Position numbers and translations under genes: made by a program
Assembly: GCA_017557525.1 (NCBI GenBank)
Contig: JAFYYN010000070.1
Location: 48,982-112,981, forward strand
Length of the DNA stretch: 64,000 bases
Direction of reading: 5' to 3'
DNA from: Lachnospiraceae bacterium
Lineage (GTDB): Bacteria > Bacillota > Clostridia > Lachnospirales > Lachnospiraceae
Part shown: one piece after another, positions 1 through 64,000 of the stretch
How positions within the stretch are numbered: the stretch's first letter is position 1
Layout: each line of letters begins with the position of its first letter
Notes under the pieces: model-generated
Database searches by the model: none
Told to the model about the DNA's origin: nothing
The model's input: only the letters and a program-made list of their open reading frames with translations

Positions 1-681
1 CATAACCTGGATGATCCTGATTCCAAAACGAAATTCGATCATGAGCTCGCAAAAACAATTGCAAACATCGATGATCCATTTGCAAGGAAAAACCACATAA
101 AGGCAGCAGCCAAGAAATATGATATAGATGAAAATGACCTGAGGCGTGAGGTAAATGAGATAGGCCTTGCAATGAAGCTCCGTGAAAATAACGAAGTCGA
201 AAAAGAGAATCAGAAAAAGACCAGGGAAAGAAAGCCTGAAGTTGCTAAAAAGCAGGCAAATCATACACTGTTGACACTTCTTGCAGAAAGCAAGGAAGCA
301 TATCTGGCAGTAAAGGAAATACTAACAGCAGAGGATTTCTCTGAGCAATTAGAAAAAAAGGTATTTGACTGTATTATAAAGGATTACGAAAGAACCGGAC
401 AAGCAGTGGGTGCCAGAATTATTGAAAAATTTGAAGACGCAGGTGAGCGTGAAAAAGTGGCAGACATACTGATGACATCCGGGGATTTTGACGATATAAG
501 TGAGGACGAAAGGAGGAAGGCATTCGCTGATTATGTTTACAGCTTGAAAAAGGAAGCTTTGGAGCGTGAGATCGAGGAAGCGATGGCGCATAATGAAAAA
601 GACAGATTAAGAAATCTGCTCGAAGAAGAAAACAGTCTCGAAACTATCCGCAAAAAACTTTCAAGTGTAAAGCTGGCTTAA
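1..681 (+). CDS. dnaG: DNA primase, C-terminal part (cut by window start)
   Basis: The frame is open from base 1, so this is the 3' end of a longer gene; 226 residues are visible. DnaG makes the RNA primers for replication and binds the replicative helicase through its C-terminus. The visible part starts with the linker typical of DnaG, containing DPFARKNHIKAAAKKY at about residues 26-41. It continues into a charged, helical stretch (about 75-226) that fits the helicase-binding domain. The zinc-binding and TOPRIM domains lie off the window. It ends 3 nt before rpoD, the usual order of the macromolecular-synthesis operon. Recognition rests on the linker motif plus the rpoD neighbour. A start at the internal ATG at 172 is not needed, because the frame continues upstream. 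Confidence 0.93.
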   Translation, partial: HNLDDPDSKTKFDHELAKTIANIDDPFARKNHIKAAAKKYDIDENDLRREVNEIGLAMKLRENNEVEKENQKKTRERKPEVAKKQANHTLLTLLAESKEAYLAVKEILTAEDFSEQLEKKVFDCIIKDYERTGQAVGARIIEKFEDAGEREKVADILMTSGDFDDISEDERRKAFADYVYSLKKEALEREIEEAMAHNEKDRLRNLLEEENSLETIRKKLSSVKLA

Positions 682-684
682 GCG

Positions 685-1953
685 ATGCCAAAGAACATGG
701 AACAACAGGCACATCAGAGATTCCAGGAGAAGTTAAAAGAGCTCCTGGCTCTAGCCAAAAAGAAGAAAAATGTTCTGGAGTATCAGGAGGTAAACGACTT
801 TTTTGAGGGTATGGAACTGACGGAGGATCAGATCAACCATATCTACGATTACCTTGACAACAATGGTATTGATGTCTTGAGAGAGACTATTTCCGATGAG
901 GACGATCTGCTCGACAATATCGATCTCTTAACCGATGATGACGTTGAGGAGATTGATGTGGACAATATCGATCTTTCGGTACCTGAGGGCGTAAGCATTG
1001 AGGACCCTGTCAGAATGTATCTGAAAGAGATCGGTAAAGTTGAGCTCTTAAGTGCTGATGAGGAAATTAATTTAGCAAAGGTTATCGAGGAAGGCTTTGA
1101 GTACAAGCAGAAATGCCATGATATCGAAAAGAAGCTTCGTAAGCCTGAGAGCCCTGAGGTTAAGGAAGAACTCACTAAAAAGTTAGAGGCATTAAAGAAG
1201 GAAGGCAAGAAGAAGATTGATGCCGGTGAGGCTGCAAAGAAGCGTCTTGCCGAGGCTAACTTAAGACTTGTAGTTTCCATAGCAAAGAGGTATGTAGGAC
1301 GTGGTATGCAGTTCCTTGACCTTATCCAGGAAGGAAATCTTGGTCTTATCAAGGCTGTAGAGAAATTTGACTACAATAAGGGATATAAATTCAGTACCTA
1401 CGCAACATGGTGGATCAGACAGGCGATCACCAGAGCAATTGCCGATCAGGCCCGTACAATAAGGATCCCTGTGCATATGGTTGAGACCATCAACAGGCTT
1501 ATGCGTACCCAGAGGACCCTGCTCCAGGAGTTAGGGCGTGAACCAACCCAGGAAGAGGTTGCTAGGGAGATGAAGATGCCCATCGAGAGAGTGGCAGAGA
1601 TCCAGAAGATTTCCCAGGAGCCTGTATCACTCGAGACTCCTATCGGTGAGGAGGAGGACAGCCACTTAGGCGACTTTATCCAGGATGATAATGTTCCTAT
1701 GCCTGCAGATGCTGCAGCATATACTCTGTTAAAGGAACAGCTGCTCGATGTACTTGGTACTCTTACAGATCGTGAGCAGAGAGTGCTGAGACTCAGATTC
1801 GGTCTTGATGACGGAAGAGCAAGGACCCTTGAAGAGGTTGGTAAGGTCTTTGATGTTACCCGTGAGCGTATCAGACAGATTGAGGCTAAGGCTTTAAGAA
1901 AACTCAGACATCCGTCAAGGAGCAGGAAGCTGAGAGATTTCTTAGAGCAATAA
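685..1953 (+). CDS. rpoD: Primary RNA polymerase sigma factor (sigma-70/SigA)
   Basis: Housekeeping sigma factor of 422 residues, directing RNA polymerase to TTGACA/TATAAT promoters. A short region 1.1 (about 10-75) is followed by a very acidic linker. Region 1.2 begins at about 107 with [11 protein letters not shown]. Region 2 (about 191-261) holds [17 protein letters not shown] and the melting motif [18 protein letters not shown]. Region 3 follows, and region 4 (350-422) carries the helix-turn-helix [20 protein letters not shown]. It begins 3 nt after dnaG, so the two are co-transcribed and probably coupled. A second in-frame ATG at 697 is an alternative start; no strong ribosome site separates them. 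Promoters matching this factor's consensus are found throughout the window. Confidence 0.97.
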
Positions 1954-1969
1954 ACCCAATAGTATATTT

Positions 1970-2020
1970 CATCGGTGGCGCGACAGGCACGCCGCCGGTG
2001 TGTTGTAAGCAGGCCTGCTT
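1970..2020 (+). promoter_or_regulatory. Hairpin-pseudoknot leader element, copy A (before trmK)
   Basis: First of three similar elements (others at 38482 and 40271). CATCGGTGGC pairs with GCCGCCGGTG using two G-U pairs. The loop contains CAGGC, which can pair with GCCTG just downstream, inside AAGCAGGCCTGCTT. The distal strand ends about 10 nt before the trmK start codon, so folding could affect ribosome access. The element is not assigned to any known family. Confidence 0.5.
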
Positions 2021-2029
2021 AGGAACGGG

Positions 2030-2878
2030 ATGATACAAGAAACAATTGGACTAAGATATAGGATAAGTCTCTCGGAAAGACTGCTCATGTCAGCGAAAAT
2101 GGTCACAAAAGGCAGCCGTGTGGCGGATGTCGGCTGTGACCACGCACATACAGGTATATGGCTCATAAAGAATGATATTGCATCCAAGGTGATTGCAATG
2201 GATGTAAGAAAAGGGCCTTTGGAAAAGGCACGTGAGAACATAAAGCTGTATGGGCTTGATGGCATTATCGAGACCAGACTTTCTGACGGACTTGAAAAAC
2301 TGTCAGTGGGTGAAGCTGATTCCATAGTAATAGCCGGAATGGGCGGTACTCTCACAGTAGAGATTTTAAAAAACGGAATAGATAAGGCAGCGGCTGCAAG
2401 AGAATTAATCCTGCAGCCGCAGTCAGATATAGGGATGGTAAGACGTTTCTTAGGGGAAAACGGCTTTGTTATCACTCAGGAAAAGATGTGCAAAGAGGAT
2501 GGAAAGTTTTATAATTCCATGAGAGCTGTAAATGTGGTAAATATCGGAAGGGTGACAACTGAGCATTTTTTCAATACGATGAAATCCCAAGAATATTCCG
2601 GGAGGATAACGGTAACAGATCAAGAACTTCCTGAGAATACAGAGCCTGAGACAAATCATAAAAACCCGGAATTCCTTCAGGCAATATACGATGAGTTTGG
2701 AGAAATTCTTTTGAAATCCCAAAACCCTGTATTAAAGGAACTACTTCTGATTTTACAGCGAAAGAATGAAAGAAATCTCAAAAGCATTGAAGCTTCCGAA
2801 AATGAAGCAGCAATGCTAAGAAAATCCGAGTTGGAAAAAGAAAAGAATATAATTGAAGAAGCCCTAGGGTATTATTGA
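2030..2878 (+). CDS. trmK: tRNA (adenine(22)-N1)-methyltransferase TrmK
   Basis: SAM-dependent enzyme that methylates A22 in the D-arm of some tRNAs. The 282-residue product has the SAM-binding motif VADVGCDHAHTG at 31-42 and AIDMDVR-type motif II (VIAMDVRKGPLEKA). The family-specific AGMGGTLTVEIL lies near 92-103. The C-terminal part (about 220-282) is charged and predicted coiled coil, as in TrmK relatives. Following rpoD is the common Firmicutes order. The start at 2030 has AGGA five bases upstream; ATG 2087 is possible, but it would remove the conserved ISLSERLL lead-in. The leader holds a structured repeat element shared with two exopolysaccharide genes. Confidence 0.9.
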   Translation: MIQETIGLRYRISLSERLLMSAKMVTKGSRVADVGCDHAHTGIWLIKNDIASKVIAMDVRKGPLEKARENIKLYGLDGIIETRLSDGLEKLSVGEADSIVIAGMGGTLTVEILKNGIDKAAAARELILQPQSDIGMVRRFLGENGFVITQEKMCKEDGKFYNSMRAVNVVNIGRVTTEHFFNTMKSQEYSGRITVTDQELPENTEPETNHKNPEFLQAIYDEFGEILLKSQNPVLKELLLILQRKNERNLKSIEASENEAAMLRKSELEKEKNIIEEALGYY

Positions 2879-2900
2879 TTTTGTATTATGACATATTTTT

Positions 2901-2956
2901 AAGCCTTCCCCTCAAGGGGAAGGTGGCCGACCAAAGGGAGGCCGGATGAGGTGTAG
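2901..2956 (+). repeat. Dispersed GGCTTCCCC...GATGAGGTG repeat
   Basis: A short palindrome (CTTCCCCTCAAGGGGAAG) is followed by a second inverted pair (GGCCGACC...GAGGCC) and ends in GGATGAGGTG. Other full, partial or related copies lie at 10843, 26431, 27431, 31701, 34101, 45840, 47464 and 49131-49244. It looks like a MITE-like intergenic repeat of the host genome. Confidence 0.7.
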
Positions 2957-2993
2957 TGGCTTAGAAAAAAGGTAAGTAAGAAGGGAGAAGAAA

Positions 2994-4655
2994 ATGGGGA
3001 ACTGTAAGGTTACTGTAAATGGGGTTACGGTAGAATACGAAAAAGGATCCAAGTACCTCGAAATTGCAGAGGATTATAAGGATAAGGTAGAAGGAGATAT
3101 AATCCTCGTATTTGCTGACGGAAAATTAAAGGAGCTTGGGAAAAAATTAGAAGAGGACTGCACAGTAAGCTTTGTAACAACAAAGGATACAATAGGCTCC
3201 GAAACCTATGCGAGAGGCCTTATCCTGTTAATGCTTAAGGCTTTTGATAATGTACTCGGAGAGACAACTCCTAAAAAGATTACCGTAGAGCACACATTGG
3301 GCAGGGCAATATACTGTGATTATACAGGTGATAAGCCCTTAAGTGCCGACCTTTTATCAAAGGTTAAGGCAGAGATGAGAGCTCTGGTTGAGGCAAATCT
3401 TACGATCGAAAAGAAAACAGATTCCACCTCAAAGGTAGCTAAGATGTTTAGTGATCTTGGCATGACCGATAAGGAAAAGCTTTTCAAATACAGGAGCGCA
3501 TCTTCGACAAATTATTACGAGCTTGATGGATATAAGGATTATTTCTACGGATTTATGCCTGCTTCAACAGGGATACTCAAGTATTTCGATATAGCTCCAT
3601 ACCAGGACGGATTCCTGATCCTAACTCCTGACCCGTCAGATCCTTACAAGGTTTGTGAACCTGATGACCGTCCTTTACTTTTCAGGACACAGCATGAGGC
3701 TAATGAATGGGGCAAGATCATGGGCCTTGAGTGTGTAGGCGATCTAAATGAGCAGATTTGTAACGGAAACTTAGAGGATATGCTGCTTGTGCAGGAAGCT
3801 CTGCAAGAAAAGAGGATCGGTGATATTGCCGAGCAGATTAAGCAGAAGGGCGATGTGAAATTTGTTATGATCGCCGGTCCGTCATCTTCGGGAAAGACCA
3901 CATTTTCACACAGACTTTCTGTACAGCTTCGTACATTGGGCTTTAAGCCCCATCCGGTGGCACTTGATAATTACTTTAAGAATCGTGAGGATACTCCCAA
4001 GGATGAAAAGGGTAATTACGACTTTGAATGTTTAGGTGCTATGGATGTTGAAGGTTTCAACAAGGACATGCTTGCCCTGTTAAACGGTGAAACGGTTCAG
4101 ATGCCAACCTTTAATTTCAAAACCGGAAAACGTGAGTACAAGGGTAATACCCTGAAACTTGAAAAGGGCGATATCCTTGTGCTTGAAGGTATCCACTGCC
4201 TGAATGATGCTCTTTCATATTCTCTTCCGAGGGAAAGTAAATTTAAGATATATATCAGCGCTCTGACACAGCTTAATATTGATGAGCATAACAGGATCCC
4301 TACTACTACGACCAGACTTATCAGGCGTATTGTCAGGGATGCGAGAACCAGAGGGACCTCAGCCAAGGGAACAATCGCTATGTGGTATTCGGTTCGCCGA
4401 GGGGAAGAGGAGAATATTTTCCCGTTCCAGGAGCAGGCTGACTGTATGTTCAATTCTGCGCTCGTTTATGAGCTGGCAGTCTTAAAGCAGTATGTTGAGC
4501 CGCTGCTTTTCGGTATCAAGGAGGATGAGCCTGAGTATCAGGAGGCTAATAAATTGCTGAAATTCCTGAAGTATTTCCTGGGAATTTCGAGTGAGGGGAT
4601 ACCGCATAATTCGATCGTTCGCGAATTCGTAGGTGGAAGTGTGTTCCCGGTGTAA
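2994..4655 (+). CDS. TGS/threonyl-tRNA-synthetase-like N-terminus fused to nucleoside (uridine-type) kinase
   Basis: Predicted cytosolic kinase of 553 residues. Residues 1-60 resemble a TGS domain and about 65-230 an aminoacyl-tRNA-synthetase editing-like (SAD) region. From about 285 a uridine kinase/phosphoribulokinase P-loop domain begins, with Walker A GPSSSGKTTFSHRL at 295-308. It includes LVLEGIHCLND and a basic stretch (RLIRRIVRDARTRG) typical of the family. This three-part fusion is common in Clostridia, where it is annotated as nucleoside kinase; the exact substrate is not evident here. The gene follows a dispersed repeat and has AAGAAGGGAGAAGAAA upstream of its ATG. A multi-branched foldback element follows it, then rnpB. 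Confidence 0.88.
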   Translation: MGNCKVTVNGVTVEYEKGSKYLEIAEDYKDKVEGDIILVFADGKLKELGKKLEEDCTVSFVTTKDTIGSETYARGLILLMLKAFDNVLGETTPKKITVEHTLGRAIYCDYTGDKPLSADLLSKVKAEMRALVEANLTIEKKTDSTSKVAKMFSDLGMTDKEKLFKYRSASSTNYYELDGYKDYFYGFMPASTGILKYFDIAPYQDGFLILTPDPSDPYKVCEPDDRPLLFRTQHEANEWGKIMGLECVGDLNEQICNGNLEDMLLVQEALQEKRIGDIAEQIKQKGDVKFVMIAGPSSSGKTTFSHRLSVQLRTLGFKPHPVALDNYFKNREDTPKDEKGNYDFECLGAMDVEGFNKDMLALLNGETVQMPTFNFKTGKREYKGNTLKLEKGDILVLEGIHCLNDALSYSLPRESKFKIYISALTQLNIDEHNRIPTTTTRLIRRIVRDARTRGTSAKGTIAMWYSVRRGEEENIFPFQEQADCMFNSALVYELAVLKQYVEPLLFGIKEDEPEYQEANKLLKFLKYFLGISSEGIPHNSIVREFVGGSVFPV

Positions 4656-4673
4656 ATAGTTACTCTTCAGTCA

Positions 4674-4900
4674 GACCGCCAACATAGTCTGAAACCCGCA
4701 ATCGTTCGTATTGATATGCCAAGTACTCTTATCCCCAACATTTCTGCGGACGCTTGCAATCAGGTGTCCGCCTGATGCCGGACACCTTTAGGCTGCGCTC
4801 AAAAAACGATTTGGAAAATCGTTTTTTGCCTTGCAATGTTGTGTTTACGAGTACGGCATATCTAATACTCACTATAGGGTTTCATCCTATATCGGTGGTC
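4674..4900. repeat. Long multi-branched foldback element, copy H1
   Basis: About 227 nt that fold end to end: GACCGCC...GGTGGTC outermost, then TGAAACCC with GGGTTTCA. Further in are GATATGCCAAGTACTC with GAGTACGGCATATC, GGTGTCCG with CGGACACC, and AAAAAACGATTT with AAATCGTTTTTT. A diverged copy with the same architecture lies at 13341-13583. Many paired positions differ between the copies while pairing is kept. It could be a structured RNA or a palindromic repeat; the transcribed strand is not clear. Confidence 0.65.
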
Positions 4901-4942
4901 CGACTTTTATGATAACATCGGGAATTTTTATATTAAGTTCAT

Positions 4943-5297
4943 ACAGCAGCACGGATGGTCGCGGCGAAAAGCTGAGGAAAGTCCGGGCTTCATAGGGCAG
5001 GATGCCGGATAACGTCCGGTGGAGGTGACTCCCAGGAAAGTGCAACAGAAAATAGACCGCCCAACTTTGTTGGGTAAGGGTGGAATGGCGGTGTAAGAGA
5101 CCACCGGTCTTCCGGTAACGGAAGGCGCTGTGCAAACCCCATCTGAAGCAAGACCAAACAGAGGGCTATACGGTTGCCCGCCGTGCTCTCGGGTAGGTTG
5201 CGTTCCGGGCCGGTAACGGTCCGGAGGAGCTGTCCGGTAACGGGCAGTCAAGATAGATGACCATCTATTACATAACCCGGCTTATAGTGCTGCTGTT
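4943..5297 (+). ncRNA. rnpB: RNase P RNA (bacterial type A-like)
   Basis: Catalytic RNA of RNase P, which matures tRNA 5' ends. The conserved GAGGAAAGTCCGGGCT lies at about 4974-4989. The 3' consensus region AAGATAGATGACC...ACATAACCCGGCTTATA ends the gene. Helix P1 is visible as ACAGCAGCAC (4943-4952) pairing with GTGCTGCTGT (5287-5296), which sets the ends. Two open frames on the opposite strand here are by-products of RNA structure. No strong U-tract terminator follows P1 beyond GTTGTTTTTG. Confidence 0.95.
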
Positions 5298-5422
5298 GTT
5301 TTTGTATACTTTGTAAGAAATTAAAGAGTTGGTCTAAATTGCCTACACAGGATAAAATTTTTAAACGTGGGTTATAGAACTATGCAGGCGCGTTAATTAC
5401 AACCTCAAGCAGGAGACACATT

Positions 5423-6412
5423 ATGGGGTTCAGCGGAGTATTTAAAGCAAGAAAAATAGACGGAACCGAATATTTCCGGGCTTCAATCACTTATAAGGAA
5501 AAACATATCAGCCTCGGCAGCTTTTCAAGTGAAAAAGCGGCAGGGGCTGCTTATAGTTTTGCCCGAAAATATCTTGATGGGGACAATGAATATCTGCCGG
5601 AGGAGTATGAGAAAGTAATTTGCCGTGACAAAATCTCAAAAATAGATCTTAAAGAGTCCACAGACAGACTCACATTTGATAAATGGATCATGCTCCTTAA
5701 CCTGAAAAAAACTGGGTTGTACTGTAAAAATCCCATATATCTGTACGGAAAATACTTCGTTTATTATCTGGACCGGACCACAGAACTCAAATTTGACGTA
5801 GATCAGTTGTTTTTTTTCAGAAATCATCGCCTGCAGAAACGTGGTGGACACATTTTTTACAGTGATTATGGGATGCAAAGCGGACTGCTTAGCAGGTTTG
5901 GGGTGAAAAATTTTGCAGTTTTAGGCAGGGATTATGTTTTTAAAAACGGAGATGTGTATGATTTTAGATTCGGAAACCTCGAAATAATTAACAGATTTAA
6001 TGGTGTAAGCCTTGAAATTGTCCAGGGAAGAAAAAAATATTTTGTAAAGATCCATTTCAGAAGTGACTTGAAAGTTGGATATTTTGATGACGAAATTACA
6101 GCGGCCATAGCATATAATAAAGCGGCAGACAGTCTTGAAGAGGCAGTAAGAAGCAGAAAAAACAGTTTAAACGGCAACGCCAAGTCTACAAGCGTAGAAT
6201 GCAAGATGTTGAGTTTGGGGGAGAAAAGGACAACAATTTCTGCTAAAACGCCACTTGCGAAAAGATGGGCAATAGACTACAAAAGTAGAAAATATTATTA
6301 CAGAAAATGGAAAAGGAATTACGTAGAAGGACTGTCAAAAAAAGACTACATTCGCATATATGAACGGGTTGAGATGCCGGACAGTTTTAGGCGGTTTTTG
6401 GAAAAGATGTAA
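5423..6412 (+). CDS. Protein with two AP2-like DNA-binding domains and a degenerate HNH-like core
   Basis: A 329-residue basic protein. Residues about 3-50 (GVFKARKIDG...ISLGSFSSEKAAGAAY) match the AP2 pattern: three strands, the LGSF turn, then an AAxAY helix. A second AP2-like unit lies near 198-240 (KKYFVKIHFRS...VGYFDDEITAAIAYNKAA). The region between (about 105-195) resembles the HNH part of AP2/HNH homing endonucleases, but VFKNGDVYDFRFGNLEII lacks the catalytic His-His-Asn set. It may therefore bind DNA without cutting. The gene stands alone between rnpB and a cell-wall hydrolase with its own ribosome site (GCAGGAGA). Whether it is a regulator or a decayed mobile-endonuclease relative cannot be told from sequence. 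Confidence 0.7.
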   Translation: MGFSGVFKARKIDGTEYFRASITYKEKHISLGSFSSEKAAGAAYSFARKYLDGDNEYLPEEYEKVICRDKISKIDLKESTDRLTFDKWIMLLNLKKTGLYCKNPIYLYGKYFVYYLDRTTELKFDVDQLFFFRNHRLQKRGGHIFYSDYGMQSGLLSRFGVKNFAVLGRDYVFKNGDVYDFRFGNLEIINRFNGVSLEIVQGRKKYFVKIHFRSDLKVGYFDDEITAAIAYNKAADSLEEAVRSRKNSLNGNAKSTSVECKMLSLGEKRTTISAKTPLAKRWAIDYKSRKYYYRKWKRNYVEGLSKKDYIRIYERVEMPDSFRRFLEKM

Positions 6413-6430
6413 TATTTTTGTAAAAAATGC

Positions 6431-6459
6431 TTGCAAAATTGTAAAAATGGTAGTATACT
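6431..6459 (+). promoter_or_regulatory. Sigma-A-type promoter for the SleB-like gene
   Basis: TTGCAA at 6431-6436 and TATACT at 6454-6459 are separated by 17 nt. The start codon lies at 6508. Confidence 0.7.
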
Positions 6460-6507
6460 TTGTACTCGACACCGAAAAAATATCACAAATTTTTAGGGGA
6501 AAGTACA

Positions 6508-7440
6508 ATGAAAATTTTTACAAAAAAATTACAGAAGGTTGTTTGCTTCGGTTTAAGTCTTGGAGTTATGGCAGGACTGCTGGCTGTTCCGGGGTACAGG
6601 GTTCATGCAGATGAAACTTCTGAAATTTCAAATGAAAATGAAGTTGTTTACACAGAAAACGAAATTAATACTGAAGATACTGAGATAACAGAAAATACTG
6701 AAAGCGGCCTGATAGTTGTTACAGAAGCGGCAACTGCTGCTGAGGAAGCAAGTGAAGTTACCGAAAACTTTTTCATCAGCATGTCAAACGATGCGCTGAC
6801 ATTTAAGAGCGAGAGTGTAAAAAGGTCACTGGAGGAAAAGCTTAAGGGCGTTACCGGTACACTTTACAGCGGTGTTACACGTATCACATTAAGCGACTGT
6901 GGCAAGAGAGTAGTTGGTTTTATCGGTGCTTTTTCAGATGGATATAAGGAATTTGAAAAGGTTCAGGCTAAAAAACTGTCAGCCCAGAGATCCGAAAGCC
7001 TGGTTTCTGACCGTAAGACCTCCGATGAACTTCCCTATAAGCATAATCCTGATATGGTAAAGGATGTTACAAACAAGGAATATGATATCCTTTGCAGGAT
7101 AGTTGAAGCTGAAGCAGGCGATCAGGATGTTTATGGCAGGATCCTTGTTGCAAACGTAGTCCTTAACCGTGTGAATTATACAAAGGAATTTGCAAACGAT
7201 ATCGAGGGAGTTGTTTTTGAGAAAGGACAGTTCTCACCTATTTCAAACGGTGCTTATTACCGCGTGGAAGTTGATGATATTACCAGAGAGGCCGTTACCA
7301 GAGCTCTTGAGGGTGAGGATTACTCAGCAGGTGCCCTGTATTTCATCCAGAGGTCAAGCGCTTCCAAGTCAGGCTCTGCATGGTTCGATACCTTAACATT
7401 CCTTTTCAAATACGGATGTCATGAATTTTATGTAGAATAA
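6508..7440 (+). CDS. Secreted cell-wall hydrolase, SleB/Hydrolase_2 family
   Basis: A 310-residue exported protein. Residues 1-33 form a Sec signal peptide (KK, hydrophobic core, then VHA-DE cleavage). An acidic Glu/Thr-rich linker runs to about 90. The C-terminal 115 residues form a cell-wall hydrolase domain with EYDILCRIVEAEAGDQDVYG, VANVVLNRV, FSPISNG and the ending ALYFIQ...FYVE. This is the SleB-type fold that cleaves peptidoglycan glycan strands; here it probably serves vegetative wall turnover rather than spore germination, which is an inference. The ATG at 6508 is chosen because AGGGGAAAG precedes it and the signal peptide begins there. Transcription should start from the promoter at 6431. 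No co-transcribed partner is apparent. Confidence 0.88.
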   Translation: MKIFTKKLQKVVCFGLSLGVMAGLLAVPGYRVHADETSEISNENEVVYTENEINTEDTEITENTESGLIVVTEAATAAEEASEVTENFFISMSNDALTFKSESVKRSLEEKLKGVTGTLYSGVTRITLSDCGKRVVGFIGAFSDGYKEFEKVQAKKLSAQRSESLVSDRKTSDELPYKHNPDMVKDVTNKEYDILCRIVEAEAGDQDVYGRILVANVVLNRVNYTKEFANDIEGVVFEKGQFSPISNGAYYRVEVDDITREAVTRALEGEDYSAGALYFIQRSSASKSGSAWFDTLTFLFKYGCHEFYVE

Positions 7441-7550
7441 AAAATTTTACTTTTCTTTTTGAAAGAAATGTGTATAATAGATATGATGTGGATTTTGCAC
7501 ATTAATCTGTTATACACTTTTTTATATGCATAAGATTTAGAAGGAATCAT

Positions 7551-7655
7551 ATGCAGTCAGTCTGCGGTAAAGTTTGACCCTTCGGGGCACACGTAGTTTG
7601 CCGCAGTCCCATCAAAGAAAACCCGGAGTGAAAATGCGGGTTTTCTACAATAAGG
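7551..7655 (+). promoter_or_regulatory. Structured leader element, copy L1 (before GT-C-like gene)
   Basis: Homologous to the leader at 33017. TCTGCGG pairs with CCGCAG around a conserved block, GTTTGACCC, UUCG-type loop, GGGGCACACGTAG. A second hairpin (GAAAACCCG with CGGGTTTTC) ends at CTACAATAAGGAG, which is the ribosome site of the GTG start at 7663. A TATAAT hexamer at 7473 may be the promoter -10. It may be an unassigned riboswitch-like or protein-binding leader. Confidence 0.55.
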
Positions 7656-7662
7656 AGTAGTT

Positions 7663-9750
7663 GTGGAAAAGAAAGACCGGATAATCTGTATATTCTTATA
7701 TATAGCTTTTTTAGGGGCAGGGCTGCTGGCAGTGCTCCAGTTGAACATCCCACCCGTAATAGATGAGGTAGGAACATTGGCTAATTCCGCATACCTCGTT
7801 GGGTATGACTGGTCACAGACCTCATACACAATGGGAGGGTTTTATTATAAGTACGGAATGTCAATTTTCTATGCCCCGTTTATGATCATATTCCGAAATC
7901 CCTACAAGGTTTATAAATGCCTTCTGTCAGTAAATGTGATCTTTTTCGCATTTACCCCTGTGATAGCCTATATAGTCATGAAAAAGCATTTAAAGACAGA
8001 GAGGCTTCAGGCAGGTTTATTTGCGGCAGCTTCGGCGTTGCTTCCGTCCGTATTCATGTTCCAGACCTATGCAAAATCTGATGCCATGCTGGCATTTATC
8101 CCGTGGGCGGTTTTGCTTATACTGCTGGAAATGCTAAAGGCCGGAAAGGGCAGAAAGAGGATAATCTTAAGCGTCCTCCTTTCTCTTGCAAGCGTATATG
8201 CCTATGCGGTGCATACGAGAGGAATAGTGGTAATAATCGCCGTAGCGCTTACCGTTATCATTGTTTCGATAGCGCTTAGAAAGTGCGTTGTTAATTTCCC
8301 TGCATATCTTATTTCAACAGCGGCATTTCTTGGACTGGATAAGTTCCTGTCAAAGATCTTTTATGACGGAGTTTACGGTCTTTATGGTACGGCACATGCG
8401 AGTGCGGAAAGCTTTGATTTTGATTATCTGAAAAAAATATTTACCGCTGACGGCTTCTCCTCGCTGATGAAGCTTACTAACGGATGGCTTTTTGACGGCC
8501 TTACGGTTACCTGCGGAATGATAGGCATTGCCGTATTTGGCGGGATCGCGATGATCTTTGTTAAGAGAAAGAACCGCAAGATTGGTGCTCTTTCATTGGC
8601 GAAAGCAGATAATGCAAAGGATGGTATCTCGGATGAGAGATCCTATGCGGATGGAGCAAACGGCGGATCGGGGAAAGAGGAAGCAGGCGGTGCCCGTGAA
8701 GAAAATGTCGCAGAGATTATCCGAAATATTGATGACGAAAAGAGTATAGACGGAGCTGAAAAGATATTTGGAGTATTCAGTGTGCTGCATCTTTTAGGTG
8801 TGTTCGGAATGGGTCTTTTATTCTTCTTTGTTCCGGCATACAAGTATTACATGGGCATAGATATAGAGCGCTCGGACCGCCTGATCTATGAAAGATACAT
8901 TGCAGCGGCTTTCGGACCGGCAGTCCTCTACGGTTTTTATCTGATGTTTATTTCGGCTAAAAAGTACATAAAGGCCATAAATATTGTAAAGATAATAACG
9001 GGTGCCGGATTTATCGCTATCATAGTACTATTCATGGAAAACTGCGTGGATTACATAGTAGGCCAGTCAGGCTGTGTAAGATATTTTATCGGTATGTCCA
9101 CATTCCTGGAGATAAATGAAGGGACTACATCCACGGCGTTCGTGAACGTGGACAGGGCACTGCTGATAGCGGGGCTTTTAGGCCTTGGAACGTATATTGC
9201 CATGGCTGTCATTTCTTCTATTAAGGGTGACAGGAAGATGAAACTCCTGTCGGTCGGACAGCTTATGCTGGCTGTTTCAATAGTGATAATCCTTGTTACG
9301 TTTGAAAATGCAAGACTTACACGTGATGAAGCACTTTTAGAATATACCGAAGAGCCGGTGGCACAGATGATTAAGGTTCAGGATCTTTGTCCCGAGGCTA
9401 TGAACTATCCGATCCTGCTTGATAAGAGCGCAAAGGACATAAAGCATTATCAGTTCCAGTTGAAAGCATGGATTATTGGTTCATATAAGACTTATGTGTC
9501 AAAGGCGGATAACTGTTTTATACTGGCTAAAAAGAAACACTTTATTGAGGACTTCTGTGATGACGATTATTACACCTTTGACAAGTTTAATTACAAAAGG
9601 GCTCAGAAGGATATAGTATACGTAAAGGGGCATGAACTGGCACAAGTGCTTATGGATGCCGGTTTCGCACTTACAAAATATGAGGGTGATCTTGTTGCCG
9701 CAAGCACCAGAAATTCAAAGCTGAATTATGTGGAGCCAGTGTATGATTAA
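7663..9750 (+). CDS. Polytopic membrane protein, probable GT-C-type glycosyltransferase
   Basis: A 695-residue integral membrane protein with about 12 hydrophobic segments. A soluble C-terminal part of about 150 residues follows the last one. The first loop carries IPPVIDEVGTLANSAYLVGYDW, reminiscent of the acidic first-loop motif of GT39/GT83 transferases that use polyprenyl-phosphate sugars. A hydrophilic Gly/Asp/Glu-rich insert near residues 310-365 interrupts the membrane part. The GTG at 7663 is used because AAGGAG sits five bases upstream and the structured leader ends there. The next gene is a polyprenol-phosphate GT2, which would supply the lipid-linked donor. The family assignment comes from topology and context and is not firm. 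Confidence 0.7.
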   Translation: MEKKDRIICIFLYIAFLGAGLLAVLQLNIPPVIDEVGTLANSAYLVGYDWSQTSYTMGGFYYKYGMSIFYAPFMIIFRNPYKVYKCLLSVNVIFFAFTPVIAYIVMKKHLKTERLQAGLFAAASALLPSVFMFQTYAKSDAMLAFIPWAVLLILLEMLKAGKGRKRIILSVLLSLASVYAYAVHTRGIVVIIAVALTVIIVSIALRKCVVNFPAYLISTAAFLGLDKFLSKIFYDGVYGLYGTAHASAESFDFDYLKKIFTADGFSSLMKLTNGWLFDGLTVTCGMIGIAVFGGIAMIFVKRKNRKIGALSLAKADNAKDGISDERSYADGANGGSGKEEAGGAREENVAEIIRNIDDEKSIDGAEKIFGVFSVLHLLGVFGMGLLFFFVPAYKYYMGIDIERSDRLIYERYIAAAFGPAVLYGFYLMFISAKKYIKAINIVKIITGAGFIAIIVLFMENCVDYIVGQSGCVRYFIGMSTFLEINEGTTSTAFVNVDRALLIAGLLGLGTYIAMAVISSIKGDRKMKLLSVGQLMLAVSIVIILVTFENARLTRDEALLEYTEEPVAQMIKVQDLCPEAMNYPILLDKSAKDIKHYQFQLKAWIIGSYKTYVSKADNCFILAKKKHFIEDFCDDDYYTFDKFNYKRAQKDIVYVKGHELAQVLMDAGFALTKYEGDLVAASTRNSKLNYVEPVYD

Positions 9751-9835
9751 TCCTACTGTTGCGGACAGATATCTTTTATAAAACGGGTATTTGTTCACAT
9801 ACAAGGGTGACAATATATTTAGGAAAGGATAGACC

Positions 9836-10831
9836 ATGAAACTTATAATTCAGATTCCGTGCTATAATGAAGCTGAAACGCTTACTATAGCACTGAATGA
9901 TTTACCTAAGCACATCGATGGGATAGATGAGATCGAATATCTGATCATTAATGACGGAAGTGCCGACGATACTGTAAAGGTTGCCAAAGAGTGGGGCGTT
10001 AATTACGTTGTTCATTTCTGTAAGAACAGGGGTCTTGCAAAAGGCTTTATGGCAGGACTTGACGCGTGCCTTAGAAACGGTGCGGATATTATAGTAAATA
10101 CCGATGCGGATAATCAGTATGTCGGAGAGGATATTGAAAAGCTTGTGCGTCCGATCTTAGATAAGAAAGCTGAGATCGTAATCGGCGAGAGACCTATAGA
10201 TAATACTGAGCATTTCTCTCCTTTAAAGAAAAAACTCCAGCATATGGGCAGCTGGACCGTACGTGTGGCATCGGGCACAGATATACCTGATGCGCCTTCG
10301 GGCTTCCGCGCTTACTCTAGAGAAGCGGCTCTCAGGATGAATGTTGTAAATAAATATACTTATACGCTTGAGACCATCATCCAGGCAGGTCACAACAGGA
10401 TCCCGATGATGTCTGTGCCGATAAGGACCAATCCGGAGCTTAGGAAATCAAGGCTTTTCCATAGTATGTTTGGCTACGTAAAGAAATCCATGATCACGAT
10501 ACTTAGATCATTTCTTATGTACAAGCCGCTGAAATTTTTTGGAGTTATCGGTACTATCTTCTGTTTATTAGGATCTGCGTTAGGTATCAGATATATTGTA
10601 TATTTATGTCTGGGTGAGGGTGCCGGTCATGTGCAGTCGCTGATACTGGTTGCGATATTTATGCTGACAGGCGTTATCTCGTATCTGATCGGCCTGCAGG
10701 CAGACGTTATCGCCGCAAACAGAAAGATATTGGAGGATGTCCAGTATCATTCGAGAAGAACGGACTATGATATTGAGGAACTAAAAAAGATGATTACTCA
10801 ATTGAACGATAACGGTAATACAGAAAAGTAA
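9836..10831 (+). CDS. Family 2 glycosyltransferase, polyprenyl-phosphate sugar synthase-like
   Basis: A 331-residue membrane-anchored transferase. The N-terminal GT-A domain opens with IIQIPCYNEAETL and has NDGSADDT. The metal-binding DxD is in VNTDADNQYVGEDI near residue 87. Mid-protein GTDIPDAPSGFRAYSREAA and TYTLETIIQAG fit the DPM1/ArnC-like group that makes polyprenyl-phosphate sugars on the inner leaflet. Two transmembrane helices lie at about 232-255 and 265-290. AGGAAAGGATAG precedes the ATG. Together with the preceding GT-C-like protein it suggests a lipid-carrier donor pair decorating a surface polymer. Confidence 0.9.
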   Translation: MKLIIQIPCYNEAETLTIALNDLPKHIDGIDEIEYLIINDGSADDTVKVAKEWGVNYVVHFCKNRGLAKGFMAGLDACLRNGADIIVNTDADNQYVGEDIEKLVRPILDKKAEIVIGERPIDNTEHFSPLKKKLQHMGSWTVRVASGTDIPDAPSGFRAYSREAALRMNVVNKYTYTLETIIQAGHNRIPMMSVPIRTNPELRKSRLFHSMFGYVKKSMITILRSFLMYKPLKFFGVIGTIFCLLGSALGIRYIVYLCLGEGAGHVQSLILVAIFMLTGVISYLIGLQADVIAANRKILEDVQYHSRRTDYDIEELKKMITQLNDNGNTEK

Positions 10832-10842
10832 GGCAAAGTCAT

Positions 10843-10920
10843 CTAAGGCTTTCCCTTGAGGGGAAGGCGGATTAGTGGTACTTTTATAACATTGTAACTG
10901 AGGGTTTCCCCTCGAGGTGA
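10843..10920 (+). repeat. Two partial dispersed repeats before the pyruvyltransferase fusion gene
   Basis: AAGGCTTTCCCTTGAGGGGAAGG (split as AAGGCTTTCCC, then TTGAGGGGAAGG) at 10844-10867 and GTTTCCCCTCGAGGTGA at 10904-10920 are halves of the dispersed family. The second ends in GAGGTGA, placed seven bases before the ATG at 10927, so the repeat supplies the ribosome-binding site. Confidence 0.55.
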
Positions 10921-10926
10921 CAAACT

Positions 10927-13332
10927 ATGAGCAAGAGAGACATTAACATCGCGATAACAGCCGCTAGCTATAGCGGAAACAAGGGTGCAGCCGCCATGCT
11001 ACAGAGCTCGATCAAGCAGCTCTATGCAAAATACGGCAGCAGGCTTAATATAAAGCTTATGTCGGTTTATCCTGATTCCGATAGGGAGCAGGTACCGTTT
11101 GATTTTGTAAGTATAGTACCTACAAAGCCCGAGAGACTGCTTTTTATAGCATTTCCTTTGGCTATACTGTACAAGGGTCTTGGCTGGATACCCGGCATGA
11201 AAAAGCTCATCGGGAAAAACAAGATTATAAAGGCATACAGGGATACAGATCTCGTTATTGATGAAGCTGGTATTTCGTTTGTTGACAGCCGTGGCTTTAT
11301 CATGAATACGTATGCTTTTGTGACCATGGCTGTTCCGAAGCTGGTTGGAGTGCCGATAGTTAAGTATTCCCAGGCGATGGGCAGCTTTGAGTCTTTCTTT
11401 AACAGAATCTATGCCAAGATGATCCTGCCCGGTATGGAACTTATCTGCGCGAGAGGCGATATTACCGAGGAGAATCTGCGCGGTATCGGAGTTGAGAAAA
11501 ACGTTAAGCTCTGCGCGGACGGTGCTTTCACCATGGAAGATACCGCAGAGTCAAAGCAGAAGGTTGATGACAGGACTCTGACAGACACTTTCTTTAATAA
11601 TAATGTTGTTGGCGTTTCTTTATCAAGCGTTGTAAATAAGAAATGTACCAAGATGAAGATAGATTATCTCTGCGAGATGGTCAAATTCATCGATTACCTG
11701 ACTGACAGGGGTTATCATGTGCTCCTGATCGCGAATGCGGCCCGTATTAACAGCGATAAGCCGAGAAATAACGACCTTATGGTCTGCGATTATGTTTTCT
11801 CTAAGGTTAAGGACAAGGAGAATGTACGCTGGTACCATGAGGAAATGGATGCCGAGGAGATAAGGGAATATATCGGCAGATGCAGGTTCCTGGTTGCTTC
11901 GCGTTTCCATGCGATGATCGGCGCGCTGCAGCGTAAGGTGCCGGTGCTTCTTGTGGGCTGGAGCCATAAATATAAGGAAGTACTTGATATGTTCGGTCTT
12001 GGTTCATATGCTGCCGACTATGCGGATATAGGAAAGGACACAGAAAAGCCTCTTTTAGAGTCGGAGTTTGAGCGCCTTGAGGCAGATGAGGATGAGATCC
12101 ACAGACTGATCGAAGAGCATTACGATGATGTAATGGAGAGTTCTCGCAGGAATATCTTTGAAATTAGCAAGGTTGTGGATAAGGTTACTACACCTTCATT
12201 TAAGAGGCGAGCAGCAGGCAAAGGTTTCGGAGATATGCTTGCAACAAGGCGTGGAAACATAAAGCGTTTTCCTGATATAGATCGTCCTGAAAAGTACATG
12301 GGCGAGTATTTGGAGTGCCGCAGGGGCTATGCTACCGATGAGGATATCAGGAAAAATGCCGCATCGGGCGGAGTTGTTACGGCTCTATTAGTGAGCCTGC
12401 TTAAACAGGGTGAGATAGACGGAGCTTTTGCTTGCAGGACGACAGTAAAGGATGGTGAGCTTTCATACGAAACTATGATAGCAACCGATGAGGAGACTAT
12501 AAAGAGCTGTTCTTCAAGCATATATATGTCTATGCCTTTACTTAAGGATCTTGATAAGATAAGGAATTTTGATGGTAAGGTTGCTGTAGTGCTTATCCCC
12601 TGTCTGATGAGGGCGTTTAATGCTATCTTAAAGCATGACAAAGATTTAGCTAAAAAGGTTGTGCTTAAGCTCGGACTTTTTTGTAGCGGAAACCACAAGA
12701 AGGATGCAACTCTTCTTTCGTTAAAGAAAGCCGGTATGACACTATATGACGCTGAAAGGCTTTATTACAGGAGAGGCGCATGGAGAGGGCAGTCATCCGT
12801 AGTTTATAAGGATGGAAGCGAGAAGACCTTCTCATATACAAAGACACTGTGTGCCTTCAAAAATGCTTATTTCTTTGAAGAAAAGTCGTGTATGCTCTGC
12901 CAGGACCATTTCGCAAATGGAGCGGATATAAGCTTTGGCGATATCTGGCTTAAGAAGATGAAGAAGGAACCTGTGAAGTGCACGGGTTACGTGATCAGGA
13001 CTGCAGAGGGCAAGAGACTTTATACCAAAGCTGTTAAGGCCGGAGATATTACTGAGAGGCATATGAGTACCGAAGACTGCCTTGCAGGGCAGAACAGGGC
13101 GCTGGCGTTTAAATATGCCGCTGCAAAGGCTAAGGTGGATGCGCTGCTTAAAGAGGGCAAGAATGCCAAGCTTGATACCTCTGACAAGTGCAAGTGGAAC
13201 CACAGGCTTGCTTTCTGGCTGGCTGAAAAGGACAGGGCATTCTCAGAGGAGAAGCCGGAGAAGCTGGCAAAGGTGCCGATGAGCGTGATCTACTATTATA
13301 TGTGCTTTATTAGAGTGCTGTTGAGCCTGTAA
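10927..13332 (+). CDS. Polysaccharide pyruvyltransferase fused to FrhB/FdhB-like Fe-S domain
   Basis: An 801-residue two-domain protein. Residues about 5-400 match polysaccharide pyruvyltransferases: NIAITAASYSGNKGAAAML, then DLVIDEAGISF, VKYSQAMGS and the late SRFHAMIGALQRKVPVLLVGWSHKYKE. These enzymes add ketal pyruvate to glycans. Residues about 430-770 match the coenzyme F420 hydrogenase/dehydrogenase beta-subunit domain: NAASGGVVTALL, IPCLMRAF, LFCSGN and the cysteine cluster CMLCQDHFANGADISFGDIW. That domain is usually a separate neighbour of pyruvyltransferases in glycan loci; here it is fused. The redox role in glycan work is unknown. The ribosome site comes from a repeat. Confidence 0.85.
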   Translation: MSKRDINIAITAASYSGNKGAAAMLQSSIKQLYAKYGSRLNIKLMSVYPDSDREQVPFDFVSIVPTKPERLLFIAFPLAILYKGLGWIPGMKKLIGKNKIIKAYRDTDLVIDEAGISFVDSRGFIMNTYAFVTMAVPKLVGVPIVKYSQAMGSFESFFNRIYAKMILPGMELICARGDITEENLRGIGVEKNVKLCADGAFTMEDTAESKQKVDDRTLTDTFFNNNVVGVSLSSVVNKKCTKMKIDYLCEMVKFIDYLTDRGYHVLLIANAARINSDKPRNNDLMVCDYVFSKVKDKENVRWYHEEMDAEEIREYIGRCRFLVASRFHAMIGALQRKVPVLLVGWSHKYKEVLDMFGLGSYAADYADIGKDTEKPLLESEFERLEADEDEIHRLIEEHYDDVMESSRRNIFEISKVVDKVTTPSFKRRAAGKGFGDMLATRRGNIKRFPDIDRPEKYMGEYLECRRGYATDEDIRKNAASGGVVTALLVSLLKQGEIDGAFACRTTVKDGELSYETMIATDEETIKSCSSSIYMSMPLLKDLDKIRNFDGKVAVVLIPCLMRAFNAILKHDKDLAKKVVLKLGLFCSGNHKKDATLLSLKKAGMTLYDAERLYYRRGAWRGQSSVVYKDGSEKTFSYTKTLCAFKNAYFFEEKSCMLCQDHFANGADISFGDIWLKKMKKEPVKCTGYVIRTAEGKRLYTKAVKAGDITERHMSTEDCLAGQNRALAFKYAAAKAKVDALLKEGKNAKLDTSDKCKWNHRLAFWLAEKDRAFSEEKPEKLAKVPMSVIYYYMCFIRVLLSL

Positions 13333-13340
13333 ATTATACC

Positions 13341-13583
13341 GGGTTGATTCCCCATAATATGGTCTAAAACCCGTTACGCTGCATTGGGATATGCTAAGGT
13401 GTTTCTATCTCCATCTGCACTGCGAACGCTTGCAATCGTTTGTCCGCCTGATACCGGACGAACTTAGGCTGCGATCAAAAATCGGTTTGGATAACCGATT
13501 TTTGTCTTGTTTCGATGGGATATAAACACGAGCATATCCACAATTCGCTTAAGGCTTTATCCCATATCATGGGGCCTCAACCC
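13341..13583. repeat. Long multi-branched foldback element, copy H2
   Basis: A 243-nt element that folds end to end: GGGTTGATTCCCCAT pairs with ATGGGGCCTCAACCC. Inside are GGATATGCT with AGCATATCC, GTTTGTCCG with CGGACGAAC, and AAAAATCGGTT with AACCGATTTTT. It shares blocks such as AACGCTTGCAATC and TTAGGCTGCG with copy H1. It fills most of the 337-bp gap between the pyruvyltransferase fusion and the flippase-like gene. Confidence 0.65.
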
Positions 13584-13669
13584 TGAAACAAGGTTACAGG
13601 CTTTAAAAAAGATCAATGGATATAAATAACTAAATGAGTAGACGCTGTGAGATAGGAGCTATATCATAA

Positions 13670-14665
13670 ATGGAAAATAAGCAGGAGGAAGTAGTGACCG
13701 CGGATAGTGCGGTCACAGGCAAAAAATCGAAAAAGAAAAAAATAATGAATGTCGTAAAGATAATTTTCCTCCTTGCGGTTTTCTTCTTTCTTGGGAAATA
13801 TTTTTATGACAACTGGGATACGATAAAAAATCTGGATATAAAACCGGATATCGGCGTGTTTGTCGGTTCGATGCTGTTGTATTTCGCATATAAGGTGACA
13901 CTGGCATCGCTTTGGCATTATATTACCAAGCTTGATAAGGCAGCTATTAAGTATCCGGATGCGATCAGGAGTTATCTGTATTCGATACTTGGTAAATATA
14001 TTCCGGGTAAGGTTTTTATGCTGGCGGCACGTGTGCCGGCTTACGAAAAAGAGGGCGTTCCGATAAGAAAGGTGGCAGTCTGCTTCCTGCTTGAGAATGT
14101 TTGTACACTGCTCGGCGCAGGCTTTCTGTTCCTGATTTCGCTCCTTTTCTTCCCAAATGATGTGCTCAAAGACTATATGGTAGCGGTTATACTGTTTATC
14201 GTTCTGTTCTTTGTCTGCATTCATCCGAAGATCATGAATTTCTTCCTGAGGCTTGTTGGAAAGGTTATCAAGAAGGATGATATGGAGATACCGTTTACGT
14301 ATTTCCAGATGGTAAAGATTGTTGTTCTGTTTATTGCCAACTGGCTGATCGTGGGTACCGGATTTTATATGTTAGTTACCTCGATTTACCCGATACCCGG
14401 CTCACAGCTACTTTATGTGGGTGGCGTGTACGGACTTTCGGCAATCATTGGTATAATAAGTATTTTTGCTCCTTCGGGCATCGGAGTGAGAGAGGGCATT
14501 ATGGTGCTGGGCCTTACCCTTATAATGCCTAATGAATATGCTGTGATCATCGGTATAGTTTCAAGACTTTGGGCGACGGTTGCGGAGTTGATCCTGGTAC
14601 TTGGAGCATTCATTGCTGAGAGGATAAGTAAAATAAGAGCTAAAAAGAGTGGGCAAAACTTGTAA
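13670..14665 (+). CDS. Flippase-like / lysylphosphatidylglycerol synthase TM-domain protein
   Basis: A 331-residue membrane protein with a short lysine-rich N-terminus and about eight hydrophobic segments. The spacing and the motifs SYLYSILGKYIPGKVFMLAARV and GVREGIMVLGL match the LPG_synthase_TM (UPF0104, YbhN-like) family. The soluble aminoacyl-transfer domain of MprF is absent. Related proteins sit in glycan and glycolipid loci and are thought to move or modify lipids, but their activity is mostly undefined. The ATG at 13670 is weakly supported: AGGAG lies 13 bases away. The gene follows the H2 element and may be separately transcribed from the fusion gene upstream. Confidence 0.85.
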   Translation: MENKQEEVVTADSAVTGKKSKKKKIMNVVKIIFLLAVFFFLGKYFYDNWDTIKNLDIKPDIGVFVGSMLLYFAYKVTLASLWHYITKLDKAAIKYPDAIRSYLYSILGKYIPGKVFMLAARVPAYEKEGVPIRKVAVCFLLENVCTLLGAGFLFLISLLFFPNDVLKDYMVAVILFIVLFFVCIHPKIMNFFLRLVGKVIKKDDMEIPFTYFQMVKIVVLFIANWLIVGTGFYMLVTSIYPIPGSQLLYVGGVYGLSAIIGIISIFAPSGIGVREGIMVLGLTLIMPNEYAVIIGIVSRLWATVAELILVLGAFIAERISKIRAKKSGQNL

Positions 14666-14855
14666 AATATTGGGATGTTTTACTATTGAATGTTAAATTA
14701 GTTGATGTTAATATAATTGCAAAAAGTATCTGATATTTATCTAAAAAGATATGCTTTTAAAGTATTTACAGAGAAAAATATCAACCATTTTATGGTAGAG
14801 ATGATTCGTGCAAGCGTGGATGAGGTGAAAACCCCATGGTGGACAGGAGGTTAAA

Positions 14856-16316
14856 ATGAAAATCATGTATCATAGTACAAGAAACCCCGAACTTAAAGCA
14901 ACGGCATCTGAGGCGATACTTGCCGGTATTGCTCCTGACGGAGGTCTTTATGTGCCTCAGGAGATCCCGAAGTTAAAATTGCCCTTCGAGGCTCTTGCAA
15001 AAATGGACTATGCTCATGTGGCATATGAGGTCATGAAACTTTTTTATACAGATTTTACTGAAGAGGAATTAATGGCCTGCATTAAGGGTGCTTACAATTC
15101 GGAAAAGTTTGATACGGATGACATTACGACACTGGTGGAATCCGATGGAGCCTACTATCTTGAACTTTTCCATGGCAGGACTATTGCGTTTAAAGATATG
15201 GCACTTTCCATCCTTCCCTACCTTATGACCACCGCTGCCAAGAAATGCGGAGCAAAGGAAGAGATTGTAATCCTTACCGCTACATCCGGTGATACAGGAA
15301 AGGCAGCCCTTGCAGGATTTGCTGATGTGCCAGGTACAAGCATCGTAGTTTTCTATCCCAAGCATGGTGTTAGTCGTGTACAGGAAAAGCAGATGGTTAC
15401 CCAGCGCGGAAAGAATGTAAATGTTATCGGCATAGAGGGTAATTTCGATGATGCCCAGTCGGCAGTAAAGGCAATGTTTACAGATGAAAAGCTGGCTGAG
15501 AGGATGAAAGCCAAAGGCTACAGATTTTCTTCAGCAAATTCCATCAATATCGGACGTCTTATACCTCAGGTTGCTTATTATGTATACGCATATTCAAGGC
15601 TATGTCCGAAGGAGATAAATTTTGTTGTTCCGACCGGTAATTTTGGCAATATCCTGGCAGCATACTACGCTTGTAAGATGGGAATTCCAGTACATAAACT
15701 GATATGTGCCTCCAACAGAAACAAGGTGCTTACCGATTTCTTTGCTACAGGTGTCTACGATAAGAACAGAGAGTTTTATCTTACCTCTTCACCAAGTATG
15801 GACATCCTTATTTCAAGCAATCTGGAGAGGCTTATCTATGAAATAGCGGAAGATAAGACCGCTAAGTTTATGAAAGACCTTAAAGAAAAAGGAATGTATG
15901 AAATTTCTTCTAATATGAAGAAAAAACTTGAACTGTTTGTAGGCGGTTATGCTGAGGACAATGAGATGGAAGAGGCTATTTCTTCTTTATATAAGAAGGA
16001 AGGCTACATCATCGACACCCATACCGCTGTGGCAACTGCTGTATATAATAAGTACAGACAGGAAACAGGGGACGAGACCTGCACGGTAATTGCTTCTACC
16101 GCAAGTCCTTACAAGTTTACCAGGGCAGTGCTCAACTCCATAGATCCTGCATATGATAAGAAGGACGATTTTGAGCTCTTTGATGAGCTTAACAAGCTCT
16201 CCGGAGTAGCCATCCCGCAGGCTATAAAGGACATCATAAGCGCACCGGTGCTGCATGATACGGTATGCGCTAAAGACGGACTGGAGAAGGAAGTCGAGAG
16301 AATTTACAGGCTATAA
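14856..16316 (+). CDS. thrC: Threonine synthase
   Basis: PLP enzyme converting O-phosphohomoserine to threonine; 486 residues. The N-terminus has YHSTRNPELKATASEAILAG and APDGGLYVP, characteristic of the longer ThrC class. The PLP lysine is in GRTIAFKDMALSILP near residue 113. ATSGDTGKAALAGF binds the cofactor phosphate, followed by SANSINIGRLIPQ and VPTGNFGNILAAYYA. AGGAGG with good spacing precedes the ATG. Of the 190-bp upstream gap only the last 30 bases show a recognisable signal. A branched terminator-like hairpin lies 150 nt after the stop. It stands alone among surface genes and is an ordinary biosynthetic gene. Confidence 0.95.
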   Translation: MKIMYHSTRNPELKATASEAILAGIAPDGGLYVPQEIPKLKLPFEALAKMDYAHVAYEVMKLFYTDFTEEELMACIKGAYNSEKFDTDDITTLVESDGAYYLELFHGRTIAFKDMALSILPYLMTTAAKKCGAKEEIVILTATSGDTGKAALAGFADVPGTSIVVFYPKHGVSRVQEKQMVTQRGKNVNVIGIEGNFDDAQSAVKAMFTDEKLAERMKAKGYRFSSANSINIGRLIPQVAYYVYAYSRLCPKEINFVVPTGNFGNILAAYYACKMGIPVHKLICASNRNKVLTDFFATGVYDKNREFYLTSSPSMDILISSNLERLIYEIAEDKTAKFMKDLKEKGMYEISSNMKKKLELFVGGYAEDNEMEEAISSLYKKEGYIIDTHTAVATAVYNKYRQETGDETCTVIASTASPYKFTRAVLNSIDPAYDKKDDFELFDELNKLSGVAIPQAIKDIISAPVLHDTVCAKDGLEKEVERIYRL

Positions 16317-16465
16317 TAGCCATAGACCCTGTTGATTCAATGTTTTTTGAGTAACAGCATTGTCAGTGCATTCTTAATTATAGTAATACGATTGCTGATA
16401 ACCAGCGTTTTTACCTATATAATGTAGTTGCTAAGAGACAAAATACTTAATATGGTATAAATTAG

Positions 16466-16521
16466 AATGTCATCCTGGAAAAACATTTCGGCTGCGAAAT
16501 GGGATCGGGGATGACATTTTT
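16466..16521 (+). terminator. Branched terminator-like hairpin after thrC
   Basis: AATGTCATC (16466-16474) pairs with GATGACATT (16510-16518) and is followed by a short T-run. Inside it is a second hairpin, CATTTCGGCTGCGAAATG. The 150-nt distance from thrC is long for a terminator, so it might also be a dispersed repeat. Confidence 0.5.
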
Positions 16522-16689
16522 ATATGGTCAGGACCAGAAAAAATCACGAAAAAACTGATTTGTTACGAAATGTCACAAATATTTCACAAACTTGTAAAAA
16601 AAGTGTCAAATGCCCATGTTTTAATGGTTCCATAGCCATTTTGGTGTTTGGAAAACGGCTTTTGTTCCGTTAACGGGGGGAAAAAGTAC

Positions 16690-16718
16690 TTGAACTTTTT
16701 ATGGGTTAGTGGTACAAT
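16690..16718 (+). promoter_or_regulatory. Sigma-A-type promoter for the surface-protein gene
   Basis: TTGAAC at 16690-16695 and TACAAT at 16713-16718 with a 17-nt spacer. Confidence 0.7.
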
Positions 16719-16810
16719 CTATCCGTTATTGGAATGATCTGCTATGTGTGAGTATGCAGCATATGGCATATCGACAACCATCACACTATTTTTAAGGAGG
16801 AAAAAAATCC

Positions 16811-19534
16811 ATGAAGAAATTCTTCAAGGCTCTTGCTCTTCTCCTTGCACTCGTACTTGTGATTGGTTCTCTTCCTGTTGCAGCTGCTGAGCAGAGTGAT
16901 TTCGCTCTGAAGGGCAAGACAAACAAGAAGAACAATCTCAAGCAGAAGATCATCTACATTGGTGGTGCTAAGGGTGTTAAGGATGATGAGGCAGGAACAG
17001 TCTGCAAGACAGGTGCTTGGGCAAATGTTGCTAAGCTTGTAAAAGGTTTCGATGCAGACACAATGTACATTGAACTTGAGAGTTCAGACAAAGAGATCGT
17101 TCGTACCGAGAGTGGTAAGAAGATGGCTGAAGAGGACAAGTATTGGATCAAGTCTAAGGCTGTTGGTACTGCTACTGTTACCGTTAAGGTATTCCGTGAG
17201 AGCGATGACTTCCTTCTTTACAACGAAGATCTTTTCGTATCAGTAAAGAAGAATGCAGAAGCAATCAAGTATCAGATTCTTGACGCAGAAGGTAATGACG
17301 TTACTGATCAGAAACTTGGTGCTAACACAGATTACACTGTAAAGCTTACTCGTCTTAACGAGGAAGGCGCACAGATCGATACAGACCTTCGTAATCTTGA
17401 AGGGGATAAGGACGCTGTAGCGATCGAAGTAGCTAACGACTACACAACACTTTGGAAAGTTAACTTCAAGAAGTCTGGCAAGGTTACCCTTAAGGCAACT
17501 GCTTTCCAGAGCAAGACTTACAACAAGGCACTCCTTTCACAGGACATCGATGTTACTGTTGGTTATGATGTTGCTTCTGTAGCTCAGAACTCAATCAAGG
17601 CTGTTGATGTAACATTCAAGCAGAACAATGTTGCTGGTCTTACCGCAGCAGACTTCAAGGCTTACTATGAGCTTACAAACGGAACAAAGTATTATCCTTC
17701 AGCAGTTGAGAAGGTTACTGTAAACGAGAACGTTGCTACAGTTCAGTTCTTCTCAGCATTCAAGCAGGATACAGAGTACTTCTTAGAGTACAACGGCGAA
17801 GCTTACAGCTTCAAGACAGCTAAGATCGATAAGAACTCAGTTGCATCTATCGTTGTTAATCCTACCAAGGTTAAGGCTGGTTCAGAGGCTACTATCTCTT
17901 ACAAGCTCCTCAATGCAGAGGGCATTGATATTACCGGCGATTCAAGTCTTAACGGTTATATGATGTTCGAAGGAATCGATCTTCCTTTCGGATCATATGT
18001 AAGCAATGACAAGGTTTACATCCAGAACGCAGGCGTTTCTGGAAAGGTTAAAGTTGCATATAACTGGACAACAGATCAGGGCGAGCAGAAGTCTGTTTCA
18101 GCTGAGGGTCAGGTTTATTCAGTAGCAGCTGATAAGTGGGTATTCTCAGGTGTTCAGGGTGTTGCTACAACTAACACCGCTGACAGCTATGTAAAGGCTG
18201 ACAACAAGGGCGTTGAAGAGAAAGTTATCATGAAGCCCGTAACTATGGACTATGCTTCTACTGGTGCTGCTATCCAGATCGCAGTTAAGTATGACTTAAC
18301 AGATGCTGATGGCAAGATATCAGAGAGCAAGTACGAGTCACTTGACAAGACCGGTTTCAATGCTGGTGTATATGACAGCTATGAGCTTAAGAGTAATGAT
18401 GAGACCGTAGTAATGCTTAAGGGTCAGAGCGGTAAGTACATGAACTTTATCACCAACAAGGTTGGTACCGCTAACGTTATCGTTTACGGTGTAAAGGGTA
18501 CTACTAAGGACATCCTTGGTGTTGTTACAATCGAAGTTAAGGAAGCTAAGAAGGCTTCAAGCTTCACAGCATCACTTAGCAAGGCACTCCTTAACAAGGC
18601 ATATCCTTCAGATTCAATCGAGATTACTGCAGTTCTTAAGAACCAGTATGACGAGGAAATCAAGGGTAATGTTGTTACTGTTAAGAAACTTGTAAATGGC
18701 GCAGAGCAGGATATTAATTTCCAGGCTGGTTACACAGGTAGTGCTGATGTAACAAAGGTTAAGATTTTAGCTAGTGACGTTGCAACTATCGATGCAGGTA
18801 CAGTTACTATCGTAATCAAGACCGGTGACTTCAAGTTCAACGCTGCATTCCAGGTTGGTAATGAGTCTGCAGCAGCTTCTTACGCATTAAATCTTAGCGG
18901 TAACGCTCTTGATACTAATGTTGTAAAGGACAATGAAGCTAAGACAATCGCTATTTCTGTAACTGGACAGTCTAAGGGATTTGCTACTTCAGGCGCAAGC
19001 ATCAGATTTGTTGAGGCTGCTCCTAAGGCTGGTGATACCTTTACTTCAGCTTACACAGATGGTGAGTATGTTTACACTGTAAAGAAGGATAATAACCTTC
19101 AGAAGGCATCAGATCTTGGTGCAAACTTTGCTGGTAACACCTTCACTAACGTAACAAAGAACGCTTCTGGCGCTGCTGTTCTGTTAGGCAAGGGTTCATA
19201 CAATGTAGAAGCTTACAAGGTTAAGAATGTAAACGGCAAGATCACTCTTGAGTTCCTTGGCGCTAAGGCATTCACAGTAACAGATAACCAGACAGGTCTT
19301 ACATGGACTAAGACAGATAAGGCTGAGAAGATTTCAGCTCTTACCAATGATGGTATCAAGGAAGCATTCGAAGTTAAGTTTGGTAATGATAAGGTTACTG
19401 ACGTAACATTCGACTTCACTCAGGATGGTACTACAGCTTATGTTAAGACTGTAAGCTACACAGTTGTAAATGAGAAGGGTCTTGGTTCAAGAACTGTAAC
19501 TGCAACTGTTGATACACTTGTAAAGAAGCAGTGA
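16811..19534 (+). CDS. Large secreted surface protein (S-layer-like)
   Basis: A 907-residue protein with a clear Sec signal peptide (residues 1-26: MKKFF, long Leu/Val core, VAAA cleavage). The mature part is rich in Lys, Val, Ala, Thr and Asp, has a single cysteine and reads as repeated beta-sandwich segments. No SLH, LPxTG or transmembrane anchor is seen. Codon use is strongly biased, nearly all Lys as AAG and Gly as GGT/GGC, unlike the glycosyltransferase genes around it, which suggests very high expression. It has its own promoter, an AAGGAGG ribosome site and a strong terminator. An S-layer or major extracellular matrix protein is the best guess; no named domain is recognised. Confidence 0.75.
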   Translation: MKKFFKALALLLALVLVIGSLPVAAAEQSDFALKGKTNKKNNLKQKIIYIGGAKGVKDDEAGTVCKTGAWANVAKLVKGFDADTMYIELESSDKEIVRTESGKKMAEEDKYWIKSKAVGTATVTVKVFRESDDFLLYNEDLFVSVKKNAEAIKYQILDAEGNDVTDQKLGANTDYTVKLTRLNEEGAQIDTDLRNLEGDKDAVAIEVANDYTTLWKVNFKKSGKVTLKATAFQSKTYNKALLSQDIDVTVGYDVASVAQNSIKAVDVTFKQNNVAGLTAADFKAYYELTNGTKYYPSAVEKVTVNENVATVQFFSAFKQDTEYFLEYNGEAYSFKTAKIDKNSVASIVVNPTKVKAGSEATISYKLLNAEGIDITGDSSLNGYMMFEGIDLPFGSYVSNDKVYIQNAGVSGKVKVAYNWTTDQGEQKSVSAEGQVYSVAADKWVFSGVQGVATTNTADSYVKADNKGVEEKVIMKPVTMDYASTGAAIQIAVKYDLTDADGKISESKYESLDKTGFNAGVYDSYELKSNDETVVMLKGQSGKYMNFITNKVGTANVIVYGVKGTTKDILGVVTIEVKEAKKASSFTASLSKALLNKAYPSDSIEITAVLKNQYDEEIKGNVVTVKKLVNGAEQDINFQAGYTGSADVTKVKILASDVATIDAGTVTIVIKTGDFKFNAAFQVGNESAAASYALNLSGNALDTNVVKDNEAKTIAISVTGQSKGFATSGASIRFVEAAPKAGDTFTSAYTDGEYVYTVKKDNNLQKASDLGANFAGNTFTNVTKNASGAAVLLGKGSYNVEAYKVKNVNGKITLEFLGAKAFTVTDNQTGLTWTKTDKAEKISALTNDGIKEAFEVKFGNDKVTDVTFDFTQDGTTAYVKTVSYTVVNEKGLGSRTVTATVDTLVKKQ

Positions 19535-19557
19535 TTCTGAATAGAGTCTAAATTAAA

Positions 19558-19588
19558 AGAGGTTTCCTTCGGGAGACCTCTTTTTTTA
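19558..19588 (+). terminator. Intrinsic terminator of the surface-protein gene
   Basis: AGAGGTTTCC, TTCG loop, GGAGACCTCT, then seven T residues. Confidence 0.9.
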
Positions 19589-19639
19589 TATTTGCTGGGT
19601 AATAAGGATTTTTGAGGGTTTCTCAAGGTGATTTGACAC

Positions 19640-19672
19640 AAAAAAACAGAACTGAAAATTTCCAGTTCTGTT
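19640..19672 (-). terminator. Terminator of tRNA-Trp (minus strand)
   Basis: On the minus strand AACAGAACTG pairs with CAGTTCTGTT and is followed by a T-run. Confidence 0.8.
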
Positions 19673-19678
19673 ATCTTC

Positions 19679-19751
19679 CAGGGGCAGTAGGATTCGAACC
19701 CACGACCTGCGGTTTTGGAGACCGTTATTCTACCAGCTGAACTATACCCCT
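19679..19751 (-). tRNA. tRNA-Trp (anticodon CCA)
   Basis: 73 nt on the minus strand. The acceptor stem AGGGGTA pairs with TGCCCCT, the anticodon loop is CTCCAAA (CCA), and the T-arm contains GTGGGTTCGAATCC. The 3' CCA is not encoded; after the discriminator G the sequence reads GAAG. Its promoter at 19814-19842 overlaps the end of the TagF-like gene, and a terminator follows. Confidence 0.95.
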
Positions 19752-19813
19752 ATTCTGTATGTAGTACCGTTACAAAAGATTCACAAAACAACCTCTCGAA
19801 CAAGCACTCGTAC

Positions 19814-19842
19814 ATATTACTACAAAATTACTTACTTGTCAA
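19814..19842 (-). promoter_or_regulatory. Promoter of tRNA-Trp (minus strand)
   Basis: Minus-strand TTGACA (19842-19837) and TAATAT (19819-19814) with a 17-nt spacer. The -35 box lies inside the last codons of the upstream minus-strand gene. Confidence 0.8.
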
Positions 19843-22356
19843 CAGTTTTTTTACACATCTTTCCGCAGCGTGTCCGTCCTCGAGACTGCAGTATTTTTCA
19901 TAGAAAGCATCGTATTTAGCGGCATACTTCTTTTGAACTTCATCTATATTCTTTATGGCGTCCACAATTTCCGCTGTAGTAAACAACATGGGTCCGGGTA
20001 CTTCGTCCTCCATGTTCATATAGAAACCATGCAAGATATCCCTGTACTTTTCAAGGTCATAGGTGTAGAAAAGCATGGGACGCTTAAGTCCTGCATAGTC
20101 AAAGAACACGGATGAATAGTCTGTGATCAGGATATCAGATATGAGATACAGCTCTGCAATATCGTCATACCTGCAAACATTTACCACGAAAATGCCATAT
20201 TTAGTAGTGTCCACGGCGTCAGCTATGAAATAATGCGTACGGAGTAGCACTACATAGCCGTCGCCCAGTTCTTTTTGCATTAGGTCAAGGTCGAGCTTTA
20301 AGTCAAATTTGTACTGGCCATGTCCGTAGCACTCGTCATCGCGCCAGGTAGGTGCATAAAGCACAAGCTTTTTGTCAGGAGCAATACCCAGCTTTTCCTT
20401 TACTTTTTTAGCTACTTCCTTACCTTCTTCCAAATGAAGAATATCATTTCTCGGGTAACCGTACTCGACTATCTTACCCCTGTCATACTGGAAGCAGCTT
20501 TCAAAACAGTCTGTTGAAAAACGGTTAGGTGAAAGCAGATAGTCCCAACCACGAGACTGCTTGTAGATCTGTTTTTTGTAATTTGGTGACGCACCAAATA
20601 CATCCTCAATATCAAATGCAAGACGTTTTAAAGGAGTTCCGTGCCAAGTTTCAAAAAATGTTTGACCGTCACGGTGCTTAAACCACTGTGGCTGACGGAC
20701 ATTGAATACGAAATATTTCGCAGTGGCCAGATAATACATATATTTTCTGCCAAAACGCTCAACTATCTCACCGCCGTAGGGCAGATCGTACTTCTTGTCC
20801 ATAACCCAGACGTACTTGTATTTCCCGGGATAGTTTTTCGCTATATGTTCATAGATGTACTTAGGACTGTCTGAATACCCCTTGCCGAAAAAGGCTTCAA
20901 ACATTATGACATCTTCCGATACCGGCTTGTTTTTCAGGTACCTCACATACATATGCCTGTTAAGGACGTTTTTTCCTTTGAAATACTTTATGAGCTTTTT
21001 CCAGGCCAGTCTCTTCGTTATAACCTTGACGCTCTTTTCAACATCCCCGTCCCGGACTGCCAGGACTGCCTTCCTACGCCATCTGTCCTCTTTTTTAAGG
21101 GTCTCGTTTTTGATCTCGTTAGTGAGCTCTGAAACTTTCTTAAAACGTTCCCTGCGCCACTTTTTGGCATCACTTCGTTTTACCTTCTTTAAGAAATAGC
21201 CCGAGCAGTAAAATGCTATCTGGTGCTCGACCGCAGTGCGGACATACCCTTCAGTACCTGCTATTTCCAGGAGCTTATTAAAGGCGTTTATCATCTCATC
21301 AAAACGTCCTTCATCCTGAATCTGGGTAAGTGCCGGGTGATTGACTATATCCTGGTGCTTTCTTTTTATATAATGCGAGCCAAATCTTTTCCTGATATGA
21401 AGCCCCTCATCGTTTAAGAGAGTTGCCAAAAAAGGCATATCTGAATAGTATTTAAGGCTTTCGTCAAATCTTAAGTGCTTTTCTTCAATTATGCTTTTTC
21501 TTATAAGTATATGCAGGATAGAAATATTACGGAAACGTTTCTTTTTGTATATCAGTCGTTTGATAGCCTTTCTGTGAGCTCGTGTGTAATGATCTCGTAG
21601 CCAGGTGTCCTTCTCGTCTTCTGTTGCAAGCTCCTGCATTTCCGGAAAACGGTTGTACATATATTCCTTGTAGGCAGGTGTATTACGATATTCACGGTCG
21701 GTGGAATTTTCAATTAAAGAACGGATCACAGCATTTACGGTTTCATCGTTTCCTGCAACATCATCCTCTGCCTCGTCTGCAGCATCCCCTGTCTCAGAAA
21801 CATCAGTATTATCGGAATCCTCGTCATCATCCTCATCGCTGTCCTCATCATTATCAGATAACGAATCTGAGGCTGAATCGGTGGTGTTTTCTATAAAATC
21901 TCCGGGAGCTCCGCCATTTTCTATATATTTCTGGGCAATCAGAGCCTCACGCTTTTCAATATATATAGGAAGAAAGACATCGCGACGGTAATATGTGAAG
22001 TGCTTTTTGCCATACACCATGTCTTCATCAGTATCATCCGCTGTCTCAACAAGGGTACGGATAGCATCCTGAAATATATAATCGTCAGAATCGAGGAAGT
22101 ATACAAACTCACCCTGGGCATTGTCAAGACCGATATTTCTGGCTGCAGCAACCCCGGTTTTACCATCAGGTACTTCAAAAAGCCTTATAGGAAGTTTGTC
22201 CATATAAGGCAAAACAAGCTCATTAATATTCTCTGCATAGTGGTCTGATATAAGCAGAATCTCGTAATCCTTGTACTCCTGCTCGCATAAACTGTTCAGA
22301 CAGTCCCGTAAAAAAGTATCTCCCTTGTTAAAAGGGATAATAACACTGACTCTCAC
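19828..22356 (-). CDS. CDP-glycerol glycerophosphotransferase with N-terminal GT2 domain (TagF-like)
   Basis: An 842-residue two-domain enzyme. Residues 1-110 are a family 2 glycosyltransferase (VSVIIPFNKGDTFLRDCL, then FVYFLDSDDYIF). From about 480 onward is a glycerophosphotransferase domain: FETWHGTPLKRLAFD, LYAPTWRDDE, ILITDYSSVFFDYAG and the closing HAAERCVKKL. Such enzymes polymerise glycerol-phosphate for teichoic-acid-like polymers. A highly acidic Asp/Ser/Glu insert of about 60 residues (near 150-215) separates the parts. The start is GTG with GAGGAG six bases upstream. A consensus promoter lies at 22434-22462. Downstream on the same strand is tRNA-Trp. The substrate sugar of the GT2 part is unknown. 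Confidence 0.9.
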   Translation of the reverse strand: MRVSVIIPFNKGDTFLRDCLNSLCEQEYKDYEILLISDHYAENINELVLPYMDKLPIRLFEVPDGKTGVAAARNIGLDNAQGEFVYFLDSDDYIFQDAIRTLVETADDTDEDMVYGKKHFTYYRRDVFLPIYIEKREALIAQKYIENGGAPGDFIENTTDSASDSLSDNDEDSDEDDDEDSDNTDVSETGDAADEAEDDVAGNDETVNAVIRSLIENSTDREYRNTPAYKEYMYNRFPEMQELATEDEKDTWLRDHYTRAHRKAIKRLIYKKKRFRNISILHILIRKSIIEEKHLRFDESLKYYSDMPFLATLLNDEGLHIRKRFGSHYIKRKHQDIVNHPALTQIQDEGRFDEMINAFNKLLEIAGTEGYVRTAVEHQIAFYCSGYFLKKVKRSDAKKWRRERFKKVSELTNEIKNETLKKEDRWRRKAVLAVRDGDVEKSVKVITKRLAWKKLIKYFKGKNVLNRHMYVRYLKNKPVSEDVIMFEAFFGKGYSDSPKYIYEHIAKNYPGKYKYVWVMDKKYDLPYGGEIVERFGRKYMYYLATAKYFVFNVRQPQWFKHRDGQTFFETWHGTPLKRLAFDIEDVFGASPNYKKQIYKQSRGWDYLLSPNRFSTDCFESCFQYDRGKIVEYGYPRNDILHLEEGKEVAKKVKEKLGIAPDKKLVLYAPTWRDDECYGHGQYKFDLKLDLDLMQKELGDGYVVLLRTHYFIADAVDTTKYGIFVVNVCRYDDIAELYLISDILITDYSSVFFDYAGLKRPMLFYTYDLEKYRDILHGFYMNMEDEVPGPMLFTTAEIVDAIKNIDEVQKKYAAKYDAFYEKYCSLEDGHAAERCVKKLLTSK

Positions 22357-22433
22357 GATGGTCTCCTCAATCTGTTTTACAAGTGTTAGTAATTAACCGG
22401 GAAATTCATAATTCCCCTGATCACACGTTAATA

Positions 22434-22462
22434 AGTATAACTATGTGTTTCTTTTGTGTCAA
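22434..22462 (-). promoter_or_regulatory. Promoter of the TagF-like gene (minus strand)
   Basis: Minus-strand TTGACA (22462-22457) and TATACT (22439-22434) with a 17-nt spacer, about 80 nt before the GTG start. Confidence 0.85.
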
Positions 22463-22505
22463 GACAAAAAAAGAGACCGCTAAATCTTAAAAAATCATAA
22501 AAAAC

Positions 22506-22534
22506 TTGCGTTTTTTAGAAAATCCGTATATACT
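22506..22534 (+). promoter_or_regulatory. Promoter of tgt
   Basis: TTGCGT at 22506-22511 and TATACT at 22529-22534 with a 17-nt spacer, divergent from the TagF-like promoter. Confidence 0.7.
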
Positions 22535-22598
22535 ATCTATGTATGCGCTTTGAAGTTATATAAAATTTTAAATGTTGAAATATACAGGCGGTGAAATT

Positions 22599-23750
22599 TT
22601 GTTTAAAATACTAAAGAAAGACGGCAGAGCCAAGCGTGGAGAATTCACCACAGTACACGGGACCGTGCAGACGCCGGTATTTATGAATGTCGGGACTGCG
22701 GCCGCCATAAAGGGAGCCGTATCCACTGAGGATCTGAAAATCATAGGTACCCAGATAGAGCTTTCAAACACCTATCATCTGCATGTGCGCCCCGGAGACG
22801 AGGTCGTAAAGAAACTGGGCGGGCTCCACAAATTCATGAACTGGGACAGGCCGATACTAACCGACTCAGGCGGGTTCCAGGTATTTTCCTTAGCGAACCT
22901 TCGCAAGATAAAAGAAGAGGGAGTATCCTTTAATTCCCATATTGACGGGCGAAAAATCTTCATGGGCCCGGAGGAAAGCATACGGATCCAGTCAAATCTC
23001 GGCTCGACCATAGCCATGGCCTTTGATGAGTGCCCTTCAAGCGTTGCCGAAAAGGATTACATAAAAAAATCCGTAGACCGCACGACCAGGTGGCTTGAGC
23101 GCTGCATAGTAAAGATGAAAGAGCTCAACGCCAAAGACGATACCATAAACAAAGAGCAGCTTCTCTTCGGTATCAATCAGGGCGGCATCTATGAGGATAT
23201 CCGCATAGAGCACGCCAAAAGGATCAGTGAGTTTGACCTTCCGGGCTACGCAGTAGGAGGACTTGCAGTAGGCGAGGAGCATTCGGAAATGTACAGGATA
23301 CTGGATGTAGTAGTCCCTGAGCTTCCGCAAAACAAGCCTGTATACCTGATGGGTGTCGGTACCCCGGAAAACATACTTGAAGCTGTAGACAGAGGCGTAG
23401 ATTTCTTTGACTGCGTATATCCTTCAAGAAACGGACGTCACGGACATGCATACACATCTTTCGGTAAGATCAATCTGCTTAACGCAAAATATGAAACAGA
23501 TGATAGACCGATAGAAGAGGGCTGCAAGTGTCCGGTTTGCCAAAACCACTCCAGAGCCTACATCCGCCATTTGCTAAAAGCCGGCGAGATGCTCGGCATG
23601 CGTTTTATGGTAACGCATAACCTGTACTTCTACAATCACCTGATGGAAGAGATCAGGGATGCAATAGAAGAGGGAAGGTTTGCGGAATTCAAAAAACATA
23701 AGATCGACTGCCTGCATAGTGGCGAGTCAATCAGAGAACCGTCCCGGTGA
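22599..23750 (+). CDS. tgt: Queuine/preQ1 tRNA-guanine transglycosylase
   Basis: Exchanges the wobble guanine for preQ1 in GUN tRNAs; 383 residues from the chosen start. Visible are TPVFMNVGTAAAIKG, the catalytic loop DSGGFQVFSL, GGLAVGE, LMGVGTPENILEAVDRG and the active-site FFDCVYPSRNGRHG. The zinc site is CKCPVCQNHSRAYIRHL. The TTG at 22599 is preferred because AGGCGGTG lies just upstream and the family N-terminus starts about there. An ATG at 22572 would add nine unrelated residues. The last codons (SIREPSR) overlap a dispersed GGGACGGTTCT-type repeat, giving an atypical tail. yajC follows, the usual tgt-yajC order. Confidence 0.95.
   Translation: MFKILKKDGRAKRGEFTTVHGTVQTPVFMNVGTAAAIKGAVSTEDLKIIGTQIELSNTYHLHVRPGDEVVKKLGGLHKFMNWDRPILTDSGGFQVFSLANLRKIKEEGVSFNSHIDGRKIFMGPEESIRIQSNLGSTIAMAFDECPSSVAEKDYIKKSVDRTTRWLERCIVKMKELNAKDDTINKEQLLFGINQGGIYEDIRIEHAKRISEFDLPGYAVGGLAVGEEHSEMYRILDVVVPELPQNKPVYLMGVGTPENILEAVDRGVDFFDCVYPSRNGRHGHAYTSFGKINLLNAKYETDDRPIEEGCKCPVCQNHSRAYIRHLLKAGEMLGMRFMVTHNLYFYNHLMEEIRDAIEEGRFAEFKKHKIDCLHSGESIREPSR
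23727..23745 (-). repeat. Half of the AGGGACGGTTCTCTGATTGA-type repeat in the end of tgt
   Basis: TCAATCAGAGAACCGTCCC matches, in inverted orientation, the palindrome at 27402-27431. It encodes the last residues of Tgt. Confidence 0.6.
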
Positions 23751-23872
23751 TAGACTTACATATGATGCCACCCTGCGAGGGCAAACTGTCAGTTTTAGCT
23801 GACCGATGAAGAGGGAACATAAAATATTTTTTTACGAAAAAACAAAAACGAAATAGAAAAGAGGAAAATGAA

Positions 23873-24217
23873 ATGTCACAATTGTTTTTAACAGCAACAG
23901 ATGCAACACAGTCAAGCGGTTTGAGCGGTATGATAGTACCCATTATCTACCTTGCGATCATCGGTCTGGTATTTTACTTCATCATCTTAAGACCGCAGAA
24001 AAAAGAGCAGAAGAAGATGGATGCCATGATCTCCGCACTTGAGATTGGCGACAGTGTACTTACAACCAGCGGATTCTATGGCGTAGTAATCGACGTAATG
24101 GATGAAGTAGTAATCGTAGAATTCGGCAGCAACAAGAATTGCCGTATCCCCATGAAAAAGACCGCAATTGTAGAAGTAGAAAAGCCCGGCACTGCTGAGG
24201 AATCCGAGAGTAAATAA
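23873..24217 (+). CDS. yajC: Preprotein translocase accessory subunit YajC
   Basis: A 114-residue single-pass membrane protein that associates with SecDF and SecYEG. A hydrophobic helix (about 20-42, IVPIIYLAIIGLVFYFIILR) is followed by the family signature RPQKKEQKKMDAMISALEIGDSVLTTSGFYGVV and a beta-rich domain ending IPMKKTAIVEV. Its position after tgt is the standard arrangement. GAGGAAAATGAA precedes the ATG. The secD and secF genes expected next are not here; the following gene is an unrelated chemotaxis-like gene after a gap of more than 300 bases. Confidence 0.95.
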   Translation: MSQLFLTATDATQSSGLSGMIVPIIYLAIIGLVFYFIILRPQKKEQKKMDAMISALEIGDSVLTTSGFYGVVIDVMDEVVIVEFGSNKNCRIPMKKTAIVEVEKPGTAEESESK

Positions 24218-24531
24218 GTCATACTCTCACTGATGAGTTGGTGTTTTTATAAAACATCAACTAATATAGTTAAATACAGCAGAGTATGATATAAGAATGT
24301 TGCAATTCTACAAATATTGATAAAGATTATATAGGATTGTGAAAATTTGTCAAAAAATATCAAAAAATAACAAAAAAATACTTCCATTTTTGTAAAATTT
24401 GTGATATACTACTGTCGGCAGAGAATATATTGATAGTTAATTTTCTGCACCGGGGTTGTTCTAAGCAAAGGAAACATGGTTCCTTTAATAGATAGAAGAA
24501 TCGAAATATATAACACACATGGAGGTATGTT
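24218..24531. other. Gap between yajC and the CheX-like gene
   Basis: 314 bases. A GTTGGTGTTTT/AAAACATCAAC hairpin at about 24237-24261 lacks a following T-run. A promoter-like pair, TTCCAT (24382) and TATACT (24405-24410) with 17 nt between, precedes the next gene; its -35 is weak. Confidence 0.5.
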
Positions 24532-25428
24532 ATGATAAATCAATTATTTGGCAATTTCTTAGTAAAAACCGGAGCATTGACCAGAGATCAGCTTGAGCGT
24601 GCATTTGAGACACAGAAAAAAGTGAGAGTCAAGCTCGGACTTATCGCGGTTACAGAAAAACTCATGACATTAGAGCAATCTGAAGAGGTAAACAAGCTTC
24701 AGTCTGTTATGGATAAAAGATTTGGTGACATCGCAGTAGAGAAGGGCTATCTTACCGATGATCAGGTAGGCAGGCTTCTTGGACTTCAGGGAAATCAGTA
24801 CCTTACATTCGCACAGGCAGTTACCGACAATGGTTTTATGACCTTAAAGGAGTTTGAAAACGCCTTTAACGAGTATCAGAAAGCGCTCGCATTTACGGCG
24901 ACTGATATGGAGTCATTAAAGTCAGGAGATTCTGACAGGATCGTGCCGTTATTCCTGCCCGATGACGTGGAGGAGCTTCAGAAAGAGCACATCCTCATTG
25001 CAGTGCGTACCCTGCTTCGTCTTATAGACAGCGACGCATATATCGGACGTGCTTCGTGGGTATCATCCATTAATACAAAGGGAGTGGCATTCCAGTGCCT
25101 CGTTGGAGACCAGAACAGCGATTCAAAGGTAGCGCTCGGCTTTATCGGTGAGGATAATGCACTGTTAAGTGTAGCTGATACCTTTGCAAAGGAAGAGTTC
25201 GAAAAGGTAGATTTAGACAGCCTGGATGCAGTCGCAGAGTTTATCAACTGTATAAATGGAATGTTCGCCACAAAGGTTTCATCAAAGACATTCCTCGACA
25301 TGCTTCCTCCTATATACAGAGAGGGCAGCGTAACAGTAACCGGTGGCAGAATGCTGAAACTTCCTATATATGTTGACGGAAATGAACTTCAGCTATTATC
25401 AACATACGATGGCATGATAAATATTTAA
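24532..25428 (+). CDS. CheX-like phosphatase domain protein with GspE/MshE-like N-terminal repeats
   Basis: A 298-residue cytosolic protein. Residues 1-125 contain three copies of a helix-turn unit (LVKTGALTRDQLERAFETQ; FGDIAVEKGYLTDDQVGRLL; FAQAVTDNGFMTLKEFENAF). These resemble the N-terminal units of type II/IV secretion ATPases that can bind c-di-GMP. The C-terminal half resembles CheX/CheC phosphatases, with the helix DLDSLDAVAEFINCINGMFA near 225-244. It precedes a CheY-like receiver by 17 nt, so the pair probably works together, with this protein dephosphorylating or reading the receiver. No flagellar or chemoreceptor genes are nearby. GGAGG precedes the ATG. Confidence 0.75.
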   Translation: MINQLFGNFLVKTGALTRDQLERAFETQKKVRVKLGLIAVTEKLMTLEQSEEVNKLQSVMDKRFGDIAVEKGYLTDDQVGRLLGLQGNQYLTFAQAVTDNGFMTLKEFENAFNEYQKALAFTATDMESLKSGDSDRIVPLFLPDDVEELQKEHILIAVRTLLRLIDSDAYIGRASWVSSINTKGVAFQCLVGDQNSDSKVALGFIGEDNALLSVADTFAKEEFEKVDLDSLDAVAEFINCINGMFATKVSSKTFLDMLPPIYREGSVTVTGGRMLKLPIYVDGNELQLLSTYDGMINI

Positions 25429-25445
25429 GGATAAGGGGTGGGAAA

Positions 25446-25814
25446 ATGAGCAGAATACTTATAGTTGACGATTCAAGAACCTCAAGAAAAATCCTTCGCA
25501 GCATCCTGGAGGATGCCGGACATGAAGTAATCGGCGAAGCTATGGACGGACAGGATGGAGTAAATAAGTTTAAAGAGCTGAGACCCGACCTTGTAACACT
25601 TGACATTACAATGCCTGTTATGGACGGCCTCGAGGCACTCAGGTGCATCAGGGAAGTTGATGGCGGTGCAAAAGTAATCATGGTTACTGCCGCAGGCCAG
25701 CAGAACAAGATGATAGACGCCATAAAGCTCGGAGCATCCGAGTTTGTGACCAAACCCTTTGAACCGGATGAGATCATAAAGATGGTAAACAAACTGGTTA
25801 AGGTGGTAGAATAA
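25446..25814 (+). CDS. Single-domain CheY-like response regulator
   Basis: A 122-residue stand-alone receiver domain. The acidic pocket is ILIVDDSRTSRK, the phospho-acceptor Asp lies in LVTLDITMPVMDG (about residue 54), the conserved Thr in VIMVTAAGQQ and the Lys in EFVTKPFEPDEI. No output domain follows, so it acts through protein contact. It shares an operon with the CheX-like protein and ends at a good terminator. Calling it CheY proper would be premature, because no motility genes are in view. Confidence 0.92.
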   Translation: MSRILIVDDSRTSRKILRSILEDAGHEVIGEAMDGQDGVNKFKELRPDLVTLDITMPVMDGLEALRCIREVDGGAKVIMVTAAGQQNKMIDAIKLGASEFVTKPFEPDEIIKMVNKLVKVVE

Positions 25815-25855
25815 TTTAGTTAACAAGATGCAGAAACTGTATATATATTGGGGTG

Positions 25856-25892
25856 CACCGGCAGATTAAAAGTCTGTCGGTGTTTTATTTTT
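25856..25892 (+). terminator. Terminator after the CheY-like gene
   Basis: CACCGGCAGA pairs with TCTGTCGGTG and is followed by TTTTATTTTTT. Confidence 0.85.
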
Positions 25893-25947
25893 TAAGGTAC
25901 TATTTACTGTTTTGATTATAGAAAATAAAAAAATTATAAAATTGGTC

Positions 25948-25976
25948 TTGACAAACAAGTGTAATAGGTGTATATA
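25948..25976 (+). promoter_or_regulatory. Promoter for the small 74-residue gene
   Basis: TTGACA at 25948-25953 and TATATA at 25971-25976, spacer 17 nt. Confidence 0.65.
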
Positions 25977-26184
25977 TAACACATAAACAGTTACGGAGAA
26001 ATAGAAACCTCTATTTTGCTGAAAAAAACGATTTACAAAATGAAAATATATGGTATTATGTTATCTGTGTTACGGCAGACACTTTATAGTAAGATATCTA
26101 GCTTCTTATTCCTTATAAATCAACAGAGGCCTGGATATTTTCAAATGAAGACGACAATTGAAAAATGTAAGAAAGGAAAATGAC

Positions 26185-26409
26185 ATGAATATTTCAGCAA
26201 TATGGAAACTTAAAGGCGCATGGGAGAAATTCACAACAAATCATCCGAAATTCCCATTGTTCCTTGACGCAATGCAGAGAAAGGGAATAGCAGAGGGCAC
26301 AGTCATCGCGATTTCCTTTACAGATACAGAGGGTAAGACCATCGAAACAAACATCAAGGTCACAGCATCCGACATCGAACTCTATGAGTCTTTGAAGGAT
26401 CTGAGATAA
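26185..26409 (+). CDS. Small conserved-looking hypothetical protein
   Basis: A 74-residue protein beginning MNISAIWKLKGAWEKF. It has no membrane segment. The N-terminal half is helical and the rest alternates short strands (VIAISFTDTEGKTIETNIKV), ending in a short helix. AAAGGA is seven bases before this ATG. Its own promoter and long leader suggest regulated expression. I do not recognise a named family. The following NatAB-like genes are separated by a repeat and are probably independent. Confidence 0.7.
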   Translation: MNISAIWKLKGAWEKFTTNHPKFPLFLDAMQRKGIAEGTVIAISFTDTEGKTIETNIKVTASDIELYESLKDLR

Positions 26410-26430
26410 ATTTCAAGGAGTAACATCTCT

Positions 26431-26545
26431 AAAGGCTTCCCCTTGAGGGAATATATTGGCGAAGTCGGCTGATGAGGTACGTCATACGGAGGAGCCTACA
26501 AAGTGGGAAGATGTCTTTTGACACGGCTCCATCATGAAAAAATGG
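26431..26545 (+). repeat. Dispersed repeat (long form)
   Basis: AAAGGCTTCCCCTTGAGGGA, then GTCGGCTGATGAGGTACGTC, then an inverted pair around CACAAAGTGGGAAG-like bases. Related long forms lie at 27431 and 47464. Confidence 0.6.
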
Positions 26546-26627
26546 AGTGAAAAACACCTATAACGTAAACTCAGTAATATGGGATTAATTAAGAATGGAA
26601 ATGCACAAAATATAGGAGGAAAAACAA

Positions 26628-27401
26628 GTGATACAGATTAACGGACTCACAAAAATCTACAAGCTCAACGCAAAAAAGATGCAGGAGCTCAAAACAAAGG
26701 AGAACACTAAGGTAGCAGTAAACAATGTTTCCTTAGAGGCAAAGCCGGGCGAGATCTTCGGACTCCTTGGACCTAACGGAGCAGGAAAAACTACAACACT
26801 CCGCTGCGTAGCAACATTGCTCAAGCCTACCAAGGGCGACATCAAGGTATGCGGCTTTGACACAAAGAAGGAAGGCCAGAAAGTAAGAGATAGCATTGCA
26901 TTCCTTACAAATGAGATCAAACTTGACCCTAATTTCTCCGCTGACTATATGTTCAAATTCTTCGGACATCTTCATGGCATGAAGGATGAGCAGATATTAG
27001 CACGTCAGGAAGAACTTTTCGGAGTATTCGGTATCAATGACTTCAAAAACAAGAAAATAGAAGAACTTTCGACTGGTATGAAACAAAAATCAGCCATCGC
27101 AGTAAGCCTTGTACACGACCCCAAGGTAGTAATTTTCGATGAGCCCACATCCGGACTTGACATCGTAACCGCAAGAAGCGTAACAGATTACCTTAAATAT
27201 TTAAGAGATCAGGGCAAAACAGTAATCGTATCAACCCACATTATGAGCGAAGCAGAAAAGCTCAGCGATCGTATCGGCGTTATCATCGGTGGCCAGAAAG
27301 TAGAAGAAGGTACTCTAAGCGAGATCCTTGAGAAAAACGAGGCAGCAGACCTAGAGGACGCATTCTTCAAGCTTTACAGCAAGTACAATCCTGAGAAGTA
27401 A
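26628..27401 (+). CDS. natA: ABC transporter ATP-binding protein, NatA-like
   Basis: A 257-residue ATPase subunit. Walker A is LLGPNGAGKTTTLR at about 49-62, the signature is LSTGMKQKSAIAVSLVHDP, and Walker B is VVIFDEPTSGLD. The switch His is in IVSTHIMSEAEKLSDRIG. It has the compact shape of the NatA/CcmA-type exporters and pairs with the NatB-like permease 260 bases on. The start is GTG with TAGGAGG eight bases upstream. Sodium export is the family's best-known role; drug or other ion export is possible. A GGGACGGTTCT palindrome begins at the stop codon. Confidence 0.85.
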   Translation: MIQINGLTKIYKLNAKKMQELKTKENTKVAVNNVSLEAKPGEIFGLLGPNGAGKTTTLRCVATLLKPTKGDIKVCGFDTKKEGQKVRDSIAFLTNEIKLDPNFSADYMFKFFGHLHGMKDEQILARQEELFGVFGINDFKNKKIEELSTGMKQKSAIAVSLVHDPKVVIFDEPTSGLDIVTARSVTDYLKYLRDQGKTVIVSTHIMSEAEKLSDRIGVIIGGQKVEEGTLSEILEKNEAADLEDAFFKLYSKYNPEK

Positions 27402-27431
27402 ATCAATCAGAGGGACGGTTCTCTGATTGAT
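27402..27431. repeat. ATCAATCAGAG/CTCTGATTGAT palindrome with GGGACGGTT core
   Basis: An inverted repeat directly after the natA stop. Related sequences are at 23727-23745 and 31635-31696. It could act as a terminator-like hairpin but lacks a T-run. Confidence 0.6.
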
Positions 27432-27520
27432 AAAGGCTTTCCCTTGAGGTACGTCGCAAGGAGGGATCCACGAAGTGGGAAGATTCCTTGTGACACGGCT
27501 CTGTTGTGAAGCGATGAAGT
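27431..27520 (+). repeat. Dispersed repeat (long form)
   Basis: AAAGGCTTTCCCTTGAGGTACGTCGC begins the copy. CGCAAGGA pairs with TCCTTGTG around GATCCACGAAGTGGGA. It fills most of the natA-natB gap. Confidence 0.6.
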
Positions 27521-27661
27521 AAAAAGAGCCTTACCGGGTGAGAACAAGGGGACCATAAGAAGTAAGATTGACTGGAATGTAGTAATAATTTCAAGGAAAA
27601 TGAAAGTATTAGGAATTAGGGAAAAATATTATAATATAGAAGAAAACGAAAGGTAAATAAA

Positions 27662-28918
27662 ATGAGCGGAATGTCAATAATTATAAAAAAGGAACTGAAA
27701 CGAGTATTCGGTGATAAAAAGCTGGTATTCAGCATGTTTATCCTGCCGGCTATCATAATGATAGCACTCTACGGACTTATGGGCTTCGCGATGGGTGCGA
27801 TGACCAGCGACATTGAAGAGCACGAAAATAAAGTATATATCGTAAACGCCGATGACAGATTAAAAGCAGCTATTACGGCAAGCGAATTTGACAAAAACAA
27901 CGACTTAACCTACATGACAGAATCAGAGTACAGGGCACAGGAGCAGAAATTAAGCGACGAGATCCTGAACGGCGATTCACAGATGATCGTATATTTAGAT
28001 CCCGAATTTGAAAAGAAATTCACATCATACTCAGCAGCGGGTGACGCAATCCCTCAGCTGATAATTTCTTATAACACAACAGAAAATTACTCAAGCAATA
28101 CCTATTCAATATTTGTAGCAGGTACAGAAAACAAGCCCGGAGTTGTTGATGCATACAGGACAATGCTTCTTCAGGAACGTGTAGGAAATCTGGACATCCT
28201 TAACGTATTTGATATGCAGCAGAACATCATCCAGAAAGAAGAAAAGGCAAAATCACAGTTTGTAGCAATGATGCTTCCTTACATGATCATCATCATGCTC
28301 TTCGCAGGCGCAATGAGCGCTGGGGTAGACGCAATGGCAGGCGAGAAAGAAAGAGGAACACTGGCAAGCATGCTTCTTTCACCCATAAAGCGTACTTCCA
28401 TCGCCAGCGGAAAGATCATAGCAATGATGATCCTGAGCGGTCTTTCGGCCATCGTATATGTAGTTTCCATGATGATAGCAATGCCCGTAATGAGCGCACT
28501 CGGCGGGGAAAACACTCCTATGGCAGGGGGACTTGGCGGACTCTCATTAGATCTTGTACAAGGCCTCGAGCTTGGTGCGATAATGCTTGCACTTGTATTC
28601 CTTTTTGTATCGATCATCTCATTCCTTGCAATCAGAGCTAAGGACACAAAGGCAGCAAGTTCACTTATTTCACCCGTTTACATCGTAGTTATGGTAGCAG
28701 GCATGCTCACAATGTTCATGAGCGGCAAGGATGTACCCATCTACAGATACTTCATCCCTGTATACGGAAACGCAGTAGCCATCAAGGATATCTGCAACGG
28801 TGAACTTTTAACCTCAAATTTCCTCGCATCCCTCGCAGGCACAGTACTCATCGCTATCGTACTTACCATCGGTATCGCAAAATCATTCGATGACGAGAAA
28901 GTCATGTTTAACGCATAA
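27662..28918 (+). CDS. natB: ABC transporter permease, NatB-like (ABC-2 type)
   Basis: A 418-residue membrane subunit. One N-terminal transmembrane helix (about 20-42) is followed by an extracytoplasmic domain of about 150 residues. A C-terminal block of five or six helices follows. The conserved MAGEKERGTLASMLLSPIKR after the second helix marks the ABC-2/NatB family. It works with the upstream ATPase; the gap between them is occupied by a repeat, so co-transcription is plausible but not certain. AACGAAAGGT precedes the ATG. A strong terminator follows. Confidence 0.88.
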   Translation: MSGMSIIIKKELKRVFGDKKLVFSMFILPAIIMIALYGLMGFAMGAMTSDIEEHENKVYIVNADDRLKAAITASEFDKNNDLTYMTESEYRAQEQKLSDEILNGDSQMIVYLDPEFEKKFTSYSAAGDAIPQLIISYNTTENYSSNTYSIFVAGTENKPGVVDAYRTMLLQERVGNLDILNVFDMQQNIIQKEEKAKSQFVAMMLPYMIIIMLFAGAMSAGVDAMAGEKERGTLASMLLSPIKRTSIASGKIIAMMILSGLSAIVYVVSMMIAMPVMSALGGENTPMAGGLGGLSLDLVQGLELGAIMLALVFLFVSIISFLAIRAKDTKAASSLISPVYIVVMVAGMLTMFMSGKDVPIYRYFIPVYGNAVAIKDICNGELLTSNFLASLAGTVLIAIVLTIGIAKSFDDEKVMFNA

Positions 28919-28936
28919 AAACTTGATAATAAACAA

Positions 28937-28969
28937 AAGAAAAAGCTCGATAATCTCGGGCTTTTTCTT
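28937..28969 (+). terminator. Terminator after natB
   Basis: AAGAAAAAGC pairs with GCTTTTTCTT around a TCGA/TCTCG inner stem. Confidence 0.8.
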
Positions 28970-28979
28970 GTCTGTGCAC

Positions 28980-29008
28980 TTGAAAAAAAACTTAAAACAT
29001 GGTAAGAT
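28980..29008 (+). promoter_or_regulatory. Promoter for the three-small-gene cluster
   Basis: TTGAAA at 28980-28985 and TAAGAT at 29003-29008, spacer 17 nt, about 55 nt before the first start codon. Confidence 0.65.
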
Positions 29009-29061
29009 AAACTAAGTAAAAAAGGTTGCATAATTTTAGGTATACGAGAGGAGGGGGACTT

Positions 29062-29334
29062 ATGTCAGAAGATATGGCAAAGCTTAAAGTGGAAGGAAAA
29101 TACTCCTTATTCTCATTTCGGAATATGTGTATCAAATTTAGAACATCAGCAAAATTAAAAAAATACCTGGCCGTAAAGCAATGGGATAATGGTTATTTAG
29201 TAGTGGATGTTGATTATTCAACTCTTGGAAGAACGGAAGAATATGTAGATGTGAGATCGATTCTTGATGATTTGTATATTGACAAAAAGTCTTTTTTAAA
29301 GCCAATAAAGGGGGTTATGATAGAAAATGATTGA
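29062..29334 (+). CDS. Small hypothetical protein, first of three overlapping genes
   Basis: A 90-residue soluble protein starting MSEDMAKLKVEGKYSLF. The second half, WDNGYLVVDVDYSTLGRTEEYVDVRSILDDLYID, reads as strands followed by a helix. GAGGAGGGGG precedes this ATG, which is why the upstream in-frame start at 29026 is rejected. It overlaps the next gene by 8 nt. The compact overlapping layout with a DUF4160-like third gene suggests a toxin-antitoxin or similar small module, but no function is recognised. Confidence 0.7.
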   Translation: MSEDMAKLKVEGKYSLFSFRNMCIKFRTSAKLKKYLAVKQWDNGYLVVDVDYSTLGRTEEYVDVRSILDDLYIDKKSFLKPIKGVMIEND

Positions 29335-29569
29335 TCCGCGTGATATAGCAAATGAAGCTGATGTAGTGATAGATGGATATGCCTTTATAAAAAAATCAGA
29401 CAATAGGATTGCAATTGTTAATCTTAATCGAGAAGGACATGCTGCAGTGTTACTTCCTTCGGGGGAAATTGACGAAACTAGCATGGATGAAATAGAACTT
29501 TCCATTTCAATGGACTATTTGGAAAGAGCCAAAAAATATATGGAGGACAGTTATGCCCAAGTATTATGA
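29327..29569 (+). CDS. Small hypothetical protein, second of three overlapping genes
   Basis: An 80-residue acidic protein, MIDPRDIANEADVVIDGYAF. A central strand pair (NRIAIVNLNREGHAAVLLPSGEI) is followed by DETSMDEIEL and a C-terminal helix. It starts inside the end of the first gene and ends inside the start of the third, so the three are translationally coupled. No named family is recognised. Confidence 0.7.
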   Translation: MIDPRDIANEADVVIDGYAFIKKSDNRIAIVNLNREGHAAVLLPSGEIDETSMDEIELSISMDYLERAKKYMEDSYAQVL

Positions 29570-29834
29570 GTTTAAGGTATGTGGGTATTATTTGTACTTC
29601 ACATCGAAATGTATAGTAGAAGCTATGCATGTTCATGCCAGTGATGGCCAACTAACTGAGGCGGGATCCGGGAAATTTTTTGTCAAGGAAAATGGAGATT
29701 CCGTCGTTCAGGATAAGGGTAAGATTAATGACAGATGCATTAGGAAAATACAAGGTTTCATTAAAGATAACTATAAAGAAATGTATAGAAAATGGGCAGC
29801 AATCAGTGATCAGGGCTTTTATATAGGCGATTGA
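29553..29834 (+). CDS. Small protein resembling DUF4160
   Basis: A 93-residue protein. The N-terminal strands YYEFKVCGYYLYF are followed by AMHVHASDGQL with a His-x-His pair, then KFFVKENGDSVV. A C-terminal helix bundle ends in NYKEMYRKWAAISDQGFYI. This order resembles the DUF4160 family, often found in toxin-antitoxin-like pairs; the match is by eye. The 17-nt overlap with the preceding gene supports one operon. TATGGAGGACAG lies upstream of the ATG. Confidence 0.6.
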   Translation: MPKYYEFKVCGYYLYFTSKCIVEAMHVHASDGQLTEAGSGKFFVKENGDSVVQDKGKINDRCIRKIQGFIKDNYKEMYRKWAAISDQGFYIGD

Positions 29835-29845
29835 ATAATAGGATT

Positions 29846-30826
29846 ATGATAACCAAGGGAATAAAATACTTCAATTTAAGAAAAATCATGAATAGCGGCC
29901 AGATCTTCAGGATGTACGAGCCTGAAGATGGCCGTTTTATAGTGTTTTCTGGAAATAGGCGATTAGAAGTTAAGCAAAACATCTTGAGCGGGGATCAAAG
30001 CTCAGAACAGGAGATGACAAAAGTAGAGTTTGGTTGTACAGAAAAAGAATTTTCTGAATATTGGGAAGAATACTTTGACTTGAAAAGGGATTATGGAGCG
30101 ATAGTAAAAACAGCGGGTGAGTATAACGAGAAAATATTAAATGATAAAGAACTTAATAAAACAGAAAAAGTCCGTGGAGCAGAATTCCTCCGGAAATCCT
30201 GCGAATACGGAGCTGATATAAGGGTACTCAAACAGGACATCTGGGAAATGATTATCTCATTCATAATCTCTCAGCAGAAACAGATACCCTCCATTAGGAA
30301 GTGCATAGAGGCCCTGTGCGAGAGATTCGGCGAGAAACATGAGACATGGTACGGCTTCCCAACCGCGGAATCAATTGCTTCAGCAGGACCGGAAGGCTTG
30401 AAAGGACTATCCCTTGGATACCGCGAACGCTACATATATGAAACAGCAGTAAAGTACCTGACAGACGGTATCACCAAAGATGAACTCGAGAAGATGCCTG
30501 CCGCAGAAGTCAAAAAATATCTCACTTCATTTACAGGAATAGGCGACAAAGTAGCGGATTGTATATGTCTCTTTGGAGTTGGGTTAGTTGATTCATTCCC
30601 GATAGACGTCCATATCAAAGACATCCTCTATCGTGAATTTGTATCCGACAAAGACAAGAGAAAAAAAACAGAACAGGTTTCGTATGAAATTTCTCGCAAA
30701 AAGCTCCTGGACAGCCTGTCCTACAACGACTACATGAAGATAATCGATGACAATTTCTCAGCCTTCAACGGCGTAAAAGGCATCATCCAGCAGTGGATAT
30801 TCGCCTACGAAATAGCAAAACAATAA
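29846..30826 (+). CDS. DNA glycosylase/AP lyase, OGG-type (HhH-GPD)
   Basis: A 326-residue base-excision repair enzyme, likely removing 8-oxoguanine. The N-terminal beta domain begins ITKGIKYFNLRKIMNSGQIFRM, as in OGG1. The HhH-GPD fold follows: QDIWEMIISFIISQQKQIPS, the hairpin SFTGIGDKVADCICLFGVG with the nucleophilic Lys of bifunctional enzymes, and VDSFPIDVHIKDIL with the catalytic Asp. The ATG at 29846 is preferred to an upstream TTG at 29831 because it starts at the family's first strand. It overlaps nothing but follows the small-gene cluster by 11 nt, so it may be co-transcribed by read-through. Confidence 0.9.
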   Translation: MITKGIKYFNLRKIMNSGQIFRMYEPEDGRFIVFSGNRRLEVKQNILSGDQSSEQEMTKVEFGCTEKEFSEYWEEYFDLKRDYGAIVKTAGEYNEKILNDKELNKTEKVRGAEFLRKSCEYGADIRVLKQDIWEMIISFIISQQKQIPSIRKCIEALCERFGEKHETWYGFPTAESIASAGPEGLKGLSLGYRERYIYETAVKYLTDGITKDELEKMPAAEVKKYLTSFTGIGDKVADCICLFGVGLVDSFPIDVHIKDILYREFVSDKDKRKKTEQVSYEISRKKLLDSLSYNDYMKIIDDNFSAFNGVKGIIQQWIFAYEIAKQ

Positions 30827-30853
30827 AAAGATTACAAAAATATAAAAAAATAC

Positions 30854-30882
30854 TTACATTTTTTCTAAAGTTGTGGTATAAT
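30854..30882 (+). promoter_or_regulatory. Promoter for the carD-like leader
   Basis: TTACAT at 30854-30859 and TATAAT at 30877-30882, spacer 17 nt; the transcript would begin just before the first structured repeat. Confidence 0.7.
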
Positions 30883-30889
30883 TTATCAT

Positions 30890-31082
30890 AAGGTGCCGTC
30901 GTTAGACGGCAGATCCCTTATGATAGTTCTGCAATTTTATTGCAGAACATTATGACGAAGTCATAATGATAAGGTGTCAGCGCCAGCTGACGGATTCCTT
31001 GGTATAGTTCTGCCTGTTTTGGCAGAACATTATGACGTAGTCATAATGATAAGGTGTCGTCGCCAGACGGCGACAGTTTTTT
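30890..31082 (+). promoter_or_regulatory. Tandem structured leader (80-nt repeat) ending in an attenuator-like hairpin
   Basis: AAGGTG recurs at 30890, 30971 and 31051. Each full unit has three hairpins. Unit 1: GCCGTC/GACGGC, GTTCTGCAA/TTGCAGAAC, ATTATGAC/GTCATAAT. Unit 2: GTCAGC/GCTGAC, GTTCTGCC/GGCAGAAC, ATTATGAC/GTCATAAT. CCTTAT with ATAAGG can close a three-way junction. The third, partial unit is TGTCGTCG/CGGCGACA followed by GTTTTTT, 38 nt before the carD-like ATG. Pairing is kept while bases differ between units. Confidence 0.65.
31055..31082 (+). terminator. Attenuator-like terminator in the carD-like leader
   Basis: An 8-bp stem TGTCGTCG/CGGCGACA with loop CCAGA is followed by G and six T residues, upstream of the coding start. 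Confidence 0.65.
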
Positions 31083-31120
31083 GACCAGTTTAGACAGCAT
31101 AGAAGAAATGGAGGTATTAC

Positions 31121-31624
31121 ATGTTTGATGTTGGCGAATTAGTTGTTTTCGGAAGCGACGGAGTATGTCAGGTAGAGTCAATCGGAGCTTTGGATATGGC
31201 CGGTGTATCCAAAGATAAAATATATTACACACTTATCCCGCTGGGCAAGACCGGTAACGGAAGAATATATGCTCCCGTAGATGGCAAAAGAGTTACCATC
31301 AGACGGGTAATAAGCCTTGAAGAAGCAAATGAGCTCATAGATGAGATTAAAAACATAGATAAATTAAGCATCCTGGATGAAAAGAAAAGAGAGGAAACCT
31401 ATAAACAGGTCATCCATAACTGCGACCTGCGCGATGTGGTCCGGCTCATAAAAGAAATACTTGCCAGGAAAGAAATGCGTGAAACGATAGGGAAAAAGCT
31501 TACAGCCATCGACGAAAGATATTTTGGCATGGCAGAAAACTGCTTGTACAGCGAGTTATCCCTTCCTCTCAAAATGGAAAAATCACAGATAAGGGAATAT
31601 ATCGCAAGTAAATGTGAAAAATGA
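31121..31624 (+). CDS. CarD/CdnL-like RNA polymerase-binding regulator
   Basis: A 167-residue cytosolic protein. The N-terminal Tudor-like domain (about 1-65) has MFDVGELVVFGSDGVCQVESIG and YYTLIPLGKTGNGRIYAPVDG, the CarD/TRCF RNA-polymerase interaction pattern. The rest is helical: REETYKQVIHNCDLRDVVRLIKEIL and a C-terminal LTAIDERYFGMAENCLYSELS. CarD-type proteins stabilise open promoter complexes. GGAGG precedes the ATG. The gene is preceded by an unusual 230-nt structured leader that ends in an attenuator-like hairpin, so its own expression is probably controlled by premature termination. Confidence 0.88.
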   Translation: MFDVGELVVFGSDGVCQVESIGALDMAGVSKDKIYYTLIPLGKTGNGRIYAPVDGKRVTIRRVISLEEANELIDEIKNIDKLSILDEKKREETYKQVIHNCDLRDVVRLIKEILARKEMRETIGKKLTAIDERYFGMAENCLYSELSLPLKMEKSQIREYIASKCEK

Positions 31625-31634
31625 TGAACATAGG

Positions 31635-31696
31635 GTGACAGGGGGACGGTTCTCTTGTCACTTTTTTAGTGACGAAAGAACCGTCCCCACTGTCAC
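31635..31696. repeat. GTGACA...TGTCAC inverted repeat with GGGGACGGTTCT arms
   Basis: A long hairpin: GTGACAGGGGGACGGTTCTC against GAACCGTCCCCACTGTCAC, enclosing GTCACTTTTTTAGTGAC. The inner hairpin could terminate carD transcription. Confidence 0.65.
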
Positions 31697-31700
31697 TCAT

Positions 31701-31760
31701 AGCGCAAGGAGGGGCCCACGAAGCGGGAGGATGCCTTGCGACACAAAGCGGATGAGGTGT
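31701..31760 (+). repeat. Dispersed repeat, 3' half
   Basis: CGCAAGGAGGGGCCCACGAA, then GCGGGAGGATGCCTTGCG, ends in GCGGATGAGGTG. It belongs to the long-form dispersed family. Confidence 0.6.
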
Positions 31761-31803
31761 AAGTATCAATATTTGACTCAGATAAAAACAAAAGGATGTA
31801 CCC

Positions 31804-32964
31804 ATGAATATAATATCCTACCTAGAATGGCGCGGTGACATCAGCATCGCCCGCCTGCCATTGTGCGAAGCAGACTACGCAGTCATAGGCTGCTGCTCAT
31901 ATTTCCCATATGACGGGATCGTGCCTGAAAGCTTCGATGCCCAGCCGGTAAGCCTTTGGAACACGGTAAACCGAATAAAAGAGCTGGCAGACCTCGAAGG
32001 GGACGGACGTAGCTTCCATTACAAAGAAGACGATGAAATGACACAGCGCCTTCTAAATTCGCCCCGTTTCACCGGCCTTCAGCTGATAGGTTTTAGAAAC
32101 ATCATAGACGAAGAAAAACAGGAGCAGTTCTCGGCCATCACCATGCTGTTGCCAAACAGGCAGAGCATAGTAGTATTCAGAGGTACGGACAGGACGCTTA
32201 CCGGCTGGAAAGAAGACTTCAACATGCTCTATTTGGAGGATGTTCCCTCACAAAAGGAGGCCCTTCTGTACTTAGAGGAATCAGCAAAGTACACCAAAGA
32301 AAACTACGGAAACGAAATCTATATCTGTGGGCACTCAAAAGGCGGAAACCTCTCCATGTATTCAGCGGCATACTGCTCCGATGAAGTAAAAAAGCGCATC
32401 AAAGCAGTAGTAAGTCTTGACGGCCCGGGCTTTTCAAAAGAGAGAACGGAATCCCCGGAATTTCTTTCAATAAAAGACAGAGTATACAGCTTTATCCCAC
32501 AGCAGTCAGTAGTCGGAATGCTCTTGGAACACCCCGAAAAACACAGCGTCATCCACAGCTCCGGAGCAGCATTCTGGCAGCATTCCATCTACACATGGGA
32601 AATACGACGCGGTGACTTCATACGTGAGACAGACATCAAAAACTTAAGCAGAAACGTGGACGCAACACTCACAAACTGGTTTGTATCCATAAGCCGTGAA
32701 AAACGAGAGATGCTGGTCGAGGGCTTCTGGAAAGTAGTTCAGGCTTCAGGAGCCGACAACACAGAGGATCTCTTCACCTTTAAGTCCACCTTTAACATGA
32801 TGAAATCCATGGGAAAGATAGATGACGAAACCAAAGAGATCATGAGCGAAGCCATCAAACTCTTCATGAAAGCCATCAGAAAAATGCAGAAAGACAACAA
32901 AGAAGTCCGCAAAGAGAACCGGCGTAAACGTAGAGCTACAAAAGATTTGACACAAAAATCGTGA
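31804..32964 (+). CDS. Alpha/beta-hydrolase, Mbeg1-like (DUF2974)
   Basis: A 386-residue lipase-like protein without a signal peptide. The N-terminus SYLEWRGDISI is typical of the Mbeg1/DUF2974 group. IVVFRGTDRTLTGWKEDFNM forms the oxyanion region, and the nucleophile elbow is IYICGHSKGGNLSMYSA near residue 178. VSLDGPGF supplies the acid-side strand. The His is expected late, possibly in the VIHSSGAAFWQHS stretch. The C-terminal 40 residues are highly basic. The substrate is unknown. The end of the gene contains the strong promoter for the glycan operon that follows. Confidence 0.85.
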   Translation: MNIISYLEWRGDISIARLPLCEADYAVIGCCSYFPYDGIVPESFDAQPVSLWNTVNRIKELADLEGDGRSFHYKEDDEMTQRLLNSPRFTGLQLIGFRNIIDEEKQEQFSAITMLLPNRQSIVVFRGTDRTLTGWKEDFNMLYLEDVPSQKEALLYLEESAKYTKENYGNEIYICGHSKGGNLSMYSAAYCSDEVKKRIKAVVSLDGPGFSKERTESPEFLSIKDRVYSFIPQQSVVGMLLEHPEKHSVIHSSGAAFWQHSIYTWEIRRGDFIRETDIKNLSRNVDATLTNWFVSISREKREMLVEGFWKVVQASGADNTEDLFTFKSTFNMMKSMGKIDDETKEIMSEAIKLFMKAIRKMQKDNKEVRKENRRKRRATKDLTQKS

Positions 32965-32975
32965 TATGCTATAAT
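32947..32975 (+). promoter_or_regulatory. Consensus promoter of the first exopolysaccharide unit
   Basis: TTGACA at 32947-32952 and TATAAT at 32970-32975, spacer 17 nt, with TGC before the -10. It overlaps the end of the Mbeg1-like gene. Confidence 0.9.
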
Positions 32976-33016
32976 TAATTCTAATTGGGTATACGTAGAG
33001 ATTTAAGAAGCAATCC

Positions 33017-33123
33017 TTGCAGCCAGTCTGCGCAGAAGTTTGACCCCCTCGGGGCACACGTAGCCTGTGGCAGTCACATTAAAGGAAAACCCGTAGAGAA
33101 ACGGAGGGCTTTCTACAATAAGA
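33017..33123 (+). promoter_or_regulatory. Structured leader element, copy L2 (before GT2 of the glycan locus)
   Basis: Shares GTTTGACCC...CGGGGCACACGTAG with the leader at 7551, inside a CTGC/GCAG stem. The second hairpin, GAAAACCC with GGGCTTTC, is followed by the same CTACAATAAG that carries the ribosome site. It starts about 35 nt after the consensus promoter. Confidence 0.55.
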
Positions 33124-33132
33124 GGTAACGTC

Positions 33133-34083
33133 ATGAAAATAGTAGTCTTATTACACACCTATAACGGTGTGGAATATCTTGGAGAACAGCTTCAAAGCCT
33201 GCTGAAACAGGATATATCAGGAAAAGCCGAGGTAAAAATCCTGGTAAGGGACGATGGCTCAACAGACAAAACTTCAGATATACTCGACCGTTACCACAGA
33301 GAAGAAAAGATAGAATGGATAAAAGGTGAAACCATAGGCAAGACCAGGAGCTTCTGGGAGCTGCTTGCCAAGGCACCAGAGGCAGATTACTACGCATTCT
33401 GTGATCAGGACGATGTATGGATGCCCGAAAAGCTTTCAAGAGCCGTCAAATATCTTGAGACCCAGGCCATACTGGATGGCGATGATGAAGAGTTGGATGT
33501 GTCCGTAGGTCCCCTGCTTTATCAGGGCGATTACACCGTGACTAACGCCGTATTAAAACCCATCAAATTTACGCGAAACAAAACAACCAGATTAAACGAT
33601 TTTCAGCATTCGCTCCTGTACAGTACCACACCCGGCTGCACATACGTATTTAACGCATCGGCCAAGGACTTGATGCTGAGATATGATGTAAATACAAAGT
33701 TTGCCGGAAATTATGATGATCTGGCCAGAAACATCATCCATATAGTCGGGACCGTTATCAGGGACTGGGTACCGACTATGTACTTAAGAAAAAGCAAAAC
33801 CGATGCATTTTATGATAACTACTATGGAGGATTTTTCGGCTCCATAAAGCAAAACCTGGCACTCTCAAAAAGCAGTAACGAACGGAGCAAACTTGCAAAA
33901 GGCCTGCTCGAGACCTACGGCGATGGACTTGAGGACAAAGAAAAACAGGAGGCACTAAAGCAGGTAGCCAGATACCTGGAAGACACCGCCCAAAAAGAAA
34001 GACTCCTTGCAAACCACAAATTTGTAACCGGAGACTTTAATGACAAACTGTTCAAAAAGGCAGTTATTTCTGGGAAGTTGTAA
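33133..34083 (+). CDS. Family 2 glycosyltransferase (rhamnosyltransferase-like)
   Basis: A 316-residue cytosolic or peripheral enzyme. It has the GT-A opening VVLLHTYNGVEYLGEQLQSL, the nucleotide site LVRDDGSTDKT and the metal-binding YYAFCDQDDVWMPEKL. This set, particularly FCDQDDVW, is typical of GT2 enzymes of the RfbF/WfgS type that add rhamnose or related sugars; the actual sugar cannot be read. It is the first gene after the structured leader L2 and probably starts the operon with the two Wzz-like genes. Confidence 0.9.
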   Translation: MKIVVLLHTYNGVEYLGEQLQSLLKQDISGKAEVKILVRDDGSTDKTSDILDRYHREEKIEWIKGETIGKTRSFWELLAKAPEADYYAFCDQDDVWMPEKLSRAVKYLETQAILDGDDEELDVSVGPLLYQGDYTVTNAVLKPIKFTRNKTTRLNDFQHSLLYSTTPGCTYVFNASAKDLMLRYDVNTKFAGNYDDLARNIIHIVGTVIRDWVPTMYLRKSKTDAFYDNYYGGFFGSIKQNLALSKSSNERSKLAKGLLETYGDGLEDKEKQEALKQVARYLEDTAQKERLLANHKFVTGDFNDKLFKKAVISGKL

Positions 34084-34100
34084 TTTGAATTGTATTTGAT

Positions 34101-34126
34101 CTTAAGCCATCCCATTGAGGGGTGTA
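34101..34126 (+). repeat. Degenerate dispersed repeat fragment
   Basis: TTAAGCCATCCCATTGAGGG resembles the 5' arm of the dispersed family. Confidence 0.4.
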
Positions 34127-34181
34127 AAACCACAATTTTTAATGTACTAAAACAAATAAACAAAATAACAAGAGGAAAACA

Positions 34182-35711
34182 ATGACAGAAATCGACAAAA
34201 ACGTCCTGACGGACTTAAGCAAAAACCAAAAGGTAGAGGTAGTTGTAAAACGTGACGCCTCAGCCCGCGCAGGCGAATTAGACCTGGTCCGCGTATTCTC
34301 AAACATGGGCAAAAAAAGGAAAATCTACGCTTGGCTGATAATCGCCTGTATGTTCATAGGACTTGCAGCACCACTGCTCATGGCAGAATTAAAGGACAGG
34401 ACGGAAAACGTATCGGTAGTGATCAACCTGCTGTACCCTTCAGCCCAGAAAAGACTGGCACCTGACGGAAAGCCACTGGACGTAAACTACATCAAGTCCT
34501 CCTACATACTTCAGAATGCAATAAAGAAAACCCAGCTCTCAGAAAAGCTTCCAATCAGCGCATTAGAGAGAAACATCAGCATAGAGGAGCTGCTTTCAGA
34601 GGACACAAGACAGAAACTCGAAGTAGTGGAAAAAGTCATAAACGAGACCAGCAAGGACTATGAAGAGGTACTTAATGTCGATTACAAATACGAAGGAAAG
34701 TACATCATAACCCTCTCAAACGGCTTCTCAACAGATCCAGAGGCAAAAAAGAAAACCTACCTCGAGGGCAGCGAGATGACCTCACTGTTAAACAACATAG
34801 CAGAGTCATACAGTGAGTATTTCTATGACACATACATGGACCTTACACTCCCGGACAACACGCTCGACTCCATAAGGAGTACGGATCTTGACTATATCGA
34901 GCGTCTGGACGAGATAGTAACCCTGCTTAATTCCCTGTCAGCATACTGCACAGACGATGAAAAAGAGCAGTATCTTAATTATCGTTCAAAGATTGACGGC
35001 TTAAGTTTTGCAGATATCAACGACTGCATCAGGCTGGTACGCGACATCGATGTTGACTACCTTTACGCATACGTATTCTACAACAGCATAACCAAGGACA
35101 AAAAGTCCATGGTCACCAAGTATAATTACCAGCTGAAAAACGCAGAGCGTGAATTAGAGGTAATACTCGGCAACATTAAAAACAATGAAGACCTGATTGC
35201 CGAATACAAAAACAAAAAGATTGAAGTCAGCATGGCCGGCCAGGCATCACAGACCAGCTCAACAGTTACAGATTATTACAACGAGCTCATCATGAGCCAG
35301 TCCGATAACTACAATGATAAATCAGACTTGGGCGAAAGGATAGCAAACCTAAACGACAAGATCGCAGGTTTCAATACCAGCAGCAAGGATGATGAGCAGA
35401 TCACCTTCGTAAAGGAAGAATTAACCTCCCTTGTAAACATCTGCAGCACACTTTATGAGCTAACCGAAGAGCACGCAAAGGAAATACTTGAAAGCGATTC
35501 CTACAAGAGCTCATTTATAAACTATATCGGCGCGCAGTACCTAAATGATTATTTCTTTAACGTTGAAAATTTAAAGAAAGCTATCATGGGATTAGTAGTA
35601 GGTGCATTCCTCGCAGTAGTAATCTGGGGCATGGACGGCCTTGTAGAAGAATTTAAACGTGGCTCCGAAGTAAAGGGTAATAAGGACGAGCAGAAAGAGG
35701 TGAAGGCATGA
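34182..35711 (+). CDS. Wzz-like polysaccharide co-polymerase, type 1 (first copy)
   Basis: A 509-residue membrane protein with a topology typical of chain-length regulators. A cytosolic N-terminus of about 45 residues leads to TM1 (IYAWLIIACMFIGLAAPLLM). A large extracytoplasmic part with coiled-coil stretches follows, then TM2 near 465-485. The paralogue at 49288-50820 shares many segments (DGKPLDVNYIKSS / DGSSLDVNVIKSS; LSNGF; YRSK.DGLSFADIN; VDYLYAYV). No kinase domain follows. It overlaps the next gene by 4 nt (ATGA), so the two proteins are probably made together. Function as a co-polymerase is inferred from topology and locus. Confidence 0.8.
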   Translation: MTEIDKNVLTDLSKNQKVEVVVKRDASARAGELDLVRVFSNMGKKRKIYAWLIIACMFIGLAAPLLMAELKDRTENVSVVINLLYPSAQKRLAPDGKPLDVNYIKSSYILQNAIKKTQLSEKLPISALERNISIEELLSEDTRQKLEVVEKVINETSKDYEEVLNVDYKYEGKYIITLSNGFSTDPEAKKKTYLEGSEMTSLLNNIAESYSEYFYDTYMDLTLPDNTLDSIRSTDLDYIERLDEIVTLLNSLSAYCTDDEKEQYLNYRSKIDGLSFADINDCIRLVRDIDVDYLYAYVFYNSITKDKKSMVTKYNYQLKNAERELEVILGNIKNNEDLIAEYKNKKIEVSMAGQASQTSSTVTDYYNELIMSQSDNYNDKSDLGERIANLNDKIAGFNTSSKDDEQITFVKEELTSLVNICSTLYELTEEHAKEILESDSYKSSFINYIGAQYLNDYFFNVENLKKAIMGLVVGAFLAVVIWGMDGLVEEFKRGSEVKGNKDEQKEVKA

Positions 35712-37093
35712 GTAAGAAAAAAGAAAACAAAAAGACTGCTAACACCCAGAACAAGCAGGCAAAGACATATTTCAAGAAATACCTCCTGCTGCTTATAGCA
35801 GCCGGCATCATCGGCATTATCATAGCTACGGTAAAATATTTCAGTAAGGACAAGATAAAGAGAAACTCCTCCATCAACATAGAGTTCACCTATGACGGAG
35901 CGGCACAGAACTTAACACCCTCTGGAGAACAGTTCTCGATCAGCGGTATAACCGATGAAAAGATTATCGCAGAAGCGCTTGCGTCTGAAGGCCTTTCCGA
36001 TAAGTACACGGTGGATGCCATAATATCAAGCATGACTGTCAGCGGACGGTATCCTAGCGACGTTATCAACCAGATAAAGGATTTCGATTCGCTCTACGAC
36101 TTCTCAGAAAGCAGGATGGTAACCTTAAATGATTACTATCCCACAATCTATGCAATAAAGCTCTATGACGACTTTGATCCGAACATCTCGGATTCAGCAA
36201 TGAACAAGTTGCTAAGCTCCATAGTAGAGTGCTATAAAAAATATTTCATTAACAAGTATATTTACGCATTCGACGACGCTAGCTTAGATGTACTCATGGT
36301 GCTTGACAATTACGATTATTCCCAGCGCGTAAAGGTTCTTAACTACAGGATGAGCCTGATCGAAAAATACGCCGGGGAAATGTATACGCTTAACACCAGT
36401 TTTAAGAGCAAGGGCATGAGCTTTAACGATCTTCTCTTAAAATGTAAGACATTGAGAACGGATTCATTAGGAAACATCGAAGCAACCGTTATGACTGATG
36501 TCCTTACAACCTCAAAGGAAAGACTTAAAAACCAGTACGAATACGAAATAAAGCTTCTTGAAAATGAAAAGACCTACAAGACAGTGGGACTAGAGGACTT
36601 AAATGCACTCATCAATAGCTATGAAATGGACGCAGAGCTCTATATAGGCGGAAACGAGTCCATGGTAAAGGTAGAGTCACATTCCCAGAAAACCTACGAG
36701 GAACTGGTAGACAGAAAGCGTGAGATTTCTGAAAGACTTGTAAAGATTGACTCTGAGATAGAGAAATACCAGCTTTATCTTTCGGATTTAAGCAAGTCAT
36801 CGTATGCTGGATCCTTACAGTCAAAAGCCGATACCATAGCAAAAAAGCTCGACACCGTTACCAGTAAACTGGCTGAGATAGAAGAGAGCTTCAAGAAAAT
36901 GATGACAGCTTACAACAAGACTATCATTAATGAAGACGCAGTTATTATAGACTCCGCGAAGCTCCTTGCAAGCGGCTTTATCCTTACAGCCATCAAATGC
37001 GCCGGCCCGCTGTGTATACTGGTACTTATCGGCTGCGCACTTCACGCTGCATGGATTGAGAGAAAGAAATTCCTGGCAGAGAATGTAGCTTGA
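35708..37093 (+). CDS. Wzz-like polysaccharide co-polymerase, type 2 (first copy)
   Basis: A 461-residue two-TM protein with a lysine-rich N-terminus, TM1 near 22-42 and TM2 near 430-450. The long extracytoplasmic part contains FTYDGAAQNLTPSGEQFSI and coiled-coil regions. Its paralogue at 50822-52372 shares FNYDGATQN, the SMT..G.YP.DVI pattern and the late EKYQLYLSDL/TKYQEYIDDI region. It is always paired with a type 1 protein, here with an ATGA overlap. The two may form a hetero-oligomeric chain-length regulator. A terminator follows at 37133. Confidence 0.8.
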   Translation: MSKKKENKKTANTQNKQAKTYFKKYLLLLIAAGIIGIIIATVKYFSKDKIKRNSSINIEFTYDGAAQNLTPSGEQFSISGITDEKIIAEALASEGLSDKYTVDAIISSMTVSGRYPSDVINQIKDFDSLYDFSESRMVTLNDYYPTIYAIKLYDDFDPNISDSAMNKLLSSIVECYKKYFINKYIYAFDDASLDVLMVLDNYDYSQRVKVLNYRMSLIEKYAGEMYTLNTSFKSKGMSFNDLLLKCKTLRTDSLGNIEATVMTDVLTTSKERLKNQYEYEIKLLENEKTYKTVGLEDLNALINSYEMDAELYIGGNESMVKVESHSQKTYEELVDRKREISERLVKIDSEIEKYQLYLSDLSKSSYAGSLQSKADTIAKKLDTVTSKLAEIEESFKKMMTAYNKTIINEDAVIIDSAKLLASGFILTAIKCAGPLCILVLIGCALHAAWIERKKFLAENVA

Positions 37094-37132
37094 TGTAAAG
37101 CCTTCCACAAAAATTAATGAAAAAATGTAAAG

Positions 37133-37159
37133 AAACCTTCGGATTTCCGGAGGTTTTTT
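37133..37159 (+). terminator. Terminator of the first exopolysaccharide unit
   Basis: AAACCTTCGG pairs with CCGGAGGTTT, followed by a T-run. Confidence 0.85.
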
Positions 37160-37180
37160 AATGCGATTTTATATGAACAC

Positions 37181-37209
37181 TTGACAGTCATACTTTTTTA
37201 TTGTATCAT
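37181..37209 (+). promoter_or_regulatory. Promoter of the wzy-like unit
   Basis: TTGACA at 37181-37186 and TATCAT at 37204-37209, spacer 17 nt. A short AGTCAGTCTG match to leaders L1/L2 occurs downstream at about 37254, but the rest is not conserved. Confidence 0.75.
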
Positions 37210-37291
37210 CTCAATGCAAATTAAAAGTACACCATCATATGAAGTGTAATGGTAGTCAGTCTGTAGGAAAGCTCAGAGAAAAGGAGAGGCT

Positions 37292-38434
37292 ATGGAAATA
37301 TCCAGGAAAAACATAACATCTGTTCTTCTCCTTGTACTGTCGCTAATAGGCTCTCTGACACTGTATTTTTATTGGAATTCAGGAGCCAATCAGTTATTCC
37401 TCTTGATAAGCTTAGGAATACTGCTAGGATTAGTGATACTGAACAGAGCATATTCAGACAAAGTATTTATAGTACTCTTGTGTCTAAACGTGGCCTCTCT
37501 TGCGGTCACGGCTGCATTTCATAAAAGCATGGGAGTTACGATTTTGTTTATAAACCTGTTTTTTGCATGTGCGGTATTCAATAATATCCGTGTAGAAAAA
37601 TGGGCTTATATCCTGGTACATCTTATACCTGCTTTGTTATGGTCGGTGTTCTGCATAGCAGCCGTAAACGGAAGTTTTTATTATGGGGAAACATACGAAG
37701 GAGAAACGTACTGGGGCTATACATGCTTCGGTATGATCATTAACGAAAACACGATCGGACTATTATCCCTGTGTACCATATTCCATTGGGCCTGCATCAT
37801 AGAACAGTTACCGGTCCGAAGAGTTGCAAGAGCATTAATAACCGCATTGATCTCTGCATTTCCAGTATGGAGGATAATACAGTCAGGCTGTCGGTCAGTG
37901 CTTTTAGCGGCAATAATCTTTTGCGTATTATGCCTGTTGTTAAGAAATTCAATACCATACCGGGCCTATTACTTTATAGTAATTGGAGTGATAATCTTTA
38001 GCGTACTCCTGACGGTTTTCTACTGCATATACATTGAAAAACTTGGGCTTGGGGATATTATGGGAAGAGATTCCACCAGCAGGGTATATATATGGAATGC
38101 GGCATTTGATCTGATCAGGCAGTATCCGATATTCGGTTCAGGTACTGAAATAAAAATGGTAATGCTGGACTCGGCACACAATACGGTACTCAGCTTTATG
38201 AAAACCATCGGTCTGATGCCGACGATCACCTATATCTTCTACCTGGTCAGACGCAGACCTGATTCGGAAGTATCATACAGCAAGGTGGCACAGGCAGCAG
38301 TAATAGCAGGACTGATAGTGAGCTTTTTTGAGTCATACTATGCGGATTCTTTTTTCTATATATCGTTTATATTGTTTTTTTTGAGTCCGGAAGCAAAAAA
38401 TGCAGGATCGCCAAAGGTGATGGATGCGGTGTAG
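37292..38434 (+). CDS. O-antigen polymerase/ligase-like membrane protein (Wzy-like)
   Basis: A 380-residue polytopic protein with about 11 hydrophobic segments. The late periplasmic loop has GRDSTSRVYIWNAAFDLIRQ followed by PIFGSGTEIKMV, the arrangement seen in the Wzy/WaaL family. It would polymerise lipid-linked repeat units outside the membrane. It has its own promoter at 37181 and an AAAAGGAGAGG ribosome site. It precedes the type 3 Wzz-like gene, probably in one transcript. Assignment as polymerase rather than ligase rests on the flippase and chain-length genes in the same locus. Confidence 0.85.
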   Translation: MEISRKNITSVLLLVLSLIGSLTLYFYWNSGANQLFLLISLGILLGLVILNRAYSDKVFIVLLCLNVASLAVTAAFHKSMGVTILFINLFFACAVFNNIRVEKWAYILVHLIPALLWSVFCIAAVNGSFYYGETYEGETYWGYTCFGMIINENTIGLLSLCTIFHWACIIEQLPVRRVARALITALISAFPVWRIIQSGCRSVLLAAIIFCVLCLLLRNSIPYRAYYFIVIGVIIFSVLLTVFYCIYIEKLGLGDIMGRDSTSRVYIWNAAFDLIRQYPIFGSGTEIKMVMLDSAHNTVLSFMKTIGLMPTITYIFYLVRRRPDSEVSYSKVAQAAVIAGLIVSFFESYYADSFFYISFILFFLSPEAKNAGSPKVMDAV

Positions 38435-38481
38435 ATACAATATATTTGGTAAGGCATGAAGTAAAAATAACTTCCGGCCTC

Positions 38482-38528
38482 CATCGGTGCCGTAGCAGGC
38501 ACGTTGCCGATGTGTAAGCAGGTCTGCA
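38482..38528 (+). promoter_or_regulatory. Hairpin-pseudoknot leader element, copy B
   Basis: CATCGGTGCC pairs with GTTGCCGATG (one mismatch); the loop AGCAGGCAC can pair with GTCTGC downstream. A GAAGT/ACTTC hairpin lies just before. The distal strand ends two bases before the ATG at 38530 and contains the AGG that would serve as ribosome site. Confidence 0.55.
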
Positions 38529-38529
38529 T

Positions 38530-40077
38530 ATGATAAGAGCTATGAATGAGAAAAAATACAACACAATAACACTTCCTCAGGTATTTTGGAAAATCCTTTA
38601 CAGGTGGTGGGTCATAGTAATATGCGTAGCCGTAGGTGCTGTAGCATTGTATAAATATGCCTCACGGGATTATGATGCAAAACTAAAGGCATATGAAGCC
38701 GATAACTCCTTATATCAGGCTAAACTGACCGAGTACGAAGAACTCTTTGACTTTAATACCGGATACAGGGCTTTAGCAAACGGATCAAAAGAAGATCAGG
38801 CAAAAAAAGCAGATGAAATGGCAGAATTTTCCAAAAAACATCTGTCGTCCGAGCATTTGGTTATGATAGATGACGCATTAGAGCTTAAAGACCAAATGCA
38901 GCAGGTATCAAATATCAAGGATGAACTTATTACAGCCAGGGTAAACCCCTACAAAATTCCGGTACTGAGTATGATCTACATGCTTCAGACAGAAAATGCA
39001 GCCGACTATACGACACTTATAGCCCATTATCAGAGCGCCCATGATTCCCAGCGTATCTGGACAGATCTATATGCCATGCTTGGATACAGTGAGGACGAGT
39101 ATTCCCAATTTACCGGTTGCAATACTTTTTCGATAAGCAAAGACAATCGTATTATCCTGACCCTTTACTATGATGATCTGGAAAAGCTCAAGGAAGTAAA
39201 GAAAGATCTGGGAAAAGTAATGGAAAACGTATATAAGGATGTGGTAAAATCATCTGGGTTAAGTCATACACTTACTCAGATGGAGGCAAATATATATACC
39301 AAATCCGATACATCCGTAGCATCCCAGCAGAATACATACAAGCAGTGGATCGTAGATTATAATAACCGTCTTAACACGCTGAAAAACACGTTTTCACAAA
39401 ACGTATATCTTAGCAACTATTATGAATACATATCTGACAAAGCAGATGGTGGGACAGGATATGTAAAGGTAAAGGATCTGCAAAAGCCCGTGGAGGATGA
39501 GAATGCGGCAATTAAGCCAAGAAATCCCAAGATTATGGCTGTTATAGGTGCACTTGTAGGCTTAGTGCTGGGTATTGCCATAATAATACTTGTCATGATG
39601 TTTGCCGGACGTCTTCAAAAGGCGGAGGAGCTGTCAGAACTTTTCTCATTAGGACTTGTAGGGACACTGCTTTCGGACGGATTTGCCTTGCCGTTCGAGA
39701 AAATGGTTAAGTTCCTAAGCACCCGCAGATACGGTGCTTTTAATGTTGAAAAAAGAATAAAGCTTACCGCGGCCAAATTGAAAGTTATGTGTGATAACAA
39801 AGGAATTAAGAACATAGTGCTTTCAGGTACTGCCTCAAATTCAAAGAATAAAACAATCCTGGATAAATTAAAGGCGGAGCTTGACACAATAGGCATAAAA
39901 GTTGAGGCAGTTGGTAGCATCCTGAAAAGCCAGGAAGTATTTCAAAAGGCTGCTCAGACCGGTAACGTAGTATTTGTTGAAAAAGAAATAAGTTCTGCAT
40001 ATGGGGACATCGAAAGAGAGATTCTCATGGCAGGAGATTGTGGTATAGAAATACTCGGTGGAATCTGCATTTACTGA
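38530..40077 (+). CDS. Wzz-like co-polymerase type 3 with degenerate BY-kinase-like tail (first copy)
   Basis: A 515-residue membrane protein. TM1 lies near 23-43 (WWVIVICVAVGAVALYKYAS) and TM2 near 335-360. The cytosolic tail of about 150 residues ends KNIVLSGTASNSKNKTILD...CGIEILGGICIY. The tail follows the strand order of CpsD/BY-kinases, but the Walker A loop has no GxxGxGKT, so ATP use is doubtful. The paralogue at 45909-47450 has the same tail. The start at 38530 is supported by AGG seven bases upstream; homology to the second copy would favour ATG 38542. A structured leader element overlaps its ribosome site. Confidence 0.8.
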   Translation: MIRAMNEKKYNTITLPQVFWKILYRWWVIVICVAVGAVALYKYASRDYDAKLKAYEADNSLYQAKLTEYEELFDFNTGYRALANGSKEDQAKKADEMAEFSKKHLSSEHLVMIDDALELKDQMQQVSNIKDELITARVNPYKIPVLSMIYMLQTENAADYTTLIAHYQSAHDSQRIWTDLYAMLGYSEDEYSQFTGCNTFSISKDNRIILTLYYDDLEKLKEVKKDLGKVMENVYKDVVKSSGLSHTLTQMEANIYTKSDTSVASQQNTYKQWIVDYNNRLNTLKNTFSQNVYLSNYYEYISDKADGGTGYVKVKDLQKPVEDENAAIKPRNPKIMAVIGALVGLVLGIAIIILVMMFAGRLQKAEELSELFSLGLVGTLLSDGFALPFEKMVKFLSTRRYGAFNVEKRIKLTAAKLKVMCDNKGIKNIVLSGTASNSKNKTILDKLKAELDTIGIKVEAVGSILKSQEVFQKAAQTGNVVFVEKEISSAYGDIEREILMAGDCGIEILGGICIY

Positions 40078-40158
40078 TGCATCCATGTTTAATTATATGC
40101 TTTACCATATATGTCTAAAATGATTTAAAATCAAAAAAAATAACAGCATGCCACAAAA

Positions 40159-40183
40159 CCTCCGGAAAACCGGAGGCTTTTTT
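40159..40183 (+). terminator. Terminator of the wzy-like unit
   Basis: CCTCCGG, AAAA loop, CCGGAGG, then CTTTTTT. Confidence 0.88.
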
Positions 40184-40198
40184 ATGCAAATTCCCAAT

Positions 40199-40227
40199 TT
40201 GACAATTGTAGAAAAAGGTGCTAAACT
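40199..40227 (+). promoter_or_regulatory. Promoter of the third exopolysaccharide unit
   Basis: TTGACA at 40199-40204, TGC, then TAAACT at 40222-40227, spacer 17 nt. It directly follows a terminator. Confidence 0.8.
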
Positions 40228-40248
40228 ACACTATGTATGCTAAAATGA

Positions 40249-40320
40249 GAAGTTTGTCCTTTTAAACTTCCATCGGTGGCAAGAGCAGGTGCGTTACCGA
40301 TGTGTATACATGCCTGCTAT
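40249..40320 (+). promoter_or_regulatory. Hairpin-pseudoknot leader element, copy C
   Basis: First hairpin GAAGTTT/AAACTTC (40249-40270), then CATCGGTGGC with GTTACCGATG (40271-40302, fully paired with wobbles). The loop GAGCAGGT can pair with GCCTGCT at 40312-40318. The coding start follows 11 nt later. Confidence 0.55.
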
Positions 40321-40330
40321 TATACGGAAT

Positions 40331-40861
40331 ATGAAGAAAAAATGGAAATTGATAAGGTTTATCTTTCTAGGCATAATCCTTATCGGGGGTATTATCGGGT
40401 TAATCATTGTAAATAACAAGATTGACAAAAGAAGAATTGATAATTTTAAAGTAATAAATAATAAAGGACGTTATGAAATAGGTTTTGATTCTTTTACTAA
40501 AGAAAGTGGAAAGCTGCGTATAGACGGCTGGTGCTTTAAGCACGAGCATACACGGGCATTTGATTTAAAGCAGAATATCATAGTTCAGGTGGTTTTGAAA
40601 AATAAAAATGATAAAAAGGATATCCTTTTTTTGGACACAAAAAGATATCAGCGTGATGAACTGGATGAAATGTTCGAAACCCCGCCTACCAGAAAATACA
40701 GTGCATTTTATGCCGAGGCATCTTTAAGCAAACTTGATCTGGATGAGAAAGATTATGATATTTTCATGTTTTATAACACAGTTGATAACAATAAGGACAT
40801 CTTCGGGATTACAACCGGTTATAGTATAATCGGAGGAGAACTTGTCAGAGAAACAGAATGA
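40331..40861 (+). CDS. Single-pass membrane protein of unknown function, GWxF motif
   Basis: A 176-residue protein: basic start MKKKWK, one N-terminal transmembrane helix (IRFIFLGIILIGGIIGLIIV), then an extracytoplasmic domain. That domain has GFDSFTKESGKLRIDGWCFK and later FYAEASLSKL, forming a beta-rich region. The pattern RIDGWCF recalls small beta domains on surface glycosylation proteins, but no family is claimed. The ATG at 40331 starts the membrane anchor; a GTG at 40289 would run through the structured leader. It opens the third transcription unit of the glycan locus. Confidence 0.7.
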   Translation: MKKKWKLIRFIFLGIILIGGIIGLIIVNNKIDKRRIDNFKVINNKGRYEIGFDSFTKESGKLRIDGWCFKHEHTRAFDLKQNIIVQVVLKNKNDKKDILFLDTKRYQRDELDEMFETPPTRKYSAFYAEASLSKLDLDEKDYDIFMFYNTVDNNKDIFGITTGYSIIGGELVRETE

Positions 40862-40888
40862 TAAGGATAGCGGAATCGAGATCAGAAA

Positions 40889-41374
40889 ATGGAGAGAAAA
40901 AAGAAAGTTCTGATATTTTTCTATATAACTTTTACTATATCACTTATACTCGTCTGGGGTCAGTCGTGTTTCAGCAGAGAGGATTCCCGGGTGAGCAGTG
41001 ATATAGTGGTTGAGATGATAAAGCCGATAGACGAACTGGAGACCGGATATCGTAGCGAAAATGGATGGACATACACACAACTGTCAACTTATGTAAGAAA
41101 GTTTGCACATGTTATAGAATATGCAGCTCTTAGTTTCCAGCTTATGTGTATATTCTTACTAAAAGGGAAAAGAAAGCTGGTCTGGTATGTTAATTGTACA
41201 TTTATGATCATGTTGATAGCGCTGATAGATGAAACCATTCAAATATTCTCTAATCGAGGTTCGGAAATTGGTGATATCTGGATAGATATTGCGGGAAATG
41301 CACTTGGACTGTTAGCAGCATTTATTATCGGAACAATAGTGATAAAAAGATCACAGAAAGAAAGAGCGAAATGA
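40889..41374 (+). CDS. VanZ-family membrane protein
   Basis: A 161-residue protein with four hydrophobic segments. The VanZ signature runs YVRKFAHVIEYAALSFQL, LIALIDETIQIFSNRG and IGDIWIDIAGNALGLLAAF. VanZ-like proteins occur in cell-envelope loci; low-level teicoplanin resistance is known for VanZ itself, but the biochemical role of most members is undefined. It overlaps the following glycosyltransferase by 4 nt, so it belongs to this operon. No convincing ribosome site other than GGAATCGAGA is seen. Confidence 0.9.
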   Translation: MERKKKVLIFFYITFTISLILVWGQSCFSREDSRVSSDIVVEMIKPIDELETGYRSENGWTYTQLSTYVRKFAHVIEYAALSFQLMCIFLLKGKRKLVWYVNCTFMIMLIALIDETIQIFSNRGSEIGDIWIDIAGNALGLLAAFIIGTIVIKRSQKERAK

Positions 41375-42213
41375 AATATTCCATATTGATGTCAGTATAC
41401 AGAGAAGATTCCCCGGAATACTTCAAAGTAGCACTTGACAGCATATATCAAAAGCAGACAAAAAAGCCGGATGAGATAGTGATAGTTGAAGACGGTCCGG
41501 TAACAGAGGAACTTCGACAGGTAGTACGTGACTTTGTTAAAGAGACTAAGTTGGAAAATCCGGATTGTAATAATCTTGTCAAAGTAATAGTTCTCAAAAA
41601 AAATGCCGGTCTTGGTATAGCGCTAAGAGAAGGTGCCAACAACTGCATTGGTGATTATATAATCCGTATGGATTCGGATGATATCTCCCTACCGGAAAGG
41701 ATAGAAATACTGGACTCGTATTTATCCCAGCATCCTGAGATAGATGCGCTGGGCACAGACATAGGGGAGTTTATAGAAGACCCTGGAAAAATAGTAAGAC
41801 ACAGAGTTTGCCCGGCAGATCACGAATCAATAGTAAAGATGAGCAAGAAGCGTAATCCGATGAACCATGTATCCTGTGCAATAAAAAGAAGCTCACTTGA
41901 AAAAATCGGCAATTACAGATCGTTATCTCTTATAGAAGATTATTTTCTATGGGTACGGATGATAGCCCATGATATGAGACTTGCGAATATCAATCAATCA
42001 TTGGTTGCAGTGCGTATAGGAAACGGCTTTGAAAAAAGAAGGCGTGATGTGGATCGGGTAAAGAGCTGGAAGGTACTTCAGAAATACATGCTGAAACACA
42101 AAATGATAAATCACTTCCAGGCGGCATTGAACATGCTATATATCAGATTGTTTGTGTACTCACCTGCCTGCTTTAAAAAATTAGCTTATAACAAAATGTT
42201 ACGTCGTAAATAG
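41371..42213 (+). CDS. Family 2 glycosyltransferase
   Basis: A 280-residue GT-A enzyme: YSILMSVYREDSPEYFKVALDSI at the start, EIVIVEDGPVTEEL for the nucleotide, and YIIRMDSDDISLPERI for the metal. NHVSCAIKRSSLEKIGNYR and EDYFLWVRMI are typical of galactosyl- and rhamnosyl-type members. It overlaps VanZ by 4 nt and is followed after 2 nt by a GT4 gene, so it is tightly coupled in the operon. The sugar is not predictable. The C-terminal 60 residues are basic and may lie on the membrane. Confidence 0.92.
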   Translation: MKYSILMSVYREDSPEYFKVALDSIYQKQTKKPDEIVIVEDGPVTEELRQVVRDFVKETKLENPDCNNLVKVIVLKKNAGLGIALREGANNCIGDYIIRMDSDDISLPERIEILDSYLSQHPEIDALGTDIGEFIEDPGKIVRHRVCPADHESIVKMSKKRNPMNHVSCAIKRSSLEKIGNYRSLSLIEDYFLWVRMIAHDMRLANINQSLVAVRIGNGFEKRRRDVDRVKSWKVLQKYMLKHKMINHFQAALNMLYIRLFVYSPACFKKLAYNKMLRRK

Positions 42214-42215
42214 AT

Positions 42216-43469
42216 ATGAAAATATTAGTAATAGGCTCAATTGATAACAACCCATATAACGGAGTACCCCGTGCAGTTCCCGGGATGGTGAATGCCTTAA
42301 AAGAGGTAATGACGAAAGACTCCGGAGATAAAACCCTGGAAGATACAATGTTGGATGATAAAGCTTATCAAGGGATAAACTTGCGAGTTACAGATCAGAT
42401 AGGGTTCCTTAATACAAGAAGCATATCCATAAACGGCATCGACTGCCAGTTAATGCCGACAAAAAACAGTTTGAAAGAATTACCATATCCATTCAATAAA
42501 CCTGATCTGGTAGTCTTTCATGAGGTATATTACCCGGCTTTCGTAGGTTTGGGTAAAGAATGTAAGAAAAACCATATCCCTTACATCATTATCCCTCACG
42601 GTTGTCTTACCAAAGAGGCATTAGAGATAAAGAAGTGGAAGAAACGTATAGGAAACGAGCTTCTCTTTAAAGACTTTGTAATGGGAGCCGAAACACTTCA
42701 GTTTCTCTCACCAAGTGAAAAGCGCAGAACCATATTCAAAAAAGACGGTTTTATCGGACTAAACGGGGTTACCCTTAAGAGTGACAGGCACCATAAAAAA
42801 AATATAAACTTTGCTGACACAAAACATATCAATAGTAACGATGCGGATATGGATCAATGCGATATATCAGAGGAAACTGATAATACATCCGGAGATAAGA
42901 AAAGTGACAATATCAGACCGTACACAATGTTTACATATATCGGCCGCATAGACATGCACATAAAAGGCCTTGACCTGCTGGTAAAAGCAGTAGCGCAAAA
43001 TCAGGATTTATTACGTGAAAAACTTTGCTGTATCAAGTTATACGGACCTGATTGTAACGATTCAAAAAGCAAACTCACAATACTTGCAAATGACCTTGGA
43101 GTGAGCGACCTGATAGAGATAAACGGACCGGTCGAGGAAGAAAAAAAGGAAGAGATACTTCTTAACTCAGACATATTCATACAGACCTCCAGATCCGAGG
43201 CGCTCCCTATGGGATTGTTAGAAGCGTTAAGCTATGGATTACCATGTATAGTCAGTCGAGGCACAGGCTTTGCAGGACTGATAAACAGATACAAAGCCGG
43301 CTGGGGCGAAATACGGAATATCGCAGAATTAATAAATAAGGCAGTTTCAGAAAAAACAACATACCCTCAAAAATCTGCCAATGCTTGTCGTTTAATACAA
43401 GAACACTTCGAGATAAAGAAGTGTGCTGAAAATGTTTTAAAATGTTATAGACATTACGCACATACATAA
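42216..43469 (+). CDS. Family 4 glycosyltransferase with hydrophilic insert
   Basis: A 417-residue GT-B enzyme. The N-terminal Rossmann half has GSIDNNPYNGVPRAVPGMV and IIPHGCLTKEALEIKKWKK. The C-terminal half has FTYIGRIDMHIKGLDLLVKA, the donor-site sequence IFIQTSRSEALPMGLLEALSYGLPCIVS and GTGFAGLI. Between the halves (about 190-235) is a Lys/Asp/Asn/Ser-rich stretch not typical of the family. It could be a disordered linker. The gene starts 2 nt after the GT2 gene and 58 nt precede the GT32 gene. Confidence 0.9.
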   Translation: MKILVIGSIDNNPYNGVPRAVPGMVNALKEVMTKDSGDKTLEDTMLDDKAYQGINLRVTDQIGFLNTRSISINGIDCQLMPTKNSLKELPYPFNKPDLVVFHEVYYPAFVGLGKECKKNHIPYIIIPHGCLTKEALEIKKWKKRIGNELLFKDFVMGAETLQFLSPSEKRRTIFKKDGFIGLNGVTLKSDRHHKKNINFADTKHINSNDADMDQCDISEETDNTSGDKKSDNIRPYTMFTYIGRIDMHIKGLDLLVKAVAQNQDLLREKLCCIKLYGPDCNDSKSKLTILANDLGVSDLIEINGPVEEEKKEEILLNSDIFIQTSRSEALPMGLLEALSYGLPCIVSRGTGFAGLINRYKAGWGEIRNIAELINKAVSEKTTYPQKSANACRLIQEHFEIKKCAENVLKCYRHYAHT

Positions 43470-43527
43470 TAGAGCTGGTTGAAATTAATTATCTAGCATT
43501 TTCAAAATACAATAACGGGACAGAACA

Positions 43528-44388
43528 ATGATACCTCACATCATACATTACTGCTGGTTTGGAAATAAAAAAATACCTAAAGACTTTCGAAAGTACATCG
43601 AAGGCTGGAAAAAGTTATGTCCTGATTACGAGATAAAAGAATGGAACGAGAAAAACTTCCCATTTCAGAAATCATTATATTGCAGGCAGGCTTACAAAGT
43701 TATGAAATGGGCATTTGTAACAGATTACGCCAGATTCCGTATATTATACGAATACGGTGGTATATATCTTGACACAGATGTGGAGCTGCTCAAGCCTCTT
43801 GACAGCCTCCTTGAAGAATGTGAAAAGGCAGGTATACAAGGATTCATGGGTATAGAAAGACCTGAGACGGGAGATGTAGCTCCAGGCCTTATATGTGCCG
43901 CCGAGCCTAAAAACCCTTTGATAAAAGAATTGCTCATGGGTTATAAAGGACGCAGATTTATAGATGAAAGCGGGCAGCAGGACCTGACCACAGTGGTTGA
44001 ATATACAAATACAATACTTGCAAGGCAAATAAGTACTATGTATAAACAAACCCCAGGATTGGTTGACAATCATATCGATAAATCAAATGATAGGCATATC
44101 GATAACTCAGGAGATAAGCATAACGCAGGAATCAAGTTGCCAGATAAAGAGAATGGAATAATTGATATCAAAGACAGCAAATTCCGCATATATCCCGCCA
44201 ATTACTTCAACCCCATGGATATGAACACCGGAGAGATAAAGATAACAGAAAACACATATTCGATACATCACTACGCATCAAGCTGGGTGGATGGCTACTC
44301 CAGACTGCGCGGGAAGATATATAAAGGAATAAGAAGAAATTTCGGAGAAAAAGCAGCAACGATTTCCAGAAGATTACTTGGAAGATAA
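43528..44388 (+). CDS. Glycosyltransferase with DXD motif (GT32-like)
   Basis: A 286-residue enzyme. It begins IPHIIHYCWFGNKKIPKDF and has the sugar-binding DXD in FRILYEYGGIYLDTDVELLKPL near residue 77-90. MGIERPE, GLICAAEPKNPLIKELL and YFNPMDMNTGEI...TYSIHHYASSW follow, matching capsular mannosyl/galactosyl transferases of the GT32 group. A His/Asn/Asp/Lys-rich insert (about 182-212) contains two copies of HID-SxD, apparently a short DNA duplication. The next gene, a flippase, starts 3 nt after it. The donor sugar is unknown. Confidence 0.9.
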   Translation: MIPHIIHYCWFGNKKIPKDFRKYIEGWKKLCPDYEIKEWNEKNFPFQKSLYCRQAYKVMKWAFVTDYARFRILYEYGGIYLDTDVELLKPLDSLLEECEKAGIQGFMGIERPETGDVAPGLICAAEPKNPLIKELLMGYKGRRFIDESGQQDLTTVVEYTNTILARQISTMYKQTPGLVDNHIDKSNDRHIDNSGDKHNAGIKLPDKENGIIDIKDSKFRIYPANYFNPMDMNTGEIKITENTYSIHHYASSWVDGYSRLRGKIYKGIRRNFGEKAATISRRLLGR

Positions 44389-44390
44389 TT

Positions 44391-45830
44391 ATGAAAGACA
44401 AATGGAAACAGCTTCCGGACTCTGTCAGGGCAGCATTCGTGTTCGGCATATGCTCATTTTTGTCGAGCGGCATATCATTCCTGCTCATGCCGGTATTTAC
44501 CAGGATAATGTCCAAGGAGCAATACGGCATTCTAACCGATTATAATTCCTGGCATTATATAATAGAAGTATTTGCAGTTTTAGGACTTGCGTCCGTAGGC
44601 TCCTTTAATGTAGGCCTGAACGAATATCGTGACCGCCGCGACCGCTTCACATCCAGCATGCTGGTAATGGCAAATATAGCGACGCTTGCTGTATTCGGCC
44701 TGATATTTGCTATAAAAGGAATATGTTATAATGACATCATCCTGTCCTGGCCAATGCTCATCTGTATGTTTATCGGGTTTATGTTCAGCCCGGCAACAAC
44801 ATTTTTCCTAGCCAGGAAAAGATATGAATATAAATACAGGTCCGGCGCCATTGTAACACTCGGCTCAATCATAGCCATGCAGGGGCTCGCAGTCATAGCA
44901 GTCTTAATGGGGTCAGACCCCTTTAGCATACTAAAGTGGGTGCCATCATCCGAGTTAAAGGTATTGGGAACTCTTGCCGGTACATTGATTTTCGGAGTGC
45001 CTCTCTATATATTACTTATGAGGAGAGGCGGCATAAAACCCGAAAAAAAGATGATGAAAGAGATGTTCATCTTCACTCTGCCGCTTTTGCCACATTATCT
45101 TGCACTCCATGTAATGAACGGGGCCGACAGGATAATGGTAGGAAAACTCGACTCCACCTCCTCGGAAGCAGTGTACGGAGTAGCCTCCAACCTCGGGCTT
45201 GCGGCAGCAACAGTATGGACCGCCATAAACGGATCATTACAGCCATATATATTTGGAAAACTAAACGAGAAAGATACAGAGTCGGTAAGAAAAACCTCAA
45301 AATACCTGCTTATCTTCTATGCAGGATTGTGCGTGGTAATCTCGCTCATGGCACCGGAGCTGCTGATGATATTGGCACCGTCGAATTATTCAGAAGGCCT
45401 CACAGCAATACCGCCCATCATAGGCATGGCATTTTTAAACGCCTTGTATAACGTATATGCCTCAATAGAGTTTTATCATAAAAAGTCAGTGGGTATAGCT
45501 GTTGCAACAATCATAGCCGCTGCCTTAAACATAGGCTTAAACGCATGGCTCATACCAATATACGGTCTGTCGGCAGCAGCCTATACAACATTGATCGCAA
45601 ATGCAGTGCTGACATTCTGTCATTATATAGGTTACAAATATGCTATTAAAAACACCAGAATCTTTGACAATTTAATATTTCTGGCATTAAGCATCACCTG
45701 CATCGCAGCCTGCCTCGCCTGCAGCCTGCTGTATAACATCATCTGGGTACGATATGTAATCATAGCGGTAATTGTGATAGCCTTGATAATAAAAAGAGAA
45801 ATGATCATAAATGTTTTAAAACATAAATAA
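44391..45830 (+). CDS. Polysaccharide flippase (Wzx-like, MOP superfamily)
   Basis: A 479-residue polytopic protein with 12-14 transmembrane segments. The start FVFGICSFLSSGISFLLMPVFTRIMSKEQYG is typical of oligosaccharide flippases, as is the central HVMNGADRIMVGKL. It would move undecaprenyl-linked repeat units across the membrane for the Wzy-like polymerase. It follows the GT32 gene by 3 nt and ends 5 nt before a dispersed repeat copy. Other-frame open readings inside it (for example 44936-45451) lack family features. Confidence 0.93.
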   Translation: MKDKWKQLPDSVRAAFVFGICSFLSSGISFLLMPVFTRIMSKEQYGILTDYNSWHYIIEVFAVLGLASVGSFNVGLNEYRDRRDRFTSSMLVMANIATLAVFGLIFAIKGICYNDIILSWPMLICMFIGFMFSPATTFFLARKRYEYKYRSGAIVTLGSIIAMQGLAVIAVLMGSDPFSILKWVPSSELKVLGTLAGTLIFGVPLYILLMRRGGIKPEKKMMKEMFIFTLPLLPHYLALHVMNGADRIMVGKLDSTSSEAVYGVASNLGLAAATVWTAINGSLQPYIFGKLNEKDTESVRKTSKYLLIFYAGLCVVISLMAPELLMILAPSNYSEGLTAIPPIIGMAFLNALYNVYASIEFYHKKSVGIAVATIIAAALNIGLNAWLIPIYGLSAAAYTTLIANAVLTFCHYIGYKYAIKNTRIFDNLIFLALSITCIAACLACSLLYNIIWVRYVIIAVIVIALIIKREMIINVLKHK

Positions 45831-45839
45831 TGAAGACCT

Positions 45840-45893
45840 CAAAGGCTTCCCCTCGGAGGGGAAGCTGTCAGCCGAAGGCTGACTGATGAGGTG
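45840..45893 (+). repeat. Dispersed repeat, full short form
   Basis: AAGGCTTCCCCTCGGAGGGG, then AAGCTGTCAGCC/GGCTGACTG, ending in ATGAGGTG. It lies just before the ribosome site of the next gene. Confidence 0.75.
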
Positions 45894-45908
45894 TTAATGA
45901 GGTGTAAC

Positions 45909-47450
45909 ATGGACAACAAACCCTACAACACAGTAACCCCTGTGGAGCTCATATGGAAAGCTCTCAAAAACTGGTGGCTTATCGCAGCATTTACCATACT
46001 TGGAGCCGTAGTTCTTTATAAGTATGCAAACAAAAATTACGATGCCGACATGAAAGCCTACGAGGCAGACAACTCGGCATACCAGGTACAGCTCGACCAG
46101 TACAACGAAGTATATGACTTTAACACCGAGTACCGCAAGGCGGCCAACGGCACAGACGCAGAGAAAACAGCAGCAGCGGATAAACTCCGTGCATTCTGTG
46201 AGGAACGTCTCACATCCGACCAGAAGATTGCCATAGATGACGCCCTTTCGGTAAGGCAGCAGATGGAAGATGCTAACACACTTAAGGATACCATGATCCA
46301 GTATAAGGTGAACCCTTACAGCATCCCCACAGTTACCTTTGTATACACCGTATCATGCGAAATACCCGAGCAACAGGGTACGATAAATAACTATTATCAG
46401 AATGCAAACAACTCCTTCAGCCTCTGGAATGACATATTCAAAGCCATGGGCCTGCCCGAAGAGGAATGGGGCGCATACTCAGGCTGTACCTTCTTTGCCT
46501 TCACAAACGGAAACCAGTTTTACTTCACACTTTACCATGACGACATTGACGATTTAAAAGCATCACTCAAAAACATAGATGCTGCAATGCAGGCATTAAG
46601 AAACAGCATTGTAAGCAGTACCGGACTCCAGCACACATTGGTGCAGGTAGAGGCAAACGTCTATACAAAGGCCGATACCAATATAGCAACCTGGCAGAAC
46701 ACAAACAAGCAGTGGATACTTGATTACACGAACAGACTGAATTCGTTTAAAAATATATTTGCTTCAGCTGCAAATGTCATCCAGTACAACTATTACGAGT
46801 CACTTGTAAACAAGCTTGATGGCGGAAACGGATACATCACTGTAAAAGACAAAGCAAAGCCCAAGCAGGACGATGAAGCAGCACACAAGCCTAAGGATCC
46901 AAAGATCATGGCGCTAGTGGGAGCGGCAGCAGGGTTCTTCCTTGGATTTGTGGTATTACTCCTGCTTATGGTATTTGGCGGCAGGCTTCAGAAAGCAGAA
47001 GAGCTTGGAACATTGTTTGACTTAAAGCTTGCAGGAACAATTCTTTCGAATACCTTCGAGCTTCCATTTGAAAAGGCCGTAAAATTTTTCAGGACCAGAC
47101 GCTACGGAGCATTTAATACCGAGAAAAACGTTAAGCTCACAGCAGTAAAGATCAAGGCAATGTGTGAGCAGGAAAACGTTAAAAAAATTGTTCTCGCAGG
47201 AACTGCGGCAACCAAGACAAACAAATCAGTGATAGAATCACTTAAAGCAGAGCTTGAGAAGAACGGAATAGAAGTGGCAGCCTGCGGAAATATTCTTTCA
47301 AGTCCTCAAACCTTTGAGGAACTCATAAAAGTAAAAACAGCAGTATTTGTAGAGCGCGAGATCAGATCCGCGTACAAAAACATAGAACGTGAACAGATGA
47401 TGGCCGGAGGGTGTGGCGTCAAAGTACTTGGCGCTGTCTGCATCTATTAA
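45909..47450 (+). CDS. Wzz-like co-polymerase type 3 with degenerate BY-kinase-like tail (second copy)
   Basis: A 513-residue paralogue of the 38530 protein. Residues 1-45 (MDNKPYNTVTPVELIWKALK, then TM1) and the DADMKAYEADNSAYQVQLDQY stretch align closely. TM2 lies near 335-360 and the tail KKIVLAGTAATKTNKSVIE...GCGVKVLGAVCIY again lacks a P-loop. GAGGTG five bases before ATG 45909 decides the start; GTG 45891 would add six residues from the repeat. It sits between flippase and initiating transferase. No separate ATPase-only protein or tyrosine-rich tail is present. Confidence 0.85.
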   Translation: MDNKPYNTVTPVELIWKALKNWWLIAAFTILGAVVLYKYANKNYDADMKAYEADNSAYQVQLDQYNEVYDFNTEYRKAANGTDAEKTAAADKLRAFCEERLTSDQKIAIDDALSVRQQMEDANTLKDTMIQYKVNPYSIPTVTFVYTVSCEIPEQQGTINNYYQNANNSFSLWNDIFKAMGLPEEEWGAYSGCTFFAFTNGNQFYFTLYHDDIDDLKASLKNIDAAMQALRNSIVSSTGLQHTLVQVEANVYTKADTNIATWQNTNKQWILDYTNRLNSFKNIFASAANVIQYNYYESLVNKLDGGNGYITVKDKAKPKQDDEAAHKPKDPKIMALVGAAAGFFLGFVVLLLLMVFGGRLQKAEELGTLFDLKLAGTILSNTFELPFEKAVKFFRTRRYGAFNTEKNVKLTAVKIKAMCEQENVKKIVLAGTAATKTNKSVIESLKAELEKNGIEVAACGNILSSPQTFEELIKVKTAVFVEREIRSAYKNIEREQMMAGGCGVKVLGAVCIY

Positions 47451-47463
47451 CATTGCATTGAAA

Positions 47464-47611
47464 CCAAAGCTTCCCCTTGAGGTACGTCGCAGTACGTCGC
47501 AGGGAGGGACCCGTTGCGAAGCAGTGGGAGGAATCCCTACGACACGAAGAGGGACCCGTTCCGCAAAGCGGAATGGAGTATTGATGTCCGCAAAGTGCCG
47601 GATGAGGTGTT
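47464..47611 (+). repeat. Composite dispersed repeat before the initiating transferase
   Basis: AAGCTTCCCCTTGAGG, a duplicated GTACGTCGCA, then inverted arms around GCGAAGCAGTGGGAGG, a GACACGAAGAGGGACCCG stretch and a final GGATGAGGTG. The terminal GAGGTG serves as ribosome site for 47614. Confidence 0.65.
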
Positions 47612-47613
47612 AT

Positions 47614-49077
47614 ATGTACAAGAAAAACTACAAAAGCTGGCTAAAACATATAGACTTCATACTTATAGACATAATAAGTATGTATCTGGCTTACGGCGCA
47701 GCCTACTGGATAAAATTTCATAATTTTACCGAGGAATATGACATAAACGTATATAGAACCATCATGGTAGCGCTTCTCATGATAAACCTGCTGGTATCGA
47801 TAGCATTTTCGTCATTTAACGGAGTGCTGAAACGTGGTCATTTCAGGGAAATGCTGGAAACGGTAAAACATGTGCTCTTAGTCACGGGTATACTTATGCT
47901 TTTCCTTTTCCTGACCCAGCGTGAAGATGGCTACTATGGTTACTCGCGAATGGTAATCTTTGTCATGATGGGGCTGTATGCCTTTTTAGGCTATACATTC
48001 CGTATGCTTTATAAGATAGTGCGCCGCAAACATATAAGAGATAACCGTTCATTCCTGGTAGTCACAACTAAAGCCAACGTAGAATACGTACTTGAAGGTC
48101 TTGCAAAAGCCGCAAACAACGGATTAAAAGTAAGCAGCCTATGTATAGTCGATTCCAACGAAGAAGGGACCGAGATAAAAGGCGTCAAGGTAGTGGCAAA
48201 CAAAGATAACGTGGCTGAGTACATCTGCAGGGAATGGATAGACGAAGTATTTGTAACCGTGCCTTCAGAAGATAAGGACGGAGAAGCCAAGAAGCTCATC
48301 CATGACTTTATAAAGATGGGCGTGACAGTACACCTTGACCTTTCAAGCTATGCCGGCTTCCTTGGACAGAGCTACGCCATAGAAAACATCGGAACATTTA
48401 CCGCAATCACCACATCCATCAACTTTGTAACACCTTTCAAGATGTTCATAAAGCGTCTGATGGACATCGTAGGTGGCCTGATAGGAAGTATTTTCACAAT
48501 ACTCTTGACAATTATCCTTGCACCATTTATACTCATAAAGTCGCCCGGACCGCTCTTTTTCAAGCAGGAGCGTATCGGAAGAAACGGAAAGCATTTCAAG
48601 ATGCTAAAATTCCGCAGCATGAGGATGGATGCCGAGAAACTAAAGAAAGAACTAATGGCCCAGAACAGAGTGAGCGACGGTATGATGTTCAAGCTCGACT
48701 GGGACCCGCGTATAATAGGAAACAGGGAGCTGCCTGATGGGACCAGAAAAACAGGCATCGGAGAGTTTATAAGAAAAACCTCGCTTGACGAATTCCCACA
48801 GTTCTTTAACGTGCTGAAGGGCGACATGAGCTTAGTCGGAACCCGTCCGCCAACACTTGACGAATGGGAGAAATACAAGCTTCACCACCGTGCGAGACTT
48901 GCCGTAAAACCCGGCATCACCGGGATGTGGCAGGCAAACGGCAGAAGCGAGATAACAGACTTCGAGGAAGTTGTAAAATTAGATACAGAGTACATCTCAA
49001 ACTGGAGCCTGCGGCTTGACATAAAGATACTATTCAAGACCGTCGTCGCCGTATTCTTACATAAGGGGGCCATGTAG
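47614..49077 (+). CDS. Polyprenyl glycosylphosphotransferase initiating repeat-unit synthesis (WbaP/CpsE-like)
   Basis: A 487-residue membrane enzyme that transfers a sugar phosphate to undecaprenyl phosphate. About four N-terminal transmembrane helices and a nucleotide-fold-like central domain (RSFLVVTTKANVEYVLEGL) come first. The catalytic phosphoglycosyltransferase domain starts after the helix near 285: LIKSPGPLFFKQERIGRNGK, KMLKFRSMRMDAE, RKTSLDEFPQFFNVLKGDMS, then LVGTRPPT and KPGITGMWQANGRSEI. The ATG at 47614 follows GAGGTG. Longer in-frame starts would run back through the repeat into the previous gene and are rejected. Placing the initiating enzyme late in the operon is unusual. Confidence 0.95.
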   Translation: MYKKNYKSWLKHIDFILIDIISMYLAYGAAYWIKFHNFTEEYDINVYRTIMVALLMINLLVSIAFSSFNGVLKRGHFREMLETVKHVLLVTGILMLFLFLTQREDGYYGYSRMVIFVMMGLYAFLGYTFRMLYKIVRRKHIRDNRSFLVVTTKANVEYVLEGLAKAANNGLKVSSLCIVDSNEEGTEIKGVKVVANKDNVAEYICREWIDEVFVTVPSEDKDGEAKKLIHDFIKMGVTVHLDLSSYAGFLGQSYAIENIGTFTAITTSINFVTPFKMFIKRLMDIVGGLIGSIFTILLTIILAPFILIKSPGPLFFKQERIGRNGKHFKMLKFRSMRMDAEKLKKELMAQNRVSDGMMFKLDWDPRIIGNRELPDGTRKTGIGEFIRKTSLDEFPQFFNVLKGDMSLVGTRPPTLDEWEKYKLHHRARLAVKPGITGMWQANGRSEITDFEEVVKLDTEYISNWSLRLDIKILFKTVVAVFLHKGAM

Positions 49078-49130
49078 CATGTCAAATGTTTCATTATAAG
49101 GCTTCCCCATAAAGCCCGATGTCATCAAGC

Positions 49131-49244
49131 TAAGGCTTCCCCCTGGGGGGAAGCTGTCTGCGAAGCAGACTGATGAGGGGTACACTGCCGATAACACCTC
49201 ATCCGCCCTTCGGGCACCTTCCCCTCAAGGGGAAGGCTGGCTTG
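49131..49244. repeat. Head-to-head pair of dispersed repeats
   Basis: A plus-oriented copy (49131-49182: GGCTTCCCCCTGGGGGGAAG, then AGACTGATGAGGGG) is followed by an inverted copy (49195-49244: AACACCTCATCCGCCC, then ACCTTCCCCTCAAGGGGAAG). A truncated copy lies at 49099-49117. Confidence 0.75.
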
Positions 49245-49287
49245 CTCAGAGATTGAGGATAACAATATAGAAAGGACTACAAATACA

Positions 49288-50820
49288 ATGTCAGATTTAA
49301 ACGAACTTGTACCCGTAACTGACAAGGACTCCAAAATAGAAGTCCTGCTAAAAAACGATGAGCCCGTGGAAAAAGAAGTAGAGCTTAGCCTGCTCAATGT
49401 CTTTGCCAACATGAAAAAATCATTCCGGCTTTACGCATGGATAATACTTCTCTGTATGGCTGTAGGCATACTGGCACCCTACTCAATACTGATGTTTAAG
49501 GATAAAACCGCTTCAGTATCAGCGGTAGTAACCTATCAGTTTGGTAACGCATCCGAAGGTAAAAACCCAGATGGCAGCAGCCTGGATGTAAATGTCATCA
49601 AGTCATCAAACATAGTAGCTAAAGCCCTTAAAGGAACTCATCTTTCCAAGGAGGTATCGGTAAATTCTGTAACTCAGAACATCTCAATCAGCCAGATGCT
49701 TACCGACAGCGCAAAAAGATCAATCGAGATCATGCAGAAAATGGATGATGCGACCATCAATATGCAGGATCCTGAAAAATATGTTGAGTTTGTAAACAGC
49801 ATGAACACCGGAGCTCACAGGAATCAGTATATTGTGACTCTTTCGAACGGCTTCGGAAATGAAAAGTCATCAGTAACTCTTAACGGCAGTGAGATGGCAG
49901 CACTTCTCAATAATATAATAGACGAATACGAGAAATACTTCTTTGAAACCTATGACACATTTACATTGCCTGACAATACAATAGATGATATCAGCGTTTC
50001 AGAGCTTGATTATATCGAGTGGCTTGACAATATGGGGGATATCTTAGACAGCTTATCCAATTATTGTACAAGCGAGGACCGCGGCAGGTTCCTTAACTAT
50101 CGTTCAAAGGCAGATGGTCTTTCGTTTGCTGACATCAACAGGATGGTAAACCTTGTAAAATCAGCAAGAGTTGATTACCTTTACGCATATGTATACTATA
50201 ACGGCCTTGCAAAGGACAAGGAAAGGATAGTAACCAGATTCCAGTATACATTGAGAAATCTCAACCATTCCTTAAGCGTGATCGATGAAAACATCGCCAA
50301 CGGTGCAGCGCTTATCGAGAACTACAAGACAGGTAATATCCTCATCAGCCGCCAGAATGTAGGCGAAAACGAAACCCAGGATATAACCACAAAGAGCGTA
50401 ACAGACTACTACAATAACCTGATCTTAAAGCAGGCAGATATGTATGCACAGAAGTCATCTACAGAGCTTTCGATAGACAACTTAAACGACAGGATAAAAC
50501 TTTTTACAAAGAGCACCTCAAACAGCAACAAGACAGAGATCGTTGACAACGAAATAGTAGAAGTAAATGACATATGCAGACAGCTCTACGACCTTGCCCG
50601 CCGTCATGCGGAAGAAATAGTAAAGAGTGAAACCTACAGAAATTCATTTATTACAGAGATCGGAGCTTCTGACTCAACCAGCTTCTTCTCAGGTGACCTG
50701 ATCAAGAAAATGATACTCGGTGCAGTAGCAGGCGGATTTATAGGCTTTGCTTTCTGGTTTGTAACAGCATTCGCGGCAGAGTGGAAAGACGCAGACAAGC
50801 GTGCGTCAGAGGAGGTTTGA
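49288..50820 (+). CDS. Wzz-like polysaccharide co-polymerase, type 1 (second copy)
   Basis: A 510-residue paralogue of the 34182 protein with the same topology. It has a short acidic cytosolic start, TM1 (LYAWIILLCMAVGILAPYSI) near 53-72, a long extracytoplasmic domain and TM2 near 465-490. Shared features include SLDVNVIKSS, NISISQML, TLSNGFG, RFLNYRSKADGLSFADINRM and VDYLYAYVYYNGLAKDK. It precedes the type 2 paralogue by 1 nt. AGAAAGGAC lies upstream of the ATG. Duplication of the whole pair suggests either two polymers or two regulated chain lengths. Confidence 0.82.
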   Translation: MSDLNELVPVTDKDSKIEVLLKNDEPVEKEVELSLLNVFANMKKSFRLYAWIILLCMAVGILAPYSILMFKDKTASVSAVVTYQFGNASEGKNPDGSSLDVNVIKSSNIVAKALKGTHLSKEVSVNSVTQNISISQMLTDSAKRSIEIMQKMDDATINMQDPEKYVEFVNSMNTGAHRNQYIVTLSNGFGNEKSSVTLNGSEMAALLNNIIDEYEKYFFETYDTFTLPDNTIDDISVSELDYIEWLDNMGDILDSLSNYCTSEDRGRFLNYRSKADGLSFADINRMVNLVKSARVDYLYAYVYYNGLAKDKERIVTRFQYTLRNLNHSLSVIDENIANGAALIENYKTGNILISRQNVGENETQDITTKSVTDYYNNLILKQADMYAQKSSTELSIDNLNDRIKLFTKSTSNSNKTEIVDNEIVEVNDICRQLYDLARRHAEEIVKSETYRNSFITEIGASDSTSFFSGDLIKKMILGAVAGGFIGFAFWFVTAFAAEWKDADKRASEEV

Positions 50821-50821
50821 A

Positions 50822-52372
50822 ATGAAAGACAACAAGAAAAATAACAAACCTTCTATCAAAAACAATACAGAGCTTAATGTAAATGAGAATGCAGTAAGTG
50901 TAAATGACATGGCAGAAATAGAGAAAAACAGTGATACTGGCAAGAAAATATCAGGGAATAATCAAAATACCAAAAATATAAGAAATACCGGAAATAACAA
51001 TAAGAAACCCGGCAACAGTAAACTTAAAAAACGCGTTAAATTTGGTTTCGTACTTCTGGTAATAGCCGGTATCATAGGACTCGTAATAGCACTCATAGAC
51101 TTTTACGCAATAAATCCTACCCAAAGAAGTGTGAGCACCTCTCTGGCATTTAACTATGATGGAGCAACCCAGAACAAAATGCCAAATGATGAAGCATTTA
51201 CCATTGACGGCATAAAAAATGACGAGATAATAGAGAGTGCACTTGCAGACCTTGGCAAGAAGGATGCTTATACCGCAGAGTCTATCAGAAACAGCATGAC
51301 CATAATGGGTGCATATCCTGAGGACGTAATAGACAGGATCAGTGAGTATACTTCGCTTTATGAATTTGTTGATGAAAATGATGAGATAAAGTCAACTACC
51401 AATGTTCGTAAGTCAAATTATTACCCTACAGTTTACAGCATCACACTCTATGATGACTTTAACACAAAGGCATCAGAGTCTGAAATGGAGCAGATCCTTT
51501 CTAAGATAGTTGAGAAATACAAGGAGTACTTCCTTAAGAATTATGTTTATGTATATTCATATGATAACACCGAAGAGATACTTGGACTTGAAGACCTCGA
51601 CTACAGGCTTCAGTTGTCATACATAAGAGGAAAGAGCGATACACTCCAGTCATACGCTAAGCAGCTTTACAACAAGCAGCAGAACTTCACCTACAACGGA
51701 CAGAACTTCAACGACTTCTATGTAAAGTGCTATGACGTGGAAAGAAACATCATCTCAAGGCTTGAAGCAGTCATCATGCTAAAGGCTTACTCAAAGAATC
51801 CTGAGAGACTGCTCAACCTCTACGAGTACAGAATATCACTCCTTAATAATGAGTTAAAGCATCAGAAGGATAAATTAAACGAGGTACAAAACCTGATTGA
51901 CGGCTATGAGCTCGACGACACCCTCTATATCATGGGCGGAGACAGTGTGGTAACCATCGGTTCAAAGGCAGTAGGCACCTACGAAGAACTGACCGGCAGA
52001 CGCATCTCTATAAACAGCAGGATAACCTCTATAAACGAGGAAATCACCAAGTATCAGGAGTACATCGACGACATAAAGAAAGCACAGCAGAACAGCCCTT
52101 ATCTTGATACCGTAAAGGCGGACATCGAGTCAGCAAACAACAAGATAAGCCAGCTTGAGACAGAGTTTTCAGAGATGGTAAAGGCTTATAATGACTACCT
52201 TGTAACTGCAGATGATATCGAGTCGACAAGTATCCAGTTTACATCACCAAAGCTGATTTCAGGCTCTTTCATCAAACGTGCGATCAAGTTCGCCGCACCA
52301 CTTTGCCTGCTTGCATTTATAGTATTCTGCACAGTCATGATAGCGGATGAGAAGAAAAGAGTAAAAGCGTAA
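50822..52372 (+). CDS. Wzz-like polysaccharide co-polymerase, type 2 (second copy)
   Basis: A 516-residue paralogue of the 35708 protein. The N-terminal 60 residues are Asn/Lys-rich and longer than in the first copy. TM1 lies near 68-88 and TM2 close to the C-terminus (AIKFAAPLCLLAFIVFCTVMI). FNYDGATQNKMPNDEAFTI and SMTIMGAYPEDVIDR match the first copy. GAGGAGG in the end of the type 1 gene precedes ATG 50822; the in-frame start at 50801 lies before that site and is rejected. The operon ends at a terminator 30 nt later. Confidence 0.82.
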   Translation: MKDNKKNNKPSIKNNTELNVNENAVSVNDMAEIEKNSDTGKKISGNNQNTKNIRNTGNNNKKPGNSKLKKRVKFGFVLLVIAGIIGLVIALIDFYAINPTQRSVSTSLAFNYDGATQNKMPNDEAFTIDGIKNDEIIESALADLGKKDAYTAESIRNSMTIMGAYPEDVIDRISEYTSLYEFVDENDEIKSTTNVRKSNYYPTVYSITLYDDFNTKASESEMEQILSKIVEKYKEYFLKNYVYVYSYDNTEEILGLEDLDYRLQLSYIRGKSDTLQSYAKQLYNKQQNFTYNGQNFNDFYVKCYDVERNIISRLEAVIMLKAYSKNPERLLNLYEYRISLLNNELKHQKDKLNEVQNLIDGYELDDTLYIMGGDSVVTIGSKAVGTYEELTGRRISINSRITSINEEITKYQEYIDDIKKAQQNSPYLDTVKADIESANNKISQLETEFSEMVKAYNDYLVTADDIESTSIQFTSPKLISGSFIKRAIKFAAPLCLLAFIVFCTVMIADEKKRVKA

Positions 52373-52401
52373 ATATACAAAGTGAATAAAAACACAACCC
52401 A

Positions 52402-52427
52402 AAAGCCCGATAAAATCGGGCTTTTTT
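52402..52427 (+). terminator. Terminator of the exopolysaccharide locus
   Basis: AAAGCCCGAT pairs with ATCGGGCTTTT, followed by T residues. Confidence 0.9.
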
Positions 52428-52629
52428 ATACTTGCAAAACAAAAGAGGAGATGATATAATATTATATTTGTAAGAGTATGATTTTATGAAGAACCATAGC
52501 AAGCATCCTGACCCTGAAAACACGACGGCTGGTACGCGGTTTCCAGACAGGAGAACATAAAAAACACCAACCCGCTGAAGAAAAAATACTATCAAAGTGG
52601 GGTGGCGAAGCCATGCTCAAAACAACCCC

Positions 52630-52761
52630 AAAATACTGCTTGCAACCGTCATCCTGATAATAATCGGCAGCCACCAGCGCAAGAAAGAAAAACGCCGCCG
52701 CAAGCGCCAAAAACTGGGCAAACTCGAAAGGATGCTGACATTTGACTTAATGGATGAATAA
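52630..52761 (+). pseudogene. 3' fragment of a signal peptidase gene
   Basis: Translates as KILLATVILIIIGSHQRK, continuing through KEKRRRKRQKLGKLERM to LTFDLMDE and a stop. It matches the C-terminal part of the signal peptidase at 55112-55771 almost residue for residue. The catalytic part is missing. The sequence upstream to the terminator is not recognisable apart from short decayed pieces, so this 460-bp gap (52373-52832) is mostly remnant DNA. Confidence 0.8.
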
Positions 52762-52832
52762 TGAGATGCATAACAACTTATTGACAACCGCGATATCTGG
52801 TTTTGTTCAAAAGAAATAAGGAGGAAAATATT

Positions 52833-53267
52833 ATGGCAAGTATCTTTGATGTTGCAAAATATATTCTAAATAAATGTGGTAAAATGAGCACGTGGAAACT
52901 TCAAAAGTTATGTTTCTATTCTCAGGCATGGTCACTTGCGTGGACTGAAGAGCCGCTTTTTCAGGAAGATTTTGAAGCATGGGCTAATGGACCGGTTTGC
53001 CCTGAACTGTTTCAGTTACACAAGGGTTTATTTACATGTTCAGAAGCAGACATAGCCAAAGGGAGCGCTGACAATCTTACAGATGATCAAAAGGATACAG
53101 TTAATATCGTACTTCAAGATTATGGACAGATGGAACCGTATGAATTAAGAGAATTGACACATAAGGAAGATCCCTGGATACTTGCTAGAAAAGGGCTTGC
53201 AGAAGGTGCCTATTGTAATAATATTATATCGAAGGAAAGCATGGGAGCATATTATGGGAGCTTGTAA
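52833..53267 (+). CDS. Panacea-domain (DUF4065/SocA-like) antitoxin candidate
   Basis: A 144-residue protein. IFDVAKYILNKCGKMSTWKLQKLCFYSQAW, FEAWANGPVCPEL and the final helix are the hallmark of the DUF4065/Panacea domain. That domain acts as antitoxin for many unrelated toxins. The gene directly after it is a small basic protein of matching spacing, so a toxin-antitoxin pair is likely. AAGGAGG precedes the ATG at 52833, which is why the in-frame TTG at 52803 is rejected. It is the first intact gene of the accessory island. The neighbouring DarG-like protein has a C-terminus of the same general type. Confidence 0.88.
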   Translation: MASIFDVAKYILNKCGKMSTWKLQKLCFYSQAWSLAWTEEPLFQEDFEAWANGPVCPELFQLHKGLFTCSEADIAKGSADNLTDDQKDTVNIVLQDYGQMEPYELRELTHKEDPWILARKGLAEGAYCNNIISKESMGAYYGSL

Positions 53268-53272
53268 TTGCA

Positions 53273-53731
53273 ATGGCAAAAAGAGATAAACAAATAAAAA
53301 AGCAAGCTGGGATTGCCTTAAAAGCAACAGTTCGTAATCAGTTCAGTTCAAATGGCGAAAAAGTTGTTTGGATGTTTGATGAGATAGATAAAGACGGAGA
53401 TTTTGCTTTTGATATCAGAAGGGGAGATTTTCAACACCAAGAGTTTTTAGACAAAATGATTTCTTATTCAAGTATGACGTGGAATGAAATCTCTTCTCAG
53501 ACACATGATAAAGGGAAAAGTAAACATCATCTTTTGGAGTACGACTCATTGTCAAAAAAAGCGAAAGACAGAATTGCGGCACTACAATTAGAGCAGGATA
53601 CAGATAGGATTTTTCCTTTTGCCTTACAAAACAAATTAAGGGTTATTGGACTACGAGAAAATGAAAAATTTCATGTAAAGTGGTATGATCCGGAACATGA
53701 ATTTTGTCCTTCACAGAAGAAGCATACATGA
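53273..53731 (+). CDS. Putative toxin partner of the Panacea antitoxin
   Basis: A 152-residue protein with a basic N-terminus (MAKRDKQIKKQ). Mid-protein WNEISSQTHDKGKSKHH is followed by KLRVIGLRENEKFHVKWYDPEHEFCPSQKKH. The ending pattern (RVIG, xFHV, WYDPEHxFxP) recalls small proteins found next to Panacea genes, but I cannot name a characterised toxin. It starts 6 nt after the antitoxin gene and has no good ribosome site of its own beyond GGGAG, consistent with coupling. The toxic activity is inferred from pairing only. Confidence 0.7.
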   Translation: MAKRDKQIKKQAGIALKATVRNQFSSNGEKVVWMFDEIDKDGDFAFDIRRGDFQHQEFLDKMISYSSMTWNEISSQTHDKGKSKHHLLEYDSLSKKAKDRIAALQLEQDTDRIFPFALQNKLRVIGLRENEKFHVKWYDPEHEFCPSQKKHT

Positions 53732-53851
53732 GGGAAAATGGCTGAAAGCCTTATGGGACAAGGGTTTGCAGGATTTGATAAATCACATTTTTAGTCTTGG
53801 TGTTGAAAATAAATCGGGATTTCTCCATAAAGTCAAAAATCACCGATATCC

Positions 53852-53882
53852 TTGGCATTGACCACAATTGTGAGCATGTAAG
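53852..53882 (+). repeat. 31-bp repeat with CACAATTGTG palindrome, copy X1
   Basis: 29 of 31 bases match copy X2 at 60589-60619. It lies 37 nt upstream of the DUF4314-like gene. The 120 bases before it carry a decayed-looking open stretch without a start. Confidence 0.7.
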
Positions 53883-53918
53883 GCCGATTTTGTGATAATT
53901 ATGAGGAGTATAGAGAAA

Positions 53919-54518
53919 ATGGAAAAACGAACAAATGTTCAGGGGGGGGGGGTACTAGACGACCCAAAATTATATAAATACCTACTCCCCGGAATGCGCA
54001 TAGTACTGGATGAAATGGTATCCGACCCCAGCCCCTTAGAGAAAGGAACACAGGGAACCATAACCGGCAGAGACGACATCGGCGACTGCCATATGGAGTG
54101 GGACAACGGGAGCGAATTGAAGCTCTTGGAAAATGACAGATACCATATAGTAACGACTCAGGAAGAACTTGAGAAATCCTTCGAGCACCTTAGAAAAAAG
54201 CAGGAAAAAGACTACAACATTTGCCCAAGATGCGGAAAAACATTCGATGTACGAAGAGGAGCCGTATCAAGGCGAATAAATAAACTGAATATAATGATCT
54301 GCGACCTCTGCGGGCAGCAGGAAGCCATAGAAGATTTCATATTGAATAGCAAGAAGTATGATACAGATGTAAATATCTTTGTTCCTGCAGGAAACAATCA
54401 GACCGGCTATAAAACAAAAGAAAAATCGGAACAGAATGGCAAACAGAAAATAGATGTCAAGATAAAACCCATCTCAGACTGGCATATAGTCAAGGTATGG
54501 AGAGGGGTGGAGACATGA
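53919..54518 (+). CDS. DUF4314-like protein with zinc ribbon and poly-G tract
   Basis: A 199-residue protein. Residues about 22-80 resemble DUF4314 (LPGMRIVLDEMVSDPSPLEK, GTQGTITGRDDIGDCHMEWDNGSELKLL), a small SH3-like beta domain. Residues about 105-145 form a zinc ribbon, CPRCGKTFDVRR then MICDLCGQQEAIEDF. Eleven G residues at 53942-53952 lie only about eight codons from the start, so slippage would turn expression on or off. The start is uncertain: ATG 53919 has GAGGAG eleven bases upstream, ATG 53901 and GTG-type options also exist, and an internal ATG at 53994 would bypass the tract. The stop overlaps the next gene's ATG. Confidence 0.7.
   Translation: MEKRTNVQGGGVLDDPKLYKYLLPGMRIVLDEMVSDPSPLEKGTQGTITGRDDIGDCHMEWDNGSELKLLENDRYHIVTTQEELEKSFEHLRKKQEKDYNICPRCGKTFDVRRGAVSRRINKLNIMICDLCGQQEAIEDFILNSKKYDTDVNIFVPAGNNQTGYKTKEKSEQNGKQKIDVKIKPISDWHIVKVWRGVET
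53942..53952 (+). repeat. Homopolymer of 11 G inside a coding region
   Basis: A run of eleven G in an otherwise A/T-rich gene start. Changes in its length would shift the DUF4314-like frame. Confidence 0.85.
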
Positions 54519-55105
54519 ATAAACACAAAGGCTTACTTAGCACATTAGGTGGTTTCTCACTTCTGGTTCTCTTGATGGTCGGAATAACCGCAGCGTTATT
54601 AACGGACGTAGAAGAAAATGAGTACCTGTTTGAAATAGAGGGCGAGACAGTAGACATAGATCTTGAAGTAACGGGACTGTCGGGAGAATCCACAGCAGTT
54701 GTATCAGGGCAGACATTTGAAATAAAACCTATCATAACCAATTTGGGAACAGCAAATGTATATACATTCCTGGAGATTGATGTTCCAATGGTTGGGGAAA
54801 CACCGGTATTCACATATACAGCTGATGAATCCGCTTGGGAATTAATAAGCACTACAACAGAGGACGAGTACCAGAAATCAATATATAGTTATGGAAGCCT
54901 GACAGTACTTGACTCCGGCTTGGATACAACAGACCATCCGCTTATAGAAACAGGCACATTTGGGAATATCAGAAGCGAGACTGATTTGCAGCTCCCGTTG
55001 ATTGTCAAAGCATACGCAGCAACCGATGCAGGATTTGCAGGAAGTCCTGACGAACTAGAGCCCGTCGATGTATGGACAACGACACTTAGCGCTGTGGAAG
55101 GCTAA
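54515..55105 (+). CDS. SipW-dependent exported protein, TasA-like
   Basis: A 196-residue protein with a SipW-type signal region. A Lys-rich start (MNKHKG), a hydrophobic helix and then AALLTDVEENEYLFEIEGET, the T-D-x-E plus (V)DIDL pattern typical of TasA/CalY-like proteins. The mature part is acidic and beta-rich with no cysteine. The neighbouring signal peptidase is the likely processing enzyme. The start overlaps the stop of the DUF4314-like gene (ATGA), so the three genes are probably co-translated. Fibre or matrix formation is suggested by the family but not shown by sequence. Confidence 0.85.
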   Translation: MNKHKGLLSTLGGFSLLVLLMVGITAALLTDVEENEYLFEIEGETVDIDLEVTGLSGESTAVVSGQTFEIKPIITNLGTANVYTFLEIDVPMVGETPVFTYTADESAWELISTTTEDEYQKSIYSYGSLTVLDSGLDTTDHPLIETGTFGNIRSETDLQLPLIVKAYAATDAGFAGSPDELEPVDVWTTTLSAVEG

Positions 55106-55111
55106 GTAAAA

Positions 55112-55771
55112 ATGAGCCTTCGGAATTATATAGCTGCAACAGTAGGCTCGTCACCTCTATATAAGCAAGCCTGCAGCATGATACGGTACCTGAAAGAAAC
55201 CTTAAAAAACCTGTACACGGTGTTGATGTATGTATTGATCATATTAGCAATAATAGCCATAATAGGGCTAATGATGGGGATCCGTCCAAGGATACTTGTA
55301 ACAGATTCTATGAATCCCTCGGTTTATAAAGGAAGCCTTGTTCTACTGAATATAGATACACCTTGGGAAGAAATAGAAGAGGGTAACATAATAGCCTTCA
55401 GGTGCGGTGCCACAGAAGTAATGCACAGGGTAAAATCAATAACAAATGACGGCATGATCCTGAAACCTGATAACGGCGAAGGCGAAAACTTCGTAACCAA
55501 GGACATGTATGTAGGCAAAGAAATAATAGCATTTCCATATATAGGTGGAATGCTAAAACCAATCCTGCAGGAAGGGAAATCTAAAATACTTCTTGCAGCC
55601 GTCATACTGATAATAATAGGCAGCCACCAGCGCAAAAAAGAAAAACGCCGGCGCAAGCGCCAAAAACTGGGTAAACTCGAAAGAATGCTGACGTTTGATT
55701 TAAAGGATGAAAAAATTAGATATATGAGAGGAAGAAGGGAAAAGCTTGCATTCCTAAAGAGAATTATTTGA
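55112..55771 (+). CDS. Signal peptidase I, ER/SipW type
   Basis: A 219-residue membrane protease. One transmembrane helix (about 32-55) precedes the catalytic Ser in ILVTDSMNPSVYKGS. The second catalytic residue is His in EVMHRVKSITNDG, in place of the Lys of ordinary bacterial enzymes. A second hydrophobic segment, ILLAAVILIIIGS, follows, then a strongly basic tail. It lies 6 nt after the TasA-like gene, its probable substrate. A duplicated 3' end lies 2.4 kb upstream (52630-52761). The basic tail is unusually long for the group. Confidence 0.9.
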   Translation: MSLRNYIAATVGSSPLYKQACSMIRYLKETLKNLYTVLMYVLIILAIIAIIGLMMGIRPRILVTDSMNPSVYKGSLVLLNIDTPWEEIEEGNIIAFRCGATEVMHRVKSITNDGMILKPDNGEGENFVTKDMYVGKEIIAFPYIGGMLKPILQEGKSKILLAAVILIIIGSHQRKKEKRRRKRQKLGKLERMLTFDLKDEKIRYMRGRREKLAFLKRII

Positions 55772-55823
55772 ATTCTGACAGGCTTCTCGAACTCCTGCAA
55801 AGGGTAGCAGACGAGGTATAAAG

Positions 55824-55940
55824 ATGGTATATAATGTCGATTATAGCGAACTTGCCAATAGAATAAACCCTATAGTATTTGGCTCGATTTCCAAATGTAT
55901 GTTGATACTGATGCAGAGAAGCAGGGAGACGCATAGATGA
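55824..55940 (+). CDS. Possible 38-residue peptide coupled to the next gene
   Basis: MVYNVDYSELANRINPIVFG begins the frame. GACGAGGTATAAAG precedes the ATG, and the stop overlaps the next ATG (ATGA). It may be a real small gene or the remnant of a longer one; there is no family match by eye. Confidence 0.35.
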   Translation: MVYNVDYSELANRINPIVFGSISKCMLILMQRSRETHR

Positions 55941-56359
55941 TTAATTTCAGCGAATTATTAAAAAAGTGTGATCAGCTGAAAAATGCAGATATAGATAAAA
56001 TCCTTTTTGAGGGTGCATATCCTGTCCTGTTTACGATGGCTGATAGCGAAAAGGAATATCTGGTTATTTGTCCTGTGGTAAATTCAAAGGAGATGACCTG
56101 GATCGTATCAGAGACATCCTTTTCAAATATTATAGAACTGCTTACGAATAAGATAACTATCCGTGATGCATTTCTTGCTGTTAGTGACGATAAGATCTGT
56201 CTGACATACGATGGGAAGAAAATGGAAACCACAATAGAAAAAAGACAAACGTTTCCTGAAGAGTTACTTCCTGATGTGGGAGAGTTTATAGATGCTGAGG
56301 ATGATGAATTCGAGGAGGAAATCGAATATTATCGGAAAAGAGAGCAGTATGCAGGATGA
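55937..56359 (+). CDS. Hypothetical acidic protein
   Basis: A 140-residue soluble protein. The N-terminal half contains MINFSELLKKCDQLKNADID and a beta pattern (EKEYLVICPVVNSKEMTWIVSE). The second half has ITIRDAFLAVSDDKICLTYDG, and the tail is very acidic (EDDEFEEEIEYY). AGGGAGACG lies before the ATG. I do not recognise a named family with confidence. It lies between the SipW cluster and the recombinase remnant, so it may be cargo of the island. Confidence 0.65.
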   Translation: MINFSELLKKCDQLKNADIDKILFEGAYPVLFTMADSEKEYLVICPVVNSKEMTWIVSETSFSNIIELLTNKITIRDAFLAVSDDKICLTYDGKKMETTIEKRQTFPEELLPDVGEFIDAEDDEFEEEIEYYRKREQYAG

Positions 56360-56441
56360 TGTTAACAGGCTGCTAAAGGATTATGGAGAGGAAGGCATCA
56401 GGGTTCCTGATCTCGTAGAAGCATAGGAGTAAATATACTTC

Positions 56442-56570
56442 TTGAATCTTTATCGGGATATGAATCCTGAAACACAGTATATGGTACGCCGCATTATCGG
56501 TTCCTTACACAGAACAGATAAGGAACTTCATCGACTTCAGAGCCAGATGAAAGAGGACGCCGAAGAGTAG
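56442..56570 (+). CDS. Possible 42-residue helical peptide
   Basis: Starts at TTG 56442 (or ATG 56460): LNLYRDMNPETQYMVRRIIG, then a basic/acidic helix ending EDAEE. AGGAG lies 12 bases before the TTG. It could also be a fragment of a recombinase-element gene. The surrounding bases 56360-56580 show no other gene. Confidence 0.35.
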   Translation: MNLYRDMNPETQYMVRRIIGSLHRTDKELHRLQSQMKEDAEE

Positions 56571-56583
56571 CAGTTAGTAAACG

Positions 56584-57348
56584 GTGGTAAGAGAAGCGTT
56601 TACTGAAGCAATAACAGATACAAATGCATCTCATACAATAAAGGTAAGAAGCAAAAACAGTAATGCTTTGCCGAATTCTTTAAGAGATATTATGAGATGC
56701 GGGATATGCGGCAGGAAGTTGGGATATGATCCTGTTAATGAGGAGAAGCGGATAAAGAAAGCCGTATACTTCTGTCAGTATCATACAGGGCAGAAGGCAA
56801 AGGGAGGAATCGTTCTATCACAAAGACCTTCTATCGAAGAAGAGACTTTGAAGCAGATGATCATAGAGGAGTGCAATAAGTGCCTTGAACGTATCAAGGT
56901 TGGTAAGCCGGCAGGTGTAGTAGAAGCCGGTGAGTATATAACCACACAGGAACTGGAGGAACACCTTAAGAAGCTTGAGGACAGGTTTTCTGAATATGAT
57001 AAAGAGATTTCTCCATACTATGAAAATTATGCTAATGACAGGGTTACAACGGACCAGTTAAAAGCGGCAACATCGAAGCTTGATAAGAAATACGATATCT
57101 ATAATGTCCTGAAGGAAATCAAAAAGACAAAACTTCAGATAACTAACCTGACGCTGGCGGAGACGATGCGAAAGGAAGTAGGCATGCGCAGAAGGCCGAT
57201 GACAGAATTTGATGAGCGTCAGGTTCTTCGGATGTCAGACTGCATTAAGCTTAATGCTGACGGGACAATCTCGATAAACTTTACGGAAGAGGTTGCCATA
57301 GCAGCCCTGATACATCAGGCGTTTACCGGGGAGTTTCCAGAGGAATAG
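56584..57348 (+). pseudogene. C-terminal fragment of a large serine recombinase
   Basis: 254 residues remain of a family normally near 500. The visible part starts within the recombinase domain (HTIKVRSKNSNALPNSLRDIMRCG), has the zinc-ribbon-like CGICGRKL...VYFCQYHTGQ, and a long coiled coil (about 120-210). It ends with VLRMSDCIKLNADGTISINF, as full-length enzymes do. The N-terminal resolvase catalytic domain with the active Ser is absent, so it cannot recombine DNA alone. The frame opens at a GTG with GGTGG nearby. It marks the island as derived from an integrative element. Confidence 0.8.
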
Positions 57349-57402
57349 AGAACAGAATCAAAAAATGACAGATGAGATGGTATTAAGAAAGGAGATTGAG
57401 TT

Positions 57403-57588
57403 ATGACAGCTACACAGTATTCTAAGCCGAATATGACAAATCTTCCTCGTGAACTGGGAGAGCAGATTTTTGCTGAAATTCAAAACTCCACTAAACCTGA
57501 TAGAAAGAAGATGCATGAAATTTCAATGCAGCTTGAAGAAGAAATGATGCTAGAAAGGGAAAGGGAGAAAAGAAATGCAACAGACTAA
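57403..57588 (+). CDS. Small antitoxin-like protein
   Basis: A 61-residue protein. TNLPRELGEQIFAEIQNSTK precedes a helix rich in Glu/Lys/Arg (MHEISMQLEEEMMLEREREK). AGAAAGGAGA sits before the ATG. It overlaps the downstream acetyltransferase-like gene by 14 nt, a layout typical of toxin-antitoxin pairs. The DNA-binding fold is not obvious. The assignment is by size, charge and arrangement. Confidence 0.65.
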   Translation: MTATQYSKPNMTNLPRELGEQIFAEIQNSTKPDRKKMHEISMQLEEEMMLEREREKRNATD

Positions 57589-58204
57589 AGTCGTTCTTCA
57601 ATCTAGACGATTCTATATTTCTCATCTGAACCCTTATAGTGAGGTTGATATATTCTCTATTAAAAATTTCTCTGTAGACCGTCCTGAGGGATATGGCCTT
57701 GAGATGTACCTTAAAGAGTATGCCTGTGAAGATGAGAAAAACCATGAAATGCGGACATATCTTGTAAGGGATATTGACACGGATGAGTTGGTTGGATATT
57801 TCTCCTTGAAAGCAGGGCTGATTTCTCTTGATGAAAAGGAAGAAGAAACGGGAGATGTTAATCCTAAGACAGGGGATAAGGTTATTGTGACCAAATTCAA
57901 TACCCTGCCCGGAGTTGAGCTTGCCAATTTTGCAGTTAACAGCGCATACATCGCCAAGCATCCTAAACAAAAAGGAAATGGGCATGTCATTTTTACAGAG
58001 TTTATCATGCCTATGATAGATAAGGTGGCCGAATATGCCGGTGTGAAAATGATCTATATTTTTGCACTTCCATATGATGATCTTATCGACAGGTATAAAA
58101 GATATGGTTTCCTTCGTCTTTCTCCGGCGGCAGAGGAAAAGCTGCACACGAGATTGAAACCGCGTTATGATATGAGCTGCAAGTTTATGTATCAGCTGAT
58201 ATAA
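57575..58204 (+). CDS. GNAT-type acetyltransferase, possible toxin
   Basis: A 209-residue protein. YLVRDIDTDELVGYFSLKAGL forms the first GNAT strands. VELANFAVNSAYIAKHPKQK leads to a GNGHVIFTEFIMPMI stretch in the place of the acetyl-CoA loop, followed by VKMIYIFALPYDDLIDRYKRYGFLRL, the late strand-helix-strand with the usual YxxxGF. The N-terminal half is variable. With the small upstream gene it resembles TacT/AtaT-like tRNA-acetylating toxin modules, but the antitoxin is not of the usual RHH type. A tiny-frame repeat array starts 26 nt after its stop. Confidence 0.75.
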   Translation: MQQTKVVLQSRRFYISHLNPYSEVDIFSIKNFSVDRPEGYGLEMYLKEYACEDEKNHEMRTYLVRDIDTDELVGYFSLKAGLISLDEKEEETGDVNPKTGDKVIVTKFNTLPGVELANFAVNSAYIAKHPKQKGNGHVIFTEFIMPMIDKVAEYAGVKMIYIFALPYDDLIDRYKRYGFLRLSPAAEEKLHTRLKPRYDMSCKFMYQLI

Positions 58205-58430
58205 GGGTTATAGTTTCGCTTGAGGCTGCATGAAGAAAGTCGAAAATATCCTTAAGAATGTTAAAGAACTGCTTAGAAAAGTATGAAGAAAGTCTAATTT
58301 ATCGCTGAAAAATGGTTTCCGAGTAAAGTTTTCTAAGGCTCCACATGAAGAAAGTCAGAAATATCCTAAGGCGAGCCAATATATCGCTAAGAAAAGTATG
58401 AAGAAAACGAGATTTATTCTGAGGTAATAT
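58205..58430 (+). repeat. Degenerate tandem repeat with tiny open frames (array 1)
   Basis: Four units start ATG AAG AAA at 58230, 58283, 58345 and 58398. They read MKKVENILKNVKELLRKV, MKKV (early stop), MKKVRNILRRANISLRKV and MKKTRFILR. The first and third stops overlap the following ATG as ATGA. TTGAGG or TAAGG often lies five to seven bases before the ATG. The block follows the GNAT gene. Reading these as genes is not established; they may be a DNA repeat. Confidence 0.65.
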
Positions 58431-58582
58431 TGAGATTACGATAAAAATGTGGTAAAATTTATAAGATTTGCTCAGCTAACGATAACCCGTAACGATTTCT
58501 CCCTCGAGGTCACTTATAGATCACAAATGCCGTAAAATGGGCTTTTTTACTGCGAAATAAATCACATTTTTACTTTTGACAT

Positions 58583-58884
58583 AAAAAATAAATCTGGAAA
58601 GTTTCATGCGATTTTTAGAAATTAAGGGAAAATAGGCAAAAATAAATTATGAAAGTTTCATAGTTATAAGTTTTAAGACGTTTTTATGAAGGAAACCGGA
58701 TTTTATATAAGTTTGAGCATCACTGGCATGAAGAAAACGGGAAAAAAGTGAAAAATGCCACTAAAGTTTTACCCCCTATTTCATGAAGGAAATCAAATTT
58801 ATACCCCTAAAAATATAAGTTTGAGTATATAAATCATGAAGAAAATGGACTTTATTCAATACATCACAAAAAAACGTATGTTTG
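58583..58884 (+). repeat. About 302-bp repeat, copy 1, before darT
   Basis: Nearly collinear with 61286-61587, and its first bases reappear at 63945-64000. It contains AAATTATGAAAGTTTCATAG, ATGAAGGAAATCAAATTTAT and ATAAGTTTGAGTATATAAA. Short frames start at 58688, 58785 (MKEIKFIPLKI, identical in copy 2) and 58838 (begins MKKMDFIQYITKKR). The preceding 150 bases (58430-58583) are similar but more diverged. Confidence 0.8.
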
Positions 58885-58944
58885 TATTTTTTGCGACATA
58901 GGCGTTAAAGAAGCGTAGTTAGAATCAATGTAGAAGGAAACGCT

Positions 58945-59538
58945 ATGGGCTTAGAGAACACAAGAAATAAAAAATTGCTATATCATCTTACAGAATTGGA
59001 TAATATGGCGTCTATCATAGATAATGGTTTACTTTCGAGAGCCACGGTAAAGGGAAAAGGGCTACAATATAACGATGTTGCTGATCCGGAGATAATCGAC
59101 CGGCGTGAGAAGCTTGGTCTTGATGGCTATATTCCCTTTCATTTTCATCCATATTCAGCATTTGATGTGGCTGTTAAGAAAAGCAGACCGGATGACAAAT
59201 TCGTTTATATAACGATAAAGAGAGAACTGGCTGCTTTGGCAGGTTTTAAGGTTTTGGTCAAGCATCCCTTGTCACAGGAAGAATGCGAACTCTTTGACTA
59301 TGAAGAAGGAATTTCAAAAATTGACTGGGATACCTTGGAAAAAGTTGGTACAGATGATACATATTCAAAGAATGTGAAGATGGCGGAGTGCCTGAGCGAT
59401 AGACCGATACCGGCAGCACTCATACAATGTGTTTACGTGCCGGACGAATGGACAAAAGAGTATGTGGAGCAGCTCTTTTGGGATAAAGGGATCACAGAAC
59501 AGCCGCCATATGTCAGCGTGATGGAAACCTTCTTTTAA
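58945..59538 (+). CDS. darT: DarT-like ADP-ribosyltransferase toxin (DUF4433)
   Basis: A 197-residue enzyme of the DarT family, which ADP-ribosylates single-stranded DNA. The N-terminus LYHLTELDNMASIIDNGLLS is the family's NAD-binding start. GYIPFHFHPYSAFDVAVKK is the central motif, and KMAECLSDRPIPAALIQCVYV carries the catalytic Glu. GTAGAAGGAAACGCT lies before the ATG. The antitoxin DarG is 36 nt downstream. Homologues are known phage-defence toxin-antitoxin systems. Which DarT subtype this is (preference for T or G) cannot be decided by eye. Confidence 0.9.
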   Translation: MGLENTRNKKLLYHLTELDNMASIIDNGLLSRATVKGKGLQYNDVADPEIIDRREKLGLDGYIPFHFHPYSAFDVAVKKSRPDDKFVYITIKRELAALAGFKVLVKHPLSQEECELFDYEEGISKIDWDTLEKVGTDDTYSKNVKMAECLSDRPIPAALIQCVYVPDEWTKEYVEQLFWDKGITEQPPYVSVMETFF

Positions 59539-59574
59539 TGAGCGAACAAATTCTAAGGAAAGGAGGCGCTTGTT

Positions 59575-60585
59575 ATGATTACATATAAACAGGGCAATCT
59601 ATTTGATTCCGATGCGGATTGTATTTTTAACACAGTAAACTGTGAAGGATATATGGGCAAAGGAATCGCATACCAGTTTAAGCAGCGCTTTCCTGAGAAC
59701 AACATCCAATACGAGAAAGAGTGCAGAGCGGGAAAGTTAAGACCCGGTACATTGCTGATTTATAGAGAAAAGGGAAAGACGATTGTCAACTTCCCAACAA
59801 AAGATAAATGGCGCAACCCATCATTGATGAAATACATTACAGAAGGTCTTGATGAATTTGCCCGGATCCTTCCGGAGTTAGGCATTAAGAAAGCGGCTAT
59901 TCCTCCGCTTGGATGTGGGAATGGCGGTCTTGCATGGAATGATGTAAAGAAGGAAATAGAGAACAGGCTTAAAGCTTGTAATATTGAGATAGAGTTGTTT
60001 GGACCGGCAGAGGTTAATACCGGAAAACAAACACAGGGTCAGATGACAGTATACGATCTCATCCTGTTAAAGGTAAGGGAAGAACTTAAACGTCCTACAT
60101 CCTTAAGATTCCAGAAGACGTTTTATTTTGCGAATTATTTTTATGGAAGTAAGATGTTTGCTTTTTCGAGAGGGCGGTATGGTCCATATTCTAAAGATCT
60201 GTACAGCGAAGCAGAAAGGATCGGAAGATACCAAAAAGATTACAATCTGAAGGGCACAAAGGAAACTTATGATGCCATTTATCGGTTAATCTGCTCGAAG
60301 CGGGTTGACGCACAATACAAGAAAATGTCTGATAGTATTGACAAAGCATTAGATATAGTTAATGCTACGGAAGACGATCTTCTTTTGGAAGGCGCAGCCA
60401 CAGCGTTCTACCTTATTAAGGATGAAAAGGTTACCGAAGCAAAAGAGATTACAAAGGCATTTAAGGAGTGGTCTGAAGATAAGGCTGCAAGGTTTGACGA
60501 GGAAACAATTCTCCACAGCCTAGATAAGCTGGAAGGATTGGGGATAGTTCAAAGGACACTTTTTGATACTTATGAAGTGATGTGA
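59575..60585 (+). CDS. darG: DarG-like macrodomain antitoxin
   Basis: A 336-residue antitoxin that removes ADP-ribose from DNA and binds the toxin. The macrodomain (about 1-150) has ITYKQGNLFDSDADCIFNTVN, GYMGKGIAYQFKQRFP, NFPTKDKWRNPS and AAIPPLGCGNGGLAWNDVK. The second half begins MTVYDLILLKVREELKRPTS and has RFQKTFYFANYFYG and RGRYGPYSKDL, resembling the DUF4065-like module seen in DarG proteins. AGGAAAGGAGG precedes the ATG. Order toxin then antitoxin is as in characterised loci. The 31-bp repeat X2 starts 4 nt after its stop. Confidence 0.92.
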   Translation: MITYKQGNLFDSDADCIFNTVNCEGYMGKGIAYQFKQRFPENNIQYEKECRAGKLRPGTLLIYREKGKTIVNFPTKDKWRNPSLMKYITEGLDEFARILPELGIKKAAIPPLGCGNGGLAWNDVKKEIENRLKACNIEIELFGPAEVNTGKQTQGQMTVYDLILLKVREELKRPTSLRFQKTFYFANYFYGSKMFAFSRGRYGPYSKDLYSEAERIGRYQKDYNLKGTKETYDAIYRLICSKRVDAQYKKMSDSIDKALDIVNATEDDLLLEGAATAFYLIKDEKVTEAKEITKAFKEWSEDKAARFDEETILHSLDKLEGLGIVQRTLFDTYEVM

Positions 60586-60588
60586 AAA

Positions 60589-60619
60589 TTGGCGTTGATC
60601 ACAATTGTGAGCATGTAAG
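60589..60619 (+). repeat. 31-bp repeat with CACAATTGTG palindrome, copy X2
   Basis: Matches X1 at 53852-53882 at 29 of 31 positions. It lies between darG and the XRE gene, 61 nt before the latter's ATG. Confidence 0.7.
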
Positions 60620-60680
60620 TCCATTTCTAACGAGATTGTTCAATTGCTATTATTGATGATTACAAGGAGCAATAATCACA

Positions 60681-61079
60681 ATGGCAACATTAGGTGAAAG
60701 AATACGTCAGCTGCGGGATGAAAAAAACCTCAAGCAGACCGACTTGGCGAAGGCACTTGGAGTCGATTCAAATACTGTCTCTAAGTGGGAGCTCGGAACA
60801 CAGAATCCGAGTCCTGAAAACACAGCTATGCTGGCCGAAATGTTTGATGTCCCACTTGCTTATCTGGGCGGCAGCTCAGATGACAGGAGCTTTCCGGAAG
60901 TAAGCGATGAACTGGGGGCGGCTACCGCAGAAGAAGATGAACAGGAATACCTGAAACATATGGTGAAGCTGTTCAGAGACCTGAGTCCGGAAGGACAGAA
61001 GTTCATCAAGATTACGTTGAGTGCAGTCTGGGAGAACGAGAAGTTTGAGAGGGAAATACGAGGTCAGCAGAACGATTGA
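60681..61079 (+). CDS. XRE-family transcriptional regulator
   Basis: A 132-residue repressor-like protein. The N-terminal helix-turn-helix (about 5-62) reads GERIRQLRDEKNLKQTDLAK, then ALGVDSNTVSKWELGTQNPS. The C-terminal part is acidic with a final amphipathic helix. ACAAGGAGC lies before the ATG. The 31-bp palindrome repeat 61 nt upstream is a candidate operator, because its second copy also lies upstream of a gene in the island. It might control darTG or itself. A diverged repeat region follows. Confidence 0.88.
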   Translation: MATLGERIRQLRDEKNLKQTDLAKALGVDSNTVSKWELGTQNPSPENTAMLAEMFDVPLAYLGGSSDDRSFPEVSDELGAATAEEDEQEYLKHMVKLFRDLSPEGQKFIKITLSAVWENEKFEREIRGQQND

Positions 61080-61285
61080 TTCTCTGCTGCGGAAAGTACC
61101 CAGAGAATGAAAGTGTTCATATTGCACCGAATATAGGTAGATTTTGAAGAAAATAGGTGTAAAATGGTGAGGTTGGGGATTTTTAATTCTCTGTTGGATT
61201 TGTAAGCAGAGACTAATAATGCGTAACTCCTGGTCACGCGGGCACCTTTATGAAGTCCCGAAAGCCTGTAAAATCAAGGGTTTTG
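61080..61285. other. Diverged repeat-associated stretch after the XRE gene
   Basis: Short pieces resemble array units (for example TTGAAGAAAATAGG at about 61144) and the GCGTAACTCC...GGTCAC block seen before the other copies. There is no gene. Confidence 0.5.
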
Positions 61286-61587
61286 AGAAAAATAAATCTG
61301 GAAAGTTTCATGCGAAATTCAGAAATTAAGGAAAAATAGCCAAAAATAAATTATGAAAGTTTCATAGTTATAAGTTTTGAGCTGTTTTTATGAAGGAAGT
61401 CAAATTTTATATAAGTTTGAGTACTATTGGCATGAAGAAAACAGAATTTATCGAGAAAATGCCACTAAATTTTTACCCCTAATTTCATGAAGGAAATCAA
61501 ATTTATACCCCTAAAAATATAAGTTTGAGTATATAAACCATGAAGGTTTTCAGATGTATTCAATACATCACAAAAAAACGTAGATTT
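61286..61587 (+). repeat. About 302-bp repeat, copy 2, before the AAA ATPase gene
   Basis: Collinear with copy 1. Short frames include a 31-codon one formed by joining two units (61392 region), MKEIKFIPLKI, and a 44-codon one at 61540-61674 beginning MKVFRCIQYITKKRRFWGKR. The remaining 61588-61847 holds only decayed-looking coding stretches. Confidence 0.8.
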
Positions 61588-61847
61588 TGGGGAAAACGAG
61601 AGTTACTTGGTGACTTGGCAAGGGTGATAAGGGGCCTGATGAGTTCGATAAAGTGGAAGGCTTTATTGGACTAATTAGAGCTGATATCAACAGAGTGTGG
61701 TTAAAACGGATGAAATGCTTGGTAAGTAATCGTGGACTGTGGATGACCACAAGGCGGTTTAGAAGTTTAGCATATCATTGGAATAGATAGTGGATATCAT
61801 ACCAAGATTATTGATAGCCACAAATAATACGAAAGGAGAGACATGCG

Positions 61848-63449
61848 ATGAAAGAATTTAATACGACAGCAGTATGTATACCATCAAAGCATTATATGGT
61901 TGATCTCTCCGATAGAGTTGCTGAGATAAAGAAGCTGGTTGATGCGGGCAAGTACTTTACAATAAACAGAGCAAGACAGTATGGAAAGACGACAACATTA
62001 GATGCTTTGTGTACGTTGCTATACGATGAGTATATAGTATTGAGCTTGGACTTTCAGGATATCGGTGATGCGGTTTTCAAAACAGAAGGTTCATTCACAA
62101 AAGGAATGTGCAGGATTATTTGTGATGCAGTTGAATTCTTGGATACTCCGATTCCCGAGCAATATCGTATAGCTTTCGAGAGATTAAGTTCTGAATCTGA
62201 TGAATCTGCGAAAATGGACGATTTATTCAGGATTTTCATGAGATGGTTCAAAGAGTCAGAAAAAAAGGTCGTTCTTGTTATTGATGAAGTGGATAGCGCA
62301 ACGAATAATCAGGTGTTTCTTGATTTTCTGGCTCAACTTCGTTCTCTTTACTTGAAACGAGAAAAGAATACGAAGGTTAAAACATTCCAATCTGTGATCC
62401 TTGCCGGTGTAACGGATGTAAAGCATCTAAAGAGTAAAATACGTCCTAAGGATGAGCATAAGGTCAACAGCCCGTGGAACATTGCGGCTGACTTTGATAT
62501 CGATATGAGCCTGTCAGAAGAGGGCATAAAGGGAATGCTGAATGAATATGAAGCAGACCATCACACGGGTATGGATACGGACGAGATTGCAAAGTCAATC
62601 AGAGAATATACAAACGGTTATCCCTACCTGGTAAGCCGAATCTGCCAGAAAATAGATAAGGATTTTGTTCCGGATGTGTTTAACACATTGCATGATGCAT
62701 GGACATTGTACGGTGTAGATGAGGCTGTAAAGAAGATCCTTTCTGAGCCTAATAATTCATTGTTTGAATCTCTTACAGGAAAGCTTACAAACTATCCGGA
62801 ATTACGCAAAAGGCTTCGAGCGATTTTGATGCGTGGAGAAACTTTTGCCTGGCTTCCATATGATGAAGAGCAGCAGCAATTATATATGTATGGATTCATC
62901 AGGAATAACCACAACACGGTAGCTGTTTCAAATCGAATGTTTGAAATGCTCCTGTATACGCATTTCATTGGAGAAAGTGATAAAAACAACGATCTGAAAC
63001 AGATAGCAGCAGGAATGAAATCGACCTTTGTAGATGAAGAAGGTTGGCTTGATATTCCGAAGATAATGGATCACTTTATTAAGGAGCATAACAGGCTTCA
63101 TAAAGATAATACTGAGAAGTTCCTTGAAGAAGAAGGACGGGAGCGCTTTATCACCTATGTATCCGGAATTATAAACGGTACCGGAACCTACAGTGCAGAG
63201 GAGCAGCTGAGAGATTACAGAAGAACAGATCTTATCATTCACTATCTTGGCAGAAGATATGTTATTGAGTTGAAGATCTGGCATGGAGAGAGATACAACG
63301 CCGAAGGTGAAAAACAATTGATCGGGTATTTGGATTACTGGAATCTGAATACTGGTTATTTGCTGAGCTTCAACTTCAATAAGAAGAAAGAACCGGGAGT
63401 TGAGCGGATTCAGATAGGTGATAAAGTATTGTTTGAAGGAACAGTATGA
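61848..63449 (+). CDS. AAA-ATPase-like protein with PD-(D/E)XK nuclease-like C-terminus
   Basis: A 533-residue protein. The N-terminus has the family-specific CIPSKHYMVDLSDRVAEIKK and Walker A in FTINRARQYGKTTTLDAL. Walker B is KKVVLVIDEVDSATN near residue 140-150, then SVILAGVTDVKHLKSKIR. The C-terminus has RRTDLIIHYLGRRYVIELKIW, the D...ExK signature of PD-(D/E)XK nucleases. These AAA-ATPase-like proteins are widespread in gut Clostridia and Bacteroidetes; a defence or mobile-element role is suspected but not proven. GAAAGGAGAG precedes the ATG. It is flanked by repeat copies on both sides. Confidence 0.88.
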   Translation: MKEFNTTAVCIPSKHYMVDLSDRVAEIKKLVDAGKYFTINRARQYGKTTTLDALCTLLYDEYIVLSLDFQDIGDAVFKTEGSFTKGMCRIICDAVEFLDTPIPEQYRIAFERLSSESDESAKMDDLFRIFMRWFKESEKKVVLVIDEVDSATNNQVFLDFLAQLRSLYLKREKNTKVKTFQSVILAGVTDVKHLKSKIRPKDEHKVNSPWNIAADFDIDMSLSEEGIKGMLNEYEADHHTGMDTDEIAKSIREYTNGYPYLVSRICQKIDKDFVPDVFNTLHDAWTLYGVDEAVKKILSEPNNSLFESLTGKLTNYPELRKRLRAILMRGETFAWLPYDEEQQQLYMYGFIRNNHNTVAVSNRMFEMLLYTHFIGESDKNNDLKQIAAGMKSTFVDEEGWLDIPKIMDHFIKEHNRLHKDNTEKFLEEEGRERFITYVSGIINGTGTYSAEEQLRDYRRTDLIIHYLGRRYVIELKIWHGERYNAEGEKQLIGYLDYWNLNTGYLLSFNFNKKKEPGVERIQIGDKVLFEGTV

Positions 63450-63460
63450 TAGCTTTGGCA

Positions 63461-63800
63461 ATGACCATATATAAGTTTCGTCTTGAAAACTATGAAGAAA
63501 GCCGTAAATATTAAAGTTTCGTATTGGAAAGTATGAAGAAAGTTGGATTTATTCACGAGAAATAGTCCAAAATGTAAAGTTTCGCTTGAGGCTGCATGAA
63601 GAAAGTGGAAAATATCCTTGAAAAATATAGATTTTGCTAAGGATTGCATGAAGAAAGTCAGAAATATGATTGAAAGGTATAAGTTTCACTAAGCGCCACA
63701 TGAAGAAAGTCAGAAATAAAATGGCAAAGTCAATATCTCACTAAGAAAAGTATGAAGAAAACAGAATTTATGATGGCGATAAAAACCGAGGTAAAATGAC
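63461..63800 (+). repeat. Degenerate tandem repeat with tiny open frames (array 2)
   Basis: ATG AAG AAA units start at 63492, 63533, 63596, 63648, 63700 and 63752. They read MKKAVNIKVSYWKV, MKKVGFIHEK, MKKVENILEKYRFC, MKKVRNMIERYKFH, MKKVRNKMAKSISH and MKKTEFMMAIKTEVK. The last four starts are exactly 52 nt apart: 14 codons, a TAA and a 7-nt linker beginning right after the stop. Others overlap as ATGA. This array begins 12 nt after the ATPase stop. Confidence 0.7.
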
Positions 63801-64000
63801 AAAAAATGGGGCTGAAATGGGTGAAATTTGGTAATTTGCTAAAATTCAGCAAACGCGTTACGAAATTTCCCTCGAAACCAGTTATAGACACAAGAAATCC
63901 AGTGTTTTCAAGGGGTTCAGGGGTGTTGAACACAATTATATTTTCCGATTCTTTCATGCGAAATTCAGAAATTAAGGGACAATAGGCAAAAATAAATTAT
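63801..64000 (+). repeat. Repeat copy 3, cut by window end
   Basis: 63830-63940 resembles the block before copy 1 (CGTTACGAAATTTCCCTCGA against CGTAACGATTTCTCCCTCGA). From about 63945 TTTCATGCGAAATTCAGAAA continues as in copy 2 until the window ends. Confidence 0.7.

Follow-up and report, generated by a model that had tools for sequence, protein, structure and literature searches.

At the end of this Lachnospiraceae contig, we found a repeat array that is part of a real, unusual, non-coding composite spacer, most likely acting in cis between gene modules. The window that we analysed is the whole stretch of 64,000 nt, taken from a 3.93-Mb draft genome of 92.5% completeness; window position 64000 is also the last of the contig. 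Our best reading, which we hold with about even confidence, is that the array is non-coding and acts in cis, as a set of helically phased protein sites or as curved DNA. Accessory and defence islands collect unrelated modules, and the spacing, regulation and shuffling of these modules are poorly known. If our reading is true, a reusable, helically ordered, non-coding spacer between modules would offer a handle on these questions.

The array and its neighbours comprise the following features:

56584..57348, + strand: C-terminal part of a serine-recombinase-like protein, with a Zn ribbon (PF13408, 8.6e-6; phrog_95 integrase, 2.6e-11)
57575..58204, + strand: GNAT-like acetyltransferase ORF (phrog_1758, 5.7e-22)
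58208..58420, + strand: X1, four units immediately 3' of the GNAT-like ORF (unit model)
58421..58583, + strand: linker 1, from X1 to Y1 (alignment with linker 3)
58584..58884, + strand: Y1, four units and a palindromic leader, 5' of darT (alignment and unit model)
58945..59538, + strand: darT (PADLOC DarT, 5.8e-39; Pfam DarT, 2.1e-25)
59575..60585, + strand: darG (PADLOC DarG, 2.8e-89; NCBIfam NF048014, 258.2 bits, above the cut-off of 250)
60681..61079, + strand: XRE-type HTH regulator (PF01381, 1.8e-15)
61080..61287, + strand: linker 2, its X part lost or decayed (weak alignment)
61288..61588, + strand: Y2, four units and a Y1-type leader, 5' of the ATPase ORF (alignment and unit model)
61848..63449, + strand: AAA_35 / AAA-ATPase_like protein with a PDDEXK_3 domain (Pfam)
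63461..63790, + strand: X2, the array first reported, six units (starts, TRF, unit model and predicted bend)
63791..63948, + strand: linker 3, 3' of X2 (alignment with linker 1, core pattern)
63950..64000, + strand: third Y copy (Y3), its start only, interrupted by the contig end (by eye against Y1 and Y2)

The initial annotation had described six consecutive units at X2 that begin ATG AAG AAA, and both the coordinates and TRF agree with it: the six ATGAAGAAA starts lie at 63492, 63533, 63596, 63648, 63700 and 63752, the final four are spaced by exactly 52 nt, and TRF reports a period of 52 for this array (77-78% matches, scores of 142 and 128). The unit structure that it gave, of 14 codons, a TAA stop and a 7-nt linker, holds for the frames at 63596, 63648 and 63700, and an ATGA overlap is seen where the TGA of the 63492 frame overlaps the following ATG. 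The repeats are far above chance. A triple of ATGAAGNAA spaced by 37-65 nt occurs 9 times in the window, versus 0.00 expected (a count reached by 0 of 100 shuffles), which confirms that they are real.

The repeat is not confined to the site first reported. We identified 18 units, all on the + strand, in four clusters (X1, Y1, Y2 and X2) that lie in three intergenic gaps; besides X2, the unit recurs upstream at 58208-58420, 58584-58884 and 61288-61588, in the same orientation each time. Each unit is about 42 bp long, with the consensus AAGTTT-N13-ATGAAG[A/G]AA-N5-ATTTAT, and the boxes are imperfect. In 12 of the 18 units, the first box has its [A/G]TTT beginning exactly 17 bases 5' of the ATG; in 3 the distance is 16 or 18 bases, and in the other 3 the [A/G]TTT is missing at this position. 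Mean column identity among units is 64%. Across the window, ATGAAG[A/G]AA occurs 20 times on the + strand, 17 of them within the clusters, and never on the - strand. A model built from the 18 units recovered all 18 on the + strand at E ≤1e-5, a match by construction, and its only two other matches in the scan were on the - strand (E of 0.019 and 0.027).

The clusters are parts of a larger spacer, which has the order X, linker, Y. Along the contig, the order is GNAT-like gene, X1, linker 1, Y1, darT-darG-HTH, linker 2, Y2, AAA/PDDEXK gene, X2, linker 3, the start of Y3, and the contig end. The composite X-linker-Y is common to gap 1 and, as far as the contig end, to gap 3, while gap 2 holds a weak linker and Y. 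The intergenic gaps measure about 740 and 770 bp. Between Y1 and Y2 there are 42 differences over 301 positions and no indels, and the homology of the two copies ends abruptly at one common point, after AACGTA, at the module edge; near the start of both is a palindromic ATGAAAGTTTCAT. X1 is 76% identical to part of X2 across about 200 bp. The X and Y clusters are also related arrays (alignment score of 88 for X2 and Y2, versus 73 for the best of 1000 resampled sequences; p = 0.003 for X1 and Y1), and the end of Y aligns to the left half of an X unit. Similarly, linker 1 and linker 3 align with a local score of 59, versus 41 for the best of 1000 resampled sequences, and a core pattern from these two linkers, at up to 3 mismatches, is found in only those two places in the genome. 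Linker 2 matches linker 1 more weakly (p = 0.009), and its match to linker 3 is not significant (p = 0.077). (Resampled sequences, here and in the AA/TT, bend, box and attC checks, are first-order Markov draws and not exact shuffles.)

The contig stops about 50 nt inside Y3, whose final 20 bases equal Y1 by eye. Because the stop is inside a repeat copy, assembly may simply have halted at a repeat here, and further modules may lie beyond it. No Y copy turned up on the other contigs of the draft genome when these were searched with a query that contained Y2.

The spacing of the units follows the DNA helix. The 14 unit spacings take seven distinct values (41, 42, 52, 53, 55, 62 and 63), which group at 41-42, 52-55 and 62-63 bp, or about 4, 5 and 6 helical turns. 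Barring the 55-bp spacing, which is one of the seven distinct values and is 2.5 bp out of phase, the direct repeats lie at whole helical turns. At a period of 10.5 bp, the seven spacings gave R = 0.81 (Monte Carlo p = 0.0012 against random seven-value sets drawn from 38-66; p = 0.0002 for phase at zero), in a test that rests on only seven distinct spacings. In any case, a tandem repeat with a period of 52 to 52.5 bp tends to produce power at its harmonics, of which one is close to 10.5 bp. The 37-nt spacings of the ATGAAAGTT leaders (at 58649 and 61353) were excluded from this test and from the unit alignment, and the leaders were kept in the Shine-Dalgarno test below.

Base composition gives the same period: A/T tracts recur with the helix in all four clusters (p ≤0.008). 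The AA/TT power at 10.5 bp was above that of resampled sequences in X1 (p = 0.004), Y1 (p = 0.008), Y2 (p = 0.004) and X2 (0 of 500), and three control stretches (a gene stretch, linker 1, and the stretch from Y2 to the ATPase gene) had no such excess (0.64, 0.42 and 0.64). Among about 1150 background stretches from the same contig, just 3 to 8 had a signal of this strength. The top period is 10.5 bp in X1 and in X2, where 5.75 bp is almost equal; stronger than 10.5 bp are 9.95 bp in Y1 and 14.2 bp in Y2.

The X clusters are also predicted to be curved. In a calculation from wedge values, the predicted mean bend is 96 degrees per 105 bp for X1 and 102 for X2, and the window mean is 42. These values stand at the 97.9 and 98.7 percentiles of the window and were matched by 0 of 300 resampled sequences. 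The Y clusters are less clearly curved (predicted mean bend p = 0.10 for Y1 and 0.04 for Y2), the maximal predicted bend is marginal in the four clusters (p = 0.047, 0.050, 0.033 and 0.010), and the most bent position predicted in the window is 31461, outside the clusters.

Furthermore, the boxes have changed less than the rest of the unit. Across seven matched unit pairs (4 Y pairs and 3 of the 4 X pairs; positions that belong neither to the boxes nor to the variable parts, with changes at 1 of 12 and at 6 of 9, were not counted), 14 of 154 box positions differ, versus 31 of 126 in the variable parts (p = 0.0005). Because ATGAAG anchored the units, its conservation is inflated, and without it the comparison is 11 of 91 versus 31 of 126 (p = 0.024). 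Promoter-like matches in a scan were not enriched (17, versus 18.6 by chance).

In our preferred reading, the sites of about 42 bp stand in tandem, separated by about 0, 11-13 or 22 bp (gaps read by eye), which would place successive sites on nearly one face of the helix. A sequence-specific DNA-binding protein would coat the array cooperatively, with intrinsic curvature assisting. The resulting nucleoprotein would act in cis on the adjoining module, either controlling its expression or shielding it from the following module. The array belongs to the composite X-linker-Y spacer, which recurs between unrelated gene modules, one of them the phage-defence toxin-antitoxin pair DarTG. For the binder, we can name just a candidate, the XRE regulator at 60681. 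On the other side, the units are paralogues and so not independent, they come from one locus of one draft genome without an outside homologue, and the unusually good RNA fold of Y2 (see below) counts against this reading.

Plasmid iterons and partition sites are helically phased direct repeats too, and here the copies lie between accessory genes; a Pfam scan of 24 ORFs chosen between 35.7 and 63.4 kb gave no rep or par match, the array itself being at the contig's end. The repeats do not have the form of a CRISPR array, given the column identity of 64%, the variation within the unit and the spacing of 41-63, and the same 24 ORFs gave no cas match. The array may work most like the direct-repeat operator of a DarTG2 defence island: there, RptR, a small DNA-binding protein, binds three 9-bp repeats at one promoter (PMC12255303). 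Both are non-coding direct repeats beside DarTG, but our locus has four clusters with 18 units in all, each of about 42 bp, some clusters lie 3' of genes, and the binder is putative. Like intrinsically curved DNA with phased A-tracts (PMC3940949, PMC3372288), our clusters have AA/TT at the helical period and, in X1 and X2, predicted curvature; unlike it, they are a tandem repeat of specific boxes that is copied between unrelated genes. A limited literature search (titles and the starts of abstracts) returned no description of such a spacer.

Instead of a regulatory spacer, X-linker-Y could be a recombination platform, where modules are gained, lost or reordered by a dedicated recombinase or by homologous recombination between spacers. 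We consider this unlikely, but it has several points in its favour. Related spacers in one orientation border unrelated modules; the homology of Y1 and Y2 is cut off after AACGTA at the module edge; the Y end matches an X unit over its left half, which would fit a module lodged inside a split unit; and the C-terminus of a serine recombinase adjoins the first module. However, that C-terminus, which lies just 5' of the GNAT gene, covers only positions 364-562 of the 651 in the phrog_95 profile, and a three-frame reading from 55800 onward gave no open N-terminal or catalytic part; no intact recombinase was seen at 55.8-57.4 kb. Also, there are only two Y-to-module junctions, in one genome, and attC cores are absent. 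A narrower version, which we regard as improbable, is that X-linker-Y serves as the cis site for a cassette system of an undescribed, non-integron kind. A recombinase or nucleoprotein assembled on the helically phased units would then let accessory and defence modules stack in a single orientation within a split repeat unit.

Integrons themselves were rejected, and so were CALINs, on both the integrase and the attC sites. The attC core motifs are RYYYAAC and GTTRRRY. We found no pairs of these cores 36-140 nt apart on either strand of the three spacers, and the integron integrase model TIGR02249 had 13 matches in the organism's own genome (a 92.5% complete draft), of which the best scored 65.8 bits and none reached the cut-off of 265. 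CALINs are attC clusters without an integrase (PMC7923331). Integron arrays and CALINs share with our locus a series of unrelated modules in one orientation with related spacers between them; they differ in that our locus has no attC core pairs and no integrase above the cut-off, that one module comprises three genes, and that the gaps between modules are about 740 and 770 bp.

Another alternative, in our view quite unlikely, is a neutral satellite: units and spacer would have spread by local duplication, with the phasing a by-product of slippage. Slippage between phased tracts could produce indels of 10-11 bp, the units are strongly divergent, linker 2 is weak with its X part lost or decayed, and the array was seen at a single locus of a single genome. 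What speaks against a satellite is the helical phase in four of four clusters, boxes that are kept better than the variable parts, and the single orientation at intergenic positions only. If the array were only a satellite, it would still illustrate that open frames in A/T-rich repeats can mimic a peptide operon.

We searched widely for relatives of the array and, judging from sequence matches, saw no cluster besides these four among the examined genomes and viral stretches. (Scans with exact patterns would overlook strongly diverged arrays, and the organism's own genome may be missing from public collections.) In its own genome, BLAST found the array sequence on its own contig only, and a 20-mer pattern had 6 matches on this contig and 3 elsewhere at the 3-mismatch limit, the same number as a reversed control (3). 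Two of 61 related genomes matched, the own genome and one with a 27-bp match, with no further cluster. A bipartite pattern was present in 34 of 397 family genomes and formed a cluster in the own genome only; a collection of genome contigs gave 33 matches and no clusters, with at most 4 ATGAAG[A/G]AA on the matched strand per stretch. A sequence model, R1, had weak matches in 18 of 23 other genomes of the genus at E ≤0.1 (best 6.8e-4). We read three of these loci (L272, L273 and L274, the last without an ORF list): both matches in L272 are inside an 823-aa ORF, and L273 looks by eye to be the same gene.

Five scans of viral contigs gave 7, 1, at least 120, 20 and 0 matches, and there was no unit cluster in the scans with 7, 1 and 20. 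In the 80 stretches examined from the scan with at least 120 matches, 83 of 98 triples stay in a single frame, and by eye the remainder look like coding DNA or like a short tandem repeat that is unrelated (L130). The query matched plasmid and phage records in its ATPase, darT and darG portions, with no matches in the arrays. A repeat linked to the ATPase was rejected from its flanks in other genomes: up to 800 bp per side at 29 loci, from 60 matches outside the own genome, held no regular array, and 2 of the 29 had a single 9-mer three times at uneven spacing.

The spacer might also be transcribed and act as a structured RNA or as an RNA antitoxin, an explanation that we find doubtful. It draws on Y2, whose + strand fold beats 100 of 100 shuffles (z = -4.9), and on an 11-bp hairpin that joins adjacent boxes in Y1 and Y2. 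But the other clusters do not outfold their shuffles clearly (z = -0.5 for X2, or +1.5 on its minus strand; +2.4 for X1; -1.1 for Y1), so a structured RNA is not general to the clusters. Between Y1 and Y2, 0 of 57 predicted pairs are changed on both sides. Rfam gave a single match on 61000-64000, under the threshold (E of 0.97). With regard to a Type III RNA antitoxin, the first gene 3' of Y1 is darT and the first 3' of Y2 is the AAA/PDDEXK gene (the contig ends after X2 and Y3), and no ToxN-like match was found among the scanned neighbours (Pfam and PADLOC).

The initial annotation left the choice between an operon of mini-peptides and an RNA or DNA repeat that happens to be open; our results favour the repeat, at the level of DNA, over peptides. 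It is true that ATG AAG is present in 18 of 18 units with short open frames. However, the anti-Shine-Dalgarno energy of 20 starts has a median of -1.9 kcal/mol, versus -5.8 for 35 ATG starts of the window (hand-picked on the + strand among 76 listed ORFs; p = 4e-6), and as a set these starts are no better than 600 random ATGs (-2.6 kcal/mol, p = 0.07). Three of the 20 (58230, 63596 and 63648) reach a moderate -4.6 to -5.6 kcal/mol. The third-base changes that had been put forward as a coding sign are matched by equal change at the other positions: in nine matched frame pairs between clusters, codon positions 1, 2 and 3 were changed at 25, 31 and 32 of 105 sites each, so that changes are not concentrated at the third. 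Two of these nine pairs have frames of equal length and identical sequence, and 3 of the 9 have no difference across the compared stretch; the frame ends mostly differ, at 12-63 nt in one copy and 12-132 nt in its partner. Unit frames are very unequal in length, from 4 to 44 codons (the shortest is just MKKV), and the unit spacing lacks a 3-nt phase (R of 0.14 and 0.19). A translated mini-peptide operon is therefore very improbable and was rejected on the Shine-Dalgarno, codon-position and frame-phase tests.

Among the neighbouring genes, DarTG is the only firm defence system, because the AAA/PDDEXK protein has just one, weak PADLOC match (PDC-S54, 9.2e-5) and the GNAT-like ORF has none (nor any in Pfam or NCBIfam). 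The darT gene scores 66.4 bits against NCBIfam NF048013, under the cut-off of 150. We found two homologues of the GNAT-like gene. The AAA/PDDEXK gene has one copy in its own genome, and part of it has a 72.5% DNA match to a Butyrivibrio proteoclasticus plasmid. Its family is patchy, with matches at E ≤1e-60 in 40 of 397 family genomes, including the own genome, and 2-4 matches in some of them. Further upstream, at 52803-55768, are consecutive SocA/Panacea antitoxin-like, NsnC/MAG6450-like, DUF4314 and signal-peptidase-like ORFs, a row that appears to resemble the accessory genes of mobile elements.
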